Shown here piece after piece: positions 1-64,000 of a stretch of DNA of 64,000 nt; positions within the stretch are counted from its first letter, which is position 1; each line of letters begins with the position of its first letter. Location of the stretch: the NCBI GenBank assembly GCA_030426955.1, contig JAUHXS010000002.1, forward strand, positions 310,001-374,000, read 5' to 3'. The notes under the pieces are model-generated. The model had not been told where the DNA came from, did not search any database, and saw only the letters and a program-made list of their open reading frames with translations. The stretch comes from Bacteroidia bacterium. GTDB lineage: Bacteria; Bacteroidota; Bacteroidia; Chitinophagales; JAUHXS01. Made by a program: the position numbers and the translations under genes.

Positions 1-501
1 AAATTGTAAACCAAGACCAAAGGTTTTCATCCGTCTTTCCGTTACTTTACGTATCATCTTGTTTTGGTTGATATGTTCCCAAGCAGTTGGTATTAACAAC
101 TGACTTCTTAGTGCATAAAGCCACCCAATATGTCTATAGATAAGTTTTTTATGAATTGCCTTAATCTCTTCCTCTGAATAAGTATCTGTTGTAAAATAAT
201 CGTTGATATAAGCTCTTACATTCGAGCCCCACATTCTACTGCTATTGACAATAGCTCCCCATATTTTTCTTGCTTCCCACAACCTTCCATAAGCACTATT
301 ATTCTTAAACCCTATGTAAAATGATACAGCCGTTGCAACTACGGATAGGGGAAGCCAGGGTACTTTAAATGCATAAATATTCAAATAGTGCAAATATTCT
401 GTAAAGCAAGTGGCTGAAATGGCCCAAGCACTAATCCATATTAAGTGCCCTCCGCTAAATTCCATTAAGGATTTAAAAGAAAGGTTTTTAGTTACGTACA
501 T
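1..501 (-). CDS. Bestrophin-family anion channel, N-terminal 167 residues (cut by window edge)
   Basis: Reading the complementary strand from an ATG at 499-501 gives an open frame of 167 codons that runs off the window. An in-frame TGA lies just upstream of the ATG, which fixes the start. The translation has a first hydrophobic segment around residues 20-38 and a second around 47-62, followed by the stretch FKNNSAYGRLWEARKIWG, characteristic of the bestrophin/UPF0187 family. Family members are pentameric chloride or other anion channels in the inner membrane; bacterial roles are little known. The C-terminal half is outside the window. Family assignment is good; the ion carried is not known. 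Confidence 0.85.
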   Translation of the reverse strand, partial: MYVTKNLSFKSLMEFSGGHLIWISAWAISATCFTEYLHYLNIYAFKVPWLPLSVVATAVSFYIGFKNNSAYGRLWEARKIWGAIVNSSRMWGSNVRAYINDYFTTDTYSEEEIKAIHKKLIYRHIGWLYALRSQLLIPTAWEHINQNKMIRKVTERRMKTFGLGLQF

Positions 502-592
502 TAATCAATGTCTTTGTATGTATGATAATAAAAACAAAGATAATGACTAGAACTTGATATTTTGAATGAAACAGGGTGTGTTTATAACAGGT

Positions 593-1441
593 CTATTTAT
601 CTAATTCCCCAAAGACTTTCTCTAGAATACTAGTTACTCTGTGAAGTGGGTTTTCTCGTATTTTCTTTTCCTCATCACCAACCTTAAGGAAAAGACCATT
701 TAGTCCTTTATTAGTGGAATATTCAGATAAATCTGTCGCACCAATAGCGTTTATATCCATTAAACTACCTACTGTAGCTGAGCTTAATGGGATGGAAGTA
801 TTAACAATATCATTATAATCACCAACAAAGCCTTCATATAAATCTACGACACTTGTTCCTCCTACCTGCACACTACCTAATGCCGTGTCTATCTTTGGCT
901 CAAACTTATTGAATAACTGAGGCCTTGTATTAGTATTTAAATATCCAGTTGCAGCGGTATCTATCCCTCCAAATAATATGTCTTTTCCATCTTGTATGGA
1001 CATGCCTGTGATAGCATCCCAGAAAATGGGTCCTGCATCTTTAGCAGCAGCTTCAGCAGCTCTATTAATACCCAAGATTAAATCGTCTTCCTTACTCTGA
1101 AGTGGGTTGATGTTTATTCCTAAAGCAGAAAAACCAGTTGTGTATAGCGTCTCTCCAGTAATTGTTTGCCCCGCGATAGTAACTTGCTTTGATTTAAAGG
1201 TAGCTATAGCATTGCTAACCTCCTCTGGTAATAATAACTTAATAGCTTGATCTTTAAAATAACCATCAGTAACTGACACAATGCTTACCGCAGTATCCGT
1301 ACCTACTCTTAAAGCTTCTTTTAAACCTTGAATAATTTCGCCATCACTAATCTCTTCCAATTGTGGTAGGTCTTCTGTACAACTATTAAATAGCAATGAA
1401 AGTGTGAGAATGAATCCTAGAAATTGATAATTATATTTCAT
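593..1441 (-). CDS. DUF4197 lipoprotein
   Basis: Encodes 282 residues. The N-terminus is a lipoprotein signal with the lipobox cysteine at about residue 21 (LLFNSC), so the mature protein is probably membrane-anchored. The rest, including GLKEALRVGTDTAVS near residue 40 and the regular spacing of Leu/Ala-rich helices, matches the DUF4197 family of bacterial envelope proteins. No biochemical role is established for that family. It is the last gene of a minus-strand run behind the gld genes, but a 43-bp gap separates it from its upstream neighbour, so co-transcription is uncertain. Confidence 0.75.
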   Translation of the reverse strand: MKYNYQFLGFILTLSLLFNSCTEDLPQLEEISDGEIIQGLKEALRVGTDTAVSIVSVTDGYFKDQAIKLLLPEEVSNAIATFKSKQVTIAGQTITGETLYTTGFSALGININPLQSKEDDLILGINRAAEAAAKDAGPIFWDAITGMSIQDGKDILFGGIDTAATGYLNTNTRPQLFNKFEPKIDTALGSVQVGGTSVVDLYEGFVGDYNDIVNTSIPLSSATVGSLMDINAIGATDLSEYSTNKGLNGLFLKVGDEEKKIRENPLHRVTSILEKVFGELDK

Positions 1442-1484
1442 TTTGTGTTTTTTACTTAAACGAAAAGGAATGAAAAAGGTTGCG

Positions 1485-1808
1485 TTAATTTTTCAAAAAC
1501 CTATTGGCTAGGGAGTATAGCAAATCCCTTTTATATTCAATAAAACTTTGAGCCAAAGCCTTTGACTTTAAAGAAGTATAGTAAATAGTTTCATTAATAT
1601 AGTCAGAGGAGATCACTAAAGTAAGATAAGGCGCATTGGAGGCACACTCTGAGTAAATCCCGTTATCAATGACATCAAAGCCTTTATCGTAAACTAGTTT
1701 AACACTATGATTATTGCTTGAATTACAAATACTACTGCTAACGTTTAGGTCTTGATAAAGGGAGAATAGGGCAAAAATGACGATACCAGAAATCAGATAC
1801 TTCAACAT
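1485..1808 (-). CDS. Small hypothetical envelope protein
   Basis: A 107-residue protein with a short hydrophobic N-terminal segment (about residues 3-18, LKYLISGIVIFALFSL) that could be a signal anchor, followed by a soluble domain with two cysteines (about 28 and 55). I do not recognise the family. It lies 33 bp downstream of the DUF4340 gene on the same strand and 43 bp ahead of the DUF4197 gene, which suggests it is read as part of the same run. Single-pass or secreted placement is inferred from hydrophobicity only. Confidence 0.55.
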   Translation of the reverse strand: MLKYLISGIVIFALFSLYQDLNVSSSICNSSNNHSVKLVYDKGFDVIDNGIYSECASNAPYLTLVISSDYINETIYYTSLKSKALAQSFIEYKRDLLYSLANRFLKN

Positions 1809-1841
1809 ATCTTAAATATACAAAAACAACTGGTATACATA

Positions 1842-2837
1842 TTACATTTCTAGTACTTCTTCATTGGGAACTAACTTGCTTCTAGGGATGAATATCTTAT
1901 TGAAAATTCCTTTTTTATCTGTCTTGAAATATGCCTTAGGATTTTGGCTAGAATGAAGAATAAGCTCATTTTCGGATAACCCGGCATATGCCTTTATGGA
2001 AATAGGCGGCATATTATTACCATTTATAGTCACCACATAAACAGGGCTAGCCGTTTCCTGAAAATTATCGTCAAAAGAATTATTGGTGATATTGGATAAA
2101 CCATTTAAGTATCCAGTTAATAGTTTTTCGTCAATAGGCTTACTATCAATCATCCAAATCGAGTCAACTTTGTTTATGCTGAAGCCACTATCGGCTGGGT
2201 AACTTAAGACAATACTTGTTATATCATCCTTGTTGAATTTCGTGACTAGTTTATTCCTAAAGCTTTTAGCCTCTTGATTAAAAGCCATGGTAAGGAAGCC
2301 TTCGCTTGCATAAACCTCATCTTCTCCATTCATTCTGATATACGATATGCCTGTAATATTATTGTTTTGTTGGAATTGCATGCCTTGTGGCGCTTGACGT
2401 TGTTTGACAGAAAACTTCCCTACATATAAATCAGCAATAACCTCTCCAGACTTGTTCAATGCTTTCACTCTGGTACCCAATGAATCAGTTACTTCATATT
2501 TTGTCCACTTGTCTTTTTTCTTAGCCGCTAATCTAAAAGGCTTAATGGACAATAAATTAGTAATTACCTGATTAACTGATGATAAATCTGCTTCCATATT
2601 TTTTCCATCGAAAGAAAGCTGCCACTCATCAGAGCTGGTTTTTGCCAACTTTATTTCTTGATGACCATTTGCTTTTGGGTACAACAAAATGGTATGTATA
2701 TCTCCTGTATCAATGGAGATGACATCTTTTTTAAAAGTCCTTTCTCCTCTTTTGGAGTCAATGATCTTATAAATTCCCCAAACTGCAGCTAATGCAACCA
2801 ATACAATCAGTAATGTCTTATTATTCATTTTCATCAT
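1842..2837 (-). CDS. DUF4340 protein, downstream partner of GldG
   Basis: A 331-residue protein with one N-terminal membrane segment (about residues 7-24) and a long periplasmic part. The pattern of beta-rich repeats (ISIDTGDIHTILLYPK near the start, and a second copy of the fold near residues 200-260) fits the DUF4340 family. In many bacteria this family is encoded right after a GldG-type ABC accessory protein, as here, where only 21 bp separate it from gldG. A role as an extracytoplasmic part of the Gld ABC complex is an inference from this linkage. The encoded start MMKMNNK offers three close Met codons, so the exact start is uncertain by three residues. Confidence 0.8.
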   Translation of the reverse strand: MMKMNNKTLLIVLVALAAVWGIYKIIDSKRGERTFKKDVISIDTGDIHTILLYPKANGHQEIKLAKTSSDEWQLSFDGKNMEADLSSVNQVITNLLSIKPFRLAAKKKDKWTKYEVTDSLGTRVKALNKSGEVIADLYVGKFSVKQRQAPQGMQFQQNNNITGISYIRMNGEDEVYASEGFLTMAFNQEAKSFRNKLVTKFNKDDITSIVLSYPADSGFSINKVDSIWMIDSKPIDEKLLTGYLNGLSNITNNSFDDNFQETASPVYVVTINGNNMPPISIKAYAGLSENELILHSSQNPKAYFKTDKKGIFNKIFIPRSKLVPNEEVLEM

Positions 2838-2858
2838 ACTAGTATTTGAGTTACCAAT

Positions 2859-4361
2859 TTATGCATAATCTTCTTCCATTCGTTTAATCCTAATGTTTCG
2901 TTTCATTTGGAATCTTACAAATCCATAAACCATGACCAACAAAATGGGCAACAAGAAGTTGATGTATTTCAATAAGGATTGCGTGTCATCTTCTAAGTCA
3001 TCAATTGGACGTGAACTGACACCTTTTGTTCTCAACTGTATTAGACCAGTATCATCACTTAACCAGTCGATACTATTTACCATTAAACTTGCATTATCCG
3101 GTTGAATTTGTTGACCTCTTCCACCGCCAACTGGAAAGTCACCATCAGAGATTAAGACCATTTTAGAAGGTGTGTTACCAACTATGTTTCCTTCTAAAAT
3201 TGCACCTACCGTGATGTTCTGTAGTGGAAAGTCTGATTCTGTCCATTGCTTTTGGATGTTGAAATAAGTTGGTACGTTAACGGATCCTGATTTATCGGAA
3301 GTAGTTGCAATAGGAGTGAATTTCAAACTACTATCTCCTGTATATCGAATAGGGCTGGCAAATTGTAATACGACTGCTTCTAGTCCTTCACCAATTGGAT
3401 GTTCCGGAAACTTGTTTAGAATAGGTAAGAAAGGGAACTGCACCTGACTATTAAACCTAAACATACCTTGTTGTTGCTGTACCGTAACTGACCCACAGTT
3501 GGCGTCAGTCACAAAGCTGCCTTCGATATTGATTCCTTTTGAGGAAAACCAATTTTCTAGTCCAGTTGTTATTTCTGTTCCACTGGCAGTAGAGAAATCT
3601 CCTTTTACCCTGTTATATGCAATAAACATATTACCACCTCTTGCTAAGAAGTTATCTAAATGTCTTTGCTCAGCAATCGAAAAAGAATCTGTAGGCGCCA
3701 CAATAGCAATAGTATTAAACCTATCTGGAATAGGAATGGAATCGTTCATCGTGTATGGCTCAACAGTGTACAATATATTTAGAGAAGCCGCCACTTGCTG
3801 CAGTTTATCTAACCCAGGCTCTCCGTGACCTTGAATTAGAGCTACTGTAGGTTTGTCTAAGACTGATAGTTTTTTTATGCTTGTCGATAAAGCATATTCC
3901 ATAGCTGCTCCTGGTTTCATAAATGGGATGACATCTGTTTGTTCTCCCATCTGAATCACAGCACCTAGAAATGCTTTTTGTTGCTTCATTTCGTTCTTTT
4001 CTCGAACATTAATCATAACAGGAGAAACTCCATTTTGCATAGCTTGTTGTTCCTTCTCTTGATCCTCATTAGGATTAATAAATTCATAAACAACCATGCC
4101 ACCAGAAATACTGGCATATTCTACTAGCATCTCTTTGAAGTCTTTCTTTGTCTTGGCAATATTGGGTGGAAGGTTCTCCGAAAAATATGCGGTAATAGTA
4201 ACTGGCTCTTCCAAGTCTTCTAATATGTCATGAGTTGCTTTACTTAAGGTATATTGATCATTCTCTGTCAGATCTAGTCTAAAGAAAAATTCATTAGACA
4301 ATAAGTTCAACACGACTATAATGCCTAGAACTAATAATATGGTAACGTTTGTTTTCTTCAT
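2859..4361 (-). CDS. gldG: GldG, gliding-motility ABC transporter accessory subunit
   Basis: A 500-residue protein with one membrane segment at each end (about residues 5-22 and 465-483) and a large periplasmic domain of the ABC_transp_aux/GldG type. Motifs such as DLTENDQYTLSKAT near residue 30 and ALIQGHGEPGLDKL near 175 are typical. In Flavobacterium johnsoniae GldG works with GldA and GldF in an ABC complex needed for gliding; the substrate is unknown. The gene follows gldF after 12 bp and precedes the DUF4340 gene by 21 bp, consistent with one operon. It is somewhat shorter than the F. johnsoniae protein. Confidence 0.92.
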   Translation of the reverse strand: MKKTNVTILLVLGIIVVLNLLSNEFFFRLDLTENDQYTLSKATHDILEDLEEPVTITAYFSENLPPNIAKTKKDFKEMLVEYASISGGMVVYEFINPNEDQEKEQQAMQNGVSPVMINVREKNEMKQQKAFLGAVIQMGEQTDVIPFMKPGAAMEYALSTSIKKLSVLDKPTVALIQGHGEPGLDKLQQVAASLNILYTVEPYTMNDSIPIPDRFNTIAIVAPTDSFSIAEQRHLDNFLARGGNMFIAYNRVKGDFSTASGTEITTGLENWFSSKGINIEGSFVTDANCGSVTVQQQQGMFRFNSQVQFPFLPILNKFPEHPIGEGLEAVVLQFASPIRYTGDSSLKFTPIATTSDKSGSVNVPTYFNIQKQWTESDFPLQNITVGAILEGNIVGNTPSKMVLISDGDFPVGGGRGQQIQPDNASLMVNSIDWLSDDTGLIQLRTKGVSSRPIDDLEDDTQSLLKYINFLLPILLVMVYGFVRFQMKRNIRIKRMEEDYA

Positions 4362-4373
4362 TGTTAGTTCGAT

Positions 4374-5090
4374 TTATTTTCTTTTTGCAATAGTCATCTC
4401 AGAAAGAGCAATGCCTCCCAAAATGATGGATAAAAAGTAAACAAGATCTTTGCTGTCTACGACACCTCTTGTAATAGATTCAAAGTGAACAGACAGGCTT
4501 AATGAGCTTATAATAGCACCCAACGTTCCTGTGAAGTTGCTTGCTAATACATCAAATATGATGTGAAAGAATAAGCCAATGAATAAAGCTGCTAGGAAAG
4601 CTACAATTTGGTTATTAGTGATGCTACTAGTATATAACCCGATACTAATGTAGGCAGCACTCATCAATATTAAACCTAAGTATCCGGTTAAGATAGCTCC
4701 ATGATCGACATTTCCTATGTTGGATAATGTAATGTAGTAGGGCAGTGTGAACGCTAATGCTATTCCTATTAGAACCAGTGCTGATAAGAATTTGCCAATC
4801 ACTAACTGCCTATCGGTAATAGACTTAGTCAATAATAGCTCCAATGTTCCTGTCTTTTTCTCTTCTGCTAGTAGTCGCATGGTGATAGCCGGAATAAAAA
4901 AGAATAATGTCCAATAAGCGATACTGAAAAATACCCTTAAGTTAGCTTGACCGACAAGAAAAATATCTGATCCATAAAGCCAAGTGAAAAAACCACTAAA
5001 GCCTAAAAATGCAACTAGCATGATGTAGGCAATTAATGAGTCAAAAAATGACTGTAATTCCTTTTTTGCAATTGTCCAAATACCGTTCAT
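4374..5090 (-). CDS. gldF: GldF, gliding-motility ABC transporter permease
   Basis: A 238-residue inner-membrane protein with about six hydrophobic helices, starting MNGIWTIAKKELQSFFDS. The N-terminal amphipathic KELxSFF stretch and the segment TMRLLAEEKKTGTLELLLT around residues 65-85 are typical of ABC-2 permeases of the GldF/NosY type. It is expected to form the membrane channel driven by GldA. The gene overlaps nothing; a 168-bp gap to gldA holds an inverted-repeat element (5114-5242), while gldG follows after 12 bp. Confidence 0.92.
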   Translation of the reverse strand: MNGIWTIAKKELQSFFDSLIAYIMLVAFLGFSGFFTWLYGSDIFLVGQANLRVFFSIAYWTLFFFIPAITMRLLAEEKKTGTLELLLTKSITDRQLVIGKFLSALVLIGIALAFTLPYYITLSNIGNVDHGAILTGYLGLILMSAAYISIGLYTSSITNNQIVAFLAALFIGLFFHIIFDVLASNFTGTLGAIISSLSLSVHFESITRGVVDSKDLVYFLSIILGGIALSEMTIAKRK

Positions 5091-5113
5091 GTTATCAATG
5101 TTTATTTACAAAG

Positions 5114-5242
5114 CAAAATCTTAGAAATCCTAAATCGTCATTGCGAAGTATTGAAGCAATCCCATATATTGTTACTATAAGATTACTTCGTCGCCTCGTA
5201 ATGACGTTATTGTTAATTAGGTTGATGATTTCTGAGATTTTG
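5114..5242. repeat. Imperfect inverted-repeat element (MITE/REP-like) between gldA and gldF
   Basis: The sequence pairs with itself over most of its length. The outer arms begin at 5114 (CAAAATCTTAGAAATC) and end at 5242 (same arm inverted with one mismatch). The inner arms begin at 5136 (CGTCATTGCGAAG) and end at 5206. The CGTCATTGCGA-type arm resembles dispersed palindromic repeats common in bacterial genomes. It lies in the spacer of the presumed gld operon and would form a long hairpin in the transcript. Whether it is mobile or reduces downstream expression cannot be told from the window. Confidence 0.7.
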
Positions 5243-5258
5243 TTCACCAAAATTTAAT

Positions 5259-6188
5259 TTAGTTCATTGTTAAGTTTCGGAAAATATCTTCGAGTTTTGT
5301 CTCTTGAGACGACATCTCTGTCAAAACCCATTTTTTCTCAACACATAAGTTGAAGATGTCTCGCTTTGAAGATATGTTTGGTTGACTATGTACTTCGAAC
5401 TTGTTTTGGTTTTTATCAACAAAGTCAACCATAGCTGTAGAAGCCAAATTTTGAAGTGCAGTAATGATGTCATTACTGGAACCATCTTCAATCTTTACTT
5501 TAATGATTTCTTGTCCTTGTGACTGCTTCCTTAAGGTTTCTGAAGTTCCATCAGCAACAATTTTTCCTTTATTGATGATTAGAATCCTGTCACAAGTTGC
5601 CTCTACTTCAGGTAATATGTGTGTGCTTAAAATTACAGTCTTTTGATTTCCTATATCTCTAATCAACTTTCTAATCTCCACGATTTGGTTTGGATCAAGA
5701 CCTGTAGTTGGTTCGTCTAAAATCAAAATTTCAGGATCGTGAATCATAGCTTGCGCCAATCCGACTCTTTGTCTATATCCTTTAGACAACTCTCCAATCT
5801 TCTTGTGCTTTTCTGCATTAAGTCCGCAGATTTTTACCATTTCACGGATTCTACTAGGGATATCGCTTTTAGCTACGTCTTGTAGTTCAGCACAAAATTT
5901 TAGATAGTCAATGACTGGCATATCCAAGTAAAGTGGGTTGTGCTCTGGCAAATAACCAATGTGTTTTTTCAATTCATCTGGATTATCTTTAATTGATCTT
6001 CCGCCAATTTCGATGTTTCCATCTTCAATGCCGATGTAGTTGGTGATCATTTTCATTGTAGTAGTCTTTCCAGCACCATTGGGTCCAAGAAAACCTAAAA
6101 TCTCACCTGTCTTTACATTAAAAGAAATATCGTCTACCGCTTTTTGAGCACCGTATTTCTTAGTAAGGTTTTCAATTTTTATATCCAT
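5259..6188 (-). CDS. gldA: GldA, gliding-motility ABC transporter ATPase
   Basis: A 309-residue ATP-binding subunit. It shows Walker A GPNGAGKTT at residues 35-43, an ABC signature LSKGYRQR near 132, Walker B ILILDEPTTGLDP near 152 and a switch histidine in STHILPE. A C-terminal extension of about 90 residues is typical of GldA. I chose the ATG at 6188: the longer frame starts with a TTG at 6215 that lies inside the -7 element of a strong promoter (6213-6243). The ATG gives MDIKIENLTKKYG, a normal ABC start. It heads a minus-strand run with gldF, gldG and the DUF4340 gene. Confidence 0.93.
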   Translation of the reverse strand: MDIKIENLTKKYGAQKAVDDISFNVKTGEILGFLGPNGAGKTTTMKMITNYIGIEDGNIEIGGRSIKDNPDELKKHIGYLPEHNPLYLDMPVIDYLKFCAELQDVAKSDIPSRIREMVKICGLNAEKHKKIGELSKGYRQRVGLAQAMIHDPEILILDEPTTGLDPNQIVEIRKLIRDIGNQKTVILSTHILPEVEATCDRILIINKGKIVADGTSETLRKQSQGQEIIKVKIEDGSSNDIITALQNLASTAMVDFVDKNQNKFEVHSQPNISSKRDIFNLCVEKKWVLTEMSSQETKLEDIFRNLTMN

Positions 6189-6212
6189 AAAATGATCAAA
6201 ATTGTTGTTGAA

Positions 6213-6243
6213 CAAATATAACTTTTGGAATTTTTTTTGTCAA
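6213..6243 (-). promoter_or_regulatory. Bacteroidota-type promoter for gldA
   Basis: On the minus strand a TTG (complement of 6241-6243) is followed after 20 nt by TATATTTG (complement of 6213-6220), an exact match to the TAnnTTTG -7 element of Bacteroidota sigma-ABfr promoters. The predicted start of transcription lies about 20 nt ahead of the gldA ATG at 6188. Confidence 0.7.
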
Positions 6244-6281
6244 GGGAGAAGTCCCCAATTTAACATTTTTTAACATTTGAG

Positions 6282-7223
6282 TTAATCCAACTTGCCAGCA
6301 AGAAGATACAAGACCGCCATTCTAACCGCAACCCCATTCTCAACTTGATCTAAAATGATAGCTTGATCAGAGTCTGCAACATCACTTGATATTTCTACTC
6401 CCCTGTTCATTGGTCCAGGGTGAAGAACCAAAATATCTTTTTTTAGGGATTGAAGTAATTCTTTTGTGACGCCATAAAACATGGCATATTCTCTCAAAGA
6501 AGGGAAATATTTAATAGGAATGCCCTCATCTGTCTGGCGTTCTAGCTGTATGCGAAGGATATTGACCACATCACACCACTCTAATGCCTTCTTAAGGTTG
6601 TATTCTACTTTTACATCCAGCGTATTAATGTATTTAGGTATAAGAGTAGGAGGGCCACAAACCATTACTTTAGCACCAAGCTTTTGTAAGCAGAATATGT
6701 TTGATAGGGCTACTCTTGAATGTAAAATGTCGCCGATGATTAGTACTTTCTTGCCTTTTAAGTCGCCAACCCTTTCTCGTATTGAATAAGCATCTAACAA
6801 TGCCTGAGTAGGGTGTTCGTGAGTACCATCTCCAGCATTAACAATGTTTGCATCAATATGTTTAGATAAGAATACGGGAGCCCCAGGGCTAGGGTGTCGC
6901 ATGACGACCATATCAACCTTCATGGCCAAGATATTGTTGACGGTGTCAATTAGCGTTTCTCCTTTGTTAACAGAAGAGGAAGAGGCTGAAAAGTTGACAA
7001 CATCTGCAGATAAACGTTTTTCCGCTAGTTCAAATGAGATTTTAGTTCGGGTAGAGTTTTCGAAGAAGACGTTGGCTATCGTAACATCCCTTAAAGAGGG
7101 GACTTTCTTTATCGGACGATTTAAAACATCTTTGAAATTATCAGCAGTCTTGAAAATTAAATTGATATCATCAGCTGTAATGTATTTGATTCCAAGAAGA
7201 TGTTTAGTGCTCAGTCCGCTCAT
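6282..7223 (-). CDS. pyrB: Aspartate carbamoyltransferase catalytic chain
   Basis: A 313-residue enzyme joining carbamoyl phosphate and aspartate, the first committed step of pyrimidine synthesis. The carbamoyl-phosphate loop STRT is at 57-60 (FFENSTRTKISFE), HPTQ at 137-140 and LHPGPMNRG near 270, all diagnostic. Length is normal for the family. Its start overlaps the end of pyrR by 4 bp, so the two are translationally coupled. No regulatory subunit gene (pyrI) is adjacent. Confidence 0.97.
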   Translation of the reverse strand: MSGLSTKHLLGIKYITADDINLIFKTADNFKDVLNRPIKKVPSLRDVTIANVFFENSTRTKISFELAEKRLSADVVNFSASSSSVNKGETLIDTVNNILAMKVDMVVMRHPSPGAPVFLSKHIDANIVNAGDGTHEHPTQALLDAYSIRERVGDLKGKKVLIIGDILHSRVALSNIFCLQKLGAKVMVCGPPTLIPKYINTLDVKVEYNLKKALEWCDVVNILRIQLERQTDEGIPIKYFPSLREYAMFYGVTKELLQSLKKDILVLHPGPMNRGVEISSDVADSDQAIILDQVENGVAVRMAVLYLLAGKLD

Positions 7224-7768
7224 GTTGTCAATAATATAACTTTGTCTTCTTTATCTGTTTCCTGCCATTCTACTTTTACTCTTTCGGAGACAATGGCGTC
7301 TACCGTTTTGCCTACATAGTCTGCTTCAATTGGCAGGTGTCTGCTAAATCTTCGGTCAATCAGTGCCATAAGCTCTACTTTTGAAGGTCTGCCAAAGTCC
7401 AATAAAGCATCTAAAGCAGCTCGGATTGTTCTTCCAGTATATAAAACGTCATCTACTAAAATTACTCTTTGACCCTCAATGCTGAAATCGATATTGGTAT
7501 CAGAAGGGGTAATTATTTTATCATTCCTTCTAAAATCGTCACGATAAAAAGAAACATCGATGTTTCCGATTTTTATATCCTTGATCTTGAAAAGAGACTT
7601 TAATCTTTGCTCAATCCTTTGAGCTAAGAAGATGCCTCTTGGCTGCACGCCAATAATAGCTGTTTCCGAGAAGTTGTCATGATTTTCAATAAGTTGATTG
7701 CAAAGACGATCAATGGTTAGCGAGAACTTTTGCTTGTTGAGAATTACCCTTGATCGAGAAGGTGCCAT
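7220..7768 (-). CDS. pyrR: PyrR, uracil phosphoribosyltransferase / pyrimidine regulator family
   Basis: A 182-residue type I phosphoribosyltransferase with the PRPP loop VILVDDVLYTGRT at 101-113, which is the PyrR form of the motif. PyrR proteins make UMP from uracil and PRPP, and in Firmicutes also bind pyr mRNA to attenuate transcription. No leader hairpin is obvious in the 67 bp upstream, so an RNA-binding role here is not supported by the sequence. It overlaps pyrB by 4 bp. Confidence 0.93.
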   Translation of the reverse strand: MAPSRSRVILNKQKFSLTIDRLCNQLIENHDNFSETAIIGVQPRGIFLAQRIEQRLKSLFKIKDIKIGNIDVSFYRDDFRRNDKIITPSDTNIDFSIEGQRVILVDDVLYTGRTIRAALDALLDFGRPSKVELMALIDRRFSRHLPIEADYVGKTVDAIVSERVKVEWQETDKEDKVILLTT

Positions 7769-7835
7769 TAAAAGTCAAAGATAATACAAGATTTTGACTT
7801 ATGGATTAAAAAGAACTATAAAACTTGCTCAAATT

Positions 7836-8957
7836 TTAAGTAATGAAATCTAAATAATTTTCCTTTGTAATTACAGCAAACTCATGTTGAGGATAATTGT
7901 TGCTGAAAGTTTTTGGCAGCTTAGCTTTATTTTTCGTAAACTTGAATTCATAAGCAAATAATACTCCATCTCTCTCTTCTAAAAAGTCAATTTCTTGTTG
8001 TTGTGTTGTGCGCCAGAAATATTGATTTTTATGAATTTTATTGTAATGGGTATGTTTTTGACGTTCACTTATTAAAAAATTTTCCCACAGCGCGCCTTTG
8101 TCTGCTCTGATTTCCAAAGGAGAAAAGTTAGAAATAAGGCTATTTCTTATTCCATTATCATAAAAATAGATTTTCTTTGATTTCTTTAATTCATTTCTGA
8201 CATTTCTACTTAAGGCGGTTAGCCTAAATATTATAAATGTTTGCTCTAGTAAAAAAATATATCGTTCAACAGTTTCTTTGTCGACTCCAAGTAAGTTGGC
8301 AAGTTCATTGTATGATACTTCTTGGCCAATCTGTAATGCTAGCGCTTTCATTAGTTTCTCCAATAAATCTGGCTTTTTGACTTTTTCTAGTGAAAATAGA
8401 TCTTTATACAGGAAGCTATCAGAAATGTTAATTAATACATTTTTTTCATTGCCAATATGGGTAATTACTTCAGGGTATAAACCATATATTAATCTGTGTT
8501 CAAGTAGCTTTTTCTCCGTTAGAGTATTACTATGTTGTATCATCTCCTCAACAGAGATTGGAAAAAGGTTAAATTCAAACTTTCTTCCTGTCAATGGTTC
8601 TTTTATTTTATCCGACAGCTCGAATGCAGATGAGCCTGTTGCAATAACTTGTACTTCTGGAATAGTGTCAATAAATATTTTTAGAGCTATTCCTATATTA
8701 TCAATTCTCTGCGCTTCATCAATGAAAATTAATTTATAATTACCAATTAGTCTTCTCAGCTTATCAGAGTTTGTATTTGATAATATTTCTCTAACTTCAA
8801 TTTCATCAGCATTAAACCATAAATATTCCTTTTTGCTATTTGTAGCTATTTGTTTTAGCAAAGTTGTTTTTCCAACCTGCCTTGGTCCAAGTAGTAGTAT
8901 AGCTTTGCCTTTAAATAGTTTCGAGCAAACATCATCATAAAGCATTCTATTAATCAT
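7836..8957 (-). CDS. AAA ATPase with DUF4143 domain
   Basis: A 373-residue protein with a P-loop ATPase domain followed by DUF4143. Walker A is GPRQVGKTT at 24-32, Walker B is LIFIDEAQRI near residue 75, and TGSSAFEL near 108 is the sensor region. The C-terminal DUF4143 half carries a winged-helix-like segment (about 210-240, SYNELANLLGVDKETV) and a nuclease-like end (QEIDFLEERDGVLFAYEFKFTK split around residues 318-340). Proteins of this architecture are very common in bacteria and scattered among strains; their function is unknown. It is not linked in function to its neighbours, and its upstream repeat (8966-9029) suggests independent regulation. Confidence 0.88.
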   Translation of the reverse strand: MINRMLYDDVCSKLFKGKAILLLGPRQVGKTTLLKQIATNSKKEYLWFNADEIEVREILSNTNSDKLRRLIGNYKLIFIDEAQRIDNIGIALKIFIDTIPEVQVIATGSSAFELSDKIKEPLTGRKFEFNLFPISVEEMIQHSNTLTEKKLLEHRLIYGLYPEVITHIGNEKNVLINISDSFLYKDLFSLEKVKKPDLLEKLMKALALQIGQEVSYNELANLLGVDKETVERYIFLLEQTFIIFRLTALSRNVRNELKKSKKIYFYDNGIRNSLISNFSPLEIRADKGALWENFLISERQKHTHYNKIHKNQYFWRTTQQQEIDFLEERDGVLFAYEFKFTKNKAKLPKTFSNNYPQHEFAVITKENYLDFIT

Positions 8958-8965
8958 AAGAATAT

Positions 8966-9029
8966 AAATATAATAAAATTCGTTTTGAAACGAAAAAAAA
9001 TATAATAAAATTCGTTTTAAGACGAAAAA
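8966..9029 (-). promoter_or_regulatory. Two 32-bp tandem repeats with internal palindrome ahead of the DUF4143 ATPase
   Basis: Units 8966-8997 and 8998-9029 are identical at 30 of 32 positions. Each holds a palindrome-like core TTCGTTTTGAAACGAA (second copy slightly changed) next to an AT-rich TATATTT when read on the minus strand. The first unit ends 8 bp ahead of the ATG at 8957, and TATATTT resembles a degenerate -7 element. A pair of operator/promoter units controlling the ATPase gene is the simplest reading. The second unit runs up to the stop codon of the fructosamine-kinase-like gene. Confidence 0.6.
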
Positions 9030-9914
9030 TCAGAAGTACAGGTTGATTGTTTCACGAACTGGCCTTAAATAGCTCTTCCCAAACAAATTAGCGTGAACCA
9101 GTAAAGGATAAAGGTTGTATATATCCACTCTGTCAATAAATCCGGGCTCTAAAGGTTTATTTTCATTATAAGCTTCATAAAAATGATTTTCAAAGCCACC
9201 AAATAGTTTGGTAAAGGCTAGTTCCATTTCCCGATGTCCGAAATATACAGCTGGATCTATTAGGCATACTTCATCTTGATTATTAACCATAAAGTTGCCA
9301 CTCCAAAGATCGCCATGCAATAGAGCAGGGGACTCTTCAGGAAAAATATTCGGCAAGCGCTTAAAAAGATGCTCAAATTGATTGTTTATCTCTGAGTTCA
9401 GTAAGCCATTTTTATTGGCTAATTCTATCTGAGGCATTAATCTTTGTTGTATAAAAAAGTCAGTCCAGTTATTATGATGATCATTATGCTGAACTAAAGA
9501 GCCAATGTAATTGTCATGATCAAGTCCGAAGCTATCATGAGTTATTTTATGAAGTTCACTCAATCTAAACCCGAAGTCTTCCCAGAAGTTCAGTTTTCGA
9601 GGTCCTGATTCGATATGTTCTAATAAGAGCCAACTGTAATTTCCCGAAACTTGGTTATCTATTACTTCCGGCGTGTTGATAGTATCTTCTGATCTAAGTA
9701 ATGATAGCCCTTTAGCCTCTTTGGAAAACATTTCTGGATAAAGTTTAGCATCATTATACTTTAGGAAGAACTTTCCTTGATTGGTTGTCAGTCCGACTGT
9801 ATGATTAATGCAACCACCACTGACGGGATGTGTTTCTTTAATAGTGACAAGTGTATTAAGGTACTTGCTGAGACTTTGTTCAACAGCGCTGGATATTACT
9901 TGAGGTAAGCTCAA
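9030..9914 (-). CDS. Fructosamine/ketosamine-3-kinase family protein
   Basis: A 294-residue kinase-like protein. It has a nucleotide-binding N-lobe (GGCINHTVGLTTNQGKFFLK near 28-47), the catalytic loop LLHGDLWSGNFMVN near residue 198 and the metal-binding DPAVYFGHREMELA near 220. These are the signatures of fructosamine kinases, which phosphorylate sugar-lysine adducts so that they break down (protein deglycation). It overlaps neither neighbour; only 2 bp separate it from the M48 gene upstream, so the two may be co-transcribed. Confidence 0.9.
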   Translation of the reverse strand: MSLPQVISSAVEQSLSKYLNTLVTIKETHPVSGGCINHTVGLTTNQGKFFLKYNDAKLYPEMFSKEAKGLSLLRSEDTINTPEVIDNQVSGNYSWLLLEHIESGPRKLNFWEDFGFRLSELHKITHDSFGLDHDNYIGSLVQHNDHHNNWTDFFIQQRLMPQIELANKNGLLNSEINNQFEHLFKRLPNIFPEESPALLHGDLWSGNFMVNNQDEVCLIDPAVYFGHREMELAFTKLFGGFENHFYEAYNENKPLEPGFIDRVDIYNLYPLLVHANLFGKSYLRPVRETINLYF

Positions 9915-9916
9915 GT

Positions 9917-10723
9917 TTATGGTAAGCTATTTTGGAAATCTTGATACCTACTTTCAAAAGTGCCACCGACTTTCCCGCCTAATTCCATCCATTTATTATT
10001 GATTTCCTCCACTCGGTTATCCGGATCGGGGTGTGTGCTTAAGAAAGTTGGGGTAGAGCTGGAACCACTAATTTTTTCAAAAAACCGTGCAGCACCTCTA
10101 GCATCGTATTCTGTAGGGTATAGATAGATCACTGAATATTCATCTGCTTCACTTTCGTCAGAACGGCTAAAGGAGAGTGATAATAAAGAACTTGTTACCT
10201 CTGCAATTAAGTTTTCATCCTTCCCGACTAAAATTTGCAACAAGGTCGCAATACCGTACTGTTTTGTCAACTGATCTGTAGAATGCCTTCTTGCCGCATG
10301 TGCTATTTCATGACCCATTACGCCTGCAAACTGGTCTTCTGAGTCTAAGAACTTTATGATTCCCGTATAAACATAAATATAGCCTCCTGGAGTTGCAAAA
10401 GCATTTAGTGTGCTATCATTGTGTATGATTTTGGTTTGCCATTTGAACTCTTCAGCATATTTTACTTTACCAGAATTGAGAATGGTATTTTTAATACGGT
10501 TGAGGTGCTCGTAAGCATCAGGATATTGTGCGGAGTCTAAAATAGGGTAAGTTACAGGATCAGATTCTATTTGTTGACTAACTTGTATACCTAGTTCCTT
10601 GTCATCTTCAATACTGAATAGATTGATAGATTTGTCTTTTTTTTCTGGGTCTTCATTTTTCTTTTTGCAAGAAAGTCCTCCAATTAAGGAGATTATTACA
10701 ACTGATATAAATAGCCTATTCAT
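9917..10723 (-). CDS. M48-family metalloprotease, lipoprotein
   Basis: A 268-residue protein with a lipoprotein signal peptide (Cys at about 19, GGLSCKKK). The zinc-binding motif HEIAH is at 138-142 and the third ligand region SRSDESEADEYS near 190. This is the M48 family of periplasmic quality-control proteases (LoiP/BepA/YcaL type). The TPR tail of BepA is absent. The mature protein is probably attached to the outer or inner membrane facing the periplasm. The gene sits 2 bp upstream of the kinase gene. Confidence 0.92.
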   Translation of the reverse strand: MNRLFISVVIISLIGGLSCKKKNEDPEKKDKSINLFSIEDDKELGIQVSQQIESDPVTYPILDSAQYPDAYEHLNRIKNTILNSGKVKYAEEFKWQTKIIHNDSTLNAFATPGGYIYVYTGIIKFLDSEDQFAGVMGHEIAHAARRHSTDQLTKQYGIATLLQILVGKDENLIAEVTSSLLSLSFSRSDESEADEYSVIYLYPTEYDARGAARFFEKISGSSSTPTFLSTHPDPDNRVEEINNKWMELGGKVGGTFESRYQDFQNSLP

Positions 10724-10770
10724 AATATTAAAGATAGCAAAATAGAGTGAGAGTGATGATAGTGCTAAAA

Positions 10771-10801
10771 TTCCCCTCCTGTTTTAGGAGGGGGTAGGGG
10801 T
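10771..10801. repeat. Short G/C-rich hairpin repeat (CCCCTCC type)
   Basis: An 8-bp stem (10773-10780 with 10787-10794) closes a small loop and is followed by GTAGGGG. The CCCCTCCT...AGGAGGGG form is a dispersed repeat often seen between genes of Bacteroidota. Here it lies between sppA and the M48 gene, both read on the minus strand, and could act as a weak terminator of sppA although no long U tract follows. Confidence 0.55.
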
Positions 10802-10810
10802 GGTAATAAA

Positions 10811-12613
10811 CTAATTTATTTCTAAATCAAAAGGCATACGTGCTTGAATACCTGTCATGTCTTTAACTTTTTGAGTGTACTGGTATAGCTTATAGTCTTC
10901 GCCTAGACTACTTTGAATAATTCTGTCTTTAATTGAAGCTCCAAAGCTTAACATGATTTTTTCAAACGGATCTTTTCTTTTAGGGTAAGCATCAACCTTA
11001 AATTCTTCTAAATCTGCCATGTTGGCTGCAATAGCTAATGCCTCATTAATACCTCCTAAAACATCAACTAAGCCAATCTCTTTAGCACGAACTCCAGACC
11101 AAACTCGTCCTTGAGCAATTTCATGGATATCCTCTTTAGAAGACTTTCTTCCTTCAGCCACTCGTTGCAGGAAGTCATCATAAATACGGTCAACCTCGCC
11201 TTGAATAATTAGTTTTTCATCTTCCTTAAGTGGTCTGGTGCCCAGAAATCCCATATCTAAGTCGGCATACTTATTGGTTTTAACACCATCAAAAGTGAAA
11301 CCTAATTTATTGTTGTAGAACTTTTTTGCATTAAGTAGCACCCCAAATACGCCAATTGATCCAGTAATAGTATTAGGTTGCGCTACAATCGTATCTGCCA
11401 TGCACGAAATGTAATATCCACCCGATGCTGCAAGGTCACCCATAGACACTACTAAAGGTTTGTCTTTCTTGGCTAATAATAACTCTCTCCACATGACGTC
11501 TGAAGCTAAGGCACTCCCTCCTGGAGAATTGACTCTCAAGACAATTGCCTTCACTTTTTCATTTTCTCTTGCCTCTCGTACTGCTTTCACAATTGTTTCA
11601 GAGCCTACTTGCCCTTCATCACTCTTACCACTAACGATATTTCCCTCGGCATAAATCACTGCTATCTTATCTTTTATGCCAACAGGTGGGTTGCTTTTAG
11701 GGACTCTATTATATTTGCTCAGTTTTACTAGCTCCAAATCATCTTCAAGTTCAATTCCAACTTGCTCTTTAAGCTTGTCTAAGACTTCGTCTTCATATTG
11801 AGTCGCATCAGCTAATTTATAAGTTACTGCATCTTCTGGTTTTCTTATTAAAATGTTTTCAGCGATACTATCTAGCATAGCCGTTGAAACACCTCTTGAG
11901 GTTGAAATAGAATTTAGAAATAAATCGTAAAAGTCTCCTAGAAAAGTTCGAAGTTGTTCTTTAGCAGGTTCGCTCATGTCTTCTCTAATCAGTGGTTCTA
12001 CAGCACTTTTAAACTTCCCAACTTTAAAAATCTGAGGTTCAAGCTCTAGCTTTTCTAACGTCTTTTTTAAGAATACACTTGTTGAACTTAGTCCTTTAAA
12101 TGAGAAAATTCCATTTGGATTGATATAAACATTGTCCGCAACTGATGCTAGGTAGTAGGCTCCTTGTGTATAAACTTCGCCATAGGTGATGATAAACTTT
12201 CCACTTGATTTGAAGTCCAATAGTGCATTTCTGATTTCATTGATTGTGGCGAAACCAGCAGGGATTGAAGATAGATCAAGGTAAATACCTTTGATATTGT
12301 TGTCTTCTTTTGCTTTTTCTATGTTTTTTAAAATATCATTTAGTCCAAGTCTGAACTCTGGTTCAAAGTTGGCAAAGTCAAAATTTTCAAAGGGGTTATC
12401 CGGGCTTCTTTCATTAATCGGATAGTTTAGCCTCATTTGCAATACGGAGTTGGGCTTGATAGACATTTTTGAACTTCCATCCATCTCCGACAGAGAAGAT
12501 TTAAAGCTTGATGCAATTCCGGCAATTATAATAAAGCCAAGGAAAACACAAACAAAAAAGCTAATGATGACTCCGACAACTGTGGCAAATACGTATTTGA
12601 AAAATTGTTTCAT
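10811..12613 (-). CDS. sppA: Signal peptide peptidase SppA, 67-kDa type
   Basis: A 600-residue membrane-anchored serine protease with one N-terminal helix (about residues 7-32). Both halves of the duplicated fold are present. The general-base lysine lies in VGKFKSAVEPLIREDMS near residue 205, and the nucleophile serine in GDLAASGGYYIS near 396, matching Lys209/Ser409 of the E. coli enzyme. It degrades leftover signal peptides in the inner membrane. It is divergent from folK. A TACTTTTG element (complement of 12640-12647) lies about 27 bp before its ATG. Confidence 0.96.
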   Translation of the reverse strand: MKQFFKYVFATVVGVIISFFVCVFLGFIIIAGIASSFKSSLSEMDGSSKMSIKPNSVLQMRLNYPINERSPDNPFENFDFANFEPEFRLGLNDILKNIEKAKEDNNIKGIYLDLSSIPAGFATINEIRNALLDFKSSGKFIITYGEVYTQGAYYLASVADNVYINPNGIFSFKGLSSTSVFLKKTLEKLELEPQIFKVGKFKSAVEPLIREDMSEPAKEQLRTFLGDFYDLFLNSISTSRGVSTAMLDSIAENILIRKPEDAVTYKLADATQYEDEVLDKLKEQVGIELEDDLELVKLSKYNRVPKSNPPVGIKDKIAVIYAEGNIVSGKSDEGQVGSETIVKAVREARENEKVKAIVLRVNSPGGSALASDVMWRELLLAKKDKPLVVSMGDLAASGGYYISCMADTIVAQPNTITGSIGVFGVLLNAKKFYNNKLGFTFDGVKTNKYADLDMGFLGTRPLKEDEKLIIQGEVDRIYDDFLQRVAEGRKSSKEDIHEIAQGRVWSGVRAKEIGLVDVLGGINEALAIAANMADLEEFKVDAYPKRKDPFEKIMLSFGASIKDRIIQSSLGEDYKLYQYTQKVKDMTGIQARMPFDLEIN

Positions 12614-12710
12614 GCTAGACTTAAAGTTTTATAATATTTCAAAAGTAAGATATTTAAAGTCCAAAAAGTGTTAAAAAATGTTATATCTTTTTAACGTTTA
12701 AATTTTTTTA

Positions 12711-13196
12711 ATGATCAAGCATATTTTTGTTCTTCTTGGGTCAAACATTGGTCAAAAAATAGCCAATCTCGATATTTGTACTCGTTTGATAGAAGCCCAA
12801 GCAGGAAAAATTAAGCAGAAATCTTCTATTTATGAAACGGCAGCATGGGGAAAAGAAGATCAAGAGAGCTTTGTTAACCAAGTACTAGAGTTGGAGACTC
12901 AACTTGATCCTTTAAAACTATTGGAGATTACCCAAGCGATAGAACTTAAAATGGGGAGAGAAAGGTATGAAAAGTGGGGGCCTCGAATAATTGATATTGA
13001 TATTCTCTTCTTTGATGGCATAGTAATTAATTATGAAAATCTTGTTATTCCCCATCCACAACTTCATTTAAGGAGATTTACATTAGAGCCGCTTCATGAA
13101 ATAGTACCTAAATTTGTGCATCCAGTTTTAAACAGATCAATTAGTGATTTGCTTGAAGATTGTCCAGATACATTGTCCGTAGAAAAATTAAATTGA
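12711..13196 (+). CDS. folK: 2-amino-4-hydroxy-6-hydroxymethyldihydropteridine diphosphokinase
   Basis: A 161-residue HPPK enzyme of folate synthesis, transferring pyrophosphate from ATP to hydroxymethyl-dihydropterin. The N-terminal LLGSNIGQK (8-16) and the signature PRIIDIDILFFD (91-102, with Asp95 and Asp97 as metal ligands) are clear. Length is normal. It is divergent from sppA and lies 37 bp ahead of porX, so it could be co-transcribed with it. Confidence 0.96.
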   Translation: MIKHIFVLLGSNIGQKIANLDICTRLIEAQAGKIKQKSSIYETAAWGKEDQESFVNQVLELETQLDPLKLLEITQAIELKMGRERYEKWGPRIIDIDILFFDGIVINYENLVIPHPQLHLRRFTLEPLHEIVPKFVHPVLNRSISDLLEDCPDTLSVEKLN

Positions 13197-13233
13197 TAAT
13201 TTTACGTTATCAATACAAGCAAAATAATTCTTT

Positions 13234-14787
13234 ATGAGCATCAGTATTTTATGGGCAGACGATGAAATTGATTTATTAAAATCACATATCCTTTTTTTAG
13301 AAGACAAAGATTATTCTGTCATTCCTGTAACGAATGGACATGATGCTGTAGAGCAATGCCGTGAAAAAAAGCCTGACATTGTATTTTTGGATGAAAATAT
13401 GCCCGGCGTCTCCGGTTTGGAAGCTTTGGACCAAATTAAAGCTGAACATCCCGACATTCCGGTTGTGATGATTACGAAGAGTGAGGAGGAAAATATTATG
13501 GAGGATGCCATTGGAGGCAAGATATCAGACTATCTGATTAAGCCAGTTAATCCCAATCAAATTTTACTGACACTTAAGAAGATTACACAAAACAAGCGTT
13601 TAATAAAAGAAAAAACGACTTCTTCCTATCAAAGAGAATTTCAGGCAATTTTCTCCTCTATTAATGAAGGAACGACTTACACGGATTGGAAGGAAATTTA
13701 TAAAAAGTTGGTCTTTTGGGAACTGGAGCTTTCCAATAGTCAAACAAATGAAATGTCTGAGGTCTTGAATATGCAAAAGAGTGAGGCTAATAATCAGTTT
13801 TTTAAGTTTATCAGCAATAATTATTTAGCCTGGATCAATGAAGATGTTGGCGATGTGCCTACTATGTCTCATCAAATATTCGAACAGAAAATAGCTCCGG
13901 TTGTTTCTGATGGCAAGCCAACCTTTTTCATTTTGATTGACAATCTACGATATGATCAATGGAAAGTAATTCAGCCAAAAGTCAATGAGCTATTCGAGTT
14001 AAAAGATGAAGAAATGTTTTTCAGTCTTTTGCCAACTACTACTCAATATAGCAGAAATGCTATTTTTTCAGGTTTAACACCGAGAGAAATAGAAAAGAAA
14101 CATCCAGAATATTGGCTGAATGATGCGGATGAAGGAGGCAAGAACAACTTTGAGAAAGAATTGATGGAGGCACAGTTGAATCGTTTAGGGATGGATGCTT
14201 CCTTTAGCTATACCAAAATTACAAATCATCAGGCGGGAAAGGATTTAGATGGTAGCATTTTGAATTTGATGAATAATGATTTAAATGTTATTGTTTACAA
14301 TTTTGTAGATATGCTTTCACATGCCAGAACTGAGATGGAAGTATTGAAGGAGTTGGCAAGTGATGAGGCGGCCTATCGTTCTGTGGCATTATCTTGGTTT
14401 GAACATTCTCCGCTTTTGTCTGTTTTGCAAAAACTGGCTAAGAAAGATGTGAATATTGTCATTACAACAGATCACGGCACAATTAGAGTAAAGCAACCAT
14501 CCAAAGTAATAGGGGATAAAAATACAACCACCAACCTGAGATATAAGGAAGGAAAAAGTTTACAATATGATCCTAAAGATGTTTTTGACATCATGGATCC
14601 GTATAAAGCGCAATTACCCAAGCCAAATGTGAGTTCACGATTTATTTTTGCCAAGGATGATAAGTACTTCGTTTATGCCAATAACTATAATCATTATGCT
14701 AACTATTATAAGAACACTTTCCAGCATGGTGGTATTTCAATGGAAGAAGTGATTATTCCGTTTGCGGTTTACAGTTCGAAGAGTTAG
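13234..14787 (+). CDS. porX: PorX, response regulator with PglZ domain (T9SS regulator)
   Basis: A 517-residue protein with a CheY-like receiver domain (residues 1-120; acidic pair Asp9/Asp10, phosphoacceptor Asp53 in IVFLDENMPG, conserved Lys near 107) joined to a helical linker and a PglZ domain of the alkaline-phosphatase fold (about 200-517). FFILIDNLRYDQWK near 227 and ITTDHGTIR near 412 carry its metal-binding residues. This architecture is PorX, which with the kinase PorY controls T9SS in Porphyromonas gingivalis; the PglZ domain has phosphodiesterase activity on oligonucleotides in studied members. No porY or sigP gene is in the window. tsaE follows after 33 bp. Confidence 0.95.
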   Translation: MSISILWADDEIDLLKSHILFLEDKDYSVIPVTNGHDAVEQCREKKPDIVFLDENMPGVSGLEALDQIKAEHPDIPVVMITKSEEENIMEDAIGGKISDYLIKPVNPNQILLTLKKITQNKRLIKEKTTSSYQREFQAIFSSINEGTTYTDWKEIYKKLVFWELELSNSQTNEMSEVLNMQKSEANNQFFKFISNNYLAWINEDVGDVPTMSHQIFEQKIAPVVSDGKPTFFILIDNLRYDQWKVIQPKVNELFELKDEEMFFSLLPTTTQYSRNAIFSGLTPREIEKKHPEYWLNDADEGGKNNFEKELMEAQLNRLGMDASFSYTKITNHQAGKDLDGSILNLMNNDLNVIVYNFVDMLSHARTEMEVLKELASDEAAYRSVALSWFEHSPLLSVLQKLAKKDVNIVITTDHGTIRVKQPSKVIGDKNTTTNLRYKEGKSLQYDPKDVFDIMDPYKAQLPKPNVSSRFIFAKDDKYFVYANNYNHYANYYKNTFQHGGISMEEVIIPFAVYSSKS

Positions 14788-14820
14788 AAACAGTTTATAG
14801 TTAATAGTTGATAATATTTA

Positions 14821-15234
14821 ATGAGCAATTTGATAAATGTTAAAACTGTAAGCGATCTTGTTGGGGTAGCTGAAAAACTGCTTTCATTTTCAGGCGAAAA
14901 AAAAGTTTTTGCTTTTCATGGTGAAATGGGGGTAGGCAAGACAACTTTCATTAAAGCTATTTGTGAACAGTTAGGTGTTGAGGGGGACACCTCGAGCCCG
15001 ACTTTTGCCATTGTGAATGAGTATGATGGCGGGAATGACAAAATATTTCATCTTGATTTATATCGTCTAAAGGATGAGGCTGAAGTTTTTGATATTGGAC
15101 TAGAGGACTACGTAAACGGTCAATATTACTGTTTTATTGAGTGGCCAAACAAAGCAGGTTTTTTATTGCCAAAAGATATCGTAAATGTGTATATTGAACT
15201 GCAGAATGATAATAGTCGACTAATTCGTTTTTAA
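14821..15234 (+). CDS. tsaE: TsaE, tRNA threonylcarbamoyladenosine biosynthesis ATPase
   Basis: A 137-residue P-loop protein with Walker A HGEMGVGKTT at 33-42, SPTFAIVNEY near 60 and HLDLYRL near 78, all typical of TsaE/YjeE. It works with TsaB and TsaD in making t6A on tRNAs that read ANN codons. It lies between porX and ald on the same strand, 33 bp and 9 bp from them. The ATG start at 14821 gives the usual length. Confidence 0.95.
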   Translation: MSNLINVKTVSDLVGVAEKLLSFSGEKKVFAFHGEMGVGKTTFIKAICEQLGVEGDTSSPTFAIVNEYDGGNDKIFHLDLYRLKDEAEVFDIGLEDYVNGQYYCFIEWPNKAGFLLPKDIVNVYIELQNDNSRLIRF

Positions 15235-15243
15235 CCCACAACT

Positions 15244-16461
15244 ATGCCAGAATCAGAATTTTCTAAACTTGCAAAAGATGCCTCATTGCAACCGCAGGAG
15301 GCGATGTTGGATGTACGTCCTAAAAAGGGAAAGCTATTTATAGGAGTTCCTGCTGAGAAAAGTTTCCAAGATAATAGGGTAGGGTTGACGCCTCAAGCAG
15401 TCTCTTTATTAACTAATCATGGGCATAAAGTAGTAGTAGAGACCAAAGCAGGTGAAAAATCAAGTTTTAAGGATAAAAGTTACTCAGAGGCTGGAGCGCA
15501 GATCGCAAGAGATGTAAAAGAAGTTTATGCCGCTGATATCATTATAAAAGTAGCACCACCAACCTTAAAAGAAATTGACTTGTTACATGCAGATCAAACT
15601 ATTATTTCACCTTTACATTTACCAACAATTGACCACAACTACATTCAAAAGTTGTTAAGCAAAAAGGTAACTGCTATTGCTTTAGAATATATTAAAGATG
15701 ATTCCAATACTTTTCCGATTGTTCGCTCTATGAGTGAGATTGCAGGTAATGCATCTATCTTAATTGCTGCTGAGTTGCTGAGCAATAACAGTAAAGGAAA
15801 GGGTTTGTTATTGGGAGGGATTGTAGGTGTACCACCTGCAAAAGTAGTCATTTTAGGTGCAGGCATGGTAGGAGAGCACGCAGCAAAGGCAGCTATGGGA
15901 TTGGGGGCGGAAGTGCGCGTATTTGATGACTCTATATATAAATTAATGCGACTCCAAGGTTATGTAGGATCAAGAATCTATACCTCTGTTATTAACCCTG
16001 AGATATTGACTAAAGAATTAAAAACAGCTGATGTGACTATTGGAGCTATTCATTCAGAGTTAGGCAGGACACCATGTGTTGTAACAGAGGAAATGGTCTC
16101 TCATATGAACCCTGGATCAGTTATTGTAGATGTAAGTATTGATCAAGGAGGTTGCTTTGAAACATCTAGTGTTACTACCCATGATAAACCTACTTTTAAG
16201 CAGTACGATGTAATTCATTACTGTGTGCCCAACATCCCTTCTAGAGTTTCTAGAACAGCTTCTTATGCCATTAGTAATACTTTAACTCAAGTTTTGATTG
16301 AAGCAAATAAACATGGAGGTTTTGATAAATACTTAAAAACTAACGAGCCTACTAGGCACGGTGTTTACGCCTATAAAGGATGTTTGACCAATCAGTATCT
16401 AAGTGAAAAGTTTCATACGAAGTATACTGATTTAGGTCTGTTGTTTGCGACCAGAATATAA
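15244..16461 (+). CDS. ald: Alanine dehydrogenase family protein
   Basis: A 405-residue NAD-dependent dehydrogenase. GVPAEKSFQDNRVGLTPQAV near residues 34-53 contains the pyruvate-binding arginine, VVILGAGMVGEHAAKAAMG near 200 is the Rossmann loop, and PNIPSRVSRTASYAISNTL near 330 carries the catalytic region. The enzyme interconverts alanine and pyruvate plus ammonia. It has an extra N-terminal stretch of about 30 residues compared with classic Ald, as in other Bacteroidota. It ends 14 bp from the convergent gene at 16476. Confidence 0.9.
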   Translation: MPESEFSKLAKDASLQPQEAMLDVRPKKGKLFIGVPAEKSFQDNRVGLTPQAVSLLTNHGHKVVVETKAGEKSSFKDKSYSEAGAQIARDVKEVYAADIIIKVAPPTLKEIDLLHADQTIISPLHLPTIDHNYIQKLLSKKVTAIALEYIKDDSNTFPIVRSMSEIAGNASILIAAELLSNNSKGKGLLLGGIVGVPPAKVVILGAGMVGEHAAKAAMGLGAEVRVFDDSIYKLMRLQGYVGSRIYTSVINPEILTKELKTADVTIGAIHSELGRTPCVVTEEMVSHMNPGSVIVDVSIDQGGCFETSSVTTHDKPTFKQYDVIHYCVPNIPSRVSRTASYAISNTLTQVLIEANKHGGFDKYLKTNEPTRHGVYAYKGCLTNQYLSEKFHTKYTDLGLLFATRI

Positions 16462-16475
16462 GCTGTTTAAGAGCT

Positions 16476-17552
16476 TTAGATTTTATTACCCTCAGTAGTA
16501 AGGTATTGTTTTATTAGATCAGCTGTCATGCAAGAATGAACAGGTAAAATAAATAGTAAATCACCTACTTTATAGTTTTTGATTAATTGTTTAGGAACTG
16601 ATATTATTCCATGCTCTTGAGATAGACTTTTTACATACATGTCTGGTATCAAATCACCCCAGGTAGTATCTTCATTTTGTTTTACAATCTTGCCATAAAT
16701 AGTGCCATATTTCGGATCATCTAATCTATCTTTTGAAAAATGTACACCACCTCCATAAATGACTATTTCCTCTCTGCCTTCATGGATGGCAACAATCGGG
16801 CAAGCCATGGCAACTGCAATTTGCTCGATGGTATTTGAGCCAATAAGGTTTTGTGTTAAGTCATAAAAAACAAAGTTACCGGGTCTGATTTCATCTATAT
16901 CTTCGAAGCTTTTAGCAACACTACAGCTTGGAGTGTCTCCTAACGATATAATGAAATCGGGATGTTTTGCAATGTATTTTGATTTTAGCTGAGTCATGAT
17001 TTGAACACTTTCCTCATGGATAGTAATAATGTCGTTCTTATTTCGACATTGGTAAGTATGTCCGGCATGACCAAGAAATCCCTTAAAGTCTATTTTGTCG
17101 CAGTTGTTACTAATCTGCAAAATTCCACCTATCAAATCACTGTTTAAAGGGTTGATGCCTGTACGATGGTATCCGACATCGATTTTAATAAAGAAATTTA
17201 CTTTACTTGTTAAGCATTCATGCAAGAATTGAATGGACTCTTGTGACTCTATCAACAAATTTAGGTTAATGCGACTTGCTAATTCATTAATTGTATCTAT
17301 TTCCAAGATATTAGTAGGAAAAGCAACCGTGATGTCATCCCACTCTTTGGAAAAGTAAGTAGCCATATCAAGAGAAGAGACGGTAATTTTATTTACACCG
17401 AGCTCTTTAAACCAGCCTCCAATTTCGAGTGATTGATGTGTTTTAAAGTGAGGTCTGAAATCAATATTAGACTCTTGCGCTTTTAAAAACATATCGTGTA
17501 TGTTTTTTTTGCACTTTTTTTCATCTAGAATGAGTGTGGGTTTTGTAAGCAT
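16476..17552 (-). CDS. D-threonine aldolase-like PLP enzyme
   Basis: A 358-residue fold-type III PLP enzyme. RPHFKTHQ at 33-40 holds the PLP lysine (Lys37), FFIKIDVGYHRTGI near 120 and LGDTPSC near 200 are further cofactor contacts, and the C-terminal LPVHSCMTADL provides the His-x-Cys metal site of the D-threonine aldolase/D-serine dehydratase group. It probably cleaves or dehydrates a beta-hydroxy D-amino acid, but the exact substrate cannot be read. It stands alone between convergent ald and a T9SS cargo gene on the same strand. Confidence 0.86.
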   Translation of the reverse strand: MLTKPTLILDEKKCKKNIHDMFLKAQESNIDFRPHFKTHQSLEIGGWFKELGVNKITVSSLDMATYFSKEWDDITVAFPTNILEIDTINELASRINLNLLIESQESIQFLHECLTSKVNFFIKIDVGYHRTGINPLNSDLIGGILQISNNCDKIDFKGFLGHAGHTYQCRNKNDIITIHEESVQIMTQLKSKYIAKHPDFIISLGDTPSCSVAKSFEDIDEIRPGNFVFYDLTQNLIGSNTIEQIAVAMACPIVAIHEGREEIVIYGGGVHFSKDRLDDPKYGTIYGKIVKQNEDTTWGDLIPDMYVKSLSQEHGIISVPKQLIKNYKVGDLLFILPVHSCMTADLIKQYLTTEGNKI

Positions 17553-17602
17553 AAGATAAAGTTACTTGAGCTACTGTAAAGGTGTTAAATCATTTTGAAA
17601 AA

Positions 17603-20098
17603 TCACCTAATTAATAGAACGTTTCCAACTTCATTGATGGTTTTGCCAGATAGGAATTGCCCATTGAGTTTATAGACATAATTATCATCTATAGTGGGCT
17701 CACCTAAATAAGTTCCATCCCATGACTCATTTTGGTTATTTGTTTGAAAAAGCAATTCTCCAAATCGATTGAAGACCTCTACGGATAAAAAGTCAACTCC
17801 CTCTGCCTTGATATTAAAGAGGCTATTATTTCCACCTGGAGCAAAAACGTTAGGAATAAATAAAAACTCACTGACTACATCCGGAGTATCGCATGATTCT
17901 TGAGAAATAATGATCGTATCACTGCTTCCACAACTTCCCGTTGTACTTATAGCATTGACTATATACGTTCCAGTATCTGTAACTAGAATAGTATCGGTAG
18001 TTTCGTTTTGAGGTAACCAGAAAATGTCATATCCAGAATAGTTGGTTTGAGGAGTGATAGAAATATTGACAGTAACATCACAATCAAAAGTTGTATCCGC
18101 AGGAAGTTTGACTTCAGTACTTTTACTTATTGATATAGAATCTTGATTATTATCTATGTCACATTCCACAAAAGAAGTGTTAGGGGCACCACTTAAGCCA
18201 TTTCCATCATCGTTAATAAATAGCTGTAATGTAGCATCAGATGATCTTTCGAAACTCAGTGTAACTAAGTAACAACTATCTGGTGCAAATGGAGAGAGTA
18301 GGATTGTCTCCATTACTACTGCAAGCGTATTTTGATCATAAACAGTTAGGTTAAGATCATCAAACAATGTTAACACATTCGATAGGTTACAGATTTCAAT
18401 GGTAGTTGAGTATTCGCAGTTATTGCTTACAGAGTCAATATCAATGATCTGCAAGCTGACATCATTGCCATATTCAGAACAAAAAGGGTTTCCATTTTCA
18501 TCCCAATAAGCAACTTGTCTGCGATCTCCATTGATTTGTATATTGGTCGATAAGTGTTTGGGTTGTTTGATGATTGGAATGGTTAAATCATCATTAATGT
18601 TTACAACATCATACCTTTCCTGATTCCAAACCTTGCGTGTTAGCGGCCAGTTGTCATTAATCGGTTCGAAGGCAGCAAATCCAGGGTCAATCACTGCTGA
18701 GCTTCCTGATGGATGATCTCCACAACCACAAACAATTTCTGCATGGCCATCTCCATCTATATCTGCTACTGTCGGACTTTGATCTACGGTATTGCTAGTG
18801 CAAAGGTAAGAGCTAACGATTCCTGTGGGGGTAATTATGAAAAGGGAGTCTAATCCAACAATAATAATTTCTGAAATATCATCGCAATCAAAATCAAAGG
18901 CAGTAGCTCCCGTCCAGGATGAATTATCATTAATAGGAAACATAGAGTCGACTGTAAGTGTATCTGGATTTTCCCAACTCACAGCGTCGCAATTAATAAA
19001 TAGTCCGTAGTCAGGATCCCCAGATAAATTGCCATCACTTCCCATAATAAATATTTCAGGAAAACTATCTGTGTCAAAGTTTGCCAATACGGGATAAGCC
19101 GTAGATCTGAAGTTGGGATAAAATGTTTTTATGTTGGATTCTTTAACCAAGTATTTAGATATTAAGGGATCCCATATATACAGTCCACTATCTTGATGAC
19201 TGGCAACAATGTCTAGTTGACCGTCTAAATTCATATCGGCAATAGACATTCTAGTATTATTTTCATCTGCATTATTAATTCTAGCCACTTCAATAATGGT
19301 ATCGTTGATCAAGTCAACTGAATAGACTGCATTAGCTTCAATAAGCTCCAAGCCATCGCAGCTCATGCAACCACTTAATATATCTGCCGCTAGGGTACTA
19401 TATTTCGGGAAATCGGTATCTAAGATTAATGTATCTCCATTTAGGGCATTTAAAATGGTTTTGTTTACAAATAATTCACTAATGCCATCTTGGTCAAAAT
19501 CGGCTAGAGAGATATTGACAGAGCCTTTGTCCAGATCTGTACTCCATAATAAGTTCCCTAAGTGATCAAAAGAGTAGATCGTTTTAGCACCACCGTTAAA
19601 TCTGATCCCAGCAAATATTTCAGCGTCCCCGTCATTATCTACATCAGCTATAGCTAGATTTCCCATAGAGTTGGCAATCAAGCCATGGTCAATAGCTATA
19701 GAGTCTTTCAAGCTTCCATCCACTCCATTCAAGATAATAATTGCTGTGGTATTGACATTTTTATAAGGGATGAGTACCTCAACTGTACCATCATTATCAA
19801 TGTCACCTGTTATGACTTGCCGATCCATAATAGAGGCATTCGAATTGTTCCATCTATTGTTTTTCCACTTTTGTTGAACATTAAATAAATCATCAGCCGA
19901 TTTGGGGTTAACGCAGTCGTCTATCAGAGACTTCCAGCCAAAAAAATCATCGCAAGAAGCATTGCCTGAGCAATCATCGTCATAACAATCGATTAACCCA
20001 TCTCCATCGTCATCGATTCCATTATCGCAGATTTCTTGGGATAATAGCGCTGCAGAGTTTACAATAATCAATATTAGTGGTAATAAGAGCTTTTTCAT
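17603..20098 (-). CDS. Secreted FG-GAP repeat protein with T9SS type B sorting domain
   Basis: An 831-residue protein. A signal peptide (about 1-20, ending LLSQ) is followed by a Cys/Asp-rich segment CDNGIDDDGDGLIDCYDDDC at 24-43, similar to calcium-binding MopE-like motifs. Next come many FG-GAP/VCBS-type blades (repeated DxDxDGxxE such as GDIDNDGTVEVLIP and ADVDNDGDAEIF, roughly 100-470), Ig-like segments, and a C-terminal gliding-motility-associated domain (FIPNVFAPGGNNSLFNI to VLLIR, about 745-831) that directs T9SS export. It is probably a surface or released beta-propeller protein. Ligand unknown. Confidence 0.88.
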   Translation of the reverse strand: MKKLLLPLILIIVNSAALLSQEICDNGIDDDGDGLIDCYDDDCSGNASCDDFFGWKSLIDDCVNPKSADDLFNVQQKWKNNRWNNSNASIMDRQVITGDIDNDGTVEVLIPYKNVNTTAIIILNGVDGSLKDSIAIDHGLIANSMGNLAIADVDNDGDAEIFAGIRFNGGAKTIYSFDHLGNLLWSTDLDKGSVNISLADFDQDGISELFVNKTILNALNGDTLILDTDFPKYSTLAADILSGCMSCDGLELIEANAVYSVDLINDTIIEVARINNADENNTRMSIADMNLDGQLDIVASHQDSGLYIWDPLISKYLVKESNIKTFYPNFRSTAYPVLANFDTDSFPEIFIMGSDGNLSGDPDYGLFINCDAVSWENPDTLTVDSMFPINDNSSWTGATAFDFDCDDISEIIIVGLDSLFIITPTGIVSSYLCTSNTVDQSPTVADIDGDGHAEIVCGCGDHPSGSSAVIDPGFAAFEPINDNWPLTRKVWNQERYDVVNINDDLTIPIIKQPKHLSTNIQINGDRRQVAYWDENGNPFCSEYGNDVSLQIIDIDSVSNNCEYSTTIEICNLSNVLTLFDDLNLTVYDQNTLAVVMETILLSPFAPDSCYLVTLSFERSSDATLQLFINDDGNGLSGAPNTSFVECDIDNNQDSISISKSTEVKLPADTTFDCDVTVNISITPQTNYSGYDIFWLPQNETTDTILVTDTGTYIVNAISTTGSCGSSDTIIISQESCDTPDVVSEFLFIPNVFAPGGNNSLFNIKAEGVDFLSVEVFNRFGELLFQTNNQNESWDGTYLGEPTIDDNYVYKLNGQFLSGKTINEVGNVLLIR

Positions 20099-20198
20099 TT
20101 GATTCTATCCAATTTGTTCTAGATTAAATTAAAAAAGACAATTCAGATAATACTACTAAAATAACTCAAAAACAAAAAATTGAAAGCATGTGGGAGGT

Positions 20199-23100
20199 TT
20201 ACTTGATTAGTAAAAAATTCCCTTGTTTTTCTAAATTGCTCCCCTCTATCCCAGTAGCTTTAACAAGATAAAGATAAGCTCCAATTTCCTGAAGTTTTTT
20301 TAGATAATAGCCATTCCAGCCTGAGAGGCCGTCAGGAGATGTATTGTATTCTTCATGAAGTACTTGCCCCCACCTATTATATACTATAAATACTTCAACA
20401 GTGGCAATATCACTCATTATAGGCAAAAATAAGTCATTTCTTCCGTCTCCATCTGGGCTAAAAGCTTTAGGGGCTTCGAGTAGTGGAGAACAATCTCTTA
20501 TTGTAATGTTTATGCTATCACTGCTTTTGCAGCTTTCTAAGATTGCTTCAACAAAGTAAAGTCCAGAATCACTTACCAAGAAAGTAGCATCAGTAGAATT
20601 ATCTTGCCAAAGATAGGTAGCGCCTGAAACTGAAGCGTCAAGCAAAACAGTCTCATCTTTGCAAACAAAAGTATCAGAGCCAAGGTTAACGTTAGGAGAT
20701 GGTTTAAAAGAGACATTTAAAGAATCAAAGCTAAAACAGAAACCTAAATCACCTTCTCCTCTTAACCAGTAAACTCCAGTATCGGATATAAAAATGGACG
20801 TTGTTGTATCATTATTCGACCATAATAAGTTAAAGTTACCAGAGCTAACAGCCTCCAAAATTATAGAGTCTCCAACACACAAGCTAGAATCACCAGTGAT
20901 AAAAACATTAGGAAAAGAATCAATAATAATATTAACCGAATCAGATATTTCACAAAATGCATTAGTAACGGTTGCCCAATATTGTCCAGACTCATCAACC
21001 TTAATCGTCGGAGAAATAGCCCCATTTGACCAGCCAACAGAGAATGCCCCTAAATTAAAGGTTTGAAGTGTAGTGCCTGTATCTGAACAAATAGAAGTAT
21101 CATTGGGAAGAGAAAAATCTATTGGAAGCGGAATTACATTAATATCAAAAGTATCGATATCAAAGCAGAGACCATCTGTATCATACCCCTTTACAATGTA
21201 AGTTGTTGTGTCTAGCGCAAAAATAAGCGGTATTGGACAGTCATCACAACTGATTCCAACACTAGGTGTCCATTCATAACTTACCGCTCCGCTTGCCCCT
21301 AGAGATATTGTATCAAACATACAAATAGTAGAATCAGCAATAGGTGTAATGCTGGGAATGCCTCTAATTATAATAGTTTGAGTAGAAGAGTCAAGACAAG
21401 TACCTGATCCATTAAATTGGCTTACTATTAAAGTAACCTCAAAAGTATCAGCTTGAGGATATAAATATCCTGAAGAAGCTAAGTTAGAAGTATCTGATAA
21501 GGTGGAAGTATCACCAAAGTTCCAGAAATATGTTGCATTATTTGCCTCAATATCTACTTCAAACATGGTAGAATCACCAAAGCAAAGTCCTTGCTCATCA
21601 ATCAAAGAGAATTCAGCAGCAGGAGAAAAGTTAAGATCAATGATAGAAAACCAAAAATCCCAAGAGCCTATCAGTGGTCCCGTTTTATTAAACCCTGCCT
21701 CATTTTGGGAGGATATTACCAGTGCATATTTACCATCAGCTGTATTTATGATATATCCATTTTCATCATTAGCATCACTAGGAATGCCACCAGATCCTGT
21801 AGTTTTATCACCAATAATCATTCCATTTTCATCAAGCCAAATAGACCAAGTACATTCTGACATGCCATTAGGGCTGGGGTCTGTTTTATCACCAGATATA
21901 CCTTCTGTATAAGTATCGCCAGATAATACATACCCTCCACAAGCGGTGTTGGGAATTAATGAATATACCGTTTCGTCTATGCCGTCACCTCCAATAATAT
22001 TACCCCATATCCAGTCGCCATTTTTATCCAGCTTAATGATCCAAAAATCTGAATTGCCTCGCGATCCGAATCCATCTAAGTCATTTGCTATAGAGACATT
22101 ACCGTCGGAGGATGAGGTGTTGCATGCGATGATAATATTACTATCTTCATCCTCGATAAAGGGGTTGTATCCATGAGTTGCAACGGCTCCAAAAATGTTT
22201 AAAAAAACACCACCATCCGATCCAGATCCACCAAGTGCATTTTGCCATTCTAGTATTCCATTTTTATTAAGTTTTACTACCCATAGGTCATTGTTTTTGA
22301 GTGAGCTACTAAATGCACCTCCCGTTCCGACGTGCCATCCGTCACCGTCTGCATCTGTGCCTGCGTCTACGTCTGCACTTGCTGTATCTGTAATACCTGA
22401 TAAGATATATCCACTATCTATACTTTGCTTGACGGTAAAGCCAGCTTCTTGCCCCACACCACCAAGTGCATTTTGCCATTCAATATTTCCATTAGAATCT
22501 AGTTTTACAACCCAAAGGTCTGAGGTTCGTGCAGCAAAACTGCCAAATCCACCGCCACCAGTATACCCTTCATGCCAACCACTTCCATCTGGGTCTGAAC
22601 CTGTTGTGATATCTCCACCAGTGGTATCTGTGCTTCCAATCAGGATATAGCCTTTGTCAAAGGTTTTATCTATGCCAAATGCCGACTCTCCTCCAGGTCC
22701 ACCAATCGTGTTTTGCCAGTCAATGATTCCATTTTTCAATAATTTAACGACCCACATATCTGAATTGCCATGTGCAATGTTTCCGTCTGGGTCTGTACCC
22801 ACCAAAACATCTCCATCGTTTGAATTTGAACTTCCACATATTACATAACTGCTATCTTTATTTTGAACAGCAAAGTAGCCTTCGTCACCAGATGATCCAC
22901 CCAATGCATTTTGCCATTCGATCATTCCCGTTGAATCGAGTTTGACGACCCACATATCGCCCCCACCGTTGATGCCACTTCCATCTGGGTCAGAAGCAGG
23001 ATTTATATCACCATCATTTGATGAGGTAGAACCGACAAGTAGAAAACCACCATCATTTGTAGTTAAAACGGAATTGATAAGTTCTCCCCCAGTACCACCG

Positions 23101-23204
23101 TATGTCGTATCCCAAAGATATTGTACTTGAGCAGGCAGAATGTTGTAAATACCTATTAATAAGTTAAGAAGGATAAGCTTTTTTAAGACAATACCATTTT
23201 TCAT
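20199..23204 (-). CDS. Large secreted repeat protein with T9SS type B sorting domain
   Basis: A 1001-residue protein with a signal peptide (1-25, ending ILPAQ). About six repeats follow (residues 27-440), each of roughly 65-85 residues with DMWVVKLDSTGMIEWQNALG-like and GGDxDEG-like segments and acidic DPDGSG loops. Then comes a PKD-like domain (ATYFWNFGDTSTLSDTSN near 560) and several Ig-like repeats (SYEWTPS, TYLWQDNSTDATFLVSDSG). The C-terminal sorting domain runs from APKAFSPDGDGRNDLFLP (about 915) to NFLLIK. It is presumed to be exported by T9SS to the surface. The gene is divergent, 104 bp apart, from the 504-aa protein at 23309. Confidence 0.88.
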   Translation of the reverse strand: MKNGIVLKKLILLNLLIGIYNILPAQVQYLWDTTYGGTGGELINSVLTTNDGGFLLVGSTSSNDGDINPASDPDGSGINGGGDMWVVKLDSTGMIEWQNALGGSSGDEGYFAVQNKDSSYVICGSSNSNDGDVLVGTDPDGNIAHGNSDMWVVKLLKNGIIDWQNTIGGPGGESAFGIDKTFDKGYILIGSTDTTGGDITTGSDPDGSGWHEGYTGGGGFGSFAARTSDLWVVKLDSNGNIEWQNALGGVGQEAGFTVKQSIDSGYILSGITDTASADVDAGTDADGDGWHVGTGGAFSSSLKNNDLWVVKLNKNGILEWQNALGGSGSDGGVFLNIFGAVATHGYNPFIEDEDSNIIIACNTSSSDGNVSIANDLDGFGSRGNSDFWIIKLDKNGDWIWGNIIGGDGIDETVYSLIPNTACGGYVLSGDTYTEGISGDKTDPSPNGMSECTWSIWLDENGMIIGDKTTGSGGIPSDANDENGYIINTADGKYALVISSQNEAGFNKTGPLIGSWDFWFSIIDLNFSPAAEFSLIDEQGLCFGDSTMFEVDIEANNATYFWNFGDTSTLSDTSNLASSGYLYPQADTFEVTLIVSQFNGSGTCLDSSTQTIIIRGIPSITPIADSTICMFDTISLGASGAVSYEWTPSVGISCDDCPIPLIFALDTTTYIVKGYDTDGLCFDIDTFDINVIPLPIDFSLPNDTSICSDTGTTLQTFNLGAFSVGWSNGAISPTIKVDESGQYWATVTNAFCEISDSVNIIIDSFPNVFITGDSSLCVGDSIILEAVSSGNFNLLWSNNDTTTSIFISDTGVYWLRGEGDLGFCFSFDSLNVSFKPSPNVNLGSDTFVCKDETVLLDASVSGATYLWQDNSTDATFLVSDSGLYFVEAILESCKSSDSINITIRDCSPLLEAPKAFSPDGDGRNDLFLPIMSDIATVEVFIVYNRWGQVLHEEYNTSPDGLSGWNGYYLKKLQEIGAYLYLVKATGIEGSNLEKQGNFLLIK

Positions 23205-23308
23205 AATAATGTTATTTAGTATAACTATTTATAAAAATAGCCAATATTCAATTAAAAGTTTTTTCGTAGTTTGTTAAAAATAAGGAATCAAAACGTGCTT
23301 TTTATATA

Positions 23309-24823
23309 ATGAAGACCCCCTCTACTGAACTTTTCGATTTGATTAAATCCATGTCTAGGAATGAAAAAGGATACTTTAAAAAGTACTGTGCGAGGCATTT
23401 AGGAGAGAAGAATAATAATGCTCTTTTGTTTGATGCTATTGATAATCAGAAGGAATATTATGAGCTGGACATTGTCAAAAAGTTTAAAAAAACCAACATT
23501 GCAAAGAAATTTTCTGTCTATAAAGGATTTTTACACAAGACTCTATTAGAAAGCCTGAGGTCTTATTATTCCGAAAGATCGATTGATTTGGAGATATATG
23601 AGCAGTTGCAATACGTCATTATCCTTTTTAATAAAGGTTTTTATAAAACCTGTTTAAAATCTTTAAAGAAGTTAAAAACAAAAGCCGAAAAGTACGAGCT
23701 ATATGAATTAAATCTTGAGATCTTAAGGTGGGAGAGCATTGTCACATCATACTTGCCTGAAGCACTAACATTAAAAACCACAGATAAAAGAGCTGAAAAT
23801 ATTAAAAAAATTGAACAGCTAAATGAATATGAAAAGCTAAGAACCAAGCTCGTTTTAATCGTTCTCAAGCAATTTCAGAGCAAAAATAAGCAAAGCAAAG
23901 AAGATGTCAACCATATCTTGAAGCAGTTGCATCGTCAGTTTGAGCTGTTACCCCTTAGAATAAAGATTGCTTCATTAAATGCACAAAACATTGCAACTAG
24001 ATTTTTAAATGAAGAATCAAAAGCATACGAATTAAACATCCAAGCAAAAATGCTTTTTGAAAAGAATGAAGCTTATTTAAAAGAATTCCCTCTTCTATAT
24101 GCAAGTGTTGTAACGAATTTAGTTTCTACTTGCTTGCTTCAGAACAAAGCATTGGAGGCCAAAAAGCATACAACTGTCTTTAATACATTTTACAACAAAT
24201 TTGAAAACACTAAAAAAATCAATTCTTTTCAGTTAAGTTATTCATTAACAGTAATTAATACTCAGGTTGTTAATATGCTTTGTGGGCAAGGTGCTTTTGA
24301 TGAATTGGAAGACATGATCTCTGTAGTAGAGACAAACGGTTCTTTATTTCAAGGTACGATAAGTAAAGCGGGTGCTGTAATAATGGCGTATATAATGGCA
24401 AAAGCTAATTTCTATAAAGGAGATTATTCTCAGGCATTAACCTATATTGATCAAGTAGTTAAATTTTCAGATATACGATTGGATATTCAACACTCGGCAA
24501 GATTGCTAGAGGTAATTACGCATTATGAGCTTGAAAATGGGCTGTATTTAGAGCACTTGATTAGAAATTCTAAAAGATTTTTTAAACAGAGAAACCTATT
24601 AACACCTCTTGATAATGCTATTTTTCAGTTCTTTAAAAAAAATATTCTCAAAGTGGACAAACGAGCGGAGAAAAAGGCACTAGGGGAGTTAAGTGCGGCT
24701 ATAGAAGATAGTACAAATAAAGAGTATGTTGAGCAATTTGATTTTGATCTTTACACTTGGGTTCAAAGTAAACATCAATCGATTTCTTTCAGGGATGCTC
24801 TGCAAAAGTCAAACAAGAAATAG
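23309..24823 (+). CDS. Uncharacterised helical-repeat protein (paralogue of the gene at 62167)
   Basis: A 504-residue Lys-rich, all-helical protein without signal peptide or membrane helix, so probably cytoplasmic. The N-terminal block has LIKSMSRNEKGYFKKY (11-26), then LFDAI, IAKKF and LLESLRSYYSE (near 80-90). The remainder looks like irregular TPR-type helical pairs (GDYSQALTYIDQVV near 375). The 509-residue protein at 62167 is a full-length relative with the same motifs in the same order. Both genes are divergent from T9SS type B cargo genes. I know of no assigned function; a regulatory or chaperone-like link to the neighbouring cargo is only an inference. Confidence 0.8.
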   Translation: MKTPSTELFDLIKSMSRNEKGYFKKYCARHLGEKNNNALLFDAIDNQKEYYELDIVKKFKKTNIAKKFSVYKGFLHKTLLESLRSYYSERSIDLEIYEQLQYVIILFNKGFYKTCLKSLKKLKTKAEKYELYELNLEILRWESIVTSYLPEALTLKTTDKRAENIKKIEQLNEYEKLRTKLVLIVLKQFQSKNKQSKEDVNHILKQLHRQFELLPLRIKIASLNAQNIATRFLNEESKAYELNIQAKMLFEKNEAYLKEFPLLYASVVTNLVSTCLLQNKALEAKKHTTVFNTFYNKFENTKKINSFQLSYSLTVINTQVVNMLCGQGAFDELEDMISVVETNGSLFQGTISKAGAVIMAYIMAKANFYKGDYSQALTYIDQVVKFSDIRLDIQHSARLLEVITHYELENGLYLEHLIRNSKRFFKQRNLLTPLDNAIFQFFKKNILKVDKRAEKKALGELSAAIEDSTNKEYVEQFDFDLYTWVQSKHQSISFRDALQKSNKK

Positions 24824-24826
24824 CGA

Positions 24827-27196
24827 TTAAGTTTTAACTCTTCTATAAATACTTATCAAAAAACCTATCGTCATAATGACGACGCCAATCCAAAGAAGGT
24901 TGATATAGGGGAATACGATGGCTTTCATAATGATGTATGCAGGTGTTATATCTTTTTGGGCAATTTCAAGTGAAATCGAATTGTCTTCAGGGTGTACTTT
25001 TACAAATTTCATCTTAATTCCTAGACTTTCATTTTCTGTTGGTATGACATATTCATGATTTTCACGAATGAAATAAATGGGTTCAATTGTGTAGTTCGAA
25101 TCAATCGTTTGAATATATATAACAGCACCAATAGCAATATCGCCTTCCTGAGCATCATAAAGGTTTTGAGGGTTAACATCCAATCCTTTTAGCACAGCAT
25201 AAGCACCATCCAAGCCAATGGTATCACCTACATTGATTTTGTGAATTTTAAAGCTTTCTTCCTCATTTGTATTGCTCTTTGCTTTCATGGCAGTAATGTG
25301 CGTATAAATATCTCTTGCCCAATAATGTCGCGTATCTGGATTGGCTACATCGCCCATTCTCTCATTTATTTGAACATTAGGGTGTAAAGTGAATGTTTCT
25401 TCTAGTTTTCCATCAGCGTCGAATTTTTTATATAGTACTTTGAAATAAGTGTTCTCGCCAACAGTTGAATCTGATAAATAAGTAGCTTCATAGTCTTTTA
25501 TTTTGGTAGGAACATTTTTGGATAGTAGTACATTTTCTCGGTTGCTTTGCGCATCAAACCCTTCACCATAGCTAATCCCCATTTGGTTGGTAGAAATAAC
25601 TTCCTGCTTGGCATTGGAAATTAGAATACCTAATAACATTAATCCAAAACCAATATGAGAAATCGATCCACCAGCCATTTTGATTTTTCCTGAAAGACTT
25701 CTTATGATGAAATCAAAATTGCCCAATATGGCATAAACTGCTGAAAAAGTAAATGCGATATGAGGTGCAGAGTATAGTTGTTGACTCCAAACTATTATTG
25801 CAGTCAATATCATGCTCATTGCTCCAGATAAAGCTATTTGCTTTAGAAAGTAATCAATTGAAGTCTTTTTGTACTTAAAAAATTGAATCGTGGCTGTTAA
25901 AAAAGCAACGATCATAGCCAACGGCAATTGCCACTTATTATAGTGAGCAATAGCATCTATCGGAGGTGCTAATTCTGTGCCAAATATTTTGTTAATGACT
26001 GGAATAGAAGTAGAGAAAGTAATTTGCAACGCTGAAATACATAAAACAATAGAGCCAATAAACATCCAAAACTCTCTACTAAAGGTGGCTTCCTCTTTTT
26101 GTGGAGTGGGAACTTTTTTCCATCTTAATAAAAACAAGAGAATGGAGGGAATAGTTAGTGCCGCCATATAAATAATCAATTGTCCAGACATTCCTAAATC
26201 AGTAAAAGAATGCACGGAGCTGTCGCCTAAGATGCCACTCCTTGTTAAAAAAGTAGAATAAAGAATTAAAAAGAAAGTCAAAATGAAGAAGATAAAAGTA
26301 GCCCTTAAAGATTGTCCGGTTGACTTATAAATAACCAAAGTATGCAACCCTGCAATTAGTGTCAACCAAGGCACCAATGAGGCATTCTCTACAGGGTCCC
26401 AGGCCCAGAACCCTCCAAAGCTAAGTGCTTCGTAAGCCCAAGCACCTCCCATTAAAATACCTACACCCAATATCATTCCCGAGAATAATGTCCAAGGTAG
26501 TGCTGGTAAAATCCATTCTTTGTATTTCTTTTTCCAAAGTGAAGCGATCGCAAATGCAAATGGAACTACTGTTGATGCAAACCCTAGGAACAAAGTAGGT
26601 GGATGTATCGTCATCCAATAGTTTTGGAGCAATGGGTTGAGTCCACTACCATCTTCCGGAACATAATTTGGATTAATAGAAAAGATCGGTGTCTCAGGCA
26701 TAGCGTCTTTCATTAAGATAAAGGGGCTACTGCCTATCTTATAAGTTCCGAAATAAAGACCCAATAGCATGGAGGTTAAAAAGATCTGAACAATACTTAT
26801 GGTCATTAATACAGGTGAAGAATAATCTTTTTTCTTCATCATGATGATAGCACCCAATACAACATGCCAAAATGCCCAAAGCAGAAAACTACCTTCTTGT
26901 CCTTCCCAAAAGCAGGATAGCAGATACCTCCATGGTAAATCTTTTGAAGAGTGTTGCCAAACATAATAGTATTGAAACTGATGATTGATAATCATCAAAA
27001 AGAGCGTCGAGAAAATTGCAATTATGCTTATTCCATGCAACGAAAAAGAAGCACTGCCAATTTGATACCAAGACTTTTGCTCTTGTTTGTTTTGTTCGCT
27101 TTTGGAAGCGAAAAAGAAAGACAGAGAAGCTAATATGGCACTAACGAAAGATAGTAAAACTAAAAAATGTCCAATTTGACCATATAACGTGCTCAT
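24827..27196 (-). CDS. ccmF: CcmF-type cytochrome c heme lyase / biogenesis protein
   Basis: A 789-residue polytopic membrane protein with some 14 hydrophobic helices. The WWD-type heme-handling motif GGFWAWDPVENASLVPW lies near 256-272, WEGQEGSFLLWA near 92 and MTIHPPTLFLGF near 195 are typical of CcmF/NrfE. The C-terminal periplasmic domain (about 540-750) precedes a last membrane helix. It attaches heme to apocytochrome c in the periplasm. Other ccm genes are absent from the window. The gene is convergent with the 504-aa gene, with 3 bp between stop codons. Confidence 0.92.
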   Translation of the reverse strand: MSTLYGQIGHFLVLLSFVSAILASLSFFFASKSEQNKQEQKSWYQIGSASFSLHGISIIAIFSTLFLMIINHQFQYYYVWQHSSKDLPWRYLLSCFWEGQEGSFLLWAFWHVVLGAIIMMKKKDYSSPVLMTISIVQIFLTSMLLGLYFGTYKIGSSPFILMKDAMPETPIFSINPNYVPEDGSGLNPLLQNYWMTIHPPTLFLGFASTVVPFAFAIASLWKKKYKEWILPALPWTLFSGMILGVGILMGGAWAYEALSFGGFWAWDPVENASLVPWLTLIAGLHTLVIYKSTGQSLRATFIFFILTFFLILYSTFLTRSGILGDSSVHSFTDLGMSGQLIIYMAALTIPSILLFLLRWKKVPTPQKEEATFSREFWMFIGSIVLCISALQITFSTSIPVINKIFGTELAPPIDAIAHYNKWQLPLAMIVAFLTATIQFFKYKKTSIDYFLKQIALSGAMSMILTAIIVWSQQLYSAPHIAFTFSAVYAILGNFDFIIRSLSGKIKMAGGSISHIGFGLMLLGILISNAKQEVISTNQMGISYGEGFDAQSNRENVLLSKNVPTKIKDYEATYLSDSTVGENTYFKVLYKKFDADGKLEETFTLHPNVQINERMGDVANPDTRHYWARDIYTHITAMKAKSNTNEEESFKIHKINVGDTIGLDGAYAVLKGLDVNPQNLYDAQEGDIAIGAVIYIQTIDSNYTIEPIYFIRENHEYVIPTENESLGIKMKFVKVHPEDNSISLEIAQKDITPAYIIMKAIVFPYINLLWIGVVIMTIGFLISIYRRVKT

Positions 27197-27288
27197 CTAT
27201 GGGCAAAGTTAGCAGGTTCGGCCGTGATTATGTAATAGAAGTCAAAAATAATATATAATTCTATTGATATAATAAATGTCTACCTAGT

Positions 27289-27428
27289 CGTCATTCAGAG
27301 TTTTGATATTTTTGAATCGAAGATTTTAAAATACAAAACGAAGAATCTCTTGAGACTATCTGGAAGAGATTCTTCGTTCTGCATATCGATAGTCTGCGAC
27401 TATCTCTAGACAGAACTTCAGAATGACG
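27289..27428. repeat. Compound inverted-repeat element upstream of rpsO
   Basis: Outer arms CGTCATTCAGAG (27289-27300) and its imperfect inverse ending at 27428 enclose a perfect 15-bp inverted repeat (27337-27351 with 27364-27378, loop 12 nt) and a smaller stem (27388-27393 with 27399-27404). The loop sequence AGACTATC (27354-27361) can also pair with GATAGTCT (27388-27395), so two alternative folds exist. The CGTCATTC...GAATGACG ends resemble dispersed palindromic elements and are related in form to those at 5136 and 58623. Confidence 0.7.
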
Positions 27429-27496
27429 GTATGAATGTACCTTAAAGCTTCAATTATTATTAGTATTACTAAAAAATGTCATAATAATTAAGAATA

Positions 27497-27529
27497 GTTA
27501 TACACATTACAGATTATTACCTATCTTTG
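27497..27529 (+). promoter_or_regulatory. Likely rpsO promoter
   Basis: TATCTTTG at 27522-27529 matches the Bacteroidota -7 consensus TAnnTTTG. A weak -33 element GTTA ends at 27500, giving a 21-nt spacer. The predicted start of transcription is about 25 nt ahead of the rpsO ATG. Confidence 0.6.
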
Positions 27530-27560
27530 CAGGGAATAATAGAAAGAAGAAGAAAAAATA

Positions 27561-27830
27561 ATGAGTTTACCAGCTGAAACAATAAAGAAGATTTTTAAAG
27601 AACACGGTGGATCTGAGAAGAATACAGGTTCAACAGAAGCGCAAATTGCGTTATTTACAAAAAGAATTAATCATATCTCTGGTCATTTAAAAGACAACAA
27701 AAAAGATGTTGCTTCATCAAGAGCACTAGTACAATTAGTTGCTAAAAGAAAAAGCCTCTTAAAATATCTTGCTCAGAAAGATATTGAGAGATATAGAAAG
27801 ATCATTGATAAATTAAAGCTTAGAAAGTAA
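27561..27830 (+). CDS. rpsO: 30S ribosomal protein S15
   Basis: An 89-residue protein of standard length, with the family segments GSTEAQIALFTKRINHIS (22-39) and VAKRKSLLKYL near 68. S15 binds the central domain of 16S rRNA early in 30S assembly. As in many bacteria it is followed by pnp (77 bp downstream) on the same strand, and the two are probably co-transcribed. Confidence 0.98.
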   Translation: MSLPAETIKKIFKEHGGSEKNTGSTEAQIALFTKRINHISGHLKDNKKDVASSRALVQLVAKRKSLLKYLAQKDIERYRKIIDKLKLRK

Positions 27831-27907
27831 GCTTTAATTTACTTTCAGTTTAATTTTTACATTTTACAAAACAGTCAGGACAATTCCGTTCTGAATAAAT
27901 ATATATT

Positions 27908-30058
27908 ATGAGTTCAATAGGTGTAGAACACACATTTGATGTTGGTAATGGTACCAATATTAGTATCGAAACAGGCAAGTTAGCCAAGCAGGCTGATGGA
28001 TCTGTTGTTGTTAAACAGGGGAATACCATGCTTTTGGCAACGGTGGTGTCAAATAAAGAAGCAAAGCCAGATCAGGACTTTTTCCCTTTATCGGTTGATT
28101 ATCAAGAGAAATATGCTTCTGCAGGGCGAGTTCCAGGAGGATACTTAAAAAGAGAAGCAAAGTTAGGAGATCATGAAATATTAATTTGTAGACTAGTTGA
28201 TAGGGCATTAAGACCACTTTTCCCAGACAGTTATGTTAATGAAACTCAAATCATGATTTCATTGATTTCATCAGAGGATGAGGTAATGCCAGATGCACTA
28301 GCTGCATTGGCTGCATCTTCGGCGATCATGATGTCAGACATTCCTTTCTCTGGTCCAGTTTCAGAAGTGAGAGTAGCTAAGATTGACGGACAGTATGTGG
28401 TTAATCCTACAAGATCTGCTCTTGAAAACGCTACAATTGATGTGATTGTTGCCGCAACGATGGAGAACATTACGATGGTAGAAGGAGAATCAGAAGAATG
28501 CTCTGAAGAGGAGTTAGTTGAAGCAATAAAGATTGGACATGAAGCCATTAAAAAGCAATGTCAAGCACAAATAGATTTAGCTAAAAAGTTCGGCGCTCCT
28601 TCTGAAAAAAGAGCGGTAGAAGAAGGTCCATCTGATGAAGATTTGAAAAAGCAAATCGAAGCTGCATGTAAGGAGGATTTTATGAAAGTTGTTAAATCAG
28701 CTAATCCTAATAAGCATGAGCGAAAAGAGGCTTTTAAAGCAGTAAAAGAAAAATTCATCGAGTCACTAGGAGAGGAGGTTGAAGAGGAAACTCTAAAATT
28801 GGCTAAAGAGTATTTAGGAAAACTAGAGAAAGAGTCTGTAAGGGAAGTAATCCTAAAGGAAAAAATCAGATTAGATGGTAGAGCATTAAATGAAATTCGA
28901 CCTATTTGGACAGAAACAAGCTACCTGCCTTCTGCACATGGTTCAGCAATATTTACTAGAGGAGAAACGCAATCTTTGACGACAGCAACATTAGGCTCAA
29001 AAACAGACGAGCAAATGATTGATAAGGTAAGTGGTTTAGAGTATTCTAAGTTTATCTTGCATTACAACTTTCCTGCTTTTTCAACAGGAGAATGTAAGCC
29101 AAATAGAGGACCAAGTAGAAGAGAGATTGGTCATGGTAACTTAGCAATGCGTTCTGTAAAGAGAGTACTACCAAAAGAAGAAGACAATCCATATACAATT
29201 AGACTAGTATCTGATATCTTGGAATCAAACGGTTCATCTTCTATGGCTACTGTTTGTGCTAGTTCATTAGCATTGATGGATGCAGGTGTGAAAACAAAAG
29301 CAGCTATCTCGGGTATTGCAATGGGCTTAATTACAGATGGTAATGATTTTGCAGTACTTTCTGATATCTTGGGAGATGAAGATCACTTAGGAGATATGGA
29401 CTTTAAGGTGACAGGAACTGAGAATGGTATCTGCGCTTGTCAGATGGATATCAAAGTAGATGGGTTGCCTTATGAAGTTTTGACACAAGCTTTAACTCAG
29501 GCTAAGGAAGGTAGATTACACATCTTAAATGAGATGGGTAAGACTATGTCTCAGCCGAGAGAAGATTACAAATCTACTGTGCCTAGAGTAGAAAAAATCA
29601 TGATTCCAGCGGACATGATAGGAAGCGTAATCGGGCCTGGTGGAAAAATCATTAAGGAGATACAAGCAGAGACAGGAGCTACTATTAATATCAATGAAAT
29701 TGAAGGTTCTGATCAAGCAGAAGTTTTGGTTTTTGCAGCAGATAAAGATTCTTTAGAAGCAGCTAAAGGCAGAATTAAAGGTATCGTAGCAGTTCCTGAA
29801 GAAGGGGAAACCTATAGTTCAACAGTGAAGTCTATTATGCCTTATGGGGCTTTTGTAGAGTTTATGCCAGGCAAGCAAGGCTTACTGCACGTTTCGGAAA
29901 TTGATTGGAAGCGTGTTGAAAAAGTAGAAGATTACATGAAAGAGGGCGACACTATAGATGTAAAACTAATCGGTATAGATAAGAAAAGCGGTAAGTTCAA
30001 ATTATCTAGAAAAGTTTTATTGGAGAAGCCAGTTGAAAGCACTGCTTCTGCAGAATAG
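27908..30058 (+). CDS. pnp: Polynucleotide phosphorylase
   Basis: A 716-residue exoribonuclease that degrades RNA with phosphate. It has two RNase PH domains (about 10-220 and 320-545, the second with FPAFSTGECKPNRGPSRREIG), a linking helical domain, a KH domain with IGPGGKIIKEIQ near 575 and a C-terminal S1 domain (SIMPYGAFVEFMPGKQGLLH near 645). Length is normal. It follows rpsO and is closed by a clear terminator at 30080-30115. Confidence 0.98.
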   Translation: MSSIGVEHTFDVGNGTNISIETGKLAKQADGSVVVKQGNTMLLATVVSNKEAKPDQDFFPLSVDYQEKYASAGRVPGGYLKREAKLGDHEILICRLVDRALRPLFPDSYVNETQIMISLISSEDEVMPDALAALAASSAIMMSDIPFSGPVSEVRVAKIDGQYVVNPTRSALENATIDVIVAATMENITMVEGESEECSEEELVEAIKIGHEAIKKQCQAQIDLAKKFGAPSEKRAVEEGPSDEDLKKQIEAACKEDFMKVVKSANPNKHERKEAFKAVKEKFIESLGEEVEEETLKLAKEYLGKLEKESVREVILKEKIRLDGRALNEIRPIWTETSYLPSAHGSAIFTRGETQSLTTATLGSKTDEQMIDKVSGLEYSKFILHYNFPAFSTGECKPNRGPSRREIGHGNLAMRSVKRVLPKEEDNPYTIRLVSDILESNGSSSMATVCASSLALMDAGVKTKAAISGIAMGLITDGNDFAVLSDILGDEDHLGDMDFKVTGTENGICACQMDIKVDGLPYEVLTQALTQAKEGRLHILNEMGKTMSQPREDYKSTVPRVEKIMIPADMIGSVIGPGGKIIKEIQAETGATININEIEGSDQAEVLVFAADKDSLEAAKGRIKGIVAVPEEGETYSSTVKSIMPYGAFVEFMPGKQGLLHVSEIDWKRVEKVEDYMKEGDTIDVKLIGIDKKSGKFKLSRKVLLEKPVESTASAE

Positions 30059-30079
30059 CTTCTAAGTTCATACTTAATT

Positions 30080-30115
30080 AAAGTCCCAGTAAATATTATT
30101 TTGCTGGGACTTTTT
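30080..30115 (+). terminator. Rho-independent terminator after pnp
   Basis: A perfect stem AAGTCCCAG (30081-30089) with CTGGGACTT (30104-30112), loop of 14 nt, runs directly into TTTTT, 22 bp after the pnp stop codon. Confidence 0.85.
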
Positions 30116-30420
30116 ATTGGAGAGATAAAATTCTCAAAAAGTAAGTTTGATCATTAAGGTGATTTGTGCTAAAGGAGAGCCTTGTGAAATCTACGGACGA
30201 TAATTCAATCTCATAAAATAAGTAGGTTAAACAGTAATACATTTTCCTCTACTATCGTTAAAAAAATATAAACTGTTCTAGATGTTTTAGGGGATTTACT
30301 TCTGTTTGCTCTAGATGTTTTAGGGGGTTTTGAGCTGCGGTGTCTAGTTTTATTTGCATCTATGTAAGAGAATTGTTTATTTTTAGCAATATCTCAAAAG
30401 TTTACAACAAGATTGAATGT
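30116..30420. other. Intergenic region upstream of the orphan regulator, with a spaced direct repeat
   Basis: No coding potential is evident in this gap. Its right part holds a 17-bp direct repeat TCTAGATGTTTTAGGGG at 30277-30293 and 30310-30326, start to start 33 bp. The repeats end about 95 bp ahead of the regulator ATG at 30421. The remaining sequence shows no hairpin, tRNA or recognised promoter. Confidence 0.55.
30277..30326 (+). promoter_or_regulatory. Direct repeat, possible operator of the NarL-type regulator gene
   Basis: Two exact copies of TCTAGATGTTTTAGGGG start 33 bp apart, close to three helical turns, which would place bound proteins on one face of the DNA. They lie upstream of a response regulator gene and so could be a site for autoregulation. 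No copy was noticed elsewhere in the window. Confidence 0.45.
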
Positions 30421-31059
30421 ATGTCGGCTTTAAAGCTAATGATTGTTGATGATCATAGAATAGTTAGAGAGAGCTTAGGAGCTTTACTCAATAAAATGCA
30501 TGACTTTGAGGTAGTAGAAATTGCTGAAAATGGTCAGGAGGCTATAGATTTGGCTTTGTCAAAACAAGTAGATATTGTACTCATGGATATAAATATGCCA
30601 GTTATGGATGGTATAAATGCATCTATGGAATTAAGAAGAAGAAAACCCGAAATTAAGATTATCGCTTTAACATTATACGATGATTACTATTATATTGAAA
30701 AGATGTTAAAGGCAGGGGCATCTGGCTATTTAGCCAAGGACTCTAGTTATGATGAACTTGTGAGCGCGATTATCTCAGTGGGAATTGACAACAAACAATA
30801 TTTGTGCCAGAGTAGTTCTAATGTTATGATAAACTCGGTTATAAAACAGCAAGAAGATAATTATTACAATATCTCAGCACGTGAAAAAGAAATACTTGAA
30901 CTCATTGCCTCTGGCCTAACAAATAAGGAAATAGCGAGTAATTTATGTCTTAGTGTCAGTACTATAGATTCACATCGTGCCAACTTGTTGAGGAAGTTGG
31001 ACGCCAAAAATTCTATTGATATGATAAATAAAGCATATCAAAAAGGTATCTTATCATAG
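30421..31059 (+). CDS. NarL/FixJ-family response regulator
   Basis: A 212-residue protein with a receiver domain (acidic pair Asp10/Asp11, phosphoacceptor Asp56 in VLMDINMPVMDG, switch Thr in IIALTLYDD near 83) and a C-terminal LuxR-type helix-turn-helix (SAREKEILELIASGLTNKEI, about 150-169). I chose the ATG at 30421, since the longer frame from 30340 adds 27 residues unlike any receiver domain. It has no histidine kinase next to it. The genes that follow encode surface and secretion proteins, making them possible targets. Confidence 0.92.
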   Translation: MSALKLMIVDDHRIVRESLGALLNKMHDFEVVEIAENGQEAIDLALSKQVDIVLMDINMPVMDGINASMELRRRKPEIKIIALTLYDDYYYIEKMLKAGASGYLAKDSSYDELVSAIISVGIDNKQYLCQSSSNVMINSVIKQQEDNYYNISAREKEILELIASGLTNKEIASNLCLSVSTIDSHRANLLRKLDAKNSIDMINKAYQKGILS

Positions 31060-31291
31060 TACCATTCATTATCAAGCCCTATTATGTATGTTTTACTTCT
31101 TGCTAATTAAAGTTATTAGTAGGTTGTTTCTGGTGCTTTAGCTTTGCTTTTAGTAGTTGTTTTTATTTGGCTGTAGTTCAAAATGACTATTGTTGCCTAG
31201 CGTTAATCTTGTCTGCATTTTGAGTGTTTTGCTCGATTGACTTTGATTGTCATAGCTGCTAATTTAGATTTAAACTAAAATATTGGAAAAC

Positions 31292-32050
31292 ATGAAGTTT
31301 TATAAAAGATTAAATTTAATATCACTTGCAATTATTGCAACATTGAGTCTGTACCATTATAACTTAAAAGCTCAATGTGTTGGAATAAATACCTTAACCC
31401 CTGACTCTTCTGCCGTACTTGATATTAACTCTGATTCCCTAGGCTTGTTAATACCTAGAATGAATACAGCTAGTTTGCAGGCTATATCTACCCCTGCCAA
31501 TGGGTTATTGGCATTTGATACTGATCAAAAAACGATAGTCATGTATTTATCAAATGTAGATAAATGGGTGCCTATAATGAATGCAATAAATATGCAAGAC
31601 ACTGTTAATGCTATCGTTGAAAGAAAATCATTGACCAGTTCTTTTACTTTGATTTCTGATATGTCTCCATCACTCTGGTTATCAATAGGTTCCCTTTCTC
31701 TTCAAGAACTGCAGATTGCATCATATAAACACCGTGCATACATGGACTTGACTAATGTTGACTCAGTGAGGTTAGTTGCTAACGTATCTGGCATTACTTT
31801 TGACTTGTTCTCTACAGAATTGACGCTCCAATTACAATATTCTACAGATGGAGTCAATTGGTTCCCCTTAAACTCAGAAGGGTTTGGAGGACCATTGCTA
31901 TCAACTACTGTTGATGGCTTAGTTAAAACAGACTGGGTTTCACTTGATGAAGCTGCTAAAGATGATGTACAAGTAAGAATAGCAGGCAAATCTGATGCTG
32001 GTATTATTCTTCAGGCAGGATTGGGTTTAGTCGTTATTGAAACTAAGTAA
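31292..32050 (+). CDS. Secreted hypothetical protein with tail-fibre-like N-terminal motif
   Basis: A 252-residue protein with a signal peptide (about 1-27, ending LKAQ). After it comes GINTLTPDSSAVLDINSDS and GLLIPRMNTASLQAI, a motif pattern found at the start of many Bacteroidota surface proteins and phage tail-fibre-like proteins, followed by a beta-rich domain. The ATG at 31292 was chosen over a TTG at 31283 in the same frame. No T9SS sorting domain is visible at its C-terminus. It lies 43 bp ahead of the large type B protein and may be co-transcribed with it. Function unknown. Confidence 0.75.
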   Translation: MKFYKRLNLISLAIIATLSLYHYNLKAQCVGINTLTPDSSAVLDINSDSLGLLIPRMNTASLQAISTPANGLLAFDTDQKTIVMYLSNVDKWVPIMNAINMQDTVNAIVERKSLTSSFTLISDMSPSLWLSIGSLSLQELQIASYKHRAYMDLTNVDSVRLVANVSGITFDLFSTELTLQLQYSTDGVNWFPLNSEGFGGPLLSTTVDGLVKTDWVSLDEAAKDDVQVRIAGKSDAGIILQAGLGLVVIETK

Positions 32051-32093
32051 AAGAATAGGTCCTTCGCTATTAAGCATATCAAAAAATAATTAT

Positions 32094-35036
32094 ATGAAAT
32101 TAACCCCAATCATAGTCTTTTTATTTCTCATCTGTTCTGACGTGTCTTATTCACAAATAGGTTGGTATAACCATGGAGCATCAGTTTACATTGGGGAATC
32201 AACACCTGTAGGTATAAAGGGTGATATCGTTATTGACTTAAACGGAGGATTTGTCAATCATGGTACATTGCATTTCGACGGAGATTGGATAAATAATAAT
32301 ATCAGTTCCATGTCGATAAGCGATACGGCATATGGCTCGGTAGTACTTAAAGGGTCTGGCTCTAAGATACTAGGTGGGATATCGCCTAACGCTTTCCCCT
32401 CCCTTAAGCTATTATGTGACTCTGCATTACTTGGTAGTTCTTTGAGTATAAGTAGTAAGACAAGCTCAGTTTCTGGGAGGCTTGATATAGGAGATACAAG
32501 ACTATCATTAAGCGGTTTTAGCTTAAATATTAATAATTCTGACTCTAATGCAATCTTTAGGCAAAGTGGATTTATTGTATCAGAAGACACAAATTACGGA
32601 GGAATAATTAATTGGTGTGTAGATAGTACTAGAGCTACATATATGTTTCCATTAGGAAATAATGATGGTACTTTTATTCCCTTGAAAATAACCTCTCAAA
32701 GTGGGGATCTTGGGGTATTGTCAGTTGCATCATATCGAACTGCTGTAGATATGTCTCCTTTGCCTAAGGCATTAGATACGGTTCATAACTTTGATAATTT
32801 ACTATCTGAGGACAACAGTATAAATGCTATAAAACGTTTTTGGCATCTGCACAAAACTGGTGATGGGATAATGAATATCGAATTTAGCTATGCTGATGCA
32901 GAGTTGCCTGTTGGGGGTGAAGGTGATATACAAGCGTGGAGGTGGAATACAAATAATTGGAATATCCAATACAAAGATCAGGATCACATTAAAACACTAA
33001 ATAAGGTGCTTGTATATAATGTTGATTCTCTCTCTAGTTGGACATTAGTAAATAATAGTCCTCCAATAGCTAATCAAGATACTATTATCTTAAGTGAAGA
33101 TGAATTGACTTTTGCCTTTCCAATGTCAAATGATGTAGACCCAGATGGTAATACTTTAACTATGTCAATTGTTGATCATCCTCAAAGTGGTAATGCCTCA
33201 GTTAATGGAGATACGTTGTTTTTCAATCCTAATAGCAATTTTACCGGTATGGATTCAATGCTTTATGCTGTGTGTGACGACTTGGGATATTGTGATACAG
33301 CATTCATCTCTCTTGTTATTCAGCCTATCAATGATGCACCAGTAGCCATAGATGATTATAAGAGTGTGGAGCCTAATACTACTAAAAATATTGATGTTCA
33401 GGAAAATGATTACGACGTTGATAATGATACACTCATAACAAATCTCGTTGTTTTACCACAACATGGAATGGCTAGCATTTTAAATGTAGATAGTATTCAA
33501 TATCAACCTAATCTGGCATATTTTGGTCAAGATTCATTGAGCTATCGCATATGTGATGCAGGTGGACTTTGCGATACTGCTTGGTTATTCTTATTAGTCG
33601 ATACTGGGAATCAGTCTCCGATAGCCTCTATGGATACTTTGAAAATTACTATTGACGAAGATTCTGAGCTTAAATTGAATTTACCAACATACATCGTTGA
33701 TCCAGATGAAGATGAGTTAACCTTTTCCATTGTTCAAAATGGCTTAAATGGTAATGTTAGTATACTGAACTTGGATAGCTTAATCTATCAACCAGATGGG
33801 AATTATGTAGGTAAAGGATTTGCGACTATATCAGGTTGTGATCAAACTTTACTTTGTGATTCACTAGTGCTACAAGTTGAAGTAACGGAAGTAAATGATA
33901 CACCAATAGCTGAGAATGATATTGTCACGGTGCTATCTGGAGAATTGGCTAATATTGCACCTTTGGATAATGATTTTGATATAGACAGCAACTTATTGAC
34001 AATAAGCCTGACAAATGGTCCTTTTAACGGTTCTGCGAATATTATCAATAATGTTATTCAATATACTTCAAGTGTTGGATTTATTGGATATGACTCTATT
34101 TATTATAATGTGTGTGATGATGGAATCCCCTCTCTCTGCGATCAGGCTAAAGTGATTATAAGAGTTGATACTGGCAACTTGGCACCTTATACTATAGAGG
34201 ATACGCTTTTCTTAGAAATTGATGAAGATCATGATACAACTTTAAATATAGATGCTTTATTTTTTGACCTGAATAATGATACACTAGACTTTAGTGTCGT
34301 TTTGAATCCTGAAAATGGGGTGTTACAGAACCTAGGCGCTGGAGTTTATAAATACGTTCCCGAGGAGCACTATTTTGGTAGGGATAGCTTTATGATAGAA
34401 GGCTGTGATGATGAGCCTTTATGCAGTGATCTGTATATCTCTGTAATAATTCGATCAGTTAATGATACTCCAGTTGTTAATGATGATACGATTATCGTTA
34501 ATCCTAATGAAACAACCTTCATGGATTTACTGAAGAATGATTTTGATGTAGAAGATTCTGATCTTTTCGTAAAAATTGTTCAAGTCCCTACACTTGGTAT
34601 AATTGAAGTTAGCAATAGTGATAGTATTTTTTATACAAGTTTTGAGGATGCCGTAGGTGAGGAAGAAATCATATATAGTGTATGTGATGAGGACAGTGCG
34701 TGCGGTCAAGGTAAGCTTTTCCTTAAAATAAAGGATATTGATCCAGAAGATGATGGGTTTCAGGTTTTTGATGGCGTTTCGCCAAATAATGATGGAAAGA
34801 ATGATTTTTTTATTGTACAAGGAATCGATAAATATCCAGACAATGAAATTTCAATCTTTAATAGGTGGGGAACACTTGTTTTTCAACAAAAAAATTACCA
34901 AAACGACTGGTATGGACAAACTAATCAGAAAGGCATAGGAGGGAAGGACTTATTGCCATCAGGAACATATTATTATGTTATTGAGCGGGGCAGTAATGAG
35001 GAGGCTATGACTGGAAATATAACACTGCTAAAATAA
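32094..35036 (+). CDS. Cadherin-like/Ig-repeat surface protein with T9SS type B sorting domain
   Basis: A 980-residue protein starting at the ATG at 32094, which yields a clean signal peptide (MKLTPIIVFLFLICSDVSYS). After an N-terminal beta-rich domain (about 20-320) come six or so repeats of about 90-95 residues of the VCBS/cadherin-like type (PPIANQDTIILSEDE, NDAPVAIDDYKSVEPNTTK, NDTPIAENDIVTV, NDTPVVNDDTIIVNPNE). The C-terminal sorting domain begins FDGVSPNNDGKNDFFIVQG (about 895) and ends NITLLK. The sprF-like gene follows after 5 bp, the usual arrangement for an adhesin exported and anchored with its SprF partner. Confidence 0.9.
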   Translation: MKLTPIIVFLFLICSDVSYSQIGWYNHGASVYIGESTPVGIKGDIVIDLNGGFVNHGTLHFDGDWINNNISSMSISDTAYGSVVLKGSGSKILGGISPNAFPSLKLLCDSALLGSSLSISSKTSSVSGRLDIGDTRLSLSGFSLNINNSDSNAIFRQSGFIVSEDTNYGGIINWCVDSTRATYMFPLGNNDGTFIPLKITSQSGDLGVLSVASYRTAVDMSPLPKALDTVHNFDNLLSEDNSINAIKRFWHLHKTGDGIMNIEFSYADAELPVGGEGDIQAWRWNTNNWNIQYKDQDHIKTLNKVLVYNVDSLSSWTLVNNSPPIANQDTIILSEDELTFAFPMSNDVDPDGNTLTMSIVDHPQSGNASVNGDTLFFNPNSNFTGMDSMLYAVCDDLGYCDTAFISLVIQPINDAPVAIDDYKSVEPNTTKNIDVQENDYDVDNDTLITNLVVLPQHGMASILNVDSIQYQPNLAYFGQDSLSYRICDAGGLCDTAWLFLLVDTGNQSPIASMDTLKITIDEDSELKLNLPTYIVDPDEDELTFSIVQNGLNGNVSILNLDSLIYQPDGNYVGKGFATISGCDQTLLCDSLVLQVEVTEVNDTPIAENDIVTVLSGELANIAPLDNDFDIDSNLLTISLTNGPFNGSANIINNVIQYTSSVGFIGYDSIYYNVCDDGIPSLCDQAKVIIRVDTGNLAPYTIEDTLFLEIDEDHDTTLNIDALFFDLNNDTLDFSVVLNPENGVLQNLGAGVYKYVPEEHYFGRDSFMIEGCDDEPLCSDLYISVIIRSVNDTPVVNDDTIIVNPNETTFMDLLKNDFDVEDSDLFVKIVQVPTLGIIEVSNSDSIFYTSFEDAVGEEEIIYSVCDEDSACGQGKLFLKIKDIDPEDDGFQVFDGVSPNNDGKNDFFIVQGIDKYPDNEISIFNRWGTLVFQQKNYQNDWYGQTNQKGIGGKDLLPSGTYYYVIERGSNEEAMTGNITLLK

Positions 35037-35041
35037 TTTAT

Positions 35042-35974
35042 ATGAGGATTGCCTATAAATTTTTACTATCAACAGTAATTTTAGTAATCTTATCACAAGA
35101 TGCAGATGGTCAACAATTGCCGGTTTTTAGCCAATATATGTTTAATGGGCTGGCAATCAACCCTGCATATGCAGGAACGCATAATGTTTTAAGTGCAACA
35201 ATTTCTTATAGAAATCAATGGCGAAAATTTGAAGGAGCTCCGGTAAATCAATCATTATTGCTTCATACACCACTTAAAGATTCAAGAGTAGGAGTGGGCA
35301 TGATCTTACAAAATGATAAAATAGGAATTTTCCAAAGAACAGAACTATATGGAAGCTATGCTTATCATTTAAGAGACATATTGAATGGTAGTTTGTCTTT
35401 TGGGCTAGAAGCGGGCTTTGGCGTTAGTAATGCAGATTTTAGTGAATTGAACTTAGAGGATACAGATGATCCTATTTTTTTGAGAGGAAAAACAATAGTA
35501 AAGCCGAATGCAGGGGCCGGTATTTATTATAAAACGCGACGTTTTTTTCTAGGTGCTTCTGTACCTAAGCTAATCAATACTAAATTAAACTATTCACAAG
35601 AGGACGTGCTTGGATTTACAGCTAAGGAAAGAAGACATACTTTTATTACAACAGGATATTTATTTGACGTTGCTGCTAATTTAAAGATTAGGCCGTCTCT
35701 GTTGACAAGGCTTGTTTGGGGAGCTCCTGCTACAACAGATTTTAATCTTAACTGTTTGCTTTATGAAAGGTTTTGGATAGGAGGAACTTACAGAACCAAT
35801 CAAGATATTGTTATCATTATAGAGTATTTAATAACACCTCAATTAAGATTAGGATACGCGCATGACTCTTCTTTCGGTCAGATAGAATCTCTTTCTGATA
35901 ATGCTCACGAAATATCTATTAGTTACGACTGGAATTTTAAAAAATCTAAGATAATAACGCCAAGATACTTTTAG
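35042..35974 (+). CDS. PorP/SprF-family outer-membrane protein
   Basis: A 310-residue protein with a signal peptide (1-23) and the family start QQLPVFSQYMFNGLAINPAY (about 24-43), then a beta-barrel pattern with NAGAGIYYKTRRFFLGASVP near 160. PorP/SprF proteins are outer-membrane partners for export or attachment of specific T9SS type B proteins, as SprF is for the adhesin SprB. The gene is tightly packed between the cadherin-like cargo (5 bp) and the OmpA-family gene (30 bp), suggesting that the cargo upstream is its client. Confidence 0.93.
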   Translation: MRIAYKFLLSTVILVILSQDADGQQLPVFSQYMFNGLAINPAYAGTHNVLSATISYRNQWRKFEGAPVNQSLLLHTPLKDSRVGVGMILQNDKIGIFQRTELYGSYAYHLRDILNGSLSFGLEAGFGVSNADFSELNLEDTDDPIFLRGKTIVKPNAGAGIYYKTRRFFLGASVPKLINTKLNYSQEDVLGFTAKERRHTFITTGYLFDVAANLKIRPSLLTRLVWGAPATTDFNLNCLLYERFWIGGTYRTNQDIVIIIEYLITPQLRLGYAHDSSFGQIESLSDNAHEISISYDWNFKKSKIITPRYF

Positions 35975-36004
35975 ATATAATGAGTCACTTTGAAATAGCA
36001 ATTA

Positions 36005-38758
36005 ATGAAAAAGGTTTTGTTGAGGAGTAGCTTTATAAGCTTACTGGTTCTTTCTTTTGTATCATTTGATTTATTGGGACAGGCAGGGATATTGAGAAAA
36101 GCCGATCAATTTTATTACAATAAAGCATATAAACCCGCTATTGAGCTTTACTTGAAGGCTTTATATCGAAAAGATAATGAAGTTGCAATGTTAAAATTAG
36201 CAGATAGTTATCGCTTAACAAGTCAACCGGAGCAGTCGGCATTTTGGTATGAAAAGGCAGTGAATTCAGAATATGTTCACCCTATACATATGCTACATTA
36301 TGCTGAAATATTAATGATGATCCAAGATTATGAAAATGCCTCTAACTTTTTATTGAAGTACTTAAAGCTTGAACCCAAAGATCATAGAGCTGAAGAACTT
36401 TTGCAATCTTGTAAATATGCCAGTAAAGAAATGAACTTAACAGTTGATTACAGAGTCATTCCTATGACATTTAACTCTGACTTTACAGACTTAGGACCCT
36501 GTTTTTTTAAAGATCAATTACTTATTTCTTCAGCAAGATCAAATAAGTTTCACGTTAATAGAGAATTTCAATGGATGCAAGAGCCCTTCCTCGATGTATA
36601 TATTTTGGAAGATGATGGATCAGGTGTCTTAGGTCGATTAGAGTTATTTGATCACTTGAATAGTAAATACCACGATGCACAGGTAGCCTATTGTGAGAAA
36701 AGTCAGGAAATATTTGTAACAAGGAACAATTTGTCTTTTGGCAATTCTGGTACTAACGATAAAGGTTTTAAATTACTTAAAATATACTACACTAAAAGAG
36801 ATACTGTCAAGAATAAGTGGTCTAAGCTAAAAGAATGGAAGTATAATAGCTCTGAATATTCTACAGGACACCCTGCTATATCTCAAGATGGATTAAAACT
36901 TATTTTTACCAGTGATAAACCAGGAGGAGTAGGAGGTAGTGATTTGTATATTTCTGAGCGCCAAAGTATAGAGGACGAATGGCAGGAGCCTGTTAGTCTG
37001 ACAGGTAATGTGAACTCAGAAGGTAATGAGGGGTTCTCATATCTAGATAGCGAGGGCATCCTTTACTTTGCTTCTGATGGACATGAGGGATTTGGAGGAT
37101 TAGATGTTTACTCTGTTGATTTATCTATTATTGGGAGTCCACTAAATCATTTAAAGTACCCAATAAATACTTCATATGATGATTATGGATTTATTACGAA
37201 AGATAAAGGTCACACAGGCTACTTTGTAAGTAATCGATCTAAAGGGAATGATGATATTTTCAAATTTTATAAGACCAGCAGTTTGTTTAAAGAGAGTAAA
37301 GACTTAGTAACGGTATGCTATGATATTGAAAGCACTGATAAACCATGCTATTCATTTGAAAGCCCATTGTTAAGTGAATTTTGGCAAGGTTTTGATTTTG
37401 TTTTTGAGTGGGATTTTGGTTATGAGTTTAAAAAATATGGTCAGCAGGTACATCATTGTTACTCTGAAGCAGATAATAATCAAGTCGATTTAACATTAAA
37501 GTGGGGCGATACAGAAGAGATTGTATATGAGCATCAAAAAGATATTGATGATTATAGTTTCGTTAAAGGCTTAGATATACATATTCCTCAAAGAGTTCTC
37601 CTATCAGATACTGCTATAATGTGGCACTCTTTAGAAACAGATCTTGGTGATAAATATGACTTCTTTTGGAATATCGATAGTATGTGGCTACAAGGAGATA
37701 CTTTGCAATATCAGTTTACAGAGGAAGGTAACCATTCTATAAAAATAACGTCAGATTCTACAGAAACGGCTATTGATGGATTATGCCTTTTAGGGAATAC
37801 AAAAGCTTTTGATCCAACAGTTCATAAAACCATAGTTAATGGCTCTGTAAAATATCTTAATGTATTTGATTCCATATATTATCCTGTAGTTGATGCTGAT
37901 ATAAATATTGTTGCAACAGACAATTCAATATTTAAAGAGAATATTGTTTCAGACTCGATAGGGAAATTCAGCTTTGAGTTATTAAGGAATCAAGAAGTTG
38001 AATTATCAATCGCTAAAGATGGTTTTTCTGAAGATTTTATAAAAGTGAATTCTTTTGATGGAGCTGCAGAAAAAACAATAGAAGTATATCTTGAGAAATA
38101 TACACCACAAGTTCTAATTGTAGAGGTTTTAGATGCCGATAATGAGACATCATTAATAGACGCATCGATCAAGTTGACAGATGCAAAAAGGTATTTTATT
38201 GATGAATTTATTTCAAAAGAAAGCAGTTCTTCTTTTTCTATTTATAGAGAATCATCCTATCAATTGGTAGTTGCTAAGGATGGATATTTTAATAAAGCAA
38301 TAAAGGTTAGACAAGATGCTTTTGCCGATACAATTATTGAGAGAGTATCCCTTAAAATTATAGAAATAAATAAGCCTATCGTATTGGAAAACATATACTA
38401 TGATTTTGGGAAATGGGGTATTCGGGATGATGCGATTCCTGCATTAAAAGATTTACTCAAAATATTGAAAGATAACCCTAATATTGATATAGAGCTTTCT
38501 GCTCATACAGATAATACAGGAGCAATTTTATACAATGATTTTTTATCAGAGCAACGTGCTAGCTCGGTAAAAGATTATCTGGTAGAAAATGGTATAAATG
38601 AAACACGAATAATAGCAAGAGGCTATGGCGAACGTGAACCTATCGCACCTAATGAGTTGGAAAATGGGAAAGATAATCCTGAGGGGCGACAACTTAACCG
38701 AAGGACAGAGTTTAAGGTGATTAATGAGAATAAGAGTGTTTCTATGAAACTAAATTAG
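36005..38758 (+). CDS. OmpA-family protein with TPR, beta-propeller and carboxypeptidase-regulatory-like domains
   Basis: A 917-residue protein. After a signal peptide (1-26) come TPR helices (about 27-140), a WD40/PD40-like beta-propeller (about 155-430; GHPAISQDGLKLIFTSDKPG near 288), a central region with PKD-like and carboxypeptidase-regulatory-like folds (about 620-770), and a C-terminal OmpA peptidoglycan-binding domain (about 800-905; LSAHTDNTGAILYNDFLSEQ). The domain order resembles PorE of P. gingivalis, a T9SS component tethering the machine to peptidoglycan. Being in an sprF operon it is more likely a paralogue dedicated to this cargo than PorE itself. Confidence 0.88.
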   Translation: MKKVLLRSSFISLLVLSFVSFDLLGQAGILRKADQFYYNKAYKPAIELYLKALYRKDNEVAMLKLADSYRLTSQPEQSAFWYEKAVNSEYVHPIHMLHYAEILMMIQDYENASNFLLKYLKLEPKDHRAEELLQSCKYASKEMNLTVDYRVIPMTFNSDFTDLGPCFFKDQLLISSARSNKFHVNREFQWMQEPFLDVYILEDDGSGVLGRLELFDHLNSKYHDAQVAYCEKSQEIFVTRNNLSFGNSGTNDKGFKLLKIYYTKRDTVKNKWSKLKEWKYNSSEYSTGHPAISQDGLKLIFTSDKPGGVGGSDLYISERQSIEDEWQEPVSLTGNVNSEGNEGFSYLDSEGILYFASDGHEGFGGLDVYSVDLSIIGSPLNHLKYPINTSYDDYGFITKDKGHTGYFVSNRSKGNDDIFKFYKTSSLFKESKDLVTVCYDIESTDKPCYSFESPLLSEFWQGFDFVFEWDFGYEFKKYGQQVHHCYSEADNNQVDLTLKWGDTEEIVYEHQKDIDDYSFVKGLDIHIPQRVLLSDTAIMWHSLETDLGDKYDFFWNIDSMWLQGDTLQYQFTEEGNHSIKITSDSTETAIDGLCLLGNTKAFDPTVHKTIVNGSVKYLNVFDSIYYPVVDADINIVATDNSIFKENIVSDSIGKFSFELLRNQEVELSIAKDGFSEDFIKVNSFDGAAEKTIEVYLEKYTPQVLIVEVLDADNETSLIDASIKLTDAKRYFIDEFISKESSSSFSIYRESSYQLVVAKDGYFNKAIKVRQDAFADTIIERVSLKIIEINKPIVLENIYYDFGKWGIRDDAIPALKDLLKILKDNPNIDIELSAHTDNTGAILYNDFLSEQRASSVKDYLVENGINETRIIARGYGEREPIAPNELENGKDNPEGRQLNRRTEFKVINENKSVSMKLN

Positions 38759-38842
38759 TTGAACTTTAGAAATCAAATAAGCTGAAATAAAATAGTTTCA
38801 ATGTAAGTTTTCGAGCGATATATTTAGCCAAATAATTATTCC

Positions 38843-40213
38843 ATGATGAGGCTAATGTTATTTGTTTTCCTTATATATATATTATCTACTCCCTTTTCTT
38901 TTTCCTTAAATGATGATGTTGAGCCGATAATACCCAACGATAAAGAGTTTGATCTACAGTGGGGAATATATAATTCAGCTAACCCCGAGATTGGATCAAA
39001 TGCAAAATTAGGAGCAGATGCTCAAATAGCTAAAGCATGGAATATAACACAAGGAAGCTCAACAGTTGTTGTAGCTATATTAGACTCTGGTGTTAAGCTA
39101 GATCATCCTGAATTGGAAGGTCGAATCTGGCAAAATGATACAGAGATTCCTAATGATGGAATTGATAATGATTTTAATGGATTAATTGATGATTATCAGG
39201 GTTGGGACTTTGTGAATGGGGATAACGATCCTACAGATGATAGAGGACATGGGACAAGAGTGACGGGAATTATTGGAGCTAATGCCAATAATGATTTAGG
39301 TTTTGCAGGTGTTGACTGGAATTGTAAGCTCATGATTCTTAAAGTGACGGATATTAATGGCGCAACTACTCCAGACTTAATTGCTGAAGCTATAGATTAT
39401 GCTGTTGAAAATGGCGCTCATGTTATTAATATGTCATTAGCTGGAACCTCAATAGTTTCTAGTAAGTTAGAAACCTCTGTTGCAAATGCGCATGTTCAGG
39501 GAGTGGTAATGGTTGCAGGAGCTGGAAATTCAGGACTTGAGGAAGTTACATATCCTGCGGGTTATGATGAAGTAATAGCCGTTGCAGCCACAAATCCTCA
39601 AGATAAATTATATACAGCTAATACATATGGGGATTTTATTGATGTTGTCGCACCAGGAGTAAAAATATATGTATTAGATCATGAGAAAGACAATCGTTTT
39701 AATAATGTATTGAATGGTACCTCATATGCTGCTCCATATGTCTCGGGTGTCGTTTCACTGATGTTATCCATTCAACCGTGGTTGTCTCCCAGTGAAGTGA
39801 TGGATATTATTAGAAATACAGCAGATGACGAAGTTGGCACAGCTCAAAAAGATCCTCCTGGAAAAGACAAAAACTATGGGTATGGAAGACTAAATGCATA
39901 TGAAGCTTTAAAACAGGTGAATACATTCATGTTCGGGGAGATTTCACGAATAGAAGATAGAGTAAATATTTACCCTAATATATTGGAAACTGATAATTTG
40001 AATGTAGAAATTAAACTTGATGATACTTTTCAGGGACGGAACGTTCAAATCTATGTTCAAGCCATTGATGGCAGAATTTTTAGTTATAGAGAACTCTACA
40101 TAAAAGGAGAATCACTTTATCATGATTTAACAGGTTTGCATGAGGGTTTTTATCAATTTGTACTTTCATTTGACAATAAAGTCATTATGAAGCCAATTGT
40201 AGTGACAAATTAG
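38843..40213 (+). CDS. Secreted S8 (subtilisin-family) serine protease, probable T9SS type A cargo
   Basis: A 456-residue protease with a signal peptide (about 1-21). The catalytic triad is intact: Asp81 in VVAILDSGVKLDHPEL, His136 in DDRGHGTRVTG and Ser near 297 in LNGTSYAAPYVSGV. The last 85 residues (VNIYPNILETDNLNVEI through EGFYQFVLSFDNKVIMKPIVV) resemble a somewhat degenerate type A (Por_Secre_tail) sorting domain. It lies 84 bp after the OmpA-family gene and may be transcribed with the surface cluster. Its stop codon directly abuts that of the opposite-strand gene. Confidence 0.9.
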   Translation: MMRLMLFVFLIYILSTPFSFSLNDDVEPIIPNDKEFDLQWGIYNSANPEIGSNAKLGADAQIAKAWNITQGSSTVVVAILDSGVKLDHPELEGRIWQNDTEIPNDGIDNDFNGLIDDYQGWDFVNGDNDPTDDRGHGTRVTGIIGANANNDLGFAGVDWNCKLMILKVTDINGATTPDLIAEAIDYAVENGAHVINMSLAGTSIVSSKLETSVANAHVQGVVMVAGAGNSGLEEVTYPAGYDEVIAVAATNPQDKLYTANTYGDFIDVVAPGVKIYVLDHEKDNRFNNVLNGTSYAAPYVSGVVSLMLSIQPWLSPSEVMDIIRNTADDEVGTAQKDPPGKDKNYGYGRLNAYEALKQVNTFMFGEISRIEDRVNIYPNILETDNLNVEIKLDDTFQGRNVQIYVQAIDGRIFSYRELYIKGESLYHDLTGLHEGFYQFVLSFDNKVIMKPIVVTN

Positions 40214-40834
40214 CTAATATTTGTCTGGGCAAACTTGAACATTGGGCTTTAATATTTTAGGGTTATAATCTTTTGTTCTAAGGTGCTTTTTCTTTTTATT
40301 CCATCGAATTGGAATTTCTCTGTAGTGACCCAGCATCGCATTTGATAACTCTATGTCTTCATCTCCCCATCTAATGTGGTTGCTTATTCGGCGTTCTTCA
40401 TAAAACGTATGCGTATCATTTAGGTTTACTCTCAGTCCAAAGCCCCAAAAGTGTCCATTTAAAGTGGTGTATTTGTTATCATTGCTGTAATTATATTGCC
40501 GATGTCTATTAAATCCTAAATTCATAAATATCTTTAAAACCTTAATGTCAATAAAAACTACTTCTGTATTTAAATTAAGGACAGATCCTCTGGTAACCGT
40601 ATTTCTATTTAGAGCCTGAAAAATCTTAGCGTAGTTAGCGTTGATCATTATTCTTTTGTGTAACGGAATACTAACCAGCAATGATGGTAAATACATATTA
40701 GTCGTGCCTGATGTAAACAATATGCCTAATCCAACACCCGGGTTTATTGATCGTTCATCATCTTTTTGCTGGGCAGGTAAACTACTAATGATAAAAGATA
40801 TTAATGTAAATAGGATGAAAAATCGCTTTCTCAT
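40214..40834 (-). CDS. Hypothetical outer-membrane protein
   Basis: Using the ATG at 40834 gives a 206-residue protein with a clear signal peptide (MRKRFFILFTLISFIISSLPAQ); the longer frame from 40864 would put ten residues ahead of it. The mature part alternates polar and aromatic residues as in a small beta-barrel (GVGLGILFTSGTTNMYLPS, FWGFGLRVNLNDTHTFYEE) and ends with a basic tail (KKKKH) and a late cysteine. I do not recognise the family. Barrel structure and outer-membrane placement are inferred from the pattern only. Confidence 0.6.
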   Translation of the reverse strand: MRKRFFILFTLISFIISSLPAQQKDDERSINPGVGLGILFTSGTTNMYLPSLLVSIPLHKRIMINANYAKIFQALNRNTVTRGSVLNLNTEVVFIDIKVLKIFMNLGFNRHRQYNYSNDNKYTTLNGHFWGFGLRVNLNDTHTFYEERRISNHIRWGDEDIELSNAMLGHYREIPIRWNKKKKHLRTKDYNPKILKPNVQVCPDKY

Positions 40835-40899
40835 GTATTCAATATCCGAAAAAATATCATTCAAGTCAAATACATAATGTATTAATTGTGATTCAAAAT

Positions 40900-42282
40900 C
40901 TAACCCTTACTTACAATCAATGTACTGTTTCTTGCACCTGTTACTAAGACAGATGCTTCTTTTTCTATATACTCGCCATCGGTTACTGCGTCATAAAACT
41001 GATCATCCACTTTTACCATTCCAGATGTTCTCAAGTCATTTATCGCGATGCCACTTTTGCCCACTAAATGATTCATATTTTCTTTTTCTTGGCTTGTGTT
41101 GGATAGCGTTTCTACCAGAGCAATTCTTTTAAATAATAAATTACTTAGAGAGCGTTGGTTGATGATAAGTGGGAATACAAATAGTGCAATAATGCTAATG
41201 GAAAGCCTCACTAATGCGCTAGTTACATTGCTCGGAATAGTAAATGTAAAATCGAAGTAATGATTGCCAATCATGCTTAACATTAGTCCCCCAAAAACCA
41301 AAATGAGTCCGCTAATCCCTGCTATGCCAAATCCTGGGATGACAAACAACTCAACAATAATAAGACCAACTCCAAGTATAAAGACTAATATTTCCCAATT
41401 AGCTGCAAGTCCTTCTAAATAAAGAGGAGCAAAATATAAAATAGCAGCTATAGCCGATGCAATTATTGGAAAGCCGACTCCAGGGGATTGTAATTCAAAA
41501 TAAATACCACCAATGATAATCAATAATAAAATACCATTTAAAGCAGGATTTAATAATAATTGAATCAATCGATCAATACTACTTGGTGTATACTCAGCAA
41601 TATTATAATTAGTAATGCCTGCGTGAGATAAAGCCTCATCAACACTGGTCACTTCTGCGTCACAGAAATTATTTTTTATTGCTTCACTTGTTGTGAAGGT
41701 CAATACCTTGCCTGAGTCTATTATCCCCGTTATTTTAACCCTGTCATCAACCATTGCCTCGGCAATTTTAGGATCTCTGTTTTTAGCTTCGGCAGTCGCT
41801 CTCATGATACCCCGCATATAAGACTGGTATTTGTCAGGCATTTGCTCTCCAGTCTGATTGACGACCGTTGCTGCACCAATTGTCGCACTCGGATGCATAT
41901 AAATACTATCACAAGCAATAGAAATTAATGCTCCGGCAGAAGCTGCATTGTTATTAATAAAAACAAATGTTGGAATAGTGCTTTTCAAAAATTTCGTTCG
42001 GATAGAATCAGCAATATCCAGTTGTCCCCCATAAGTATTTAAAATCAATAAGATATAATCAGCTTTTTTTTCGTTAGCCTCTTTAAAAGCTTTTTGGACG
42101 GTTCTCCACGCAGCAGGCATTATTTCCTGATCAATACTGAACTGGTAAACAATAGTCTTCTCTTGAGTTTCGTTTGCATTAGCAGGTATGAGTAATACTG
42201 ATACTAATACGAATAAATAATAAACTAGAATGTTTTTTCCTTTTTGCACGATAAAGCGATAGAAACTATTTAATTTTACCAA
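40900..42282 (-). CDS. NfeD-family membrane serine protease (ClpP-class)
   Basis: A 460-residue protein with a signal/anchor segment (about 18-37), a ClpP/SppA-like protease domain (nucleophile Ser in FINNNAASAGALISIA near 110; probable general-base Lys in DKYQSYMRG near 150), four to five membrane helices (about 240-390) and a C-terminal OB-fold NfeD domain (about 400-460). This is the long NfeD1b type, usually paired with a stomatin/flotillin gene, which is not adjacent here. The ATG at 42282 is 18 bp from the divergent gene; a GTG at residue 12 is a possible alternative start. Confidence 0.88.
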   Translation of the reverse strand: MVKLNSFYRFIVQKGKNILVYYLFVLVSVLLIPANANETQEKTIVYQFSIDQEIMPAAWRTVQKAFKEANEKKADYILLILNTYGGQLDIADSIRTKFLKSTIPTFVFINNNAASAGALISIACDSIYMHPSATIGAATVVNQTGEQMPDKYQSYMRGIMRATAEAKNRDPKIAEAMVDDRVKITGIIDSGKVLTFTTSEAIKNNFCDAEVTSVDEALSHAGITNYNIAEYTPSSIDRLIQLLLNPALNGILLLIIIGGIYFELQSPGVGFPIIASAIAAILYFAPLYLEGLAANWEILVFILGVGLIIVELFVIPGFGIAGISGLILVFGGLMLSMIGNHYFDFTFTIPSNVTSALVRLSISIIALFVFPLIINQRSLSNLLFKRIALVETLSNTSQEKENMNHLVGKSGIAINDLRTSGMVKVDDQFYDAVTDGEYIEKEASVLVTGARNSTLIVSKG

Positions 42283-42300
42283 TATACGTAAATATACATT

Positions 42301-43239
42301 TTGCTAAAGAAGTTTTCTCTCCTTTTACTATTAGGAATCTTAATCAGTAGCTTATCAATAGCTCAAGATTCACTTTGTACTGTGCCTATAGGTGAAAAGG
42401 TCTATATACTGCATCATGTGAGTCCAAAGCAAACTTTATATAGTCTTTCAAAAAGGTATAATTTGACTATTGATCAGTTAATCAGTTCAAACCCATCAGC
42501 GAAAGACAGTATTATTTTGCCGGGAGAAATTCTTAAGATCCCTACTCGGTTCAAGGTATCAGCAAGTGAGCAGCCAATATTAAATTACAGACTAGTGAGA
42601 ATAGATACATTGGTACACGTTGTAACTGCGGGAGAAACTTTGTATCGAATAAAGCAGCATTATAAATTGAGTAGCTTGGATAGTATTGTCGCTTGGAATA
42701 AAGAAAAGATAGACACTATCAGACCAGGACAAGAACTGATTGTCGGGTGGATAATGGATACGATTAAAGTAGACGAAGCTTTAATATATAAAAAAGTAGG
42801 TAGCGAAAAAGAGACCAATACAGAAGATAAAAAAGAAGCACCGACAGATACCATTGCTGAAGAACCCAAGCAAACAGTAAGTGATTCGCTACATAAAATC
42901 ATGCTGAGCATCAAACCGTATAAGGAAACCTATTTAGCCAATGATACGATTGAGGGAATGATATTTCAGCGTCAAAAAGGGATATCTACTTGGTTGGAAA
43001 GCAGTGTAAATACTCCAAAGGGCTACTATGCATTGCATGAATCTATCGATAAGGGTACCATCTTAAAAGTAAGAAACCTCATGAATGATGAAGAGGTCTA
43101 TGTGAAGGTAATTGGTAAGCTCCCTGATAGTGAAGAAAATAAGAAGGTTTTAATGAAGTTATCAAATGATGCGGCTAATTATTTAGGCGTCTTAGACAAG
43201 CGGTTCATAGCTGAGATCAATTATTACGTTAAAAAATAG
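42301..43239 (+). CDS. LysM-domain protein with RlpA-like C-terminal domain
   Basis: A 312-residue secreted protein. A signal peptide (MLKKFSLLLLLGILISSLSI) supports a TTG start at 42301; no in-frame ATG precedes the mature domain. Two LysM peptidoglycan-binding motifs follow (about 38-82, HHVSPKQTLYSLSKRYNLT, and 104-147, HVVTAGETLYRIKQHYKLS), then a Thr/Glu-rich linker and a C-terminal double-psi beta-barrel-like domain (GISTWLESSVNTPKGYYALH to ALLKL-type strands, about 225-310) as in RlpA. It probably acts on or binds the cell wall in the periplasm. It lies 2 bp ahead of the CBS-type gene. Confidence 0.82.
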   Translation: MLKKFSLLLLLGILISSLSIAQDSLCTVPIGEKVYILHHVSPKQTLYSLSKRYNLTIDQLISSNPSAKDSIILPGEILKIPTRFKVSASEQPILNYRLVRIDTLVHVVTAGETLYRIKQHYKLSSLDSIVAWNKEKIDTIRPGQELIVGWIMDTIKVDEALIYKKVGSEKETNTEDKKEAPTDTIAEEPKQTVSDSLHKIMLSIKPYKETYLANDTIEGMIFQRQKGISTWLESSVNTPKGYYALHESIDKGTILKVRNLMNDEEVYVKVIGKLPDSEENKKVLMKLSNDAANYLGVLDKRFIAEINYYVKK

Positions 43240-43241
43240 GT

Positions 43242-44606
43242 ATGTATTACAATAACATTCTGGAAACAATAGGTAACACACCATTAGTTAAATTAAATAA
43301 AATTGTAGAAGGCATAGACGCCACTATATTGGCTAAGGTAGAGTATTTCAATCCGGGACATTCCGTGAAAGACCGAATGGCTTTAAAGATGGTGGAAGAT
43401 GCAGAAAAAGAGGGTAAGTTAAAACCGGGTGGAACTATCATTGAGGGAACTTCTGGTAATACCGGAATGGGACTGGCATTAGCTGCAATTGCCAAAGGTT
43501 ACAAATGTATATTTACAACCAATGATAAGCAGTCTAAAGAAAAGGTAGACATTCTGAAAGCGATGGGAGCAGAGGTCATTGTCTGTCCAACTGCTGTGGC
43601 AGCTGATGATCCTAGATCATATTACTCTGTGGCAAGTAAGCTTAATAAAGAGATACCTAATTCGTTTTATCCTAATCAATATGATAACCTTTCCAACAGG
43701 CAGGCACATTATGAGACTACAGGACCTGAGATTTGGGAACAGACGGAAGGTAAAATAACACATTTTGTTGTTGGAGTGGGTACAGGAGGAACTATTTCAG
43801 GAATTGCTAAATACCTAAAAGAAAAGAATCCTGATATCAAAATTTGGGGAATTGATACCTATGGCTCTGTATTTAAAAAATATCATGAAACAGGTGAATT
43901 CGATGAAAAAGAGATCTACTCATACATTACTGAAGGAATTGGTGAAGATATTCTTCCTAAGAATGTAGATTTCAGCCTGATCGATCATTTTGAAAAAGTT
44001 ACGGATAAAGATGGCGCCGTCTATACTAGGAGATTAGCAAAAGAAGAGGGATTGTTTTTGGGGTACTCTAGTGGATCAGCGATTGCAGGGCTTTTACAAA
44101 TGAAAGGTGAATTAAAACCTGATGATGTCGTGGTAGTATTGTTTCACGATCACGGAAGCCGTTATGTCGGAAAGATTTACAATGATGAATGGATGATGGA
44201 GAGAGGTTTTCTGGAAAATAAGAGGCTAGATAAAAAAGTAGCCATTGATTTAGTTGAGCCGCATCGACATTTGAAACTAGTTACTTTAAATAAAGGCGAT
44301 AAGGTCTCTGTCGCTATTGATAAAATGAAGGAATATGGCATCTCTCAAATTCCTGTCAAGGAGAATGGAAGCTATGTAGGTGCAATTAATGAAAACGTTT
44401 TATACAGCAAATTGCTTAGTGACGGAGATTTAAAAGATAAAAGTATAGAGCATATAATGGAAGAACCTTTTCCGCAAGTCAATGCTAACCAGTCAATTGA
44501 TGAGGTATCAAAAATGTTGACACAGAAAAATAGTGCGGTATTAGTGCAGGATGAAGGTGGACAAGATCATATCATTACCATTCAGGATGTAATGAATGCT
44601 ATTTAG
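43242..44606 (+). CDS. Cystathionine beta-synthase-type PLP enzyme with CBS domains
   Basis: A 454-residue enzyme. The PLP-dependent domain (1-320) shows the cofactor lysine Lys43 in NPGHSVKDRMA, the substrate loop EGTSGNTGMGLA near 68 and the phosphate loop GVGTGGTISG near 178. Two CBS domains follow (about 335-454). This is the architecture of cystathionine beta-synthase, which joins serine (or O-acetylserine) with homocysteine; a cysteine synthase activity is also possible. Its stop codon overlaps that of the convergent kdsC-like gene by 4 bp. Confidence 0.92.
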   Translation: MYYNNILETIGNTPLVKLNKIVEGIDATILAKVEYFNPGHSVKDRMALKMVEDAEKEGKLKPGGTIIEGTSGNTGMGLALAAIAKGYKCIFTTNDKQSKEKVDILKAMGAEVIVCPTAVAADDPRSYYSVASKLNKEIPNSFYPNQYDNLSNRQAHYETTGPEIWEQTEGKITHFVVGVGTGGTISGIAKYLKEKNPDIKIWGIDTYGSVFKKYHETGEFDEKEIYSYITEGIGEDILPKNVDFSLIDHFEKVTDKDGAVYTRRLAKEEGLFLGYSSGSAIAGLLQMKGELKPDDVVVVLFHDHGSRYVGKIYNDEWMMERGFLENKRLDKKVAIDLVEPHRHLKLVTLNKGDKVSVAIDKMKEYGISQIPVKENGSYVGAINENVLYSKLLSDGDLKDKSIEHIMEEPFPQVNANQSIDEVSKMLTQKNSAVLVQDEGGQDHIITIQDVMNAI

Positions 44607-45100
44607 TTCCAGTTTCCTTGCACTTTTAAGACCTGCTCTATAATATCTCGAACGCAACCCTCTCCACCTCTAAAAGGAGAAATGTATTTTGAGATTTCTT
44701 TAAGTTCATGAATGGCATCTGCAGGTGCTACAGGTAAGCCTACCGCTTTCATACATTCATAATCTGGCCAGTCATCACCCATGTATAAGCAGTTTTCTAG
44801 ATTTAAAGACTCTGAAATAACTAAATCTTCTAGTCTGTCGAGTTTGTTTTGGACACCTAGGTAGACTAAATCTATTTTCAGCAGATTAAGTCTTTTCTTA
44901 ACATCTTCTGAGCTACCTCCCGTTATCACAATAACTTTATAGCCCTTGTCAACTGCTTTTCTTAGCGCATACCCATCTCTAGTAGACATTTTTCTACTCA
45001 TGGTGCCATTAACAAGGTAAATGTTTCCATCGGTCATTACACCATCCACGTCAAAAATGAAGGTGTCAATATCATGGAGCTTTGTTAAATATTCAGACAT
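44603..45100 (-). CDS. kdsC: KdsC-like HAD phosphatase (KDO-8-phosphate phosphatase)
   Basis: A 165-residue HAD protein without cap domain. The nucleophile motif FIFDVDGVMTDG (Asp17, Asp19) and the acidic loop YMGDDWPDYECM near 112 match KdsC, which removes phosphate from 3-deoxy-D-manno-octulosonate 8-phosphate on the path to lipopolysaccharide. Related sialic-acid phosphatases look similar, so the substrate is probable rather than certain. It overlaps the DUF2520 gene by 8 bp and is co-transcribed with it in all likelihood. Confidence 0.88.
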   Translation of the reverse strand: MSEYLTKLHDIDTFIFDVDGVMTDGNIYLVNGTMSRKMSTRDGYALRKAVDKGYKVIVITGGSSEDVKKRLNLLKIDLVYLGVQNKLDRLEDLVISESLNLENCLYMGDDWPDYECMKAVGLPVAPADAIHELKEISKYISPFRGGEGCVRDIIEQVLKVQGNWN

Positions 45101-45869
45101 ATTCTTTTTGAATTTGTTGTGTTAAATATTGATAAATATCTACCAATCCAGGATGATTTGATTTTAGGTAATCTATATGCGTTGCAATAGTTTGGATATC
45201 TCCTCTTTTTGCTGGTCCTGTTTGTACTTGATTAGGACTATTGGTTTGTAATCTTGAAAATGTTTCCTGAATCAAAGGTAATAAGAGTTTAAAATCCTTA
45301 CCTGATAATTCTTCTGCTTTGGAGCATAAGTAGTTGGTAAAGTTATTAGCAAATACAGCAGCTGTATGTAATGAGAGTCTTTTTGAATCATTTGCTTGTT
45401 GAACATTCGCACTAATACCCTTGCCTAGCTTTTCTAGCGCTTGAACAGTAGCATCGGAATTACCATCTATTAATATGGGTATGTTCTTGAAGTCAACAGG
45501 TTGATTTTTATTGAATGTTTGTAATGGATAGAAACTGCCAAAATTAGTCGATACCTTTGCTAAACAACCGATTGTTTTTGCTCCTGAGGTATGCACCACG
45601 ATCTTGTCAATTAACTTAAGTTTATTAGCAATGTCTTCGATTACATCATCATTGACTGCAATAATGTAGAGATCGGAATGATTATTTAAGTCATCTAATT
45701 GGTCAATTGGACTTGCTGAAATCTTATTGGCAAGATCTTTGGCATTCTTTAAAGAGCGACTATAAACTTGGTTGATTTTTATCCCTGATTGATGAAATAC
45801 TTGTGCCAAATGTGAGGCTGAATTCCCAGAGCCTATGAACGAAATAGATTTTACAGATAGGATTGCCAT
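45093..45869 (-). CDS. DUF2520 Rossmann-fold protein
   Basis: A 258-residue protein with an N-terminal NAD(P)-binding fold (ISFIGSGNSASHLAQVFHQSG, split around residues 9-29) and a helical C-terminal DUF2520 domain (LSLHTAAVFANNFTNYLCS near 165). It resembles the ProC/6-phosphogluconate dehydrogenase type in layout, and its reaction is unknown. It is commonly the neighbour of kdsC and maf genes in Bacteroidota. It overlaps kdsC by 8 bp and starts 71 bp from the divergent ABC-F gene. Confidence 0.88.
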   Translation of the reverse strand: MAILSVKSISFIGSGNSASHLAQVFHQSGIKINQVYSRSLKNAKDLANKISASPIDQLDDLNNHSDLYIIAVNDDVIEDIANKLKLIDKIVVHTSGAKTIGCLAKVSTNFGSFYPLQTFNKNQPVDFKNIPILIDGNSDATVQALEKLGKGISANVQQANDSKRLSLHTAAVFANNFTNYLCSKAEELSGKDFKLLLPLIQETFSRLQTNSPNQVQTGPAKRGDIQTIATHIDYLKSNHPGLVDIYQYLTQQIQKEYV

Positions 45870-45900
45870 TTAATTAAAGATATTATAAAGTGGCAAAACT

Positions 45901-45931
45901 TTGTATGCTTTCATCTTAAAATCTATTTTTG
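45901..45931 (+). promoter_or_regulatory. Bacteroidota-type promoter for the ABC-F gene
   Basis: TTG at 45901-45903 and TATTTTTG at 45924-45931 are spaced by 20 nt, an exact match to the phylum consensus. The -7 box ends only 8 nt ahead of the ATG at 45940, so the transcript would have a leader of only a few nucleotides. Confidence 0.6.
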
Positions 45932-45939
45932 TATCGATT

Positions 45940-47889
45940 ATGATCAGCATTACTAATATATCTGTCAGCTTTTCAGGAACAGACTTATTTAAAGATATAT
46001 CCTTTCTCATAAATCCCAGGGATAGAATCGGGTTGGTTGGAAAAAATGGGGTGGGGAAGTCTACATTGTTAAATATCATTGCCGGAAAAAATACTAATCA
46101 CAAAGGTGATGTGATCGCATCTGAAGGACGAACAATAGGATATTTGCCGCAGGAAATAAAGATCAACTCATCAAAAAGTATCATCAACGAGGCTTTAGAG
46201 GCTTTTGCAGAAGTCTTAAAGTTACAGCAGGAGATTGATCAGTTAAATAAAGAGATTGAAACTAGAACAGACTATACCAGTGATGATTATGCTGAGTTGC
46301 TGAACACCTTTTCAGAAAAGCATGATCAGTTGAATAACATGGGTGGAGAATCCATTAGGGGTGATGCGGAAAAGGTATTGAAAGGGTTAGGCTTTTCAAA
46401 TGAAGACTTAGATAGACCCATTGGAGAGTTTAGTGGAGGTTGGCAGATGCGGGTGGAATTATCAAAGTTATTGCTGAAAAAACCAGATCTCTTATTATTG
46501 GATGAACCCACGAATCACCTCGATATTGAATCTATTTTATGGTTAGAAAATTTTCTAATCAACTATCCAGGAGCTATTATGATGGTATCCCACGACAAGA
46601 TGTTTTTGGATAATATTACGAATAGAACAATCGAAATTGTTTTTGGCAAAACTTATGATTACGGCGTCAACTATTCAAAATATCTAACACTTAGGGAAGA
46701 GCGTTACGAGCAACAAATGGCCGCCTTTAATAATCAACAAAAATTTATTGAGCAGCAAGAGCGAACGATTGAGCGATTTAGAGCAAAGGCTACTAAGGCG
46801 AAGCAGGCACAATCCATGATGAAAAAGTTGGATAAACTGGATAGGATTGAAGTGGATGAGATGGATACTAGTGCGATCAACTTTCACTTTCCACCTGCTC
46901 CACGTTCTGGCGATGTCGTCGTTAGTGCTGATTCTTTGAATAAAAGTTATGGTGAAGCAGAGATATTAAAAAATGTAAAGTTTGATATCAAACGAAAAGA
47001 AAAGGTAGCTTTTGTTGGGAAAAATGGCGAAGGAAAGACAACAATGATTAAAATGATTGTCGGAGAAGAAAAATATACAGGAACCTTAAAAATTGGTCAC
47101 AATGTAATTGTTGGCTATTATGCGCAATTACAGGAGAAAACATTAGATGAAGAAAAGACAGTTTATAAGACTATCGAAGATATCGCTACTGGGGATTGGG
47201 TAAAGGAATACAAAATAAGAGGGCTGTTAGGTAGCTTTTTATTTGGAGCTGAAGATATTGATAAAAAGGTAAAAGTGCTTTCAGGAGGAGAGAAATCGAG
47301 ACTAGCTTTGGCTAAATTATTGTTAAGCCCAATCAATTTGCTTATTCTAGATGAGCCAACCAATCACTTAGACATTTCTGCGAAAGAGGTCTTAAAAAAC
47401 GCATTGGTGAAATATGATGGTGCTTTAATTGCCGTATCACATGACAGAGAATTTTTACAAGACCTAACTGACAGGACCTTTGAATTTAAGAATAAAAATA
47501 TCCGAGAGCATTTAGGCAGTATCAATGACTTTTTGGCAAAGTATGAGGCAGAAACTTTCAGGGATTTTGAAGCCTCAGGAAAACAAGATAATTCAGATAA
47601 AAAGGAAAATTCAAGCCAAAAAAACGATTATCAAAAAAACAAAGAATATAATAAGCAGCTGAAGAAGCTTGAGCGAAGTGTAGCGCAATTGGAAAAAGAA
47701 ATTTCTGACCTAGAAACTTCTATTGCCGAGCTAGAAGAAAAAATGCAAGACCCTGAATTATATAAAGACAAAAAAGCTTTTCAAGAAACAGTAGATCGAC
47801 ATACTTTGCAAAAGGAAAATGTTGGTCAACGCATGAAAGAATGGGAGCAGAAATTACAGGAATTGGAAACTTTAAAACCAGATGAGTAG
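45940..47889 (+). CDS. ABC-F family ATPase (ribosome-associated)
   Basis: A 649-residue protein with two ABC domains and no membrane part. Walker A motifs are GKNGVGKST near 35 and GKNGEGKTT near 360; signatures are FSGGWQMR and LSGGEKSR, each followed by LLLLDEPTNHLD-like Walker B. A linker of charged helices joins the domains and a coiled-coil tail (about 560-649) ends it, as in Uup/YfmR-type proteins. Such proteins act on the ribosomal E site. The start at 45940 gives MISITNISVSFSG; the longer frame begins at a TTG inside the promoter. Confidence 0.92.
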   Translation: MISITNISVSFSGTDLFKDISFLINPRDRIGLVGKNGVGKSTLLNIIAGKNTNHKGDVIASEGRTIGYLPQEIKINSSKSIINEALEAFAEVLKLQQEIDQLNKEIETRTDYTSDDYAELLNTFSEKHDQLNNMGGESIRGDAEKVLKGLGFSNEDLDRPIGEFSGGWQMRVELSKLLLKKPDLLLLDEPTNHLDIESILWLENFLINYPGAIMMVSHDKMFLDNITNRTIEIVFGKTYDYGVNYSKYLTLREERYEQQMAAFNNQQKFIEQQERTIERFRAKATKAKQAQSMMKKLDKLDRIEVDEMDTSAINFHFPPAPRSGDVVVSADSLNKSYGEAEILKNVKFDIKRKEKVAFVGKNGEGKTTMIKMIVGEEKYTGTLKIGHNVIVGYYAQLQEKTLDEEKTVYKTIEDIATGDWVKEYKIRGLLGSFLFGAEDIDKKVKVLSGGEKSRLALAKLLLSPINLLILDEPTNHLDISAKEVLKNALVKYDGALIAVSHDREFLQDLTDRTFEFKNKNIREHLGSINDFLAKYEAETFRDFEASGKQDNSDKKENSSQKNDYQKNKEYNKQLKKLERSVAQLEKEISDLETSIAELEEKMQDPELYKDKKAFQETVDRHTLQKENVGQRMKEWEQKLQELETLKPDE

Positions 47890-48562
47890 TTTTTATAACA
47901 GTGTTTTTATCTTTTTGATTTTAAGTTTTAATGCAATGGGGCAAGAAAAGCCTAAGTTGATTTACGTTGGAGACCCCATGTGTTCATGGTGTTACGGTTT
48001 TGCAGAGGAAATAACAGCTGTTAAAGAGGCATTGGAAGGTCAAGTTGACTTTCAGTTGGTTATGGGGGGATTGCGACCATACAATACACAAACAATGTCT
48101 GACTTAGGCGAGTTTCTAAAACATCATTGGGAAGACGTAAATAAGAGAAGTAAGCAACCATTTATCTATGATATACTAGAAGATACTTCTTTTGTTTATG
48201 ATACAGAGCCACCTTGCAGGGCGGTTGTCGTTGTGAGAAATATTGACTCTAATAAAGAGTTTGAGTTTTTTAAAGCTGTTCAGAAGGCGTTTTATTTAGA
48301 GAACAAAAATACAAATGAGCTAGAGACTTATTTGCAGATTGCTGAAAACCTAGGAATGTCAAAGTCTGCTTTTAAAAAGCATTTTTTATCCGAAGAATAT
48401 AAGGTAAAAGTGGCGCAAGATTTTCAGTTGGCAAGATCGATTGGCGCTAATAGTTTTCCAACTGTGTTGTTAGAGATCAATGGTCAATATGAAGTTGTTG
48501 CTAGTGGTTACTCAACAGCAGAAAAGGTGCTAGCTAGAGTAAACAAATACTTGCAGGAATAG
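47882..48562 (+). CDS. DsbA-family thioredoxin-fold protein, secreted
   Basis: A 226-residue protein with a short signal peptide (about 1-20) and a CSWC redox motif at 34-37 (GDPMCSWCYGF), placing it in the DsbA/FrnE-like group. SIGANSFPTVLLEIN near 195 contains the cis-proline loop (FPT). It probably acts on thiols in the periplasm; oxidase or reductase direction cannot be read. Its start overlaps the end of the ABC-F gene by 8 bp, and the next gene follows after 5 bp. Confidence 0.85.
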   Translation: MSSFYNSVFIFLILSFNAMGQEKPKLIYVGDPMCSWCYGFAEEITAVKEALEGQVDFQLVMGGLRPYNTQTMSDLGEFLKHHWEDVNKRSKQPFIYDILEDTSFVYDTEPPCRAVVVVRNIDSNKEFEFFKAVQKAFYLENKNTNELETYLQIAENLGMSKSAFKKHFLSEEYKVKVAQDFQLARSIGANSFPTVLLEINGQYEVVASGYSTAEKVLARVNKYLQE

Positions 48563-48567
48563 AATTT

Positions 48568-49251
48568 ATGAAAAAAGCAGTCTTTTGTTGGAGTGGAGGT
48601 AAAGATTCTGCTTATTGCTTATACAAAGTTTTAGCTGAAAAGGAGTATGATATTCGTTACTTGTTGACCACGGTCAATAAAGAGCATCAACGTATCTCGA
48701 TGCATGGTGTAAGAGAAACTCTTTTGGAAGAACAAGCAAATCAGATAGGTATTCCTTTAGTAAAAGTTTATGTGAGTGAAGGCACCTATGAGGAGTACGA
48801 GCTAAATATGGAAAGAGAACTGTTAAGGTTAAAAGAAGAAGGAATAAATGATGTTATTTTCGGAGATATTTTCTTAGAAGACTTAAGAAAGTATAGAGAA
48901 AATAATTTAAGCAAAGTTAAGATGAACGGAGTTTTTCCAATTTGGAACCTTGATACGAATGATATCATAAATGATTTTTTATCAAAACAATTTAAAACGA
49001 TCATTTGCTGTGTGAATGATGGTTTTCTTGATGAAAAAGATGTTGGAAAAGTTTTAGATGGTCAATTTATAGCGTCTTTGTCAAGTGATGTTGACCCATG
49101 TGGTGAGAATGGAGAATTTCATACCTTTTGCTATGATGGGCCTATATTTGATCATCCTATTCAATTCAAAATCGGGGAAAGGGTGCACAAACCCCTTGAT
49201 CAACCAATGGGAAAAACAAACGGATTTTGGTTTGTTGATTTAGAAGCTTAG
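48568..49251 (+). CDS. Dph6-like ATP-pyrophosphatase (diphthine-ammonia ligase family)
   Basis: A 227-residue PP-loop ATPase with the motif SGGKDSAYCLYK at 9-20, the family segments GVRETLLEEQA near 50 and VFPIWN near 130, and the C-terminal ENGEFHTFCYDGPIF near 195. In eukaryotes and archaea the family amidates diphthine on EF-2; bacteria lack diphthamide, so the bacterial role is unknown. Its stop codon overlaps that of the convergent ArsC-like gene by 4 bp. Confidence 0.87.
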   Translation: MKKAVFCWSGGKDSAYCLYKVLAEKEYDIRYLLTTVNKEHQRISMHGVRETLLEEQANQIGIPLVKVYVSEGTYEEYELNMERELLRLKEEGINDVIFGDIFLEDLRKYRENNLSKVKMNGVFPIWNLDTNDIINDFLSKQFKTIICCVNDGFLDEKDVGKVLDGQFIASLSSDVDPCGENGEFHTFCYDGPIFDHPIQFKIGERVHKPLDQPMGKTNGFWFVDLEA

Positions 49252-49586
49252 AGCAATGCTGACACATTTTCTGGAGGTCTGCCTAAAACAGCTTTATCTC
49301 CTTTTACTACAATAGGTCGTTCGATCAAAATAGGGTTTTCTGACAAAACCTTTAACCATTCCTTATCAGAAAGTTCTTTCCCTTTAAACTGTTCTTTGTA
49401 AAGAGATTCTCCTTTTCTAATGATCTTATCTATTGGTAGTTTAAGTTTTTTTATGATATCAGCCAACTCTTTTTCAGAAGGTGGTTGTTTTAGATATTCA
49501 ATAATATCTGGATTTTCCTTTTTATCCTGAATTATAGCTAGCGTTTCTCTGCTTTTTCTGCAACGTGGATTATGGTATATTTTCAT
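49248..49586 (-). CDS. ArsC/Spx-family protein (arsenate reductase-like)
   Basis: A 112-residue thioredoxin-fold protein with the N-terminal motif HNPRCRKSRE (catalytic Cys9) and VLGRPPENV near the end, typical of the glutaredoxin-dependent arsenate reductase (ArsC/YffB) group. The Arg triad of genuine ArsC is only partly visible (ILIERPIVV contains one Arg), so arsenate reduction is likely but not proven. No other arsenic genes are adjacent. It starts 3 bp after the stop of the phosphatase fragment upstream. Confidence 0.85.
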   Translation of the reverse strand: MKIYHNPRCRKSRETLAIIQDKKENPDIIEYLKQPPSEKELADIIKKLKLPIDKIIRKGESLYKEQFKGKELSDKEWLKVLSENPILIERPIVVKGDKAVLGRPPENVSALL

Positions 49587-49589
49587 CTG

Positions 49590-49781
49590 TTATACTTTAA
49601 AACTTATTACTAAAATATCATCTGTTTGTTCGTTATTCCCTTTCCAAGATTTATGTTCTTTTAGAAGCTTTTCTCTCTTAGAGTCCTTGTCTAAAATACT
49701 AACTTCCGAGAGCAAGTGTTTGAATCTTTTGCTACTGTATTTTTTGTTTCTCTCTCCACCAAATTGATCCATAAATCCATC
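49590..49781 (-). pseudogene. Out-of-frame C-terminal end of the TPR-SpoIIE phosphatase
   Basis: This frame reads FDGFMDQFGGERNKKYSS and, after a Lys-rich stretch, NEQTDDILVISFKV. That is the normal end of the SpoIIE/PP2C domain in Bacteroidota TPR-phosphatases (DGFxDQFGG ... QTDDxLVIxF). It is one base out of frame with the upstream part. The break falls at a run of seven A (49782-49788 on the plus strand), where one extra base would join the two frames into about 731 residues. It is not an independent gene. Confidence 0.85.
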
Positions 49782-51784
49782 AAAAAAATATAAAAGACAT
49801 CGTCTTGATCTGCTTCGACAGCATTATTTGTAAAAACGTAGTCTGAAGTCAAATCATTACCACCAACAGGAGCTTTGTCTGCCTTTATTTCTCTCAATTC
49901 TTGATTTTTGTTCACTATATATAATGAATTATATGCACCAGCATACTCTACTCTTTTTTTATCGGGTGAAATTCTGCAAAGGGCAATATCCATACCATCT
50001 CTTGACTTAGCATCTGGTGAGTCTTGCTTTAGCGCATGTCTTATTTCTTTATTCAGCAATGTTAATATATTGCCTGGTGAGAAGTCGTCAGTATGATCAA
50101 CGATTTTATTCAATATGGAGTGTCCTAGCATAGACATAAAAGCTCCTGGTACACCGTGTCCAGTGCAGTCTACAGCTGCAACTAGTACATACCCATCACG
50201 TTCATGTATCCATCCAAAATCGCCACTTACAACATCTTTGGGTAGAAAAACACCCATTGAATCAGGAATGAGAGTGTCTATTATTTTTTTATCTGGTAAT
50301 ATCATGCCTTGTATATAAGAGGCGTACTTAATGCTAGATGTGATCTCTTTATTTCGCTGTTTTATAATGTGATTTCGTTCCATGAGCCTTTTGTAAGATC
50401 TCTTTCTAATTAATTGATTATTATATATCAAAATACCTACTATGAGAATTATTAAAATACCAGCAGCGATAACAAGTTTCAATAAGTTGGTTTTTGTTTC
50501 TTCTAGTTCTTTCTCTTTCTCTAGGCTTCTGATGGTTTTTTCCTTTAACTCAATTTCTTGCTGTTGTTCCCGCTGTCTATAACTGGCTTGTAGTTCTGAT
50601 ATGCTTTCATTCTGAAGAATGTCCCTTAACGAATCTGCTTCTTTTAAATATTGATATGCAAGTTTATAATTGTTAAGCATGGAGTGTGTTTTAGCCATTT
50701 GACGGAGTATCACTTCTGTTTGTGGCAAACTTTTTAGCCCTTGACTAATCATATAGGCACTATCTAACTTTGTTAAAGCTTGACTGTAGTAATGTTGTTC
50801 TGTGAAAAGTGATCCTAAGTTAATTAGTATTGAGCAAAGCAAATCTTTATGGTTGATCGTTTTGGCAATAAACTCAGCTTTTTGATTATACTCTATGGCA
50901 AGCTTTATGCTATCAATGTTGTTATAGTAACTGCCAAGGTTGAACAAAGTTCGTGCTATACCTTCTTTATCATTGATCTTTTCATATATTTTTAGGGCTT
51001 TTTCATGATAGATAAACGTGCTGTCATCATTATTAATACTAGCATAGCAAGAACCAAGGTTGTTATATATTAGGGCTAATTGATCCTTTCTAAAGGCATC
51101 AGATTGTAGTTCGACTTTTAATGCTTGTTGATATATAGCAATGGCTTCATTGAATTGTTTTTGGTAATAATATAAGTTGCCTAAATTGGTTAGCGCACTT
51201 AATTGGGTATGAGTATTCTTTGACAACTTTACAAATTCAAATAGCTGAATAGCCTTTTTATAGTTGCCAATATTCATATGGACAATGCCCAATTGGTTTG
51301 TGGATAAAAATATGGTGGGGGAGTCTTTTGCAGCCTTAGCCATTGTAATCGCTGATTCGGAATTACTGATAGCTTTACGTGGGTTCCCTTGTTTATGGTA
51401 TACTGCACTCAAGTTGTGGTAGTTTTTAGCGATCTCCAAGTCATTCCCTATCTCTGTTTGTAGTTTGAGTGCTCGTTCATGAAAGTGAATGGCTTTTGGA
51501 TAGTTGCCGTCATATTTACTGATAAGACCTAGATACCTTAGCGCCCTTCCTTCAGCTTTTAGGTCTCCAAGCTTTAATGACAGCTTATAAGCATCTTGAA
51601 TGTATTTTTCTGCTCTAGGTTTATCGTCAATGCGTAAGTTGTAACCTAGCTGTAACAAAAGCTCTAATCTTTCTTTGTCAGAAGACACTATTTTAAGCTC
51701 ATTCGTAAGGCTGTCCGAGAAACGATTTTGTCCTTGACTAGAAAGAGTTGTTAAAAGAATAATATAGATGAGTATTTGCCTCAA
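49691..51784 (-). CDS. TPR-SpoIIE serine phosphatase, frameshifted near the C-terminus
   Basis: The frame encodes 697 residues: a signal peptide (about 1-19), about eight TPR repeats (35-400; repeated YNNLGSCYASINNDDSTFIY-like segments), a coiled coil, one membrane helix (about 435-455) and a SpoIIE/PP2C phosphatase domain (VLVAAVDCTGHGVPGAFMSM near 550 with a metal Asp and Gly-His-Gly). The last 27 residues after DDVFYIF are unlike the family; the expected end is in the next frame at 49590-49781. Such proteins sense signals with TPRs and dephosphorylate anti-anti-sigma-type partners. Mutation, sequencing error or transcriptional slippage could explain the break. Confidence 0.88.
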   Translation of the reverse strand: MRQILIYIILLTTLSSQGQNRFSDSLTNELKIVSSDKERLELLLQLGYNLRIDDKPRAEKYIQDAYKLSLKLGDLKAEGRALRYLGLISKYDGNYPKAIHFHERALKLQTEIGNDLEIAKNYHNLSAVYHKQGNPRKAISNSESAITMAKAAKDSPTIFLSTNQLGIVHMNIGNYKKAIQLFEFVKLSKNTHTQLSALTNLGNLYYYQKQFNEAIAIYQQALKVELQSDAFRKDQLALIYNNLGSCYASINNDDSTFIYHEKALKIYEKINDKEGIARTLFNLGSYYNNIDSIKLAIEYNQKAEFIAKTINHKDLLCSILINLGSLFTEQHYYSQALTKLDSAYMISQGLKSLPQTEVILRQMAKTHSMLNNYKLAYQYLKEADSLRDILQNESISELQASYRQREQQQEIELKEKTIRSLEKEKELEETKTNLLKLVIAAGILIILIVGILIYNNQLIRKRSYKRLMERNHIIKQRNKEITSSIKYASYIQGMILPDKKIIDTLIPDSMGVFLPKDVVSGDFGWIHERDGYVLVAAVDCTGHGVPGAFMSMLGHSILNKIVDHTDDFSPGNILTLLNKEIRHALKQDSPDAKSRDGMDIALCRISPDKKRVEYAGAYNSLYIVNKNQELREIKADKAPVGGNDLTSDYVFTNNAVEADQDDVFYIFLMDLWINLVERETKNTVAKDSNTCSRKLVF

Positions 51785-51787
51785 ATA

Positions 51788-52868
51788 CTAGTTTTTATGC
51801 ATTAAAAATGATTTAATAAAGTCATTTAGCTCTCCATCCATTACAGCCTGCACATTACCTGTCTCATGATTGGTTCTTAAATCTTTAACTAGCTTATAAG
51901 GATGCATAACATAAGACCTGATCTGAGAGCCCCACTCAATTTTCATTTTCGAGTCCTCTATTTTTGCCCTTTCTTCGTTCCTTTTTCTAAGCTCTAGCTC
52001 ATACAGTTGAGACTTTAACATTTTAATCGCCTTATCTTTATTCTGTAATTGCGACCGTTCTTGTTGGCATTCAATAACAATGCCCGTTGGGATATGCTTT
52101 AGCCTTACTGCCGTTTCAACCTTATTGACATTCTGTCCACCTTTTCCTCCTGAACGATAGGTATCCCATTCAATATCAGATTCTTTATAATCTACTGTAA
52201 TTGTGTCATCCACCATAGGATAAACGTAAACAGAAGCAAAAGAAGTATGTCTTCTTGCAGAACTATCAAAAGGAGATATCCTTACCAACCTGTGCACACC
52301 ATTTTCACCTTTTAAATAACCGTATGCCAATTCCCCCTCAAACTCTAGCGTTACAGAGCGAATTCCAGCAACATCATCATTTTGAATATCCACTTCTTTG
52401 ACTTTGTAACCATTCTTTTCGCCCCACATAATATACATTCGCATGAGCATAGCTGCCCAATCGCAGCTTTCAGTTCCGCCTGCGCCACTATTGATGTTAA
52501 TAATTGCATTAAGACTGTCTTCTTCATTACTTAAAGTGGACTTAGTCTCAAGGGCCTCAACTTGGCCTATCGCTTTTTGGTAAGATTGTTCTGCCTCGCT
52601 CTCAGTTGCATCTCCTGATTGTTGAAATTCTAATAATACACCAAAATCTTCAACAGCAGTTTTTACTTGATTGAACTCATCGACCCAAAGTTTATTAGCT
52701 TTTATACCTCTTAATATGGTTTCCGCTTTTTCTGAATCACTCCAAAAGTTTGAAGCAGTTGTGGTTGCCTCATCTTCTTCAATCTTTGCTATTCGTTTAT
52801 CTACGTCAAAGATAACCCCGTAGGGCGTCTAGTCTGTTTTGTAATGATTTTAAACTGTCTGTGGTCAT
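51788..52868 (-). CDS. prfB: Peptide chain release factor 2, with programmed +1 frameshift
   Basis: An ATG at 52868 opens 20 codons ending GGT TAT CTT and then TGA (complement of 52806-52808). Skipping the T of the TGA continues in the +1 frame as [12 protein letters not shown] and on without a stop to 51788, giving 359 residues, the normal RF2 length. RF2 marks are SPF in [13 protein letters not shown] and GGQ in [22 protein letters not shown] is the classical autoregulatory slip site: low RF2 favours the shift. Upstream ACGGGGTTAT is a weaker Shine-Dalgarno-like element than AGGGGGTAT of E. coli. RF2 releases peptides at UGA and UAA. Confidence 0.95.
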
Positions 52869-52927
52869 ATCTAAATATAATAAAAACTAGTTGATGGTTT
52901 GGTTAAAAAGGTTAAAACATTTAAGGG

Positions 52928-53287
52928 CTAATAATTAAAAAATGCATCCTTGATGTGATGGACTTCTTCCTGATTATCAGATTTTATAATTGATATAATA
53001 TCAAAACGTATTGGCGTATAGATCTCTTTTTGATATAAATATTCATCAGCAGCTTTGCTCAGAAGTGTCTGCTTCTTTTTACTGACTGCGTCCTCCGGAT
53101 TGCCAAAAAATGATGTGCTTCTAGTTTTAACCTCAACAAAAATGGTCTCGTTTGCTTTTTGAGCAACGATATCTATTTCGGCTTTGTCGTAAACCCAATT
53201 TGTATCTAAAATTTTGTAATGATCTTTTTCCAAATAATTCTTTGCAATAACCTCTCCTTCTTTACCTAAGACATTATGTTTACTCAT
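52928..53287 (-). CDS. YraN/UPF0102 family putative endonuclease
   Basis: A 119-residue protein with the nuclease-like core AEIDIVAQKANETIFVEVKT (about 38-57), where the Asp/Glu and ExK pattern matches the Holliday-junction-resolvase-like fold of UPF0102. The function is not established. It is divergent from the SIS isomerase gene, with 51 bp between starts, and lies 59 bp upstream of prfB on the same strand. Confidence 0.92.
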   Translation of the reverse strand: MSKHNVLGKEGEVIAKNYLEKDHYKILDTNWVYDKAEIDIVAQKANETIFVEVKTRSTSFFGNPEDAVSKKKQTLLSKAADEYLYQKEIYTPIRFDIISIIKSDNQEEVHHIKDAFFNY

Positions 53288-53338
53288 AAATTTTTAGTTT
53301 TTTTGTGAGGAATCAGTTTTCTCAAAAATACTCATATC

Positions 53339-54340
53339 ATGGAGAAAGTAGCGACAATGGATAGATATATTGCGAACTTTTCTGAGCAACTATCTGAAGC
53401 TTATGCCATCGGGCAAAAAATAGAGATAAAAAACATTCATCAACCAATAAAAAATATATTGGTTTGTGGATTAGGTGGGTCTGGTATAGGAGGTAATATA
53501 GTGAAGTGTTTGGTTAAGAATGAGCTGTCTGTTCCCTTTGATGTTTCTAAAGACTACAACATACCGAAGTATGTCAATAGGGAAACGTTAGTCATCATAT
53601 CTTCTTATTCAGGAAATACCGAAGAAACAATTTCCGCCATGGAACAAGCGATTGTTCAAGAAGCACAAATTTTTTGTATTACGTCAGGAGGTAAAGTTAC
53701 CGAAGTAGCAAAGAAGAGGAATATAGATTATGTAACAGTTCCTGGAGGAATGCCACCTCGAACATGTCTTGGCTACTCTTTTGTTCAGCAACTTTTTGTA
53801 CTACACCATTTAGGTTTTATTGACTATGATTTCCAAAGTGATTTACTTTCTACAATTAATTTACTTGATAGAGAAGAGGGTGCAATCCAAAAAGAGGCAA
53901 AAGAAGTAGCAGCTAATTTACATAATAAAATCCCTGTCATTTATATTGATTCAGAGATGGAAGCGGTAGCTGTAAGGTTTAGGCAACAACTAAACGAAAA
54001 CTCTAAAATATTGTGTTGGCATCATGCTATTCCCGAAATGAATCATAATGAACTAGTAGGGTGGCGAATTAATGATGACAGGCTTTGTGTAATATTATTG
54101 CGAAATAAAACAGATCATGAGAGAGTCCAGCAGAGGATGGAAATCAATAAGGAAGTTTTTAAAAAATACACCCCCCATATTACTGAAGTGAACTCAAAAG
54201 GGGAAACTCAAATGCAGCGTATGTTTTATCATATTCATCTGGGCGATTGGATTTCTTTTTATCTGGCAGAGTTGCGAAAAGTTGATGCTGTAGAAGTTGA
54301 TGTAATTGATTACTTAAAAGGTGCTTTAGCCAAAAGCTAG
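53339..54340 (+). CDS. SIS-domain bifunctional phosphoglucose/phosphomannose isomerase
   Basis: A 333-residue protein with two SIS halves. ILVCGLGGSGIGGNIVK (about 38-54), VIISSYSGNTEETISA near 85 and PGGMPPRTCLGYS near 137 match the archaeal-type bifunctional isomerase, which interconverts fructose 6-phosphate with glucose 6- or mannose 6-phosphate. HAIPEMNHNELVGW near 230 contains further active-site residues. It opens a plus-strand operon that runs with small gaps or overlaps through gatC. Confidence 0.88.
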   Translation: MEKVATMDRYIANFSEQLSEAYAIGQKIEIKNIHQPIKNILVCGLGGSGIGGNIVKCLVKNELSVPFDVSKDYNIPKYVNRETLVIISSYSGNTEETISAMEQAIVQEAQIFCITSGGKVTEVAKKRNIDYVTVPGGMPPRTCLGYSFVQQLFVLHHLGFIDYDFQSDLLSTINLLDREEGAIQKEAKEVAANLHNKIPVIYIDSEMEAVAVRFRQQLNENSKILCWHHAIPEMNHNELVGWRINDDRLCVILLRNKTDHERVQQRMEINKEVFKKYTPHITEVNSKGETQMQRMFYHIHLGDWISFYLAELRKVDAVEVDVIDYLKGALAKS

Positions 54341-54347
54341 TTGCCTC

Positions 54348-55076
54348 ATGCAACAAGTAATATTTCAGGACTGGGGTGAAACTCCCTACGATAAATCTTG
54401 GGATCAACAGGAAAAGTTATTTGATCAACTAGTTGATGCTAAAATTAAAAACAGAGATCAAGGGGGCATTATAGAATCAAACCCACAACATCATTTAATA
54501 TTTTGTGAACATCCTCACGTTTTTACCCTCGGTAAAAGCGGTTCAATGCAACATTTGTTGGCAGATGAACGTATACTGGAAAAAAGTAAAGCGACTTTCT
54601 ATAAAATTAATAGAGGAGGTGATATTACGTATCATGGTCCGGGGCAAGTAGTGGGATATCCTATTTTGGATTTAGACCATTTCTTTACAGATATCCATAA
54701 ATACTTGCGTTATCTAGAAGAGATGATTATAAAAACATTAGCCGATTATAATATTGAGGCTGGAAGGTTGGATGGAGCGACAGGTGTTTGGTTAGAACCT
54801 AATACGCCTAGAGCAAGAAAAATTGCTGCGATGGGTGTTCGTTGCAGCCGATGGGTAACGATGCATGGCTTTGCTTTTAACGTGAATCCCGACTTGAGTT
54901 ATTTTAGTCATATTATTCCCTGTGGAATAAATGATAAGGCAGTTACCTCTATGGAAAAAGAATTAGGGCAATCTATTGACATAGAAGAGGTAAAACAGAA
55001 ATTAAAAAAGTACTTTAGCGAACTTTTTGAAGTTAAATTAGTTACTAAATATGATGAAAAAGAAAAAGTGGCTTAA
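54348..55076 (+). CDS. lipB: Octanoyltransferase LipB
   Basis: A 242-residue enzyme moving octanoyl groups from acyl carrier protein to lipoate-dependent enzymes. INRGGDITYHGPGQVVGYPI (about 87-106), ARKIAAMGVRCSRWVTMHG with the catalytic Lys near 157, and the catalytic Cys in HIIPCGI near 188 are present. The end overlaps the start of the serine hydrolase gene by 26 bp, which indicates translational coupling. lipA is not in the window. Confidence 0.96.
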   Translation: MQQVIFQDWGETPYDKSWDQQEKLFDQLVDAKIKNRDQGGIIESNPQHHLIFCEHPHVFTLGKSGSMQHLLADERILEKSKATFYKINRGGDITYHGPGQVVGYPILDLDHFFTDIHKYLRYLEEMIIKTLADYNIEAGRLDGATGVWLEPNTPRARKIAAMGVRCSRWVTMHGFAFNVNPDLSYFSHIIPCGINDKAVTSMEKELGQSIDIEEVKQKLKKYFSELFEVKLVTKYDEKEKVA

Positions 55077-56169
55077 AATATCATTAGGACTTATATTAGC
55101 AGCAAATCTGTTGCTAATTGTCTTTGGCAAAACCTATGTCTACAAGGCATTGTATTACAACTTTGCTGACATTAATGATCATGAGATTTTTTACAACAGA
55201 ACGGTTGAAGCAGGTCATCCTGAAGTTTGGACAAACTCTCCATCATATAACTCTAAAACGCTTTCCGATGACTTTCGGGGTATGTTAGAAAAAACCGAGT
55301 CTATTGCTTTCTTAGTTGTAAAAAATGGTATGATTGAATATGAGGAATATTGGAATGGCTATTCTCAAACTAGTAAGTCCAACTCTTTTTCAATGGCAAA
55401 GTCCATTACCAGTATTTTAGTAGGAATTGCTTTGAAAGAAGGAAAGATTAAAAGCTTAGATCAAAAGGTAGGAGATTTTTTACCTGAATTCAAGAAAGGA
55501 AAGAGAAAGAATGTCACGATCAAACATTTACTAACCATGACTTCAGGTCTTAATTGGCAAGAAACTTATATAAGCCCACTATCACATACAACAGAAGCTT
55601 ATTACGGCAATGATTTGAAGGGATTGATTAAAAGGCTTAAAGTAGAAAAGACGCCTGGTAAAGAGTTTAGATATAAGAGTGGAGATACACAAATCCTTGG
55701 CATACTCTTAGAAAAAGCTACGGGCATGACTTTGAGTGAATATGCGTCGGAAAACCTTTGGAAAGTAATTGGTGCAAAAGAAAATGCCACGTGGAGCTTA
55801 GATGATAAAGCAGGAACTGAAAAAGCTTACTGTTGTTTTAATTCAAATGCACGAGATTTTGCTCGTTTGGGTAAGTTATATCTTAATGGTGGGCATTGGG
55901 GTAAGTTTCATATTGTTGATCCAGAATATGTTGAAGCTTCTTTGAGTGGTATACATTTGGAAAACGATATCATCGATTTCTATGGATACTCTTGGTGGCT
56001 ATTGCCTAATAATCGTTTTTATGCAAGAGGTATATTGGGCCAGTATATCATCGTAATGCCAGAAGAGGATATGGTTATTGTTAAGTTAGGCAATAAACGA
56101 GGGAAAAAAGTAGGTCCTCATTATGAAGAAGTATTCAGTATGATGGAGTATTGCGAGAAAAATTTTTAG
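55051..56169 (+). CDS. Serine hydrolase, beta-lactamase (class C-like) family
   Basis: A 372-residue protein with an N-terminal membrane anchor (about 7-26). The catalytic SxxK is Ser114-Lys117 (NSFSMAKSITS), with FRYKSGDTQILG near 208 in the place of the tyrosine motif and ILGQYIIVMP near 330 in the place of the third. Relatives act as esterases, amidases or D-peptidases. The reaction is not known here. It begins inside the end of lipB; ATG codons at 55051 and 55054 are both possible. Confidence 0.88.
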   Translation: MMKKKKWLKISLGLILAANLLLIVFGKTYVYKALYYNFADINDHEIFYNRTVEAGHPEVWTNSPSYNSKTLSDDFRGMLEKTESIAFLVVKNGMIEYEEYWNGYSQTSKSNSFSMAKSITSILVGIALKEGKIKSLDQKVGDFLPEFKKGKRKNVTIKHLLTMTSGLNWQETYISPLSHTTEAYYGNDLKGLIKRLKVEKTPGKEFRYKSGDTQILGILLEKATGMTLSEYASENLWKVIGAKENATWSLDDKAGTEKAYCCFNSNARDFARLGKLYLNGGHWGKFHIVDPEYVEASLSGIHLENDIIDFYGYSWWLLPNNRFYARGILGQYIIVMPEEDMVIVKLGNKRGKKVGPHYEEVFSMMEYCEKNF

Positions 56170-56173
56170 AAGC

Positions 56174-56563
56174 GTGAAGAAGGATATCAATTTCGAAAAA
56201 GTAGAGGATGTAGCCATTGCTGTGGTTCCTGAAGAGGAAGTATGGGTTTCATATCTTGTGAATTTAAAAAAGGAGAAGCTTGAAAACGTGATCGTGAGTA
56301 CGAAAGGGTACGGAACTATAGATGGAAAGAAAGTAGAGACATCTGTTTTGAGGCATATGTTTGAACAGGTTGAGCCTAACTCTTTTGTAAAAATTGAACC
56401 AATACAGAAAAAGCTAACAGCACTAAGTAATGAGTTTTGGTTGAGTTTCTTTATTGACGGTGAAATACAAGACAAAAAGTACGTATTCGTTACAGAGAGT
56501 ATAACAGAACAAAACCTTACTGAAATTCCTGTGCTTAATGAGCGAGGCATAATGATCAAATAA
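56174..56563 (+). CDS. Conserved small protein of Bacteroidota, function unknown
   Basis: A 129-residue acidic beta-rich protein without signal peptide, starting at a GTG at 56174, 4 bp after the hydrolase stop. Features include EEEVWVSYLVNLKKEKLENV (20-39) and a C-terminal ITEQNLTEIPVLNERGIMIK. Similar small proteins occur in many Bacteroidota genomes; some databases label them phenylalanyl-tRNA synthetase alpha subunit, which the sequence does not support (no class II motifs). It is embedded in the lipB-gatC operon. Confidence 0.75.
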   Translation: MKKDINFEKVEDVAIAVVPEEEVWVSYLVNLKKEKLENVIVSTKGYGTIDGKKVETSVLRHMFEQVEPNSFVKIEPIQKKLTALSNEFWLSFFIDGEIQDKKYVFVTESITEQNLTEIPVLNERGIMIK

Positions 56564-56565
56564 AT

Positions 56566-57591
56566 ATGTCTTTAGATCAGGATATATCTTTAGAGGAACT
56601 GGATGAGGATCTTTATGAACGTTTAAATATTAAGGTTGATAAAGGGCAGGAACCGCTAAGAGTTGATGTTTATTTGTTCAATAAGCTGAGCAATATCAGC
56701 AGAAATAAGATTCAGAATATTGCCAAAGCCGGCGGTATAAAAGTCAACAATAAGGCGGTAAAGGCTAACTACAAAATAAAAGCTCAAGATGACTTGGTGG
56801 TTGTGATGACGAAGCCTGAGGTAGAATTTGAGTTAACTCCCGAAAATATTCCTTTGGATATTGTTTATGAAGATGATTTTTTATTGGTCATTCATAAACC
56901 GGCGGGAATGGTCGTCCATCCCGGCTACGGGAATAACAATGGAACGTTAGTAAATGCTTTAATGTATCATTTCAATAACCTACCGGGGAATGATGAACGT
57001 CCAGGGTTGATTCACCGAATCGACAAAGATACTTCAGGACTTCTGGTAGTTGCAAAAGAAGAATATGCCTTAACGCATTTAGCCAAACAGTTTGCGGATC
57101 ATAGTATTGAACGAAAATATGTTGCCTTAGTGTGGGGTGACTTTGAAGAGGACGAAGGTACAATAGAAGGAAATATTGGGCGCCATCAGCGATTTAGAAA
57201 GATTATGGATGTGTATCCTGAAGAAGATTATGGAAAACATGCCATTACTCATTACAGGGTGTTAGAAAGATTTGGGTATGTAACATTGGTAGAATGTCAA
57301 CTAGAAACTGGAAGAACTCATCAGATTAGAGTGCATATGCAACACATAGGGCATCCTTTATTTAATGATTCAGCTTACGGAGGAGATCGAATCGTGAAAG
57401 GAACGATTTACTCCAAATACAAGCAGTTTGTAGAAAATTGCTTTAAGGTGATGCCTCGACAAGCACTGCATGCTAGGTCTTTAGGATTTGTTCATCCGGA
57501 TACAGGCGAGAAAAAGTATTTTGAGTCAGAAATACCGGAAGACTTTGAAGGCGTATTAGATAAATGGAGGAGGTATCGAAAAGCACAATAA
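56566..57591 (+). CDS. RluA/RluD-family pseudouridine synthase
   Basis: A 341-residue enzyme with an N-terminal S4 RNA-binding domain (about 28-90, RVDVYLFNKLSNISRNKIQN) and a pseudouridine synthase domain with LIHRIDKDTSGLLVVAKE near 150 (catalytic Asp) and ETGRTHQIRVHM near 247. It is the closest to RluD, which makes three pseudouridines in helix 69 of 23S rRNA; other sites cannot be excluded. It starts 2 bp after the preceding gene and abuts the acyltransferase gene. Confidence 0.94.
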   Translation: MSLDQDISLEELDEDLYERLNIKVDKGQEPLRVDVYLFNKLSNISRNKIQNIAKAGGIKVNNKAVKANYKIKAQDDLVVVMTKPEVEFELTPENIPLDIVYEDDFLLVIHKPAGMVVHPGYGNNNGTLVNALMYHFNNLPGNDERPGLIHRIDKDTSGLLVVAKEEYALTHLAKQFADHSIERKYVALVWGDFEEDEGTIEGNIGRHQRFRKIMDVYPEEDYGKHAITHYRVLERFGYVTLVECQLETGRTHQIRVHMQHIGHPLFNDSAYGGDRIVKGTIYSKYKQFVENCFKVMPRQALHARSLGFVHPDTGEKKYFESEIPEDFEGVLDKWRRYRKAQ

Positions 57592-58326
57592 ATGAAAAAA
57601 CTCTTTAAAAGAATTTGGGCTATTTATTTCTACCTCGTCTTTGCGATAACGTTTCTTGTTTGTTATCCATTATTTGCACTCTTTTTAAGTAATCCAAAGT
57701 GGTATCGTGCCGCAAACAGATTGCGAATCATTTGGGCAAGAACTTTCAACTTTCTTTCAGGCATATGGAATGATGTGACACATGAGGTGCCTTTAGATAA
57801 AAAAGCAACTTATATTTTTTGTCCCAATCACTCTTCTTATTTAGATATCCCATTGATTGGCCTATCAATAGGCAATACCAAATTCCATTACATGGCTAAA
57901 GCTGAATTAGCTAAAATTCCTTTATTTAAAATCTTTTTTAAAACAGTAGATATTGAAGTGGATCGAACAGATCCCAATAAGTCGGCTTTATCGCTAAAAG
58001 AAGCAGAAGAAAACTTAAAAAATGGATGGGATCTCATTATCTTTCCAGAAGGGACAACCTCTAAGATCATGCCTAAATTGATGCGATTTAAAAATGGACC
58101 TTTTAAGTTAGGGATAGCAACAGGAGTTCCTATTGTTCCTGTAACTATTTTGGATAATTGGAAAATGTTACCCAATGATGGAAAACATCGTGGTTATCCG
58201 GGTAAGACCAGAGTAATCTTTCATGAGCCAATTCTTACAGAAGGGATGAAAGAGAGTGATGTGGATAGTTTAAGACAACAAACACAAGATGTTATTCAAA
58301 ACTCAATAAATAGCGTATGGAAGTAG
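57592..58326 (+). CDS. plsC: 1-acyl-sn-glycerol-3-phosphate acyltransferase
   Basis: A 244-residue membrane-bound enzyme with an N-terminal hydrophobic segment (about 10-33). Acyltransferase motif I NHSSYLDIP (near 79) and motif III FPEGTTS (near 151) are intact. It adds the second acyl chain in making phosphatidic acid, or a related lipid acylation. It abuts the pseudouridine synthase gene and overlaps gatC by 10 bp. Confidence 0.92.
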   Translation: MKKLFKRIWAIYFYLVFAITFLVCYPLFALFLSNPKWYRAANRLRIIWARTFNFLSGIWNDVTHEVPLDKKATYIFCPNHSSYLDIPLIGLSIGNTKFHYMAKAELAKIPLFKIFFKTVDIEVDRTDPNKSALSLKEAEENLKNGWDLIIFPEGTTSKIMPKLMRFKNGPFKLGIATGVPIVPVTILDNWKMLPNDGKHRGYPGKTRVIFHEPILTEGMKESDVDSLRQQTQDVIQNSINSVWK

Positions 58327-58610
58327 ATGATAAAATGATCGATCGCCTATCAGATCTAGCAAAGTTGGAGTTTGATAAAGAATCAAAAGAGTCTATTAAA
58401 AAGGATTTTAAGAACATTTTAAAGTTCATGGATAAGCTCAATGAAGTGGATACAGATGGAGTAGAGCCTTTAGTTTATATTATAGAGGAAGAAAATAAAT
58501 TGAGGGAAGACAAGGTCATTCAAGAAATCACAAAAGAAGAAGCACTTAAAAACGCTCCGAATAAAGATTCTGATTTTATTAAAGTAGCAAAGGTCTTGAA
58601 GAAGGACTAG
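58317..58610 (+). CDS. gatC: Asp-tRNA(Asn)/Glu-tRNA(Gln) amidotransferase subunit C
   Basis: A 97-residue protein with the GatC pattern IDRLSDLAKLEFDKES (8-23), FKNILKFMDKLNEVDTDGVEP near 33-53 and LREDKV near 66. GatC stabilises the GatA-GatB complex that converts misacylated tRNAs. gatA and gatB are not adjacent, as is common in Bacteroidota. Its start overlaps the acyltransferase end by 10 bp. It closes the operon; an inverted repeat lies 13 bp downstream. Confidence 0.93.
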   Translation: MEVDDKMIDRLSDLAKLEFDKESKESIKKDFKNILKFMDKLNEVDTDGVEPLVYIIEEENKLREDKVIQEITKEEALKNAPNKDSDFIKVAKVLKKD

Positions 58611-58622
58611 TTGAAAGATTAG

Positions 58623-58708
58623 CGTCATTCTCCAAAGGAGTCCTTTGGACTGAACTTCAATATGAAATGGTCAAAGACCATTTCATATTGAAGTGAGAGA
58701 ATCTCAAT
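58623..58708. repeat. Compound hairpin repeat downstream of gatC
   Basis: A perfect 19-bp inverted repeat (58654-58672 with 58676-58694, 3-nt loop) sits inside arms of the form CGTCATTCTCC / GAGAGAATC. A second palindrome TCCAAAGGA/TCCTTTGGA (58631-58639, 58641-58649) precedes it. The outer CGTCATTC arm resembles the elements at 5136 and 27289. It may also end transcription of the lipB-gatC operon, though a U tract does not follow directly. Confidence 0.7.
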
Positions 58709-58717
58709 TTATGTAAG

Positions 58718-58756
58718 AGGTTTTTCTTTTTGTCTTGACACAAAAAGAAAGAAAAA
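58718..58756. repeat. T-rich/A-rich inverted repeat, dispersed Bacteroidota type
   Basis: TTTTTCTTTTTGT (58721-58733) pairs with ACAAAAAGAAAGAAAAA (58740-58756) around a short TTGA-type centre. The TTTTGTCTTGACACAAAAAG core is a familiar intergenic repeat in Bacteroidota genomes. It ends exactly where the IS left end begins, so it is either a preferred insertion neighbour or cut by the insertion. Confidence 0.6.
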
Positions 58757-58812
58757 GGACACTATCCTAAAAACTGTGTAAGTTTTCATGGTTGAGTTAG
58801 TGTTGATTTTTT

Positions 58813-60009
58813 TTACAATCCAACTCTATTATCAAAAATAGTTAAAAAATGGTTTAGAACAATCCCCCAGTTTCGGATTGGCATAGACCATTTTTTAGTT
58901 TCCTCCAGCATAGCAAGGTAAACAGACTTCATTACCGCCTCATCAGTGGGGAATGAAAGTTTATTTTTGGTGTATTTTCTGATTTTACCATTGAGGTTTT
59001 CAATCAGATTCGTAGTGTAAATAATTTTCCTGATTTCTAAAGGAAACTCAAAAAATACCGTTAGTTCCTCCCAGTTGTTTTGCCAGCTTTTAATAGCATA
59101 TCCATACTTATCTTCCCACTTGGAAGCAAAATCAACTAATGCAGCTTCAGCAGCCTTTTTAGTAGGTGCATTATAGATTTCTTTCATGTCTCTAGTAAAA
59201 GCTTTCTTATCTTTCCATACTACATATCTACAAGCATTTCTAATTTGATGAACAATACAGATTTGTGTTTTAGATTGAGGAAAAACATTGCTGATGGTAT
59301 CCGTAAATCCATTTAAGTTATCCGTAGCAGTAATAAGAATATCTTCCACTCCTCTTGCTTTCATATCGGTCAATACACTCAACCAAAAGCTGGCAGATTC
59401 ATTTTTACCTAACCATAACCCTAATACTTCTTTTTTACCATCTCGCTTAAGCCCTACAGCAATATAAATGGTTTTGTTGATGACTTTAGAGTTTTCTCTG
59501 ACCTTAAAGACAATACCATCCATCCAAACAATCAAATAAACGGATTCTAAGGGTCTATTTTGCCAAGCAACTATATCTGCTGTTATTTTGTCTGTTATCT
59601 TCGATATAGTGCTCGTAGAGACTTGAAAGTCATAAATCTCAAGGAGCTGATCTTCTATATCAGCATTGCTAAGCCCTTTGGCATAAAGTGATACAACAAG
59701 GCTTTCTATACCTTTGGATAACTGACTGCGTTTAGGTACAATGACTGGCTCGAAAGAGGCATTCCTATCTCTTGGAACATTAATCTCGGCTTTACCGTGT
59801 TCGGTTTTAATTGTCTTTTTTCCAAACCCATTACGTGCATTATCAGATTTACTTTGTTCATGCTTGGCATATCCAAGATGGGCATCTATTTCGCCCTCTA
59901 GCATCTTTTCTACACCTCGCTTATAAAGTTCATCTATAAAGTTGCCAAAGTCTTCGGAGTTCTTAAATTGTTTTAGAAAGCCTCCTGATAAAATTTCTTC
60001 TTTCTTCAT
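58813..60009 (-). CDS. IS256-family transposase
   Basis: A 398-residue DDE transposase of the MULE/IS256 type, full length. Acidic catalytic residues lie in [15 protein letters not shown] (near 167) and [13 protein letters not shown] (near 234), and the Glu in [17 protein letters not shown] (near 345). An N-terminal helical DNA-binding part ([19 protein letters not shown]) precedes. With both ends and an open frame the element may still be active. Confidence 0.95.
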
Positions 60010-60037
60010 TATGTATAAGTTTTATAGGTTAAAAATT

Positions 60038-60073
60038 AAAAAAAAGGGTTGAGTTTTTAAAAACTCAACCCTC
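60038..60073 (-). terminator. Terminator-like hairpin inside the IS, between its right end and the transposase
   Basis: On the minus strand a perfect 14-bp stem (60060-60073 with 60045-60058, one-base centre; larger real loop) is followed by a run of T (complement of 60038-60044). It faces transcription coming from the flanking cargo gene at 60110-62044 and would stop it before the transposase. Confidence 0.75.
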
Positions 60074-60109
60074 TAACAAAACTTACACACTTTATCGGTT
60101 AGTCCCGCT

Positions 60110-62044
60110 TTAGTTAAAAACAGTAATGGTTCCAATAATATTTCTTTTACTCTCTAGCAATTGGATTTCATACAAATAAACACCTTGGTTTACTTCACGA
60201 TTCCCTGAATTCGCATTCCAATATTCCTTTTTATCGTTTGTTGTAAATATTAGCTTTCCATTCCTGTCAAATACCTTAAATGTTAAGTTTTCATCTGTGT
60301 TTATTGTCGTATGATAGCTGCCATACGATGTATTATAAGCATTCGGAATAAATATAACCTCTTCTTCAGTTATTTCAGTATTAGGAGTATCTTCTTCCTC
60401 AACAACGGTTACAAATATAGAATCTATTGATGAGCAACCCTCGGAACTTGTTATGGTAACATAATATGCAATAAATGAGTTTGGTGTTGTAACAGGCATA
60501 TTACTTGAAGCATCATCTAGAAAATCGCTAGGAAACCATTGGTAGCTATTGGATGCATTTCCAGCATTAAGTATGGCAGATTCGTTTTCACTAATAGTGA
60601 TGCTATCTGGCAGTAAGGATACTGGTAAATCATAAATGATTACTTGTTTCGTTATTGAGAATGTGTCGTTTACATTTGTTATCACAGATAACTGGACATC
60701 ATAAGTGCCGCTGTAGGCATAAATATGTGCTGGAGAGGCAATTGAATCCATCGATCCATCTCCAAAGTCCCATTTTAAAGAAACTACAAAATCTTCTACA
60801 CTGCATAGGTCAAACTCAAAATTTACACTATCACCTATGCAGACATCATTTGAAGTAAAATCAATATCGGGTTGGTTAAACGTCCAGTGAGTTATGTTTG
60901 GAAGGCCTAGTCTTATTTTTGCCCCGTTCAAATAAATAGCATTCTTTTGATAGTTACAAGCAAAGCCACTTGCATTGGGGTTGTGTATTACAGATAATGA
61001 GTCTGAGTTGACAAGGCCTGACCCAGTAAAATAAACTTTTCCGTCTGGAGCGAGCTGAATAGCAGATGGCTTTGTGAGTGTGTCAAGTGTAACTTTTGAG
61101 TTTGCAATCGTTGCAGAGTCTCTTATGCTAATATCGAATTGAAATAATAGATAAGGAGTAGGGGTATAAAAAGTAGATGCATTAGTGATCGCATATAATT
61201 TTTTATCATCAGGAGAAAAAGTTATACCATAGCATCCAATTTCCCCCTGACTAGTTATAAAGTTATTTGAGACAATCGTAGGATTAGAAAGTTTACCAGT
61301 CAATCTATCAAAATCAAATAATTCAAGTGTTCCTGACCCGCTAAACATATTAGACATGGCGATCGTATTTCCATCGGAAGAAGTTGTTAAAGTGCCCATT
61401 CCTTGACTTCTAAAGCGTTTTCCAACTGTTGATATTACAGGGTCAGGGTTAAGTCCATTAGCAGTTAGTAAAAAAACCATAAAAGTGTCGCTAGGATCTG
61501 TAATTGTTGCATGGTCGTGGGTTATGATCCAAATGTCTTTATTATTTTCATGTTTGACAGCCGTTATTTTTTCTTGCGCTCTGTCCCAAATCTTTACATT
61601 TTTTTGAATTACACTTCCTAAGGAGTTGTTTGATAAATCTGCCACTGAATAATTAATTCCTTTAGAGCCTCCTTGAGCATCTAAACTAAAAATGTAAAAG
61701 ATATTATCACTACATGGCTGTTTGACAATTAAGGTTTGTGTCGTAGAAAAACTACTGTTTAGCCCCCAACCGTTTGCCATTGTGAAATGATTTCTATTCC
61801 AAACAGTAGATCCATCAGTATACAACAATAATTCTCCTTTTGAATCACACATAGTAGCAACTCCCTCCTGAGTATTTGTTCGACCGTCATTTATGACAGT
61901 TGGTGATCCATTAGAGAAATCTAGCCCAGCATAATCGCCAAAGTGCCAAATATTATCATATTGGGATAACAAGATAGATGGTATGGCTACAATGATTAGT
62001 ATTATAGTAACTCTAGCGCAAATTGACGTTCTGTTTTTGATCAT
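60110..62044 (-). CDS. Secreted PKD-domain protein with T9SS type B sorting domain
   Basis: A 644-residue protein with a signal peptide (about 1-27, ending ILLSQ). The N-terminal half is a WD40-like propeller of the kind starting YDNIWHFGDYAGLDFSNGSP (about 29-48), often found in T9SS cargo. A PKD domain follows (LKWDFGDGSMDSIASPAHIY near 428), then an Ig-like segment and the type B sorting domain (EEVIFIPNAYNTSYG near 560 to IGTITVFN). Its stop codon is 2 bp from the IS end. It is divergent, 122 bp apart, from the 509-aa protein. Confidence 0.88.
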   Translation of the reverse strand: MIKNRTSICARVTIILIIVAIPSILLSQYDNIWHFGDYAGLDFSNGSPTVINDGRTNTQEGVATMCDSKGELLLYTDGSTVWNRNHFTMANGWGLNSSFSTTQTLIVKQPCSDNIFYIFSLDAQGGSKGINYSVADLSNNSLGSVIQKNVKIWDRAQEKITAVKHENNKDIWIITHDHATITDPSDTFMVFLLTANGLNPDPVISTVGKRFRSQGMGTLTTSSDGNTIAMSNMFSGSGTLELFDFDRLTGKLSNPTIVSNNFITSQGEIGCYGITFSPDDKKLYAITNASTFYTPTPYLLFQFDISIRDSATIANSKVTLDTLTKPSAIQLAPDGKVYFTGSGLVNSDSLSVIHNPNASGFACNYQKNAIYLNGAKIRLGLPNITHWTFNQPDIDFTSNDVCIGDSVNFEFDLCSVEDFVVSLKWDFGDGSMDSIASPAHIYAYSGTYDVQLSVITNVNDTFSITKQVIIYDLPVSLLPDSITISENESAILNAGNASNSYQWFPSDFLDDASSNMPVTTPNSFIAYYVTITSSEGCSSIDSIFVTVVEEEDTPNTEITEEEVIFIPNAYNTSYGSYHTTINTDENLTFKVFDRNGKLIFTTNDKKEYWNANSGNREVNQGVYLYEIQLLESKRNIIGTITVFN

Positions 62045-62166
62045 TTATTTAGGCTTTAAACTGAAATTCCTCAAATTTTGTTAAAAAATCTACTTAAAAT
62101 ATGGCCATAATCACATTTTGATATTTTATTTTTTATATATTTAATATTTGATAATCAGTATATAAT

Positions 62167-63696
62167 ATGGTTGCATCCGATTACTTATTTGAATTGATAA
62201 AATCCTTGACAAAAAATGAAAAAGGATACTTCAAGAAGTATGTTCAGTTGTATAAGGGAAATAATACAACAAACTACATTCAATTGTTTGATGCCATTGA
62301 GCAGCAAAAAGCTTACGATGAAAAAGCCTTAATGCAAAAGTTTCGGGATAAGGTTTTTGCAAAACGTTTTGCAGCTACAAAATCTTACTTATATGAGCTC
62401 CTCTTAAAGTCTTTAAGGAGCTATTATAGTGAAATAAATGTAGAAGTTCAGATAGCGGCAATGATCCACAATATCTTCATTCTATACAAAAAATCGATGT
62501 ATGGTGCTGCAGAGAAATTAATTAAAAGAACAGAAAAGTTGGCGTTAAAGTATGAATTGCATTACGATCTGTTGAAAATATATGAATGGAAATCTAAAAT
62601 ATTAGTAAAAAAACAAAACATAAAGCAACTAAAAGAAGGTGCACCTGATATTATTGACGCTACAAAGAGAATGATTTGCAATATTGAAGAGTTGGCTCAG
62701 GCAAAAGCTTTGACTTTAAACAGTGCTCTTACTAATATTAAATCCACTATATCTAAATCTTCCCAAATAGAATATGAGATGAAAGCTATTTGGGAAAACT
62801 CTAAACTTAAAAGCACAGCTAGCATAAATACTTTTATGGCAAAGTATGTTTTTTTAACGGTTGCTAGCAATTATCAAATATCTATGGGAAATGTAGAAAA
62901 AGCTTATAAGCTCGATAAGGAAAACCTAGAATTGTTTGATGCAAATGTTCATTTTAAAGAAGAACATACCAGGAGTTATATTACAGTGCTCAATAATGTG
63001 CTTACTTCTGTATATTACCTGCACGATGATAAACTACTGACGGTTTATTTGGATAGACTTAAAAAAGTCCCTCAGGAAATAAAAGGAAATCTTTTGGAAG
63101 ATATAGAGTTTGAGGTTTTTCAAAGATACTCCTCAGTTGAACTGAAGCACTTAGTTGATAGTGGACTATTTGACAATAAGTCCCAAAAAATAGTAGCACA
63201 AATAGAAGATAATCTTGAGCGATACGAGTCGATGATTATAACAAGTTTAAAGATGACCTTGCAATACAATATCGCATATTTTTACTTCGGACTTGGTAGT
63301 TTTGAAAGGGCATTAGATTATGTCAATAAAATATTAAATAGTTCTGAAAGTAAGAATCGACAGGATATACATACACTTGCAAGAATACTTAACTTGATGC
63401 TTCATTATGAGTTAGAGCATTATGAATTATTAGAATATGCTATCAAAACAGCAAAGTACTACATAAAGGCAAAATCTAATCTTTTTCAATTTGAAAAGAA
63501 TGCATTAAAACTGTTTAAAGATTTAAATAAGGATAATTCGAAAACGCATATGCTGAGTGTTTTAAATCAATATATTGACAACAATAAAAGTGTTCGTGAT
63601 CAGCTGGAAATATTTAAGTCTTTGGATATAAGATCATGGGCAATAGCTAAAGTCGAAAACAAGACTTTGGGTGAAGCGGTCCAGAAAAATCTTTAA
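62167..63696 (+). CDS. Uncharacterised helical-repeat protein (paralogue of the gene at 23309)
   Basis: A 509-residue Lys-rich helical protein without signal peptide or membrane helix. It shares the motifs LIKSLTKNEKGYFKKY (10-25), LFDAI, FAKRF, LLKSLRSYYSE (near 79-89) and a C-terminal DIHTLARILNLMLHYELEHY (near 410) with the 504-aa protein at 23309, so the likeness spans the whole length. TPR-like helices (GSFERALDYVNKIL near 385) are visible. Its neighbour on the other strand is a T9SS type B cargo, as for the paralogue. Function unknown; a cytoplasmic role linked to the cargo is a guess from context. Confidence 0.8.
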   Translation: MVASDYLFELIKSLTKNEKGYFKKYVQLYKGNNTTNYIQLFDAIEQQKAYDEKALMQKFRDKVFAKRFAATKSYLYELLLKSLRSYYSEINVEVQIAAMIHNIFILYKKSMYGAAEKLIKRTEKLALKYELHYDLLKIYEWKSKILVKKQNIKQLKEGAPDIIDATKRMICNIEELAQAKALTLNSALTNIKSTISKSSQIEYEMKAIWENSKLKSTASINTFMAKYVFLTVASNYQISMGNVEKAYKLDKENLELFDANVHFKEEHTRSYITVLNNVLTSVYYLHDDKLLTVYLDRLKKVPQEIKGNLLEDIEFEVFQRYSSVELKHLVDSGLFDNKSQKIVAQIEDNLERYESMIITSLKMTLQYNIAYFYFGLGSFERALDYVNKILNSSESKNRQDIHTLARILNLMLHYELEHYELLEYAIKTAKYYIKAKSNLFQFEKNALKLFKDLNKDNSKTHMLSVLNQYIDNNKSVRDQLEIFKSLDIRSWAIAKVENKTLGEAVQKNL

Positions 63697-63740
63697 TTGT
63701 TTTTTACCATAGCCTAATTACCAACAATGTTGATACATTT

Positions 63741-63773
63741 TTTAAGTATCAGTAAGTACTATCGCTATTTTTG
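63741..63773 (+). promoter_or_regulatory. Likely promoter of the serine-hydrolase lipoprotein gene
   Basis: TATTTTTG at 63766-63773 matches the Bacteroidota -7 consensus. TTTA at 63741-63744 stands 21 nt upstream as a weak -33 element. The start codon of the next gene follows 17 nt after the box. Confidence 0.45.
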
Positions 63774-63790
63774 ATAATCTGATCTAGATT

Positions 63791-64000
63791 ATGTGGCGTA
63801 TTCGAACATTTTTTATTTTAGCTGTTGCTTTATTTGCTTGTCAATCTGTAAATGAAAAAGAAGTTGAGGTTGACACTGCTCCTAGTGTTGAGCATATAGT
63901 ATACTCTAAAAGACAGATGCGAAAAATCATTGAATTAGATGATTTTTTTCAAAAGAGATATCAAAAAAAGAAGTTCAACGGATGTGTTTTATACGCAGAT
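63791..64000 (+). CDS. Serine hydrolase/beta-lactamase-family lipoprotein, N-terminal 70 residues (cut by window edge)
   Basis: An ATG at 63791 opens a frame that stays open to the window end. The first residues MWRIRTFFILAVALFACQS form a lipoprotein signal with Cys at about 17. The end of the visible part, FFQKRYQKKKFNGCVLYAD, has the layout seen at the start of the catalytic domain of many class C-like serine hydrolases (FNGSVLVA). The catalytic SxxK would lie outside the window, so this assignment is tentative. Confidence 0.6.
   Translation, partial: MWRIRTFFILAVALFACQSVNEKEVEVDTAPSVEHIVYSKRQMRKIIELDDFFQKRYQKKKFNGCVLYAD

Follow-up and report, generated by a model that had tools for sequence, protein, structure and literature searches.

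A tandem array in front of an ATPase gene

The window analysed here, a stretch of 64,000 nucleotides from a Bacteroidia bacterium, carries on its minus strand a gene (7836-8957) for a 373-residue ATPase with an AAA_14 domain, a winged helix and a DUF4143 part, recognized from its open reading frame, Pfam and PADLOC, which assigns it to the phage-defence candidate PDC-S01. DUF4143 ATPases are presumably the proteins that were formerly grouped as COG1373. Eight bases separate the ATG of this gene from a tandem array, and the far end of the array abuts the stop codon (9030-9032) of a fructosamine-kinase-like gene. TRF placed the array at 8966-9029, with a period of 32, 2.0 copies and 93% matches, and its score of 114 topped the list of 32 rows for the window. 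A second repeat search gave an identity of 88% in the alternative register 8960-9023.

We regard the two repeats as candidate operator units, one promoter-proximal (8966-8997, minus strand) and one distal (8998-9029, minus strand), the latter ending at the upstream stop codon; counted on the sequence, they agree at 30 of 32 bases. Each contains one TTCGT-N6-ACGAA palindrome, located by pattern search at 8979-8994 (TTCGTTTTGAAACGAA) and 9011-9026 (TTCGTTTTAAGACGAA), both given on the plus strand. The original prediction of two tandem, palindrome-bearing 32-bp units is thus confirmed by TRF, base count and pattern search. Its span of 8961-9032 needs trimming: the array is real, whereas the last three bases are the stop codon of the kinase-like gene. 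Read from the sequence, the box nearest the start, TATATTTA (8965-8972, minus strand), lies 14 bases past the proximal symmetry axis and is a near match to TAnnTTTG, the -7 box consensus that the available part of PMC7366714 gives for Bacteroidota. Another tandem array of the window, at 30277-30347, is weaker and has a 33-bp period (TRF score 77).

The protein exceeds the Pfam cut-offs for both DUF4143 (1.1e-42; 145.9 bits, cut-off 28.1) and AAA_14 (8e-31; 107.2 bits, cut-off 27), and the PADLOC model PDLC04789 (PDC-S01) matches it full length, over residues 1-372 (2.5e-165). In its AlphaFold model, with a mean pLDDT of 91.8, the helix-turn-helix of the winged-helix domain spans codons 216-239 (8241-8312, minus strand), with helices at 216-223 and 227-239, and a wing strand follows at 243-248. 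The Walker residues, K30 and D80, do not vary among the 151 proteins compared. In the DUF4143 part, the modelled elements H287-305, E311-317, E322-329, E332-338, H349-354 and E359-363 make up an alpha-beta-beta-beta-alpha-beta core (codons 287-363; 7869-8099, minus strand) in which E292, D324, E337 and K339 are kept in 150, 151, 151 and 148 of the 151 proteins, respectively. This order and these residues suggest a PD-(D/E)XK-type, nuclease-like fold, and we treat the part as a putative nuclease; in PMC12988326, PDC-S01 is presented as a fusion of an ATPase domain to the PD-(D/E)XK superfamily.

Among solved structures, VIA-align ranked PABY2304 (2qen, Z 16.7) and SSO1545 (2fna, Z 16.3) highest, with 251 residues aligned within model residues 1-276. 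STAND/NLR proteins (RPP1, CED-4 and Avs5; Z about 12-14) came next, matching over the nucleotide-binding and winged-helix parts. STAND-like chains overall reach Z values of about 12-17 over residues 1-276 in this comparison of fold, and the list of matches spans mostly residues 1-281, so it says nothing on relatives of the DUF4143 part.

Upstream layout and private sites

A contig scan found 528 relatives, of which the best 80 (51-60% identical) were kept; the window and 79 of these homologues, one having been dropped for too little upstream DNA, made up the set for a tandem test, defined as a self-match of at least 19 of 26 at shifts of 20-45. The test was passed by 72 of the 80 upstream regions, the window included, versus 11 of 180 control regions upstream of other, uncurated ORFs at the same loci, and at a stricter cut of at least 22 the counts were 45 of 80 versus 4 of 180. 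Recurrence of the same architecture in so many upstream regions argues that the array is not a product of chance. The shift was 32 in 66 of the passing regions, 33 in five and 24 in one, while the control shifts were scattered from 20 to 33, with three at 33. Eight regions of this clade (clade 1) failed; in four of these (L087, L096, L098 and L110) the start is doubtful or the upstream DNA contains Ns.

Further loci were drawn from viral contigs (only two relatives), 60 class-level genomes and 296 phylum-level genomes, giving 174 in all after removal of exact duplicates, 151 of them in the window protein's clade. With a second alignment, the viral contigs gave seven relatives. Clear repeats were present at 101 loci, with two units at 78, three at 22 and four at one. 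Dyad symmetry at these loci peaked at the palindrome axes themselves (5.67 and 5.27; 5.0 at -33 for period-33 loci), where it is present by selection, and showed a further peak halfway from one axis to the other (5.12 of 8 at -16, versus 1.5-3.5 at other in-between offsets). In 31 of the 101 homologous loci, furthermore, the first base of TAnnTTTG falls exactly 16 bases beyond the proximal axis, against an expectation of 0.5 per offset. The original expectation that one motif recurs upstream of homologues therefore held only for the layout (32-bp spacing, palindromes and often a promoter box), which is common; the literal AAACGAATTTTATTATA is not, the palindrome letters differing from locus to locus and following each protein's helix. 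Symmetric sites at the gene's own promoter, in a conserved layout, mark the ATPase as a candidate autoregulator.

The same repeats might be read as RNA hairpins in a leader transcript, forming an attenuator or regulatory RNA, and the 72-nt minus strand does fold somewhat better than shuffles (z -2.55, equalled by 5 of 200). However, the palindromes are loop-less, those of a distant clade (clade 2) having mostly one central base, their spacing is fixed near 32 bp, and no Rfam family was found for the array. Any -7 box that was found is on the downstream side of the proximal palindrome, so transcription from that box should not include the palindrome. Base pairing in RNA would also leave the covariation with the helix-turn-helix, described below, unexplained, and we consider this reading extremely improbable.

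In the window's genome the sites are private to the array. The exact 17-base motif has two copies, both there, and with up to three mismatches it occurs 64 times, versus 111 for a reversed control pattern. TTCGT-N6-ACGAA occurs at three places in 3.4 Mb, two of them at the array, and its reversed control pattern at five. The third site (G000:C18:137151-137166, L282) is single and probably due to chance. With so few copies of the palindrome and the exact motif, a dispersed repeat of the REP/RAYT type was ruled out. The genome has seven DUF4143 genes, whose upstream elements differ when compared by eye, that of L034 being weak.

In one relative (G353, locus L220, 2038-2079), out of 15 relatives' pyrR loci found, the kinase gene and pyrR(-pyrB) lie 42 bases apart in the same order, with neither the ATPase gene nor the array between them. 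We infer from this empty site that array and gene form one cassette. A cassette of this kind might be a mobile or selfish element, with the repeats as its ends or target sites and the ATPase/nuclease acting on them to move or persist. Several observations would fit, namely the empty site, the conserved nuclease-like core, the occurrence of relatives on 535 plasmid records and a patchy, multi-copy spread, copies being present in at least 36 of the 296 genomes, with up to at least six per genome when six candidates per genome were scored. In addition, 4 of 90 loci (L064, L117, L057 and L048) have an operator-like site matching at 15-17 of 18 bases within 300 bases downstream of the ATPase gene, where shuffles give 0.3. 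Over all 90 loci, however, no general downstream partner site was detected (mean best 18-mer match 11.2 versus 11.0 for shuffles), whereas the upstream control gave 67 of 101 loci with a match of at least 15. The layout is moreover phased to a promoter box, and dispersed copies are absent from the window's genome, which makes a mobile element improbable as the explanation of the repeats. Two related ATPase genes lie close together on G078:C81, G078:C41 and G028:C10, and the six clade-1 copies of G078 have mostly different specificity residues.

Recognition helix and operator letters

The half-sites were read outward from the symmetry axis, and all protein columns were scanned against each base at 88 loci, with no region chosen beforehand and with ranking by permutation z. 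Base 6 was tied most strongly to residue 228 (z 16.6; mutual information 1.43 of 1.82 bits), followed by residue 227 (z 9.6). Residue 226 ranked first for base 5 (z 21.9), followed by Q27 (z 12.8), K119 and A205, which lie outside the helix and so point to shared ancestry. In the AlphaFold model, residues 226-228 open the recognition helix; in the window protein they are Asp-Lys-Glu (8274-8282, minus strand), which we propose as specificity residues from the mutual information scan and remote-only prediction.

A simple code relates residue 228 to base 6 at the 101 of 151 loci that entered the table: lysine goes with C in 44 of 46, asparagine with A in 18 of 19 and glutamate with G in 13 of 15. 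Aspartate (G, 4 of 4), histidine (C, 3 of 3) and glutamine (T, 2 of 3) are rarer. Three of the five exceptions among lysine, asparagine and glutamate (L125, L166 and L167) look as if their axes were misplaced. The other 50 loci fell outside the table by a protein-blind rule, based on a palindrome/tandem score and GC. This rule had been revised after wrongly placed axes were noticed, the GC weight being raised from 1.2 to 2.5, the score threshold lowered from 44 to 42 and one filter dropped; the original rule, applied to 88 loci, gave the same picture (lysine to C in 41 of 44, asparagine to A in 16 of 17, glutamate to G in 13 of 14).

Near-identical rows among the loci are not independent. With training limited to proteins that share less than 60% identity beyond the helix-turn-helix region, residue 228 gave base 6 correctly in 84 of 93 testable loci; the closest neighbour left in the training set was right in 54 and the majority base in 48. 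It ranked first of 342 columns in this test, with a gain of 36 over the majority and 13 for the next best column. Because remote-only prediction beats both baselines, shared ancestry does not explain the effect of residue 228. Protein pairs 60-70% identical had base 6 in common in 157 of 161 cases if residue 228 agreed and in 1 of 36 if it differed; at 30-50% identity the corresponding counts were 324 of 437 and 239 of 2313. Residue 226 showed no clear gain for base 5 in the remote-only test of clade 1 (76 of 94, versus 72 for the majority base). Tree-based independent pairs for the lysine/C relation ran in the right direction in 3.9 of 5 and in none in the opposite one, a set too small for significance. 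Taken together, it is statistically well supported, by comparison of sequences, that the ATPase's own DNA-binding domain specifies the letters of its site. No support was found for a tendency of paralogues in one genome to avoid shared specificity: residues 226 and 228 coincide in 2 of 35 pairs from the same genome, where identity-matched pairs lead one to expect 3.3.

Most often a palindromic operator belongs to a dedicated regulator, which would favour an operator of a separate host transcription factor, with the ATPase gene merely one of its targets. Such a factor would not be expected to leave letters that track the recognition helix of the ATPase beyond relatedness. The differing elements of the seven DUF4143 genes in one genome, the near confinement of the palindrome to this array and the relative with the flanking genes but neither ATPase nor repeats also argue against it, and we judge a separate factor very improbable.

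The proteins of clade 2 match the PADLOC model PDLC04790 best (5 of 5 lower-scoring relatives tested), and their genes often have a single long palindrome, mostly with one central base, in place of tandem units. A strong palindrome, with a score of at least 10, was found at 30 of 51 clade-2 loci and was lacking at 21; the background maximum was 8.5 among 230 simple shuffles of 23 clade-2 regions. At the 30 loci, D226 goes with C at base 5 in 9 of 9, versus 1 of 21 others, and K228 with C at base 6 in 10 of 10, versus 6 of 20 others, some of these loci being close relatives and not independent. Both rules were first noticed on earlier loci, and the later-added ones include only three with D226 (3 of 3) and four with K228 (4 of 4), all agreeing. 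A rule from S226 to G at base 5 was discarded, holding in just 3 of 15. The clade-2 loci with Ser226 (L257, L258, L267, L265 and others) have half-sites AACTTG, AACTTC or similar, as if in another register or code.

Seventeen homologues on plasmid records were also hand-picked across phyla, two of them from Bacteroidota, and each was compared with 200 simple shuffles. A palindrome or tandem repeat was found in 13, with a shuffle P of 0.025 or less in one or both of two tests, including examples from Treponema (32-bp spacing), Moraxella (perfect 21-bp arms) and Haloferax. Those from Acinetobacter, Nitrosomonas, Sulfuricurvum and Lactobacillus fell short of the 0.025 level in the same tests.

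Proposed working and relation to known systems

We consider it likely, on comparative grounds, that the ATPase occupies its own operators, which extend across its promoter, and thereby holds down its own expression. Comparison shows a conserved layout, private letters, helix covariation and, in a distant clade, the rules for D226 and K228 once more, all of which support such a reading. The winged helix would read each half-site with the first residues of its recognition helix, residue 228 corresponding to base 6 and, less firmly, residue 226 to base 5. Since 32 bp is about three helical turns, bound dimers would lie on one face of the DNA and could touch. The -7 box falls roughly at the next symmetry axis, so that a bound array would cover the promoter and keep expression low; with the box inside the presumed bound stretch, autorepression is the simplest outcome. 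The original idea that the DUF4143 ATPase has an operator, with its own winged helix as the possible reader, is essentially supported by the tandem layout in 72 of 80 regions, the private site and the helix covariation, while repression itself is what we infer from them.

Loss of DNA binding, for example during phage attack, might then lead to more of the AAA+ ATPase/nuclease or to its release to act, with ATP state, loss of DNA or a phage product as candidate triggers. In the available part of PMC4406477 (Table 1), the Thermus thermophilus gene TT_P0211 (AAA_14, DUF4143) is up 6.6-fold with a plasmid, only in the Argonaute strain, which hints that a DUF4143 ATPase gene can respond to foreign DNA. 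It is conceivable, though we rate it as rather unlikely, that the protein, a widespread immune candidate made up of a single gene, is a STAND-like ATPase-nuclease, that its winged helix reads specific DNA sequences by a short residue-to-base code which can in part be transferred, and that its array on a private operator serves as a safety catch: an invader that strips, degrades or titrates the DNA would cause the protein to be made and freed and its nuclease to be switched on.

PDC-S01 is among the closest known systems, the window protein matching PDLC04789 and the five lower-scoring relatives tested PDLC04790. It is defined by the protein alone, and the available account in PMC12988326 contains neither an operator nor a recognition code for it. 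The same account puts PDC-S01 in fourth place among prokaryotic defences by frequency, with 29,494 bacterial and 9,986 archaeal systems detected, and describes candidates of its type as still unvalidated as phage defence. Our search of the literature found no operator of a DUF4143, PDC-S01 or COG1373 gene, preprints and most subscription papers lying outside its scope, so an earlier report is possible; none was found in the accessible part of PMC5760070. The archaeal AAA+ ATPases SSO1545 and PABY2304 resemble the window protein in fold over residues 1-276, whereas the DUF4143 part lies outside the alignment. We know of no operator for either of them.

STAND/NLR ATPases are the next structural matches, over the nucleotide-binding and winged-helix parts. 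The winged helix of NLRs is usually not a DNA reader, whereas that of the window protein, which has only 373 residues and a C-terminal DUF4143 part, appears to read DNA; our results suggest that reading DNA is within the reach of a winged helix in a STAND-like ATPase. Autoregulated controllers of toxin-antitoxin and restriction-modification systems act at palindromic sites and are usually small, separate proteins. The likeness to these controllers is a DNA-binding product that, in our case presumably, represses its own promoter at palindromes; the difference is that the regulator, the ATPase and the putative nuclease would all reside in a single polypeptide. Binding of a gene product to its own operator is of a known kind, and what appears to be new is that a STAND-like ATPase with a nuclease-like domain does so, by a code that can be read throughout a very large family. 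For PDC-S01 this would open a first way into its mechanism: each protein would have its own defined DNA ligand, swaps of single residues could probe the code, and the promoter could report when the system is switched on.

Follow-up and report, generated by a model that had tools for sequence, protein, structure and literature searches.

A protein family linked to type IX secretion cargo genes and related to RusR: candidate local regulators in Bacteroidota and Ignavibacteria

Introduction

Regulation connected with type IX secretion (T9SS) is known from PorX/PorY/SigP, a two-component system and a sigma factor that act on the whole secretion machinery, and we know of no cargo-specific T9SS regulators. 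Regulators of the RRNPP group, among them Rap and NprR, are laid out as a small N-terminal domain followed by a TPR sensor. BT2802 of Bacteroides thetaiotaomicron is RusR, a regulator of ribose scavenging whose own expression is unchanged by ribose and which regulates its neighbouring locus (PMC12596196). Our search of the literature, in which subscription journals were mostly outside reach, found this work on RusR and nothing on related genes beside T9SS cargo or leuA.

Here, we report on a family that we have named LIKS, which holds the two helical proteins encoded in a window of 64,000 nucleotides from a Bacteroidia bacterium (contig JAUHXS010000002.1, positions 310,001 to 374,000). The two window proteins are homologous to RusR from end to end by profile (NF058569), but RusR is tied to a sugar-uptake locus, whereas the LIKS genes of the host genome adjoin T9SS cargo genes and amount to some 48 in one genome. 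With Rap and NprR they share the layout of a small N-terminal domain and a TPR sensor, and the solenoid fits; in the LIKS N-terminal domain, however, no helix-turn-helix was recognised, and sequence searches gave no significant match. While PorX/PorY/SigP serves the whole machinery, each LIKS protein would serve one cargo locus.

Results

Two divergent pairs in the window

The features of both pairs are collected in Table 1. The initial annotation had placed a type B cargo gene and a gene for a helical-repeat protein head to head; coordinates, lengths and strands proved correct, with start codons 104 bp apart, and the divergent arrangement is indeed repeated at 60110-63696, where the start codons are separated by 122 bp. 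The second pair had been described as full-length paralogues of the first, which applies to the LIKS copies (29% identity over 522 columns) and not to the cargo proteins, which share modules only: their alignment covers about 160 residues of PKD/Ig modules, and the sorting domain aligns weakly. The Pfam profile CHU_C scored 36.2 bits in cargo 1 and 31.6 bits in cargo 2, both above the cut-off of 27, and TIGR04131 matched with E 1.1e-8 and 8.9e-8 (35.1 and 32.2 bits, cut-off 35, which the cargo 2 score reaches when counted together with neighbours in frame). The T9SS translocon is present in the host genome, as seen from a SprA_N match (E 1.9e-161). Upon inspection of the sequences, a signal peptide was not evident on either LIKS copy.

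Table 1. Features of the two divergent pairs and their flanks (window positions).
Feature	Coordinates	Strand	Basis and remarks
Second T9SS type B cargo, 831 aa	17603..20098	-	ORF, profiles; FG-GAP repeats
T9SS type B cargo 1, 1001 aa	20199..23204	-	ORF; signal peptide, propeller-like repeats, PKD/Ig domains, CHU_C sorting domain
Pair 1 divergent intergenic control region, 104 bp	23205..23308	.	Without direct-repeat pair
LIKS copy 1, 504 aa, predicted local regulator	23309..24823	+	ORF; NF058569 profile; AlphaFold2 model; conserved basic helical N-terminal domain (about residues 1-90/128), then TPR-like solenoid
398-aa gene	58813..60009	-	
T9SS type B cargo 2, 644 aa	60110..62044	-	Propeller-like N-terminal half, PKD/Ig, sorting domain
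Pair 2 divergent intergenic control region, 122 bp	62045..62166	.	Weak direct repeat
LIKS copy 2, 509 aa	62167..63696	+	ORF; NF058569 profile

The 831-aa cargo gene lies 100 bp downstream of the 1001-aa cargo gene on the same strand, and the two are probably co-transcribed. Also 100 bp downstream, in this case of cargo 2, sits the 398-aa gene, whose product may be an IS256-type transposase. A 398-aa frame adjoins the LIKS locus of L043 as well and may be a further copy of this gene.

A family that includes RusR

The helical protein had been presented as belonging to a family of no described function, which was not quite right. The profile NF058569, named BT2802 family ribose utilization protein, spans both window proteins, aligning residues 5-497 of copy 1 with profile positions 4-501 of 502 (E 4.5e-28, 98.5 bits) and residues 1-503 of copy 2 with positions 1-500 of 502 (E 1.1e-43, 150 bits), each below the curated cut-off of 550 bits. 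Judged by these profile matches, the window proteins are members of the homologous superfamily of BT2802/RusR and not RusR orthologues, and LIKS as a whole is, on sequence evidence, a Bacteroidota/Ignavibacteria family that includes RusR. Sequence searches with the helical protein returned generic TPR matches only, from PDB as well as from Pfam, those from Pfam being sub-threshold. Nor did a housekeeping family emerge: no Pfam family was matched above threshold, and LIKS was found in 32 of 118 near-complete genomes sampled from the phylum, mostly as a single copy.

The host genome departs from this single-copy pattern. A profile made from LIKS copies 1 and 2 found about 48 members of the family in its 3.41 Mb; this is the whole-genome figure, and neighbours were classified for the 46 copies in the genome regions examined. 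Two copies beyond these 46 (L219 and L220) are also divergent from cargo. The host copies are old and deeply diverged in the tree, and another genome of the same order (G001) has 14 copies. The host also has a very large secreted repertoire, with at least 150 type B sorting-domain matches in 3.4 Mb. Ignavibacteria loci L076, L084, L089, L105, L106 and L110 carry two tandem LIKS genes, which in many cases share a few bases and are followed by a gene of about 144 aa; this arrangement possibly encodes a heteromeric regulator.

The AlphaFold2 model of LIKS copy 1 is all-helical and confident (pLDDT 89.3, pTM 0.84), with residues from about 130 to 504 forming a TPR-like solenoid. The best structural matches of the solenoid are Rap, with Z 20.4 and an rmsd of 5.4 over 305 residues, eukaryotic LGN (Z 19.5, nearly as high as Rap), NprR, with Z 18.0 and an rmsd of 4.9 over 297 residues, and MalT domain III (Z 16.9), TPR repeats being broad in what they match. 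Residues 1-130 modelled alone gave a pLDDT of 89.1. Among the PDB matches listed for this N-terminal domain alone (best Z 4.1), none was a DNA-binding fold, and its matches to the DnaG C-terminal domain, pyrin-like domains and PWI (Z at most 4.1) were rejected as noise. Conservation within LIKS is highest in the N-terminal domain, whose net charge is +6 per 100 aa compared to +1.8 for the rest of the protein; such a conserved basic domain may contact nucleic acid.

Linkage to T9SS cargo

Type B cargo was found in divergent orientation within 450 bp of 16 of the 46 host copies, compared to 0.66 expected from random placement. This is an excess of about 24-fold, and random placement never gave more than five such neighbours in 1000 trials. 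When type A and type B cargo were counted together with a more sensitive sorting-domain profile, the upstream neighbour was cargo for 38/46 copies (29 divergent and nine more with co-directional cargo immediately upstream) against 46/302 background genes (15%; Fisher p 1e-19).

Outside the host, we used 80 Bacteroidota and Ignavibacteria loci chosen via the single peptide motif EKGYFKK, with neighbour genes called as longest open frames; the upstream neighbour was cargo, mostly type A, in 44/81 cases compared to 47/668 in the background. An independent Pfam count on the external loci gave a type A sorting domain in 39/66 divergent neighbours and in 6/64 length-matched control genes from the same loci. 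The link between LIKS and secreted surface proteins suspected in the initial annotation is thus real and extends to other genomes. It concerns T9SS cargo in general and not type B alone, most of the linked cargo outside the host being type A. The presence of T9SS as a phylogenetic profile for LIKS was uninformative, because SprA was found in 28/28 genomes with LIKS but also in 42/60 without.

A clade beside leuA

Among the LIKS copies of the phylum sample, 23/39 are divergent from leuA, confirmed as 2-isopropylmalate synthase. These form one clade in the tree, with support of 98 against the other named group, and the genome G001 holds a leuA-linked copy together with cargo-linked ones. Single-copy leuA-linked LIKS genes are seen in several Bacteroidota families, examples being L153 (4624-5784) and some 20 more of the loci L152-L189. 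As judged by gene size and order, one flank of the leuA loci in one of these families resembles leuC/leuD and the other ilvD/ilvB/ilvN. The leuA-linked proteins are candidate regulators of branched-chain amino-acid synthesis. leuA itself was not detected in the host genome (assembly 97.4% complete), where leucine may have to be taken up.

Candidate DNA sites

Three ortholog clades carry a direct-repeat pair in which one repeat is intergenic and the other lies at the start of the LIKS gene, at spacings of 66-67, 76-77 or 79/89 bp, the motifs being counted on the same alignments from which they were derived. In a cargo-linked clade, TTAGnRYTYG occurs twice in 14/14 orthologs, with both sites oriented alike and at a distance of 66-67 bp, although the sequence between them varies; the probability of two or more such sites in shuffled regions is 0.0007 per region. 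A TATATTTG box lies between the two sites and a CAAAnnTA box towards the cargo gene. The Bacteroidota -7 consensus is TAnnTTTG, which the two boxes match on the two strands. The intergenic region of L111 has the whole two-site module duplicated in tandem, with spacings of 67, 47 and 67 bp.

The element TTACRAYRYYYAA of the leuA clade is present upstream in 20/24 (at most two mismatches) and at the start codon in 16/24, where conservation of the coding sequence may account for part of the signal; clear pairs are spaced by 67, 79 or 89 bp. The exact element was found once per genome in 9/10 genomes and always at the leuA-LIKS locus. A single occurrence is expected by chance for a 14-mer, and this therefore argues only against a larger regulon with the exact site. 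Its absence from the cargo-linked regions of the host genome is as expected if every clade has its own site. The third clade, from Ignavibacteria, has AAGTCRAT sites 76-77 bp apart with the second at the start codon. The spacing classes, close to 67, 77-79 and 89 bp, are separated by roughly one turn of the helix, an observation made on three clades.

Across all regions and clusters, a spacing of 67 ranked first of 121 spacings, but with a z of only 3.3, and it was not distinct in the host genome alone. The direct-repeat rule over all regions was modest in the host genome (mean rank 0.388) and near null in the other sets, and we do not claim it for every LIKS copy. No direct-repeat pair was found in the intergenic region of window copy 1 (P 0.63). 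Copy 2 has a weak direct repeat, TTAAAATATGG and ATATAATATGG, 66 bp apart and with the second at the start codon, for which P is 0.033 when only the spacings of the other clades are considered and 0.31 over all spacings.

Discussion

Members of the family adjoin genes for secreted proteins, the gene of a leucine enzyme or, in the case of RusR, a sugar locus; this range fits regulators of local genes, and the family is not specific to secretion. We consider it probable that LIKS proteins are local one-component regulators, the host copies mostly standing beside one cargo locus each. Each would bind short direct repeats in the control region common to its own gene and the adjoining divergent gene, with the second repeat at its own start, and thereby control both genes. 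With less assurance, we suggest that the basic N-terminal domain contacts nucleic acid, presumably DNA, and that the TPR solenoid serves as the sensor of a ligand or peptide, in the manner of the RRNPP regulators. The family has expanded to about 48 copies in the host, most of which would control a single T9SS cargo gene or cargo operon. That the window copies act like the clades with footprinted sites is something we infer, as are the direction of regulation and the ligand.

In three clades the second repeat either overlaps the LIKS start codon or directly adjoins it, a position that could also point to a post-transcriptional or translational regulator, with LIKS binding RNA at two places: the start codon of its own gene and the 5' leader of the partner gene. 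The first repeat, however, lies in the divergent spacer and is read in the opposite orientation for the partner, and spacing classes one helical turn apart suit binding to DNA; we judge control at the RNA level unlikely.

The initial annotation had proposed a regulator, chaperone or secretion-coupling factor, of which the regulator fits. A TPR solenoid that holds pre-cargo in the cytoplasm and passes it to Sec or T9SS would be in keeping with the strong linkage of LIKS to cargo genes, with the frequent peptide binding of TPR domains and with the lack of an evident signal peptide on both window proteins. The entire clade beside leuA, the gene of a cytosolic enzyme, and the control of a ribose locus by RusR in Bacteroides nevertheless make a local regulator of transcription more likely than a chaperone for secretion. 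A chaperone does not predict conserved paired DNA sites either, and the similarities of LIKS and cargo sequences are uncorrelated (Mantel r -0.07, p 0.82), so that no joint duplication of the pairs is visible, although the divergence is deep enough to hide such a signal. A role in chaperoning or coupling is accordingly very unlikely in our view. It is about as improbable that LIKS genes are passengers of variable regions rich in surface genes, where two abundant families would meet: cargo is very numerous in the host (at least 150 sorting-domain matches) and the downstream neighbour is cargo for 18/46 copies, but the excess at the divergent position over random placement is about 24-fold, the linkage recurs in genomes with few cargo genes nearby (47/668), leuA substitutes for cargo in one clade and the control sites are conserved.

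Beyond local regulation as such, we tentatively suggest that LIKS may represent a new class of one-component regulators, in which an unrecognised nucleic-acid-binding helical domain is joined to an RRNPP-like TPR sensor, paired direct-repeat operators are spaced in helical phase, and regulators have multiplied in some Bacteroidota at one per cargo. This broader proposal is possible rather than probable.

If LIKS proteins are local regulators, RusR would fall within a large regulator family, and a regulator of leucine biosynthesis is predicted for several families of Bacteroidota. The predicted operator pairs are directly testable in culturable species. T9SS cargo can amount to well over 100 genes per genome, and a phylum-wide family of regulators encoded beside them would give a handle on the timing of each protein; in some Bacteroidota, dozens of exported surface proteins might then be individually switchable by one cell.
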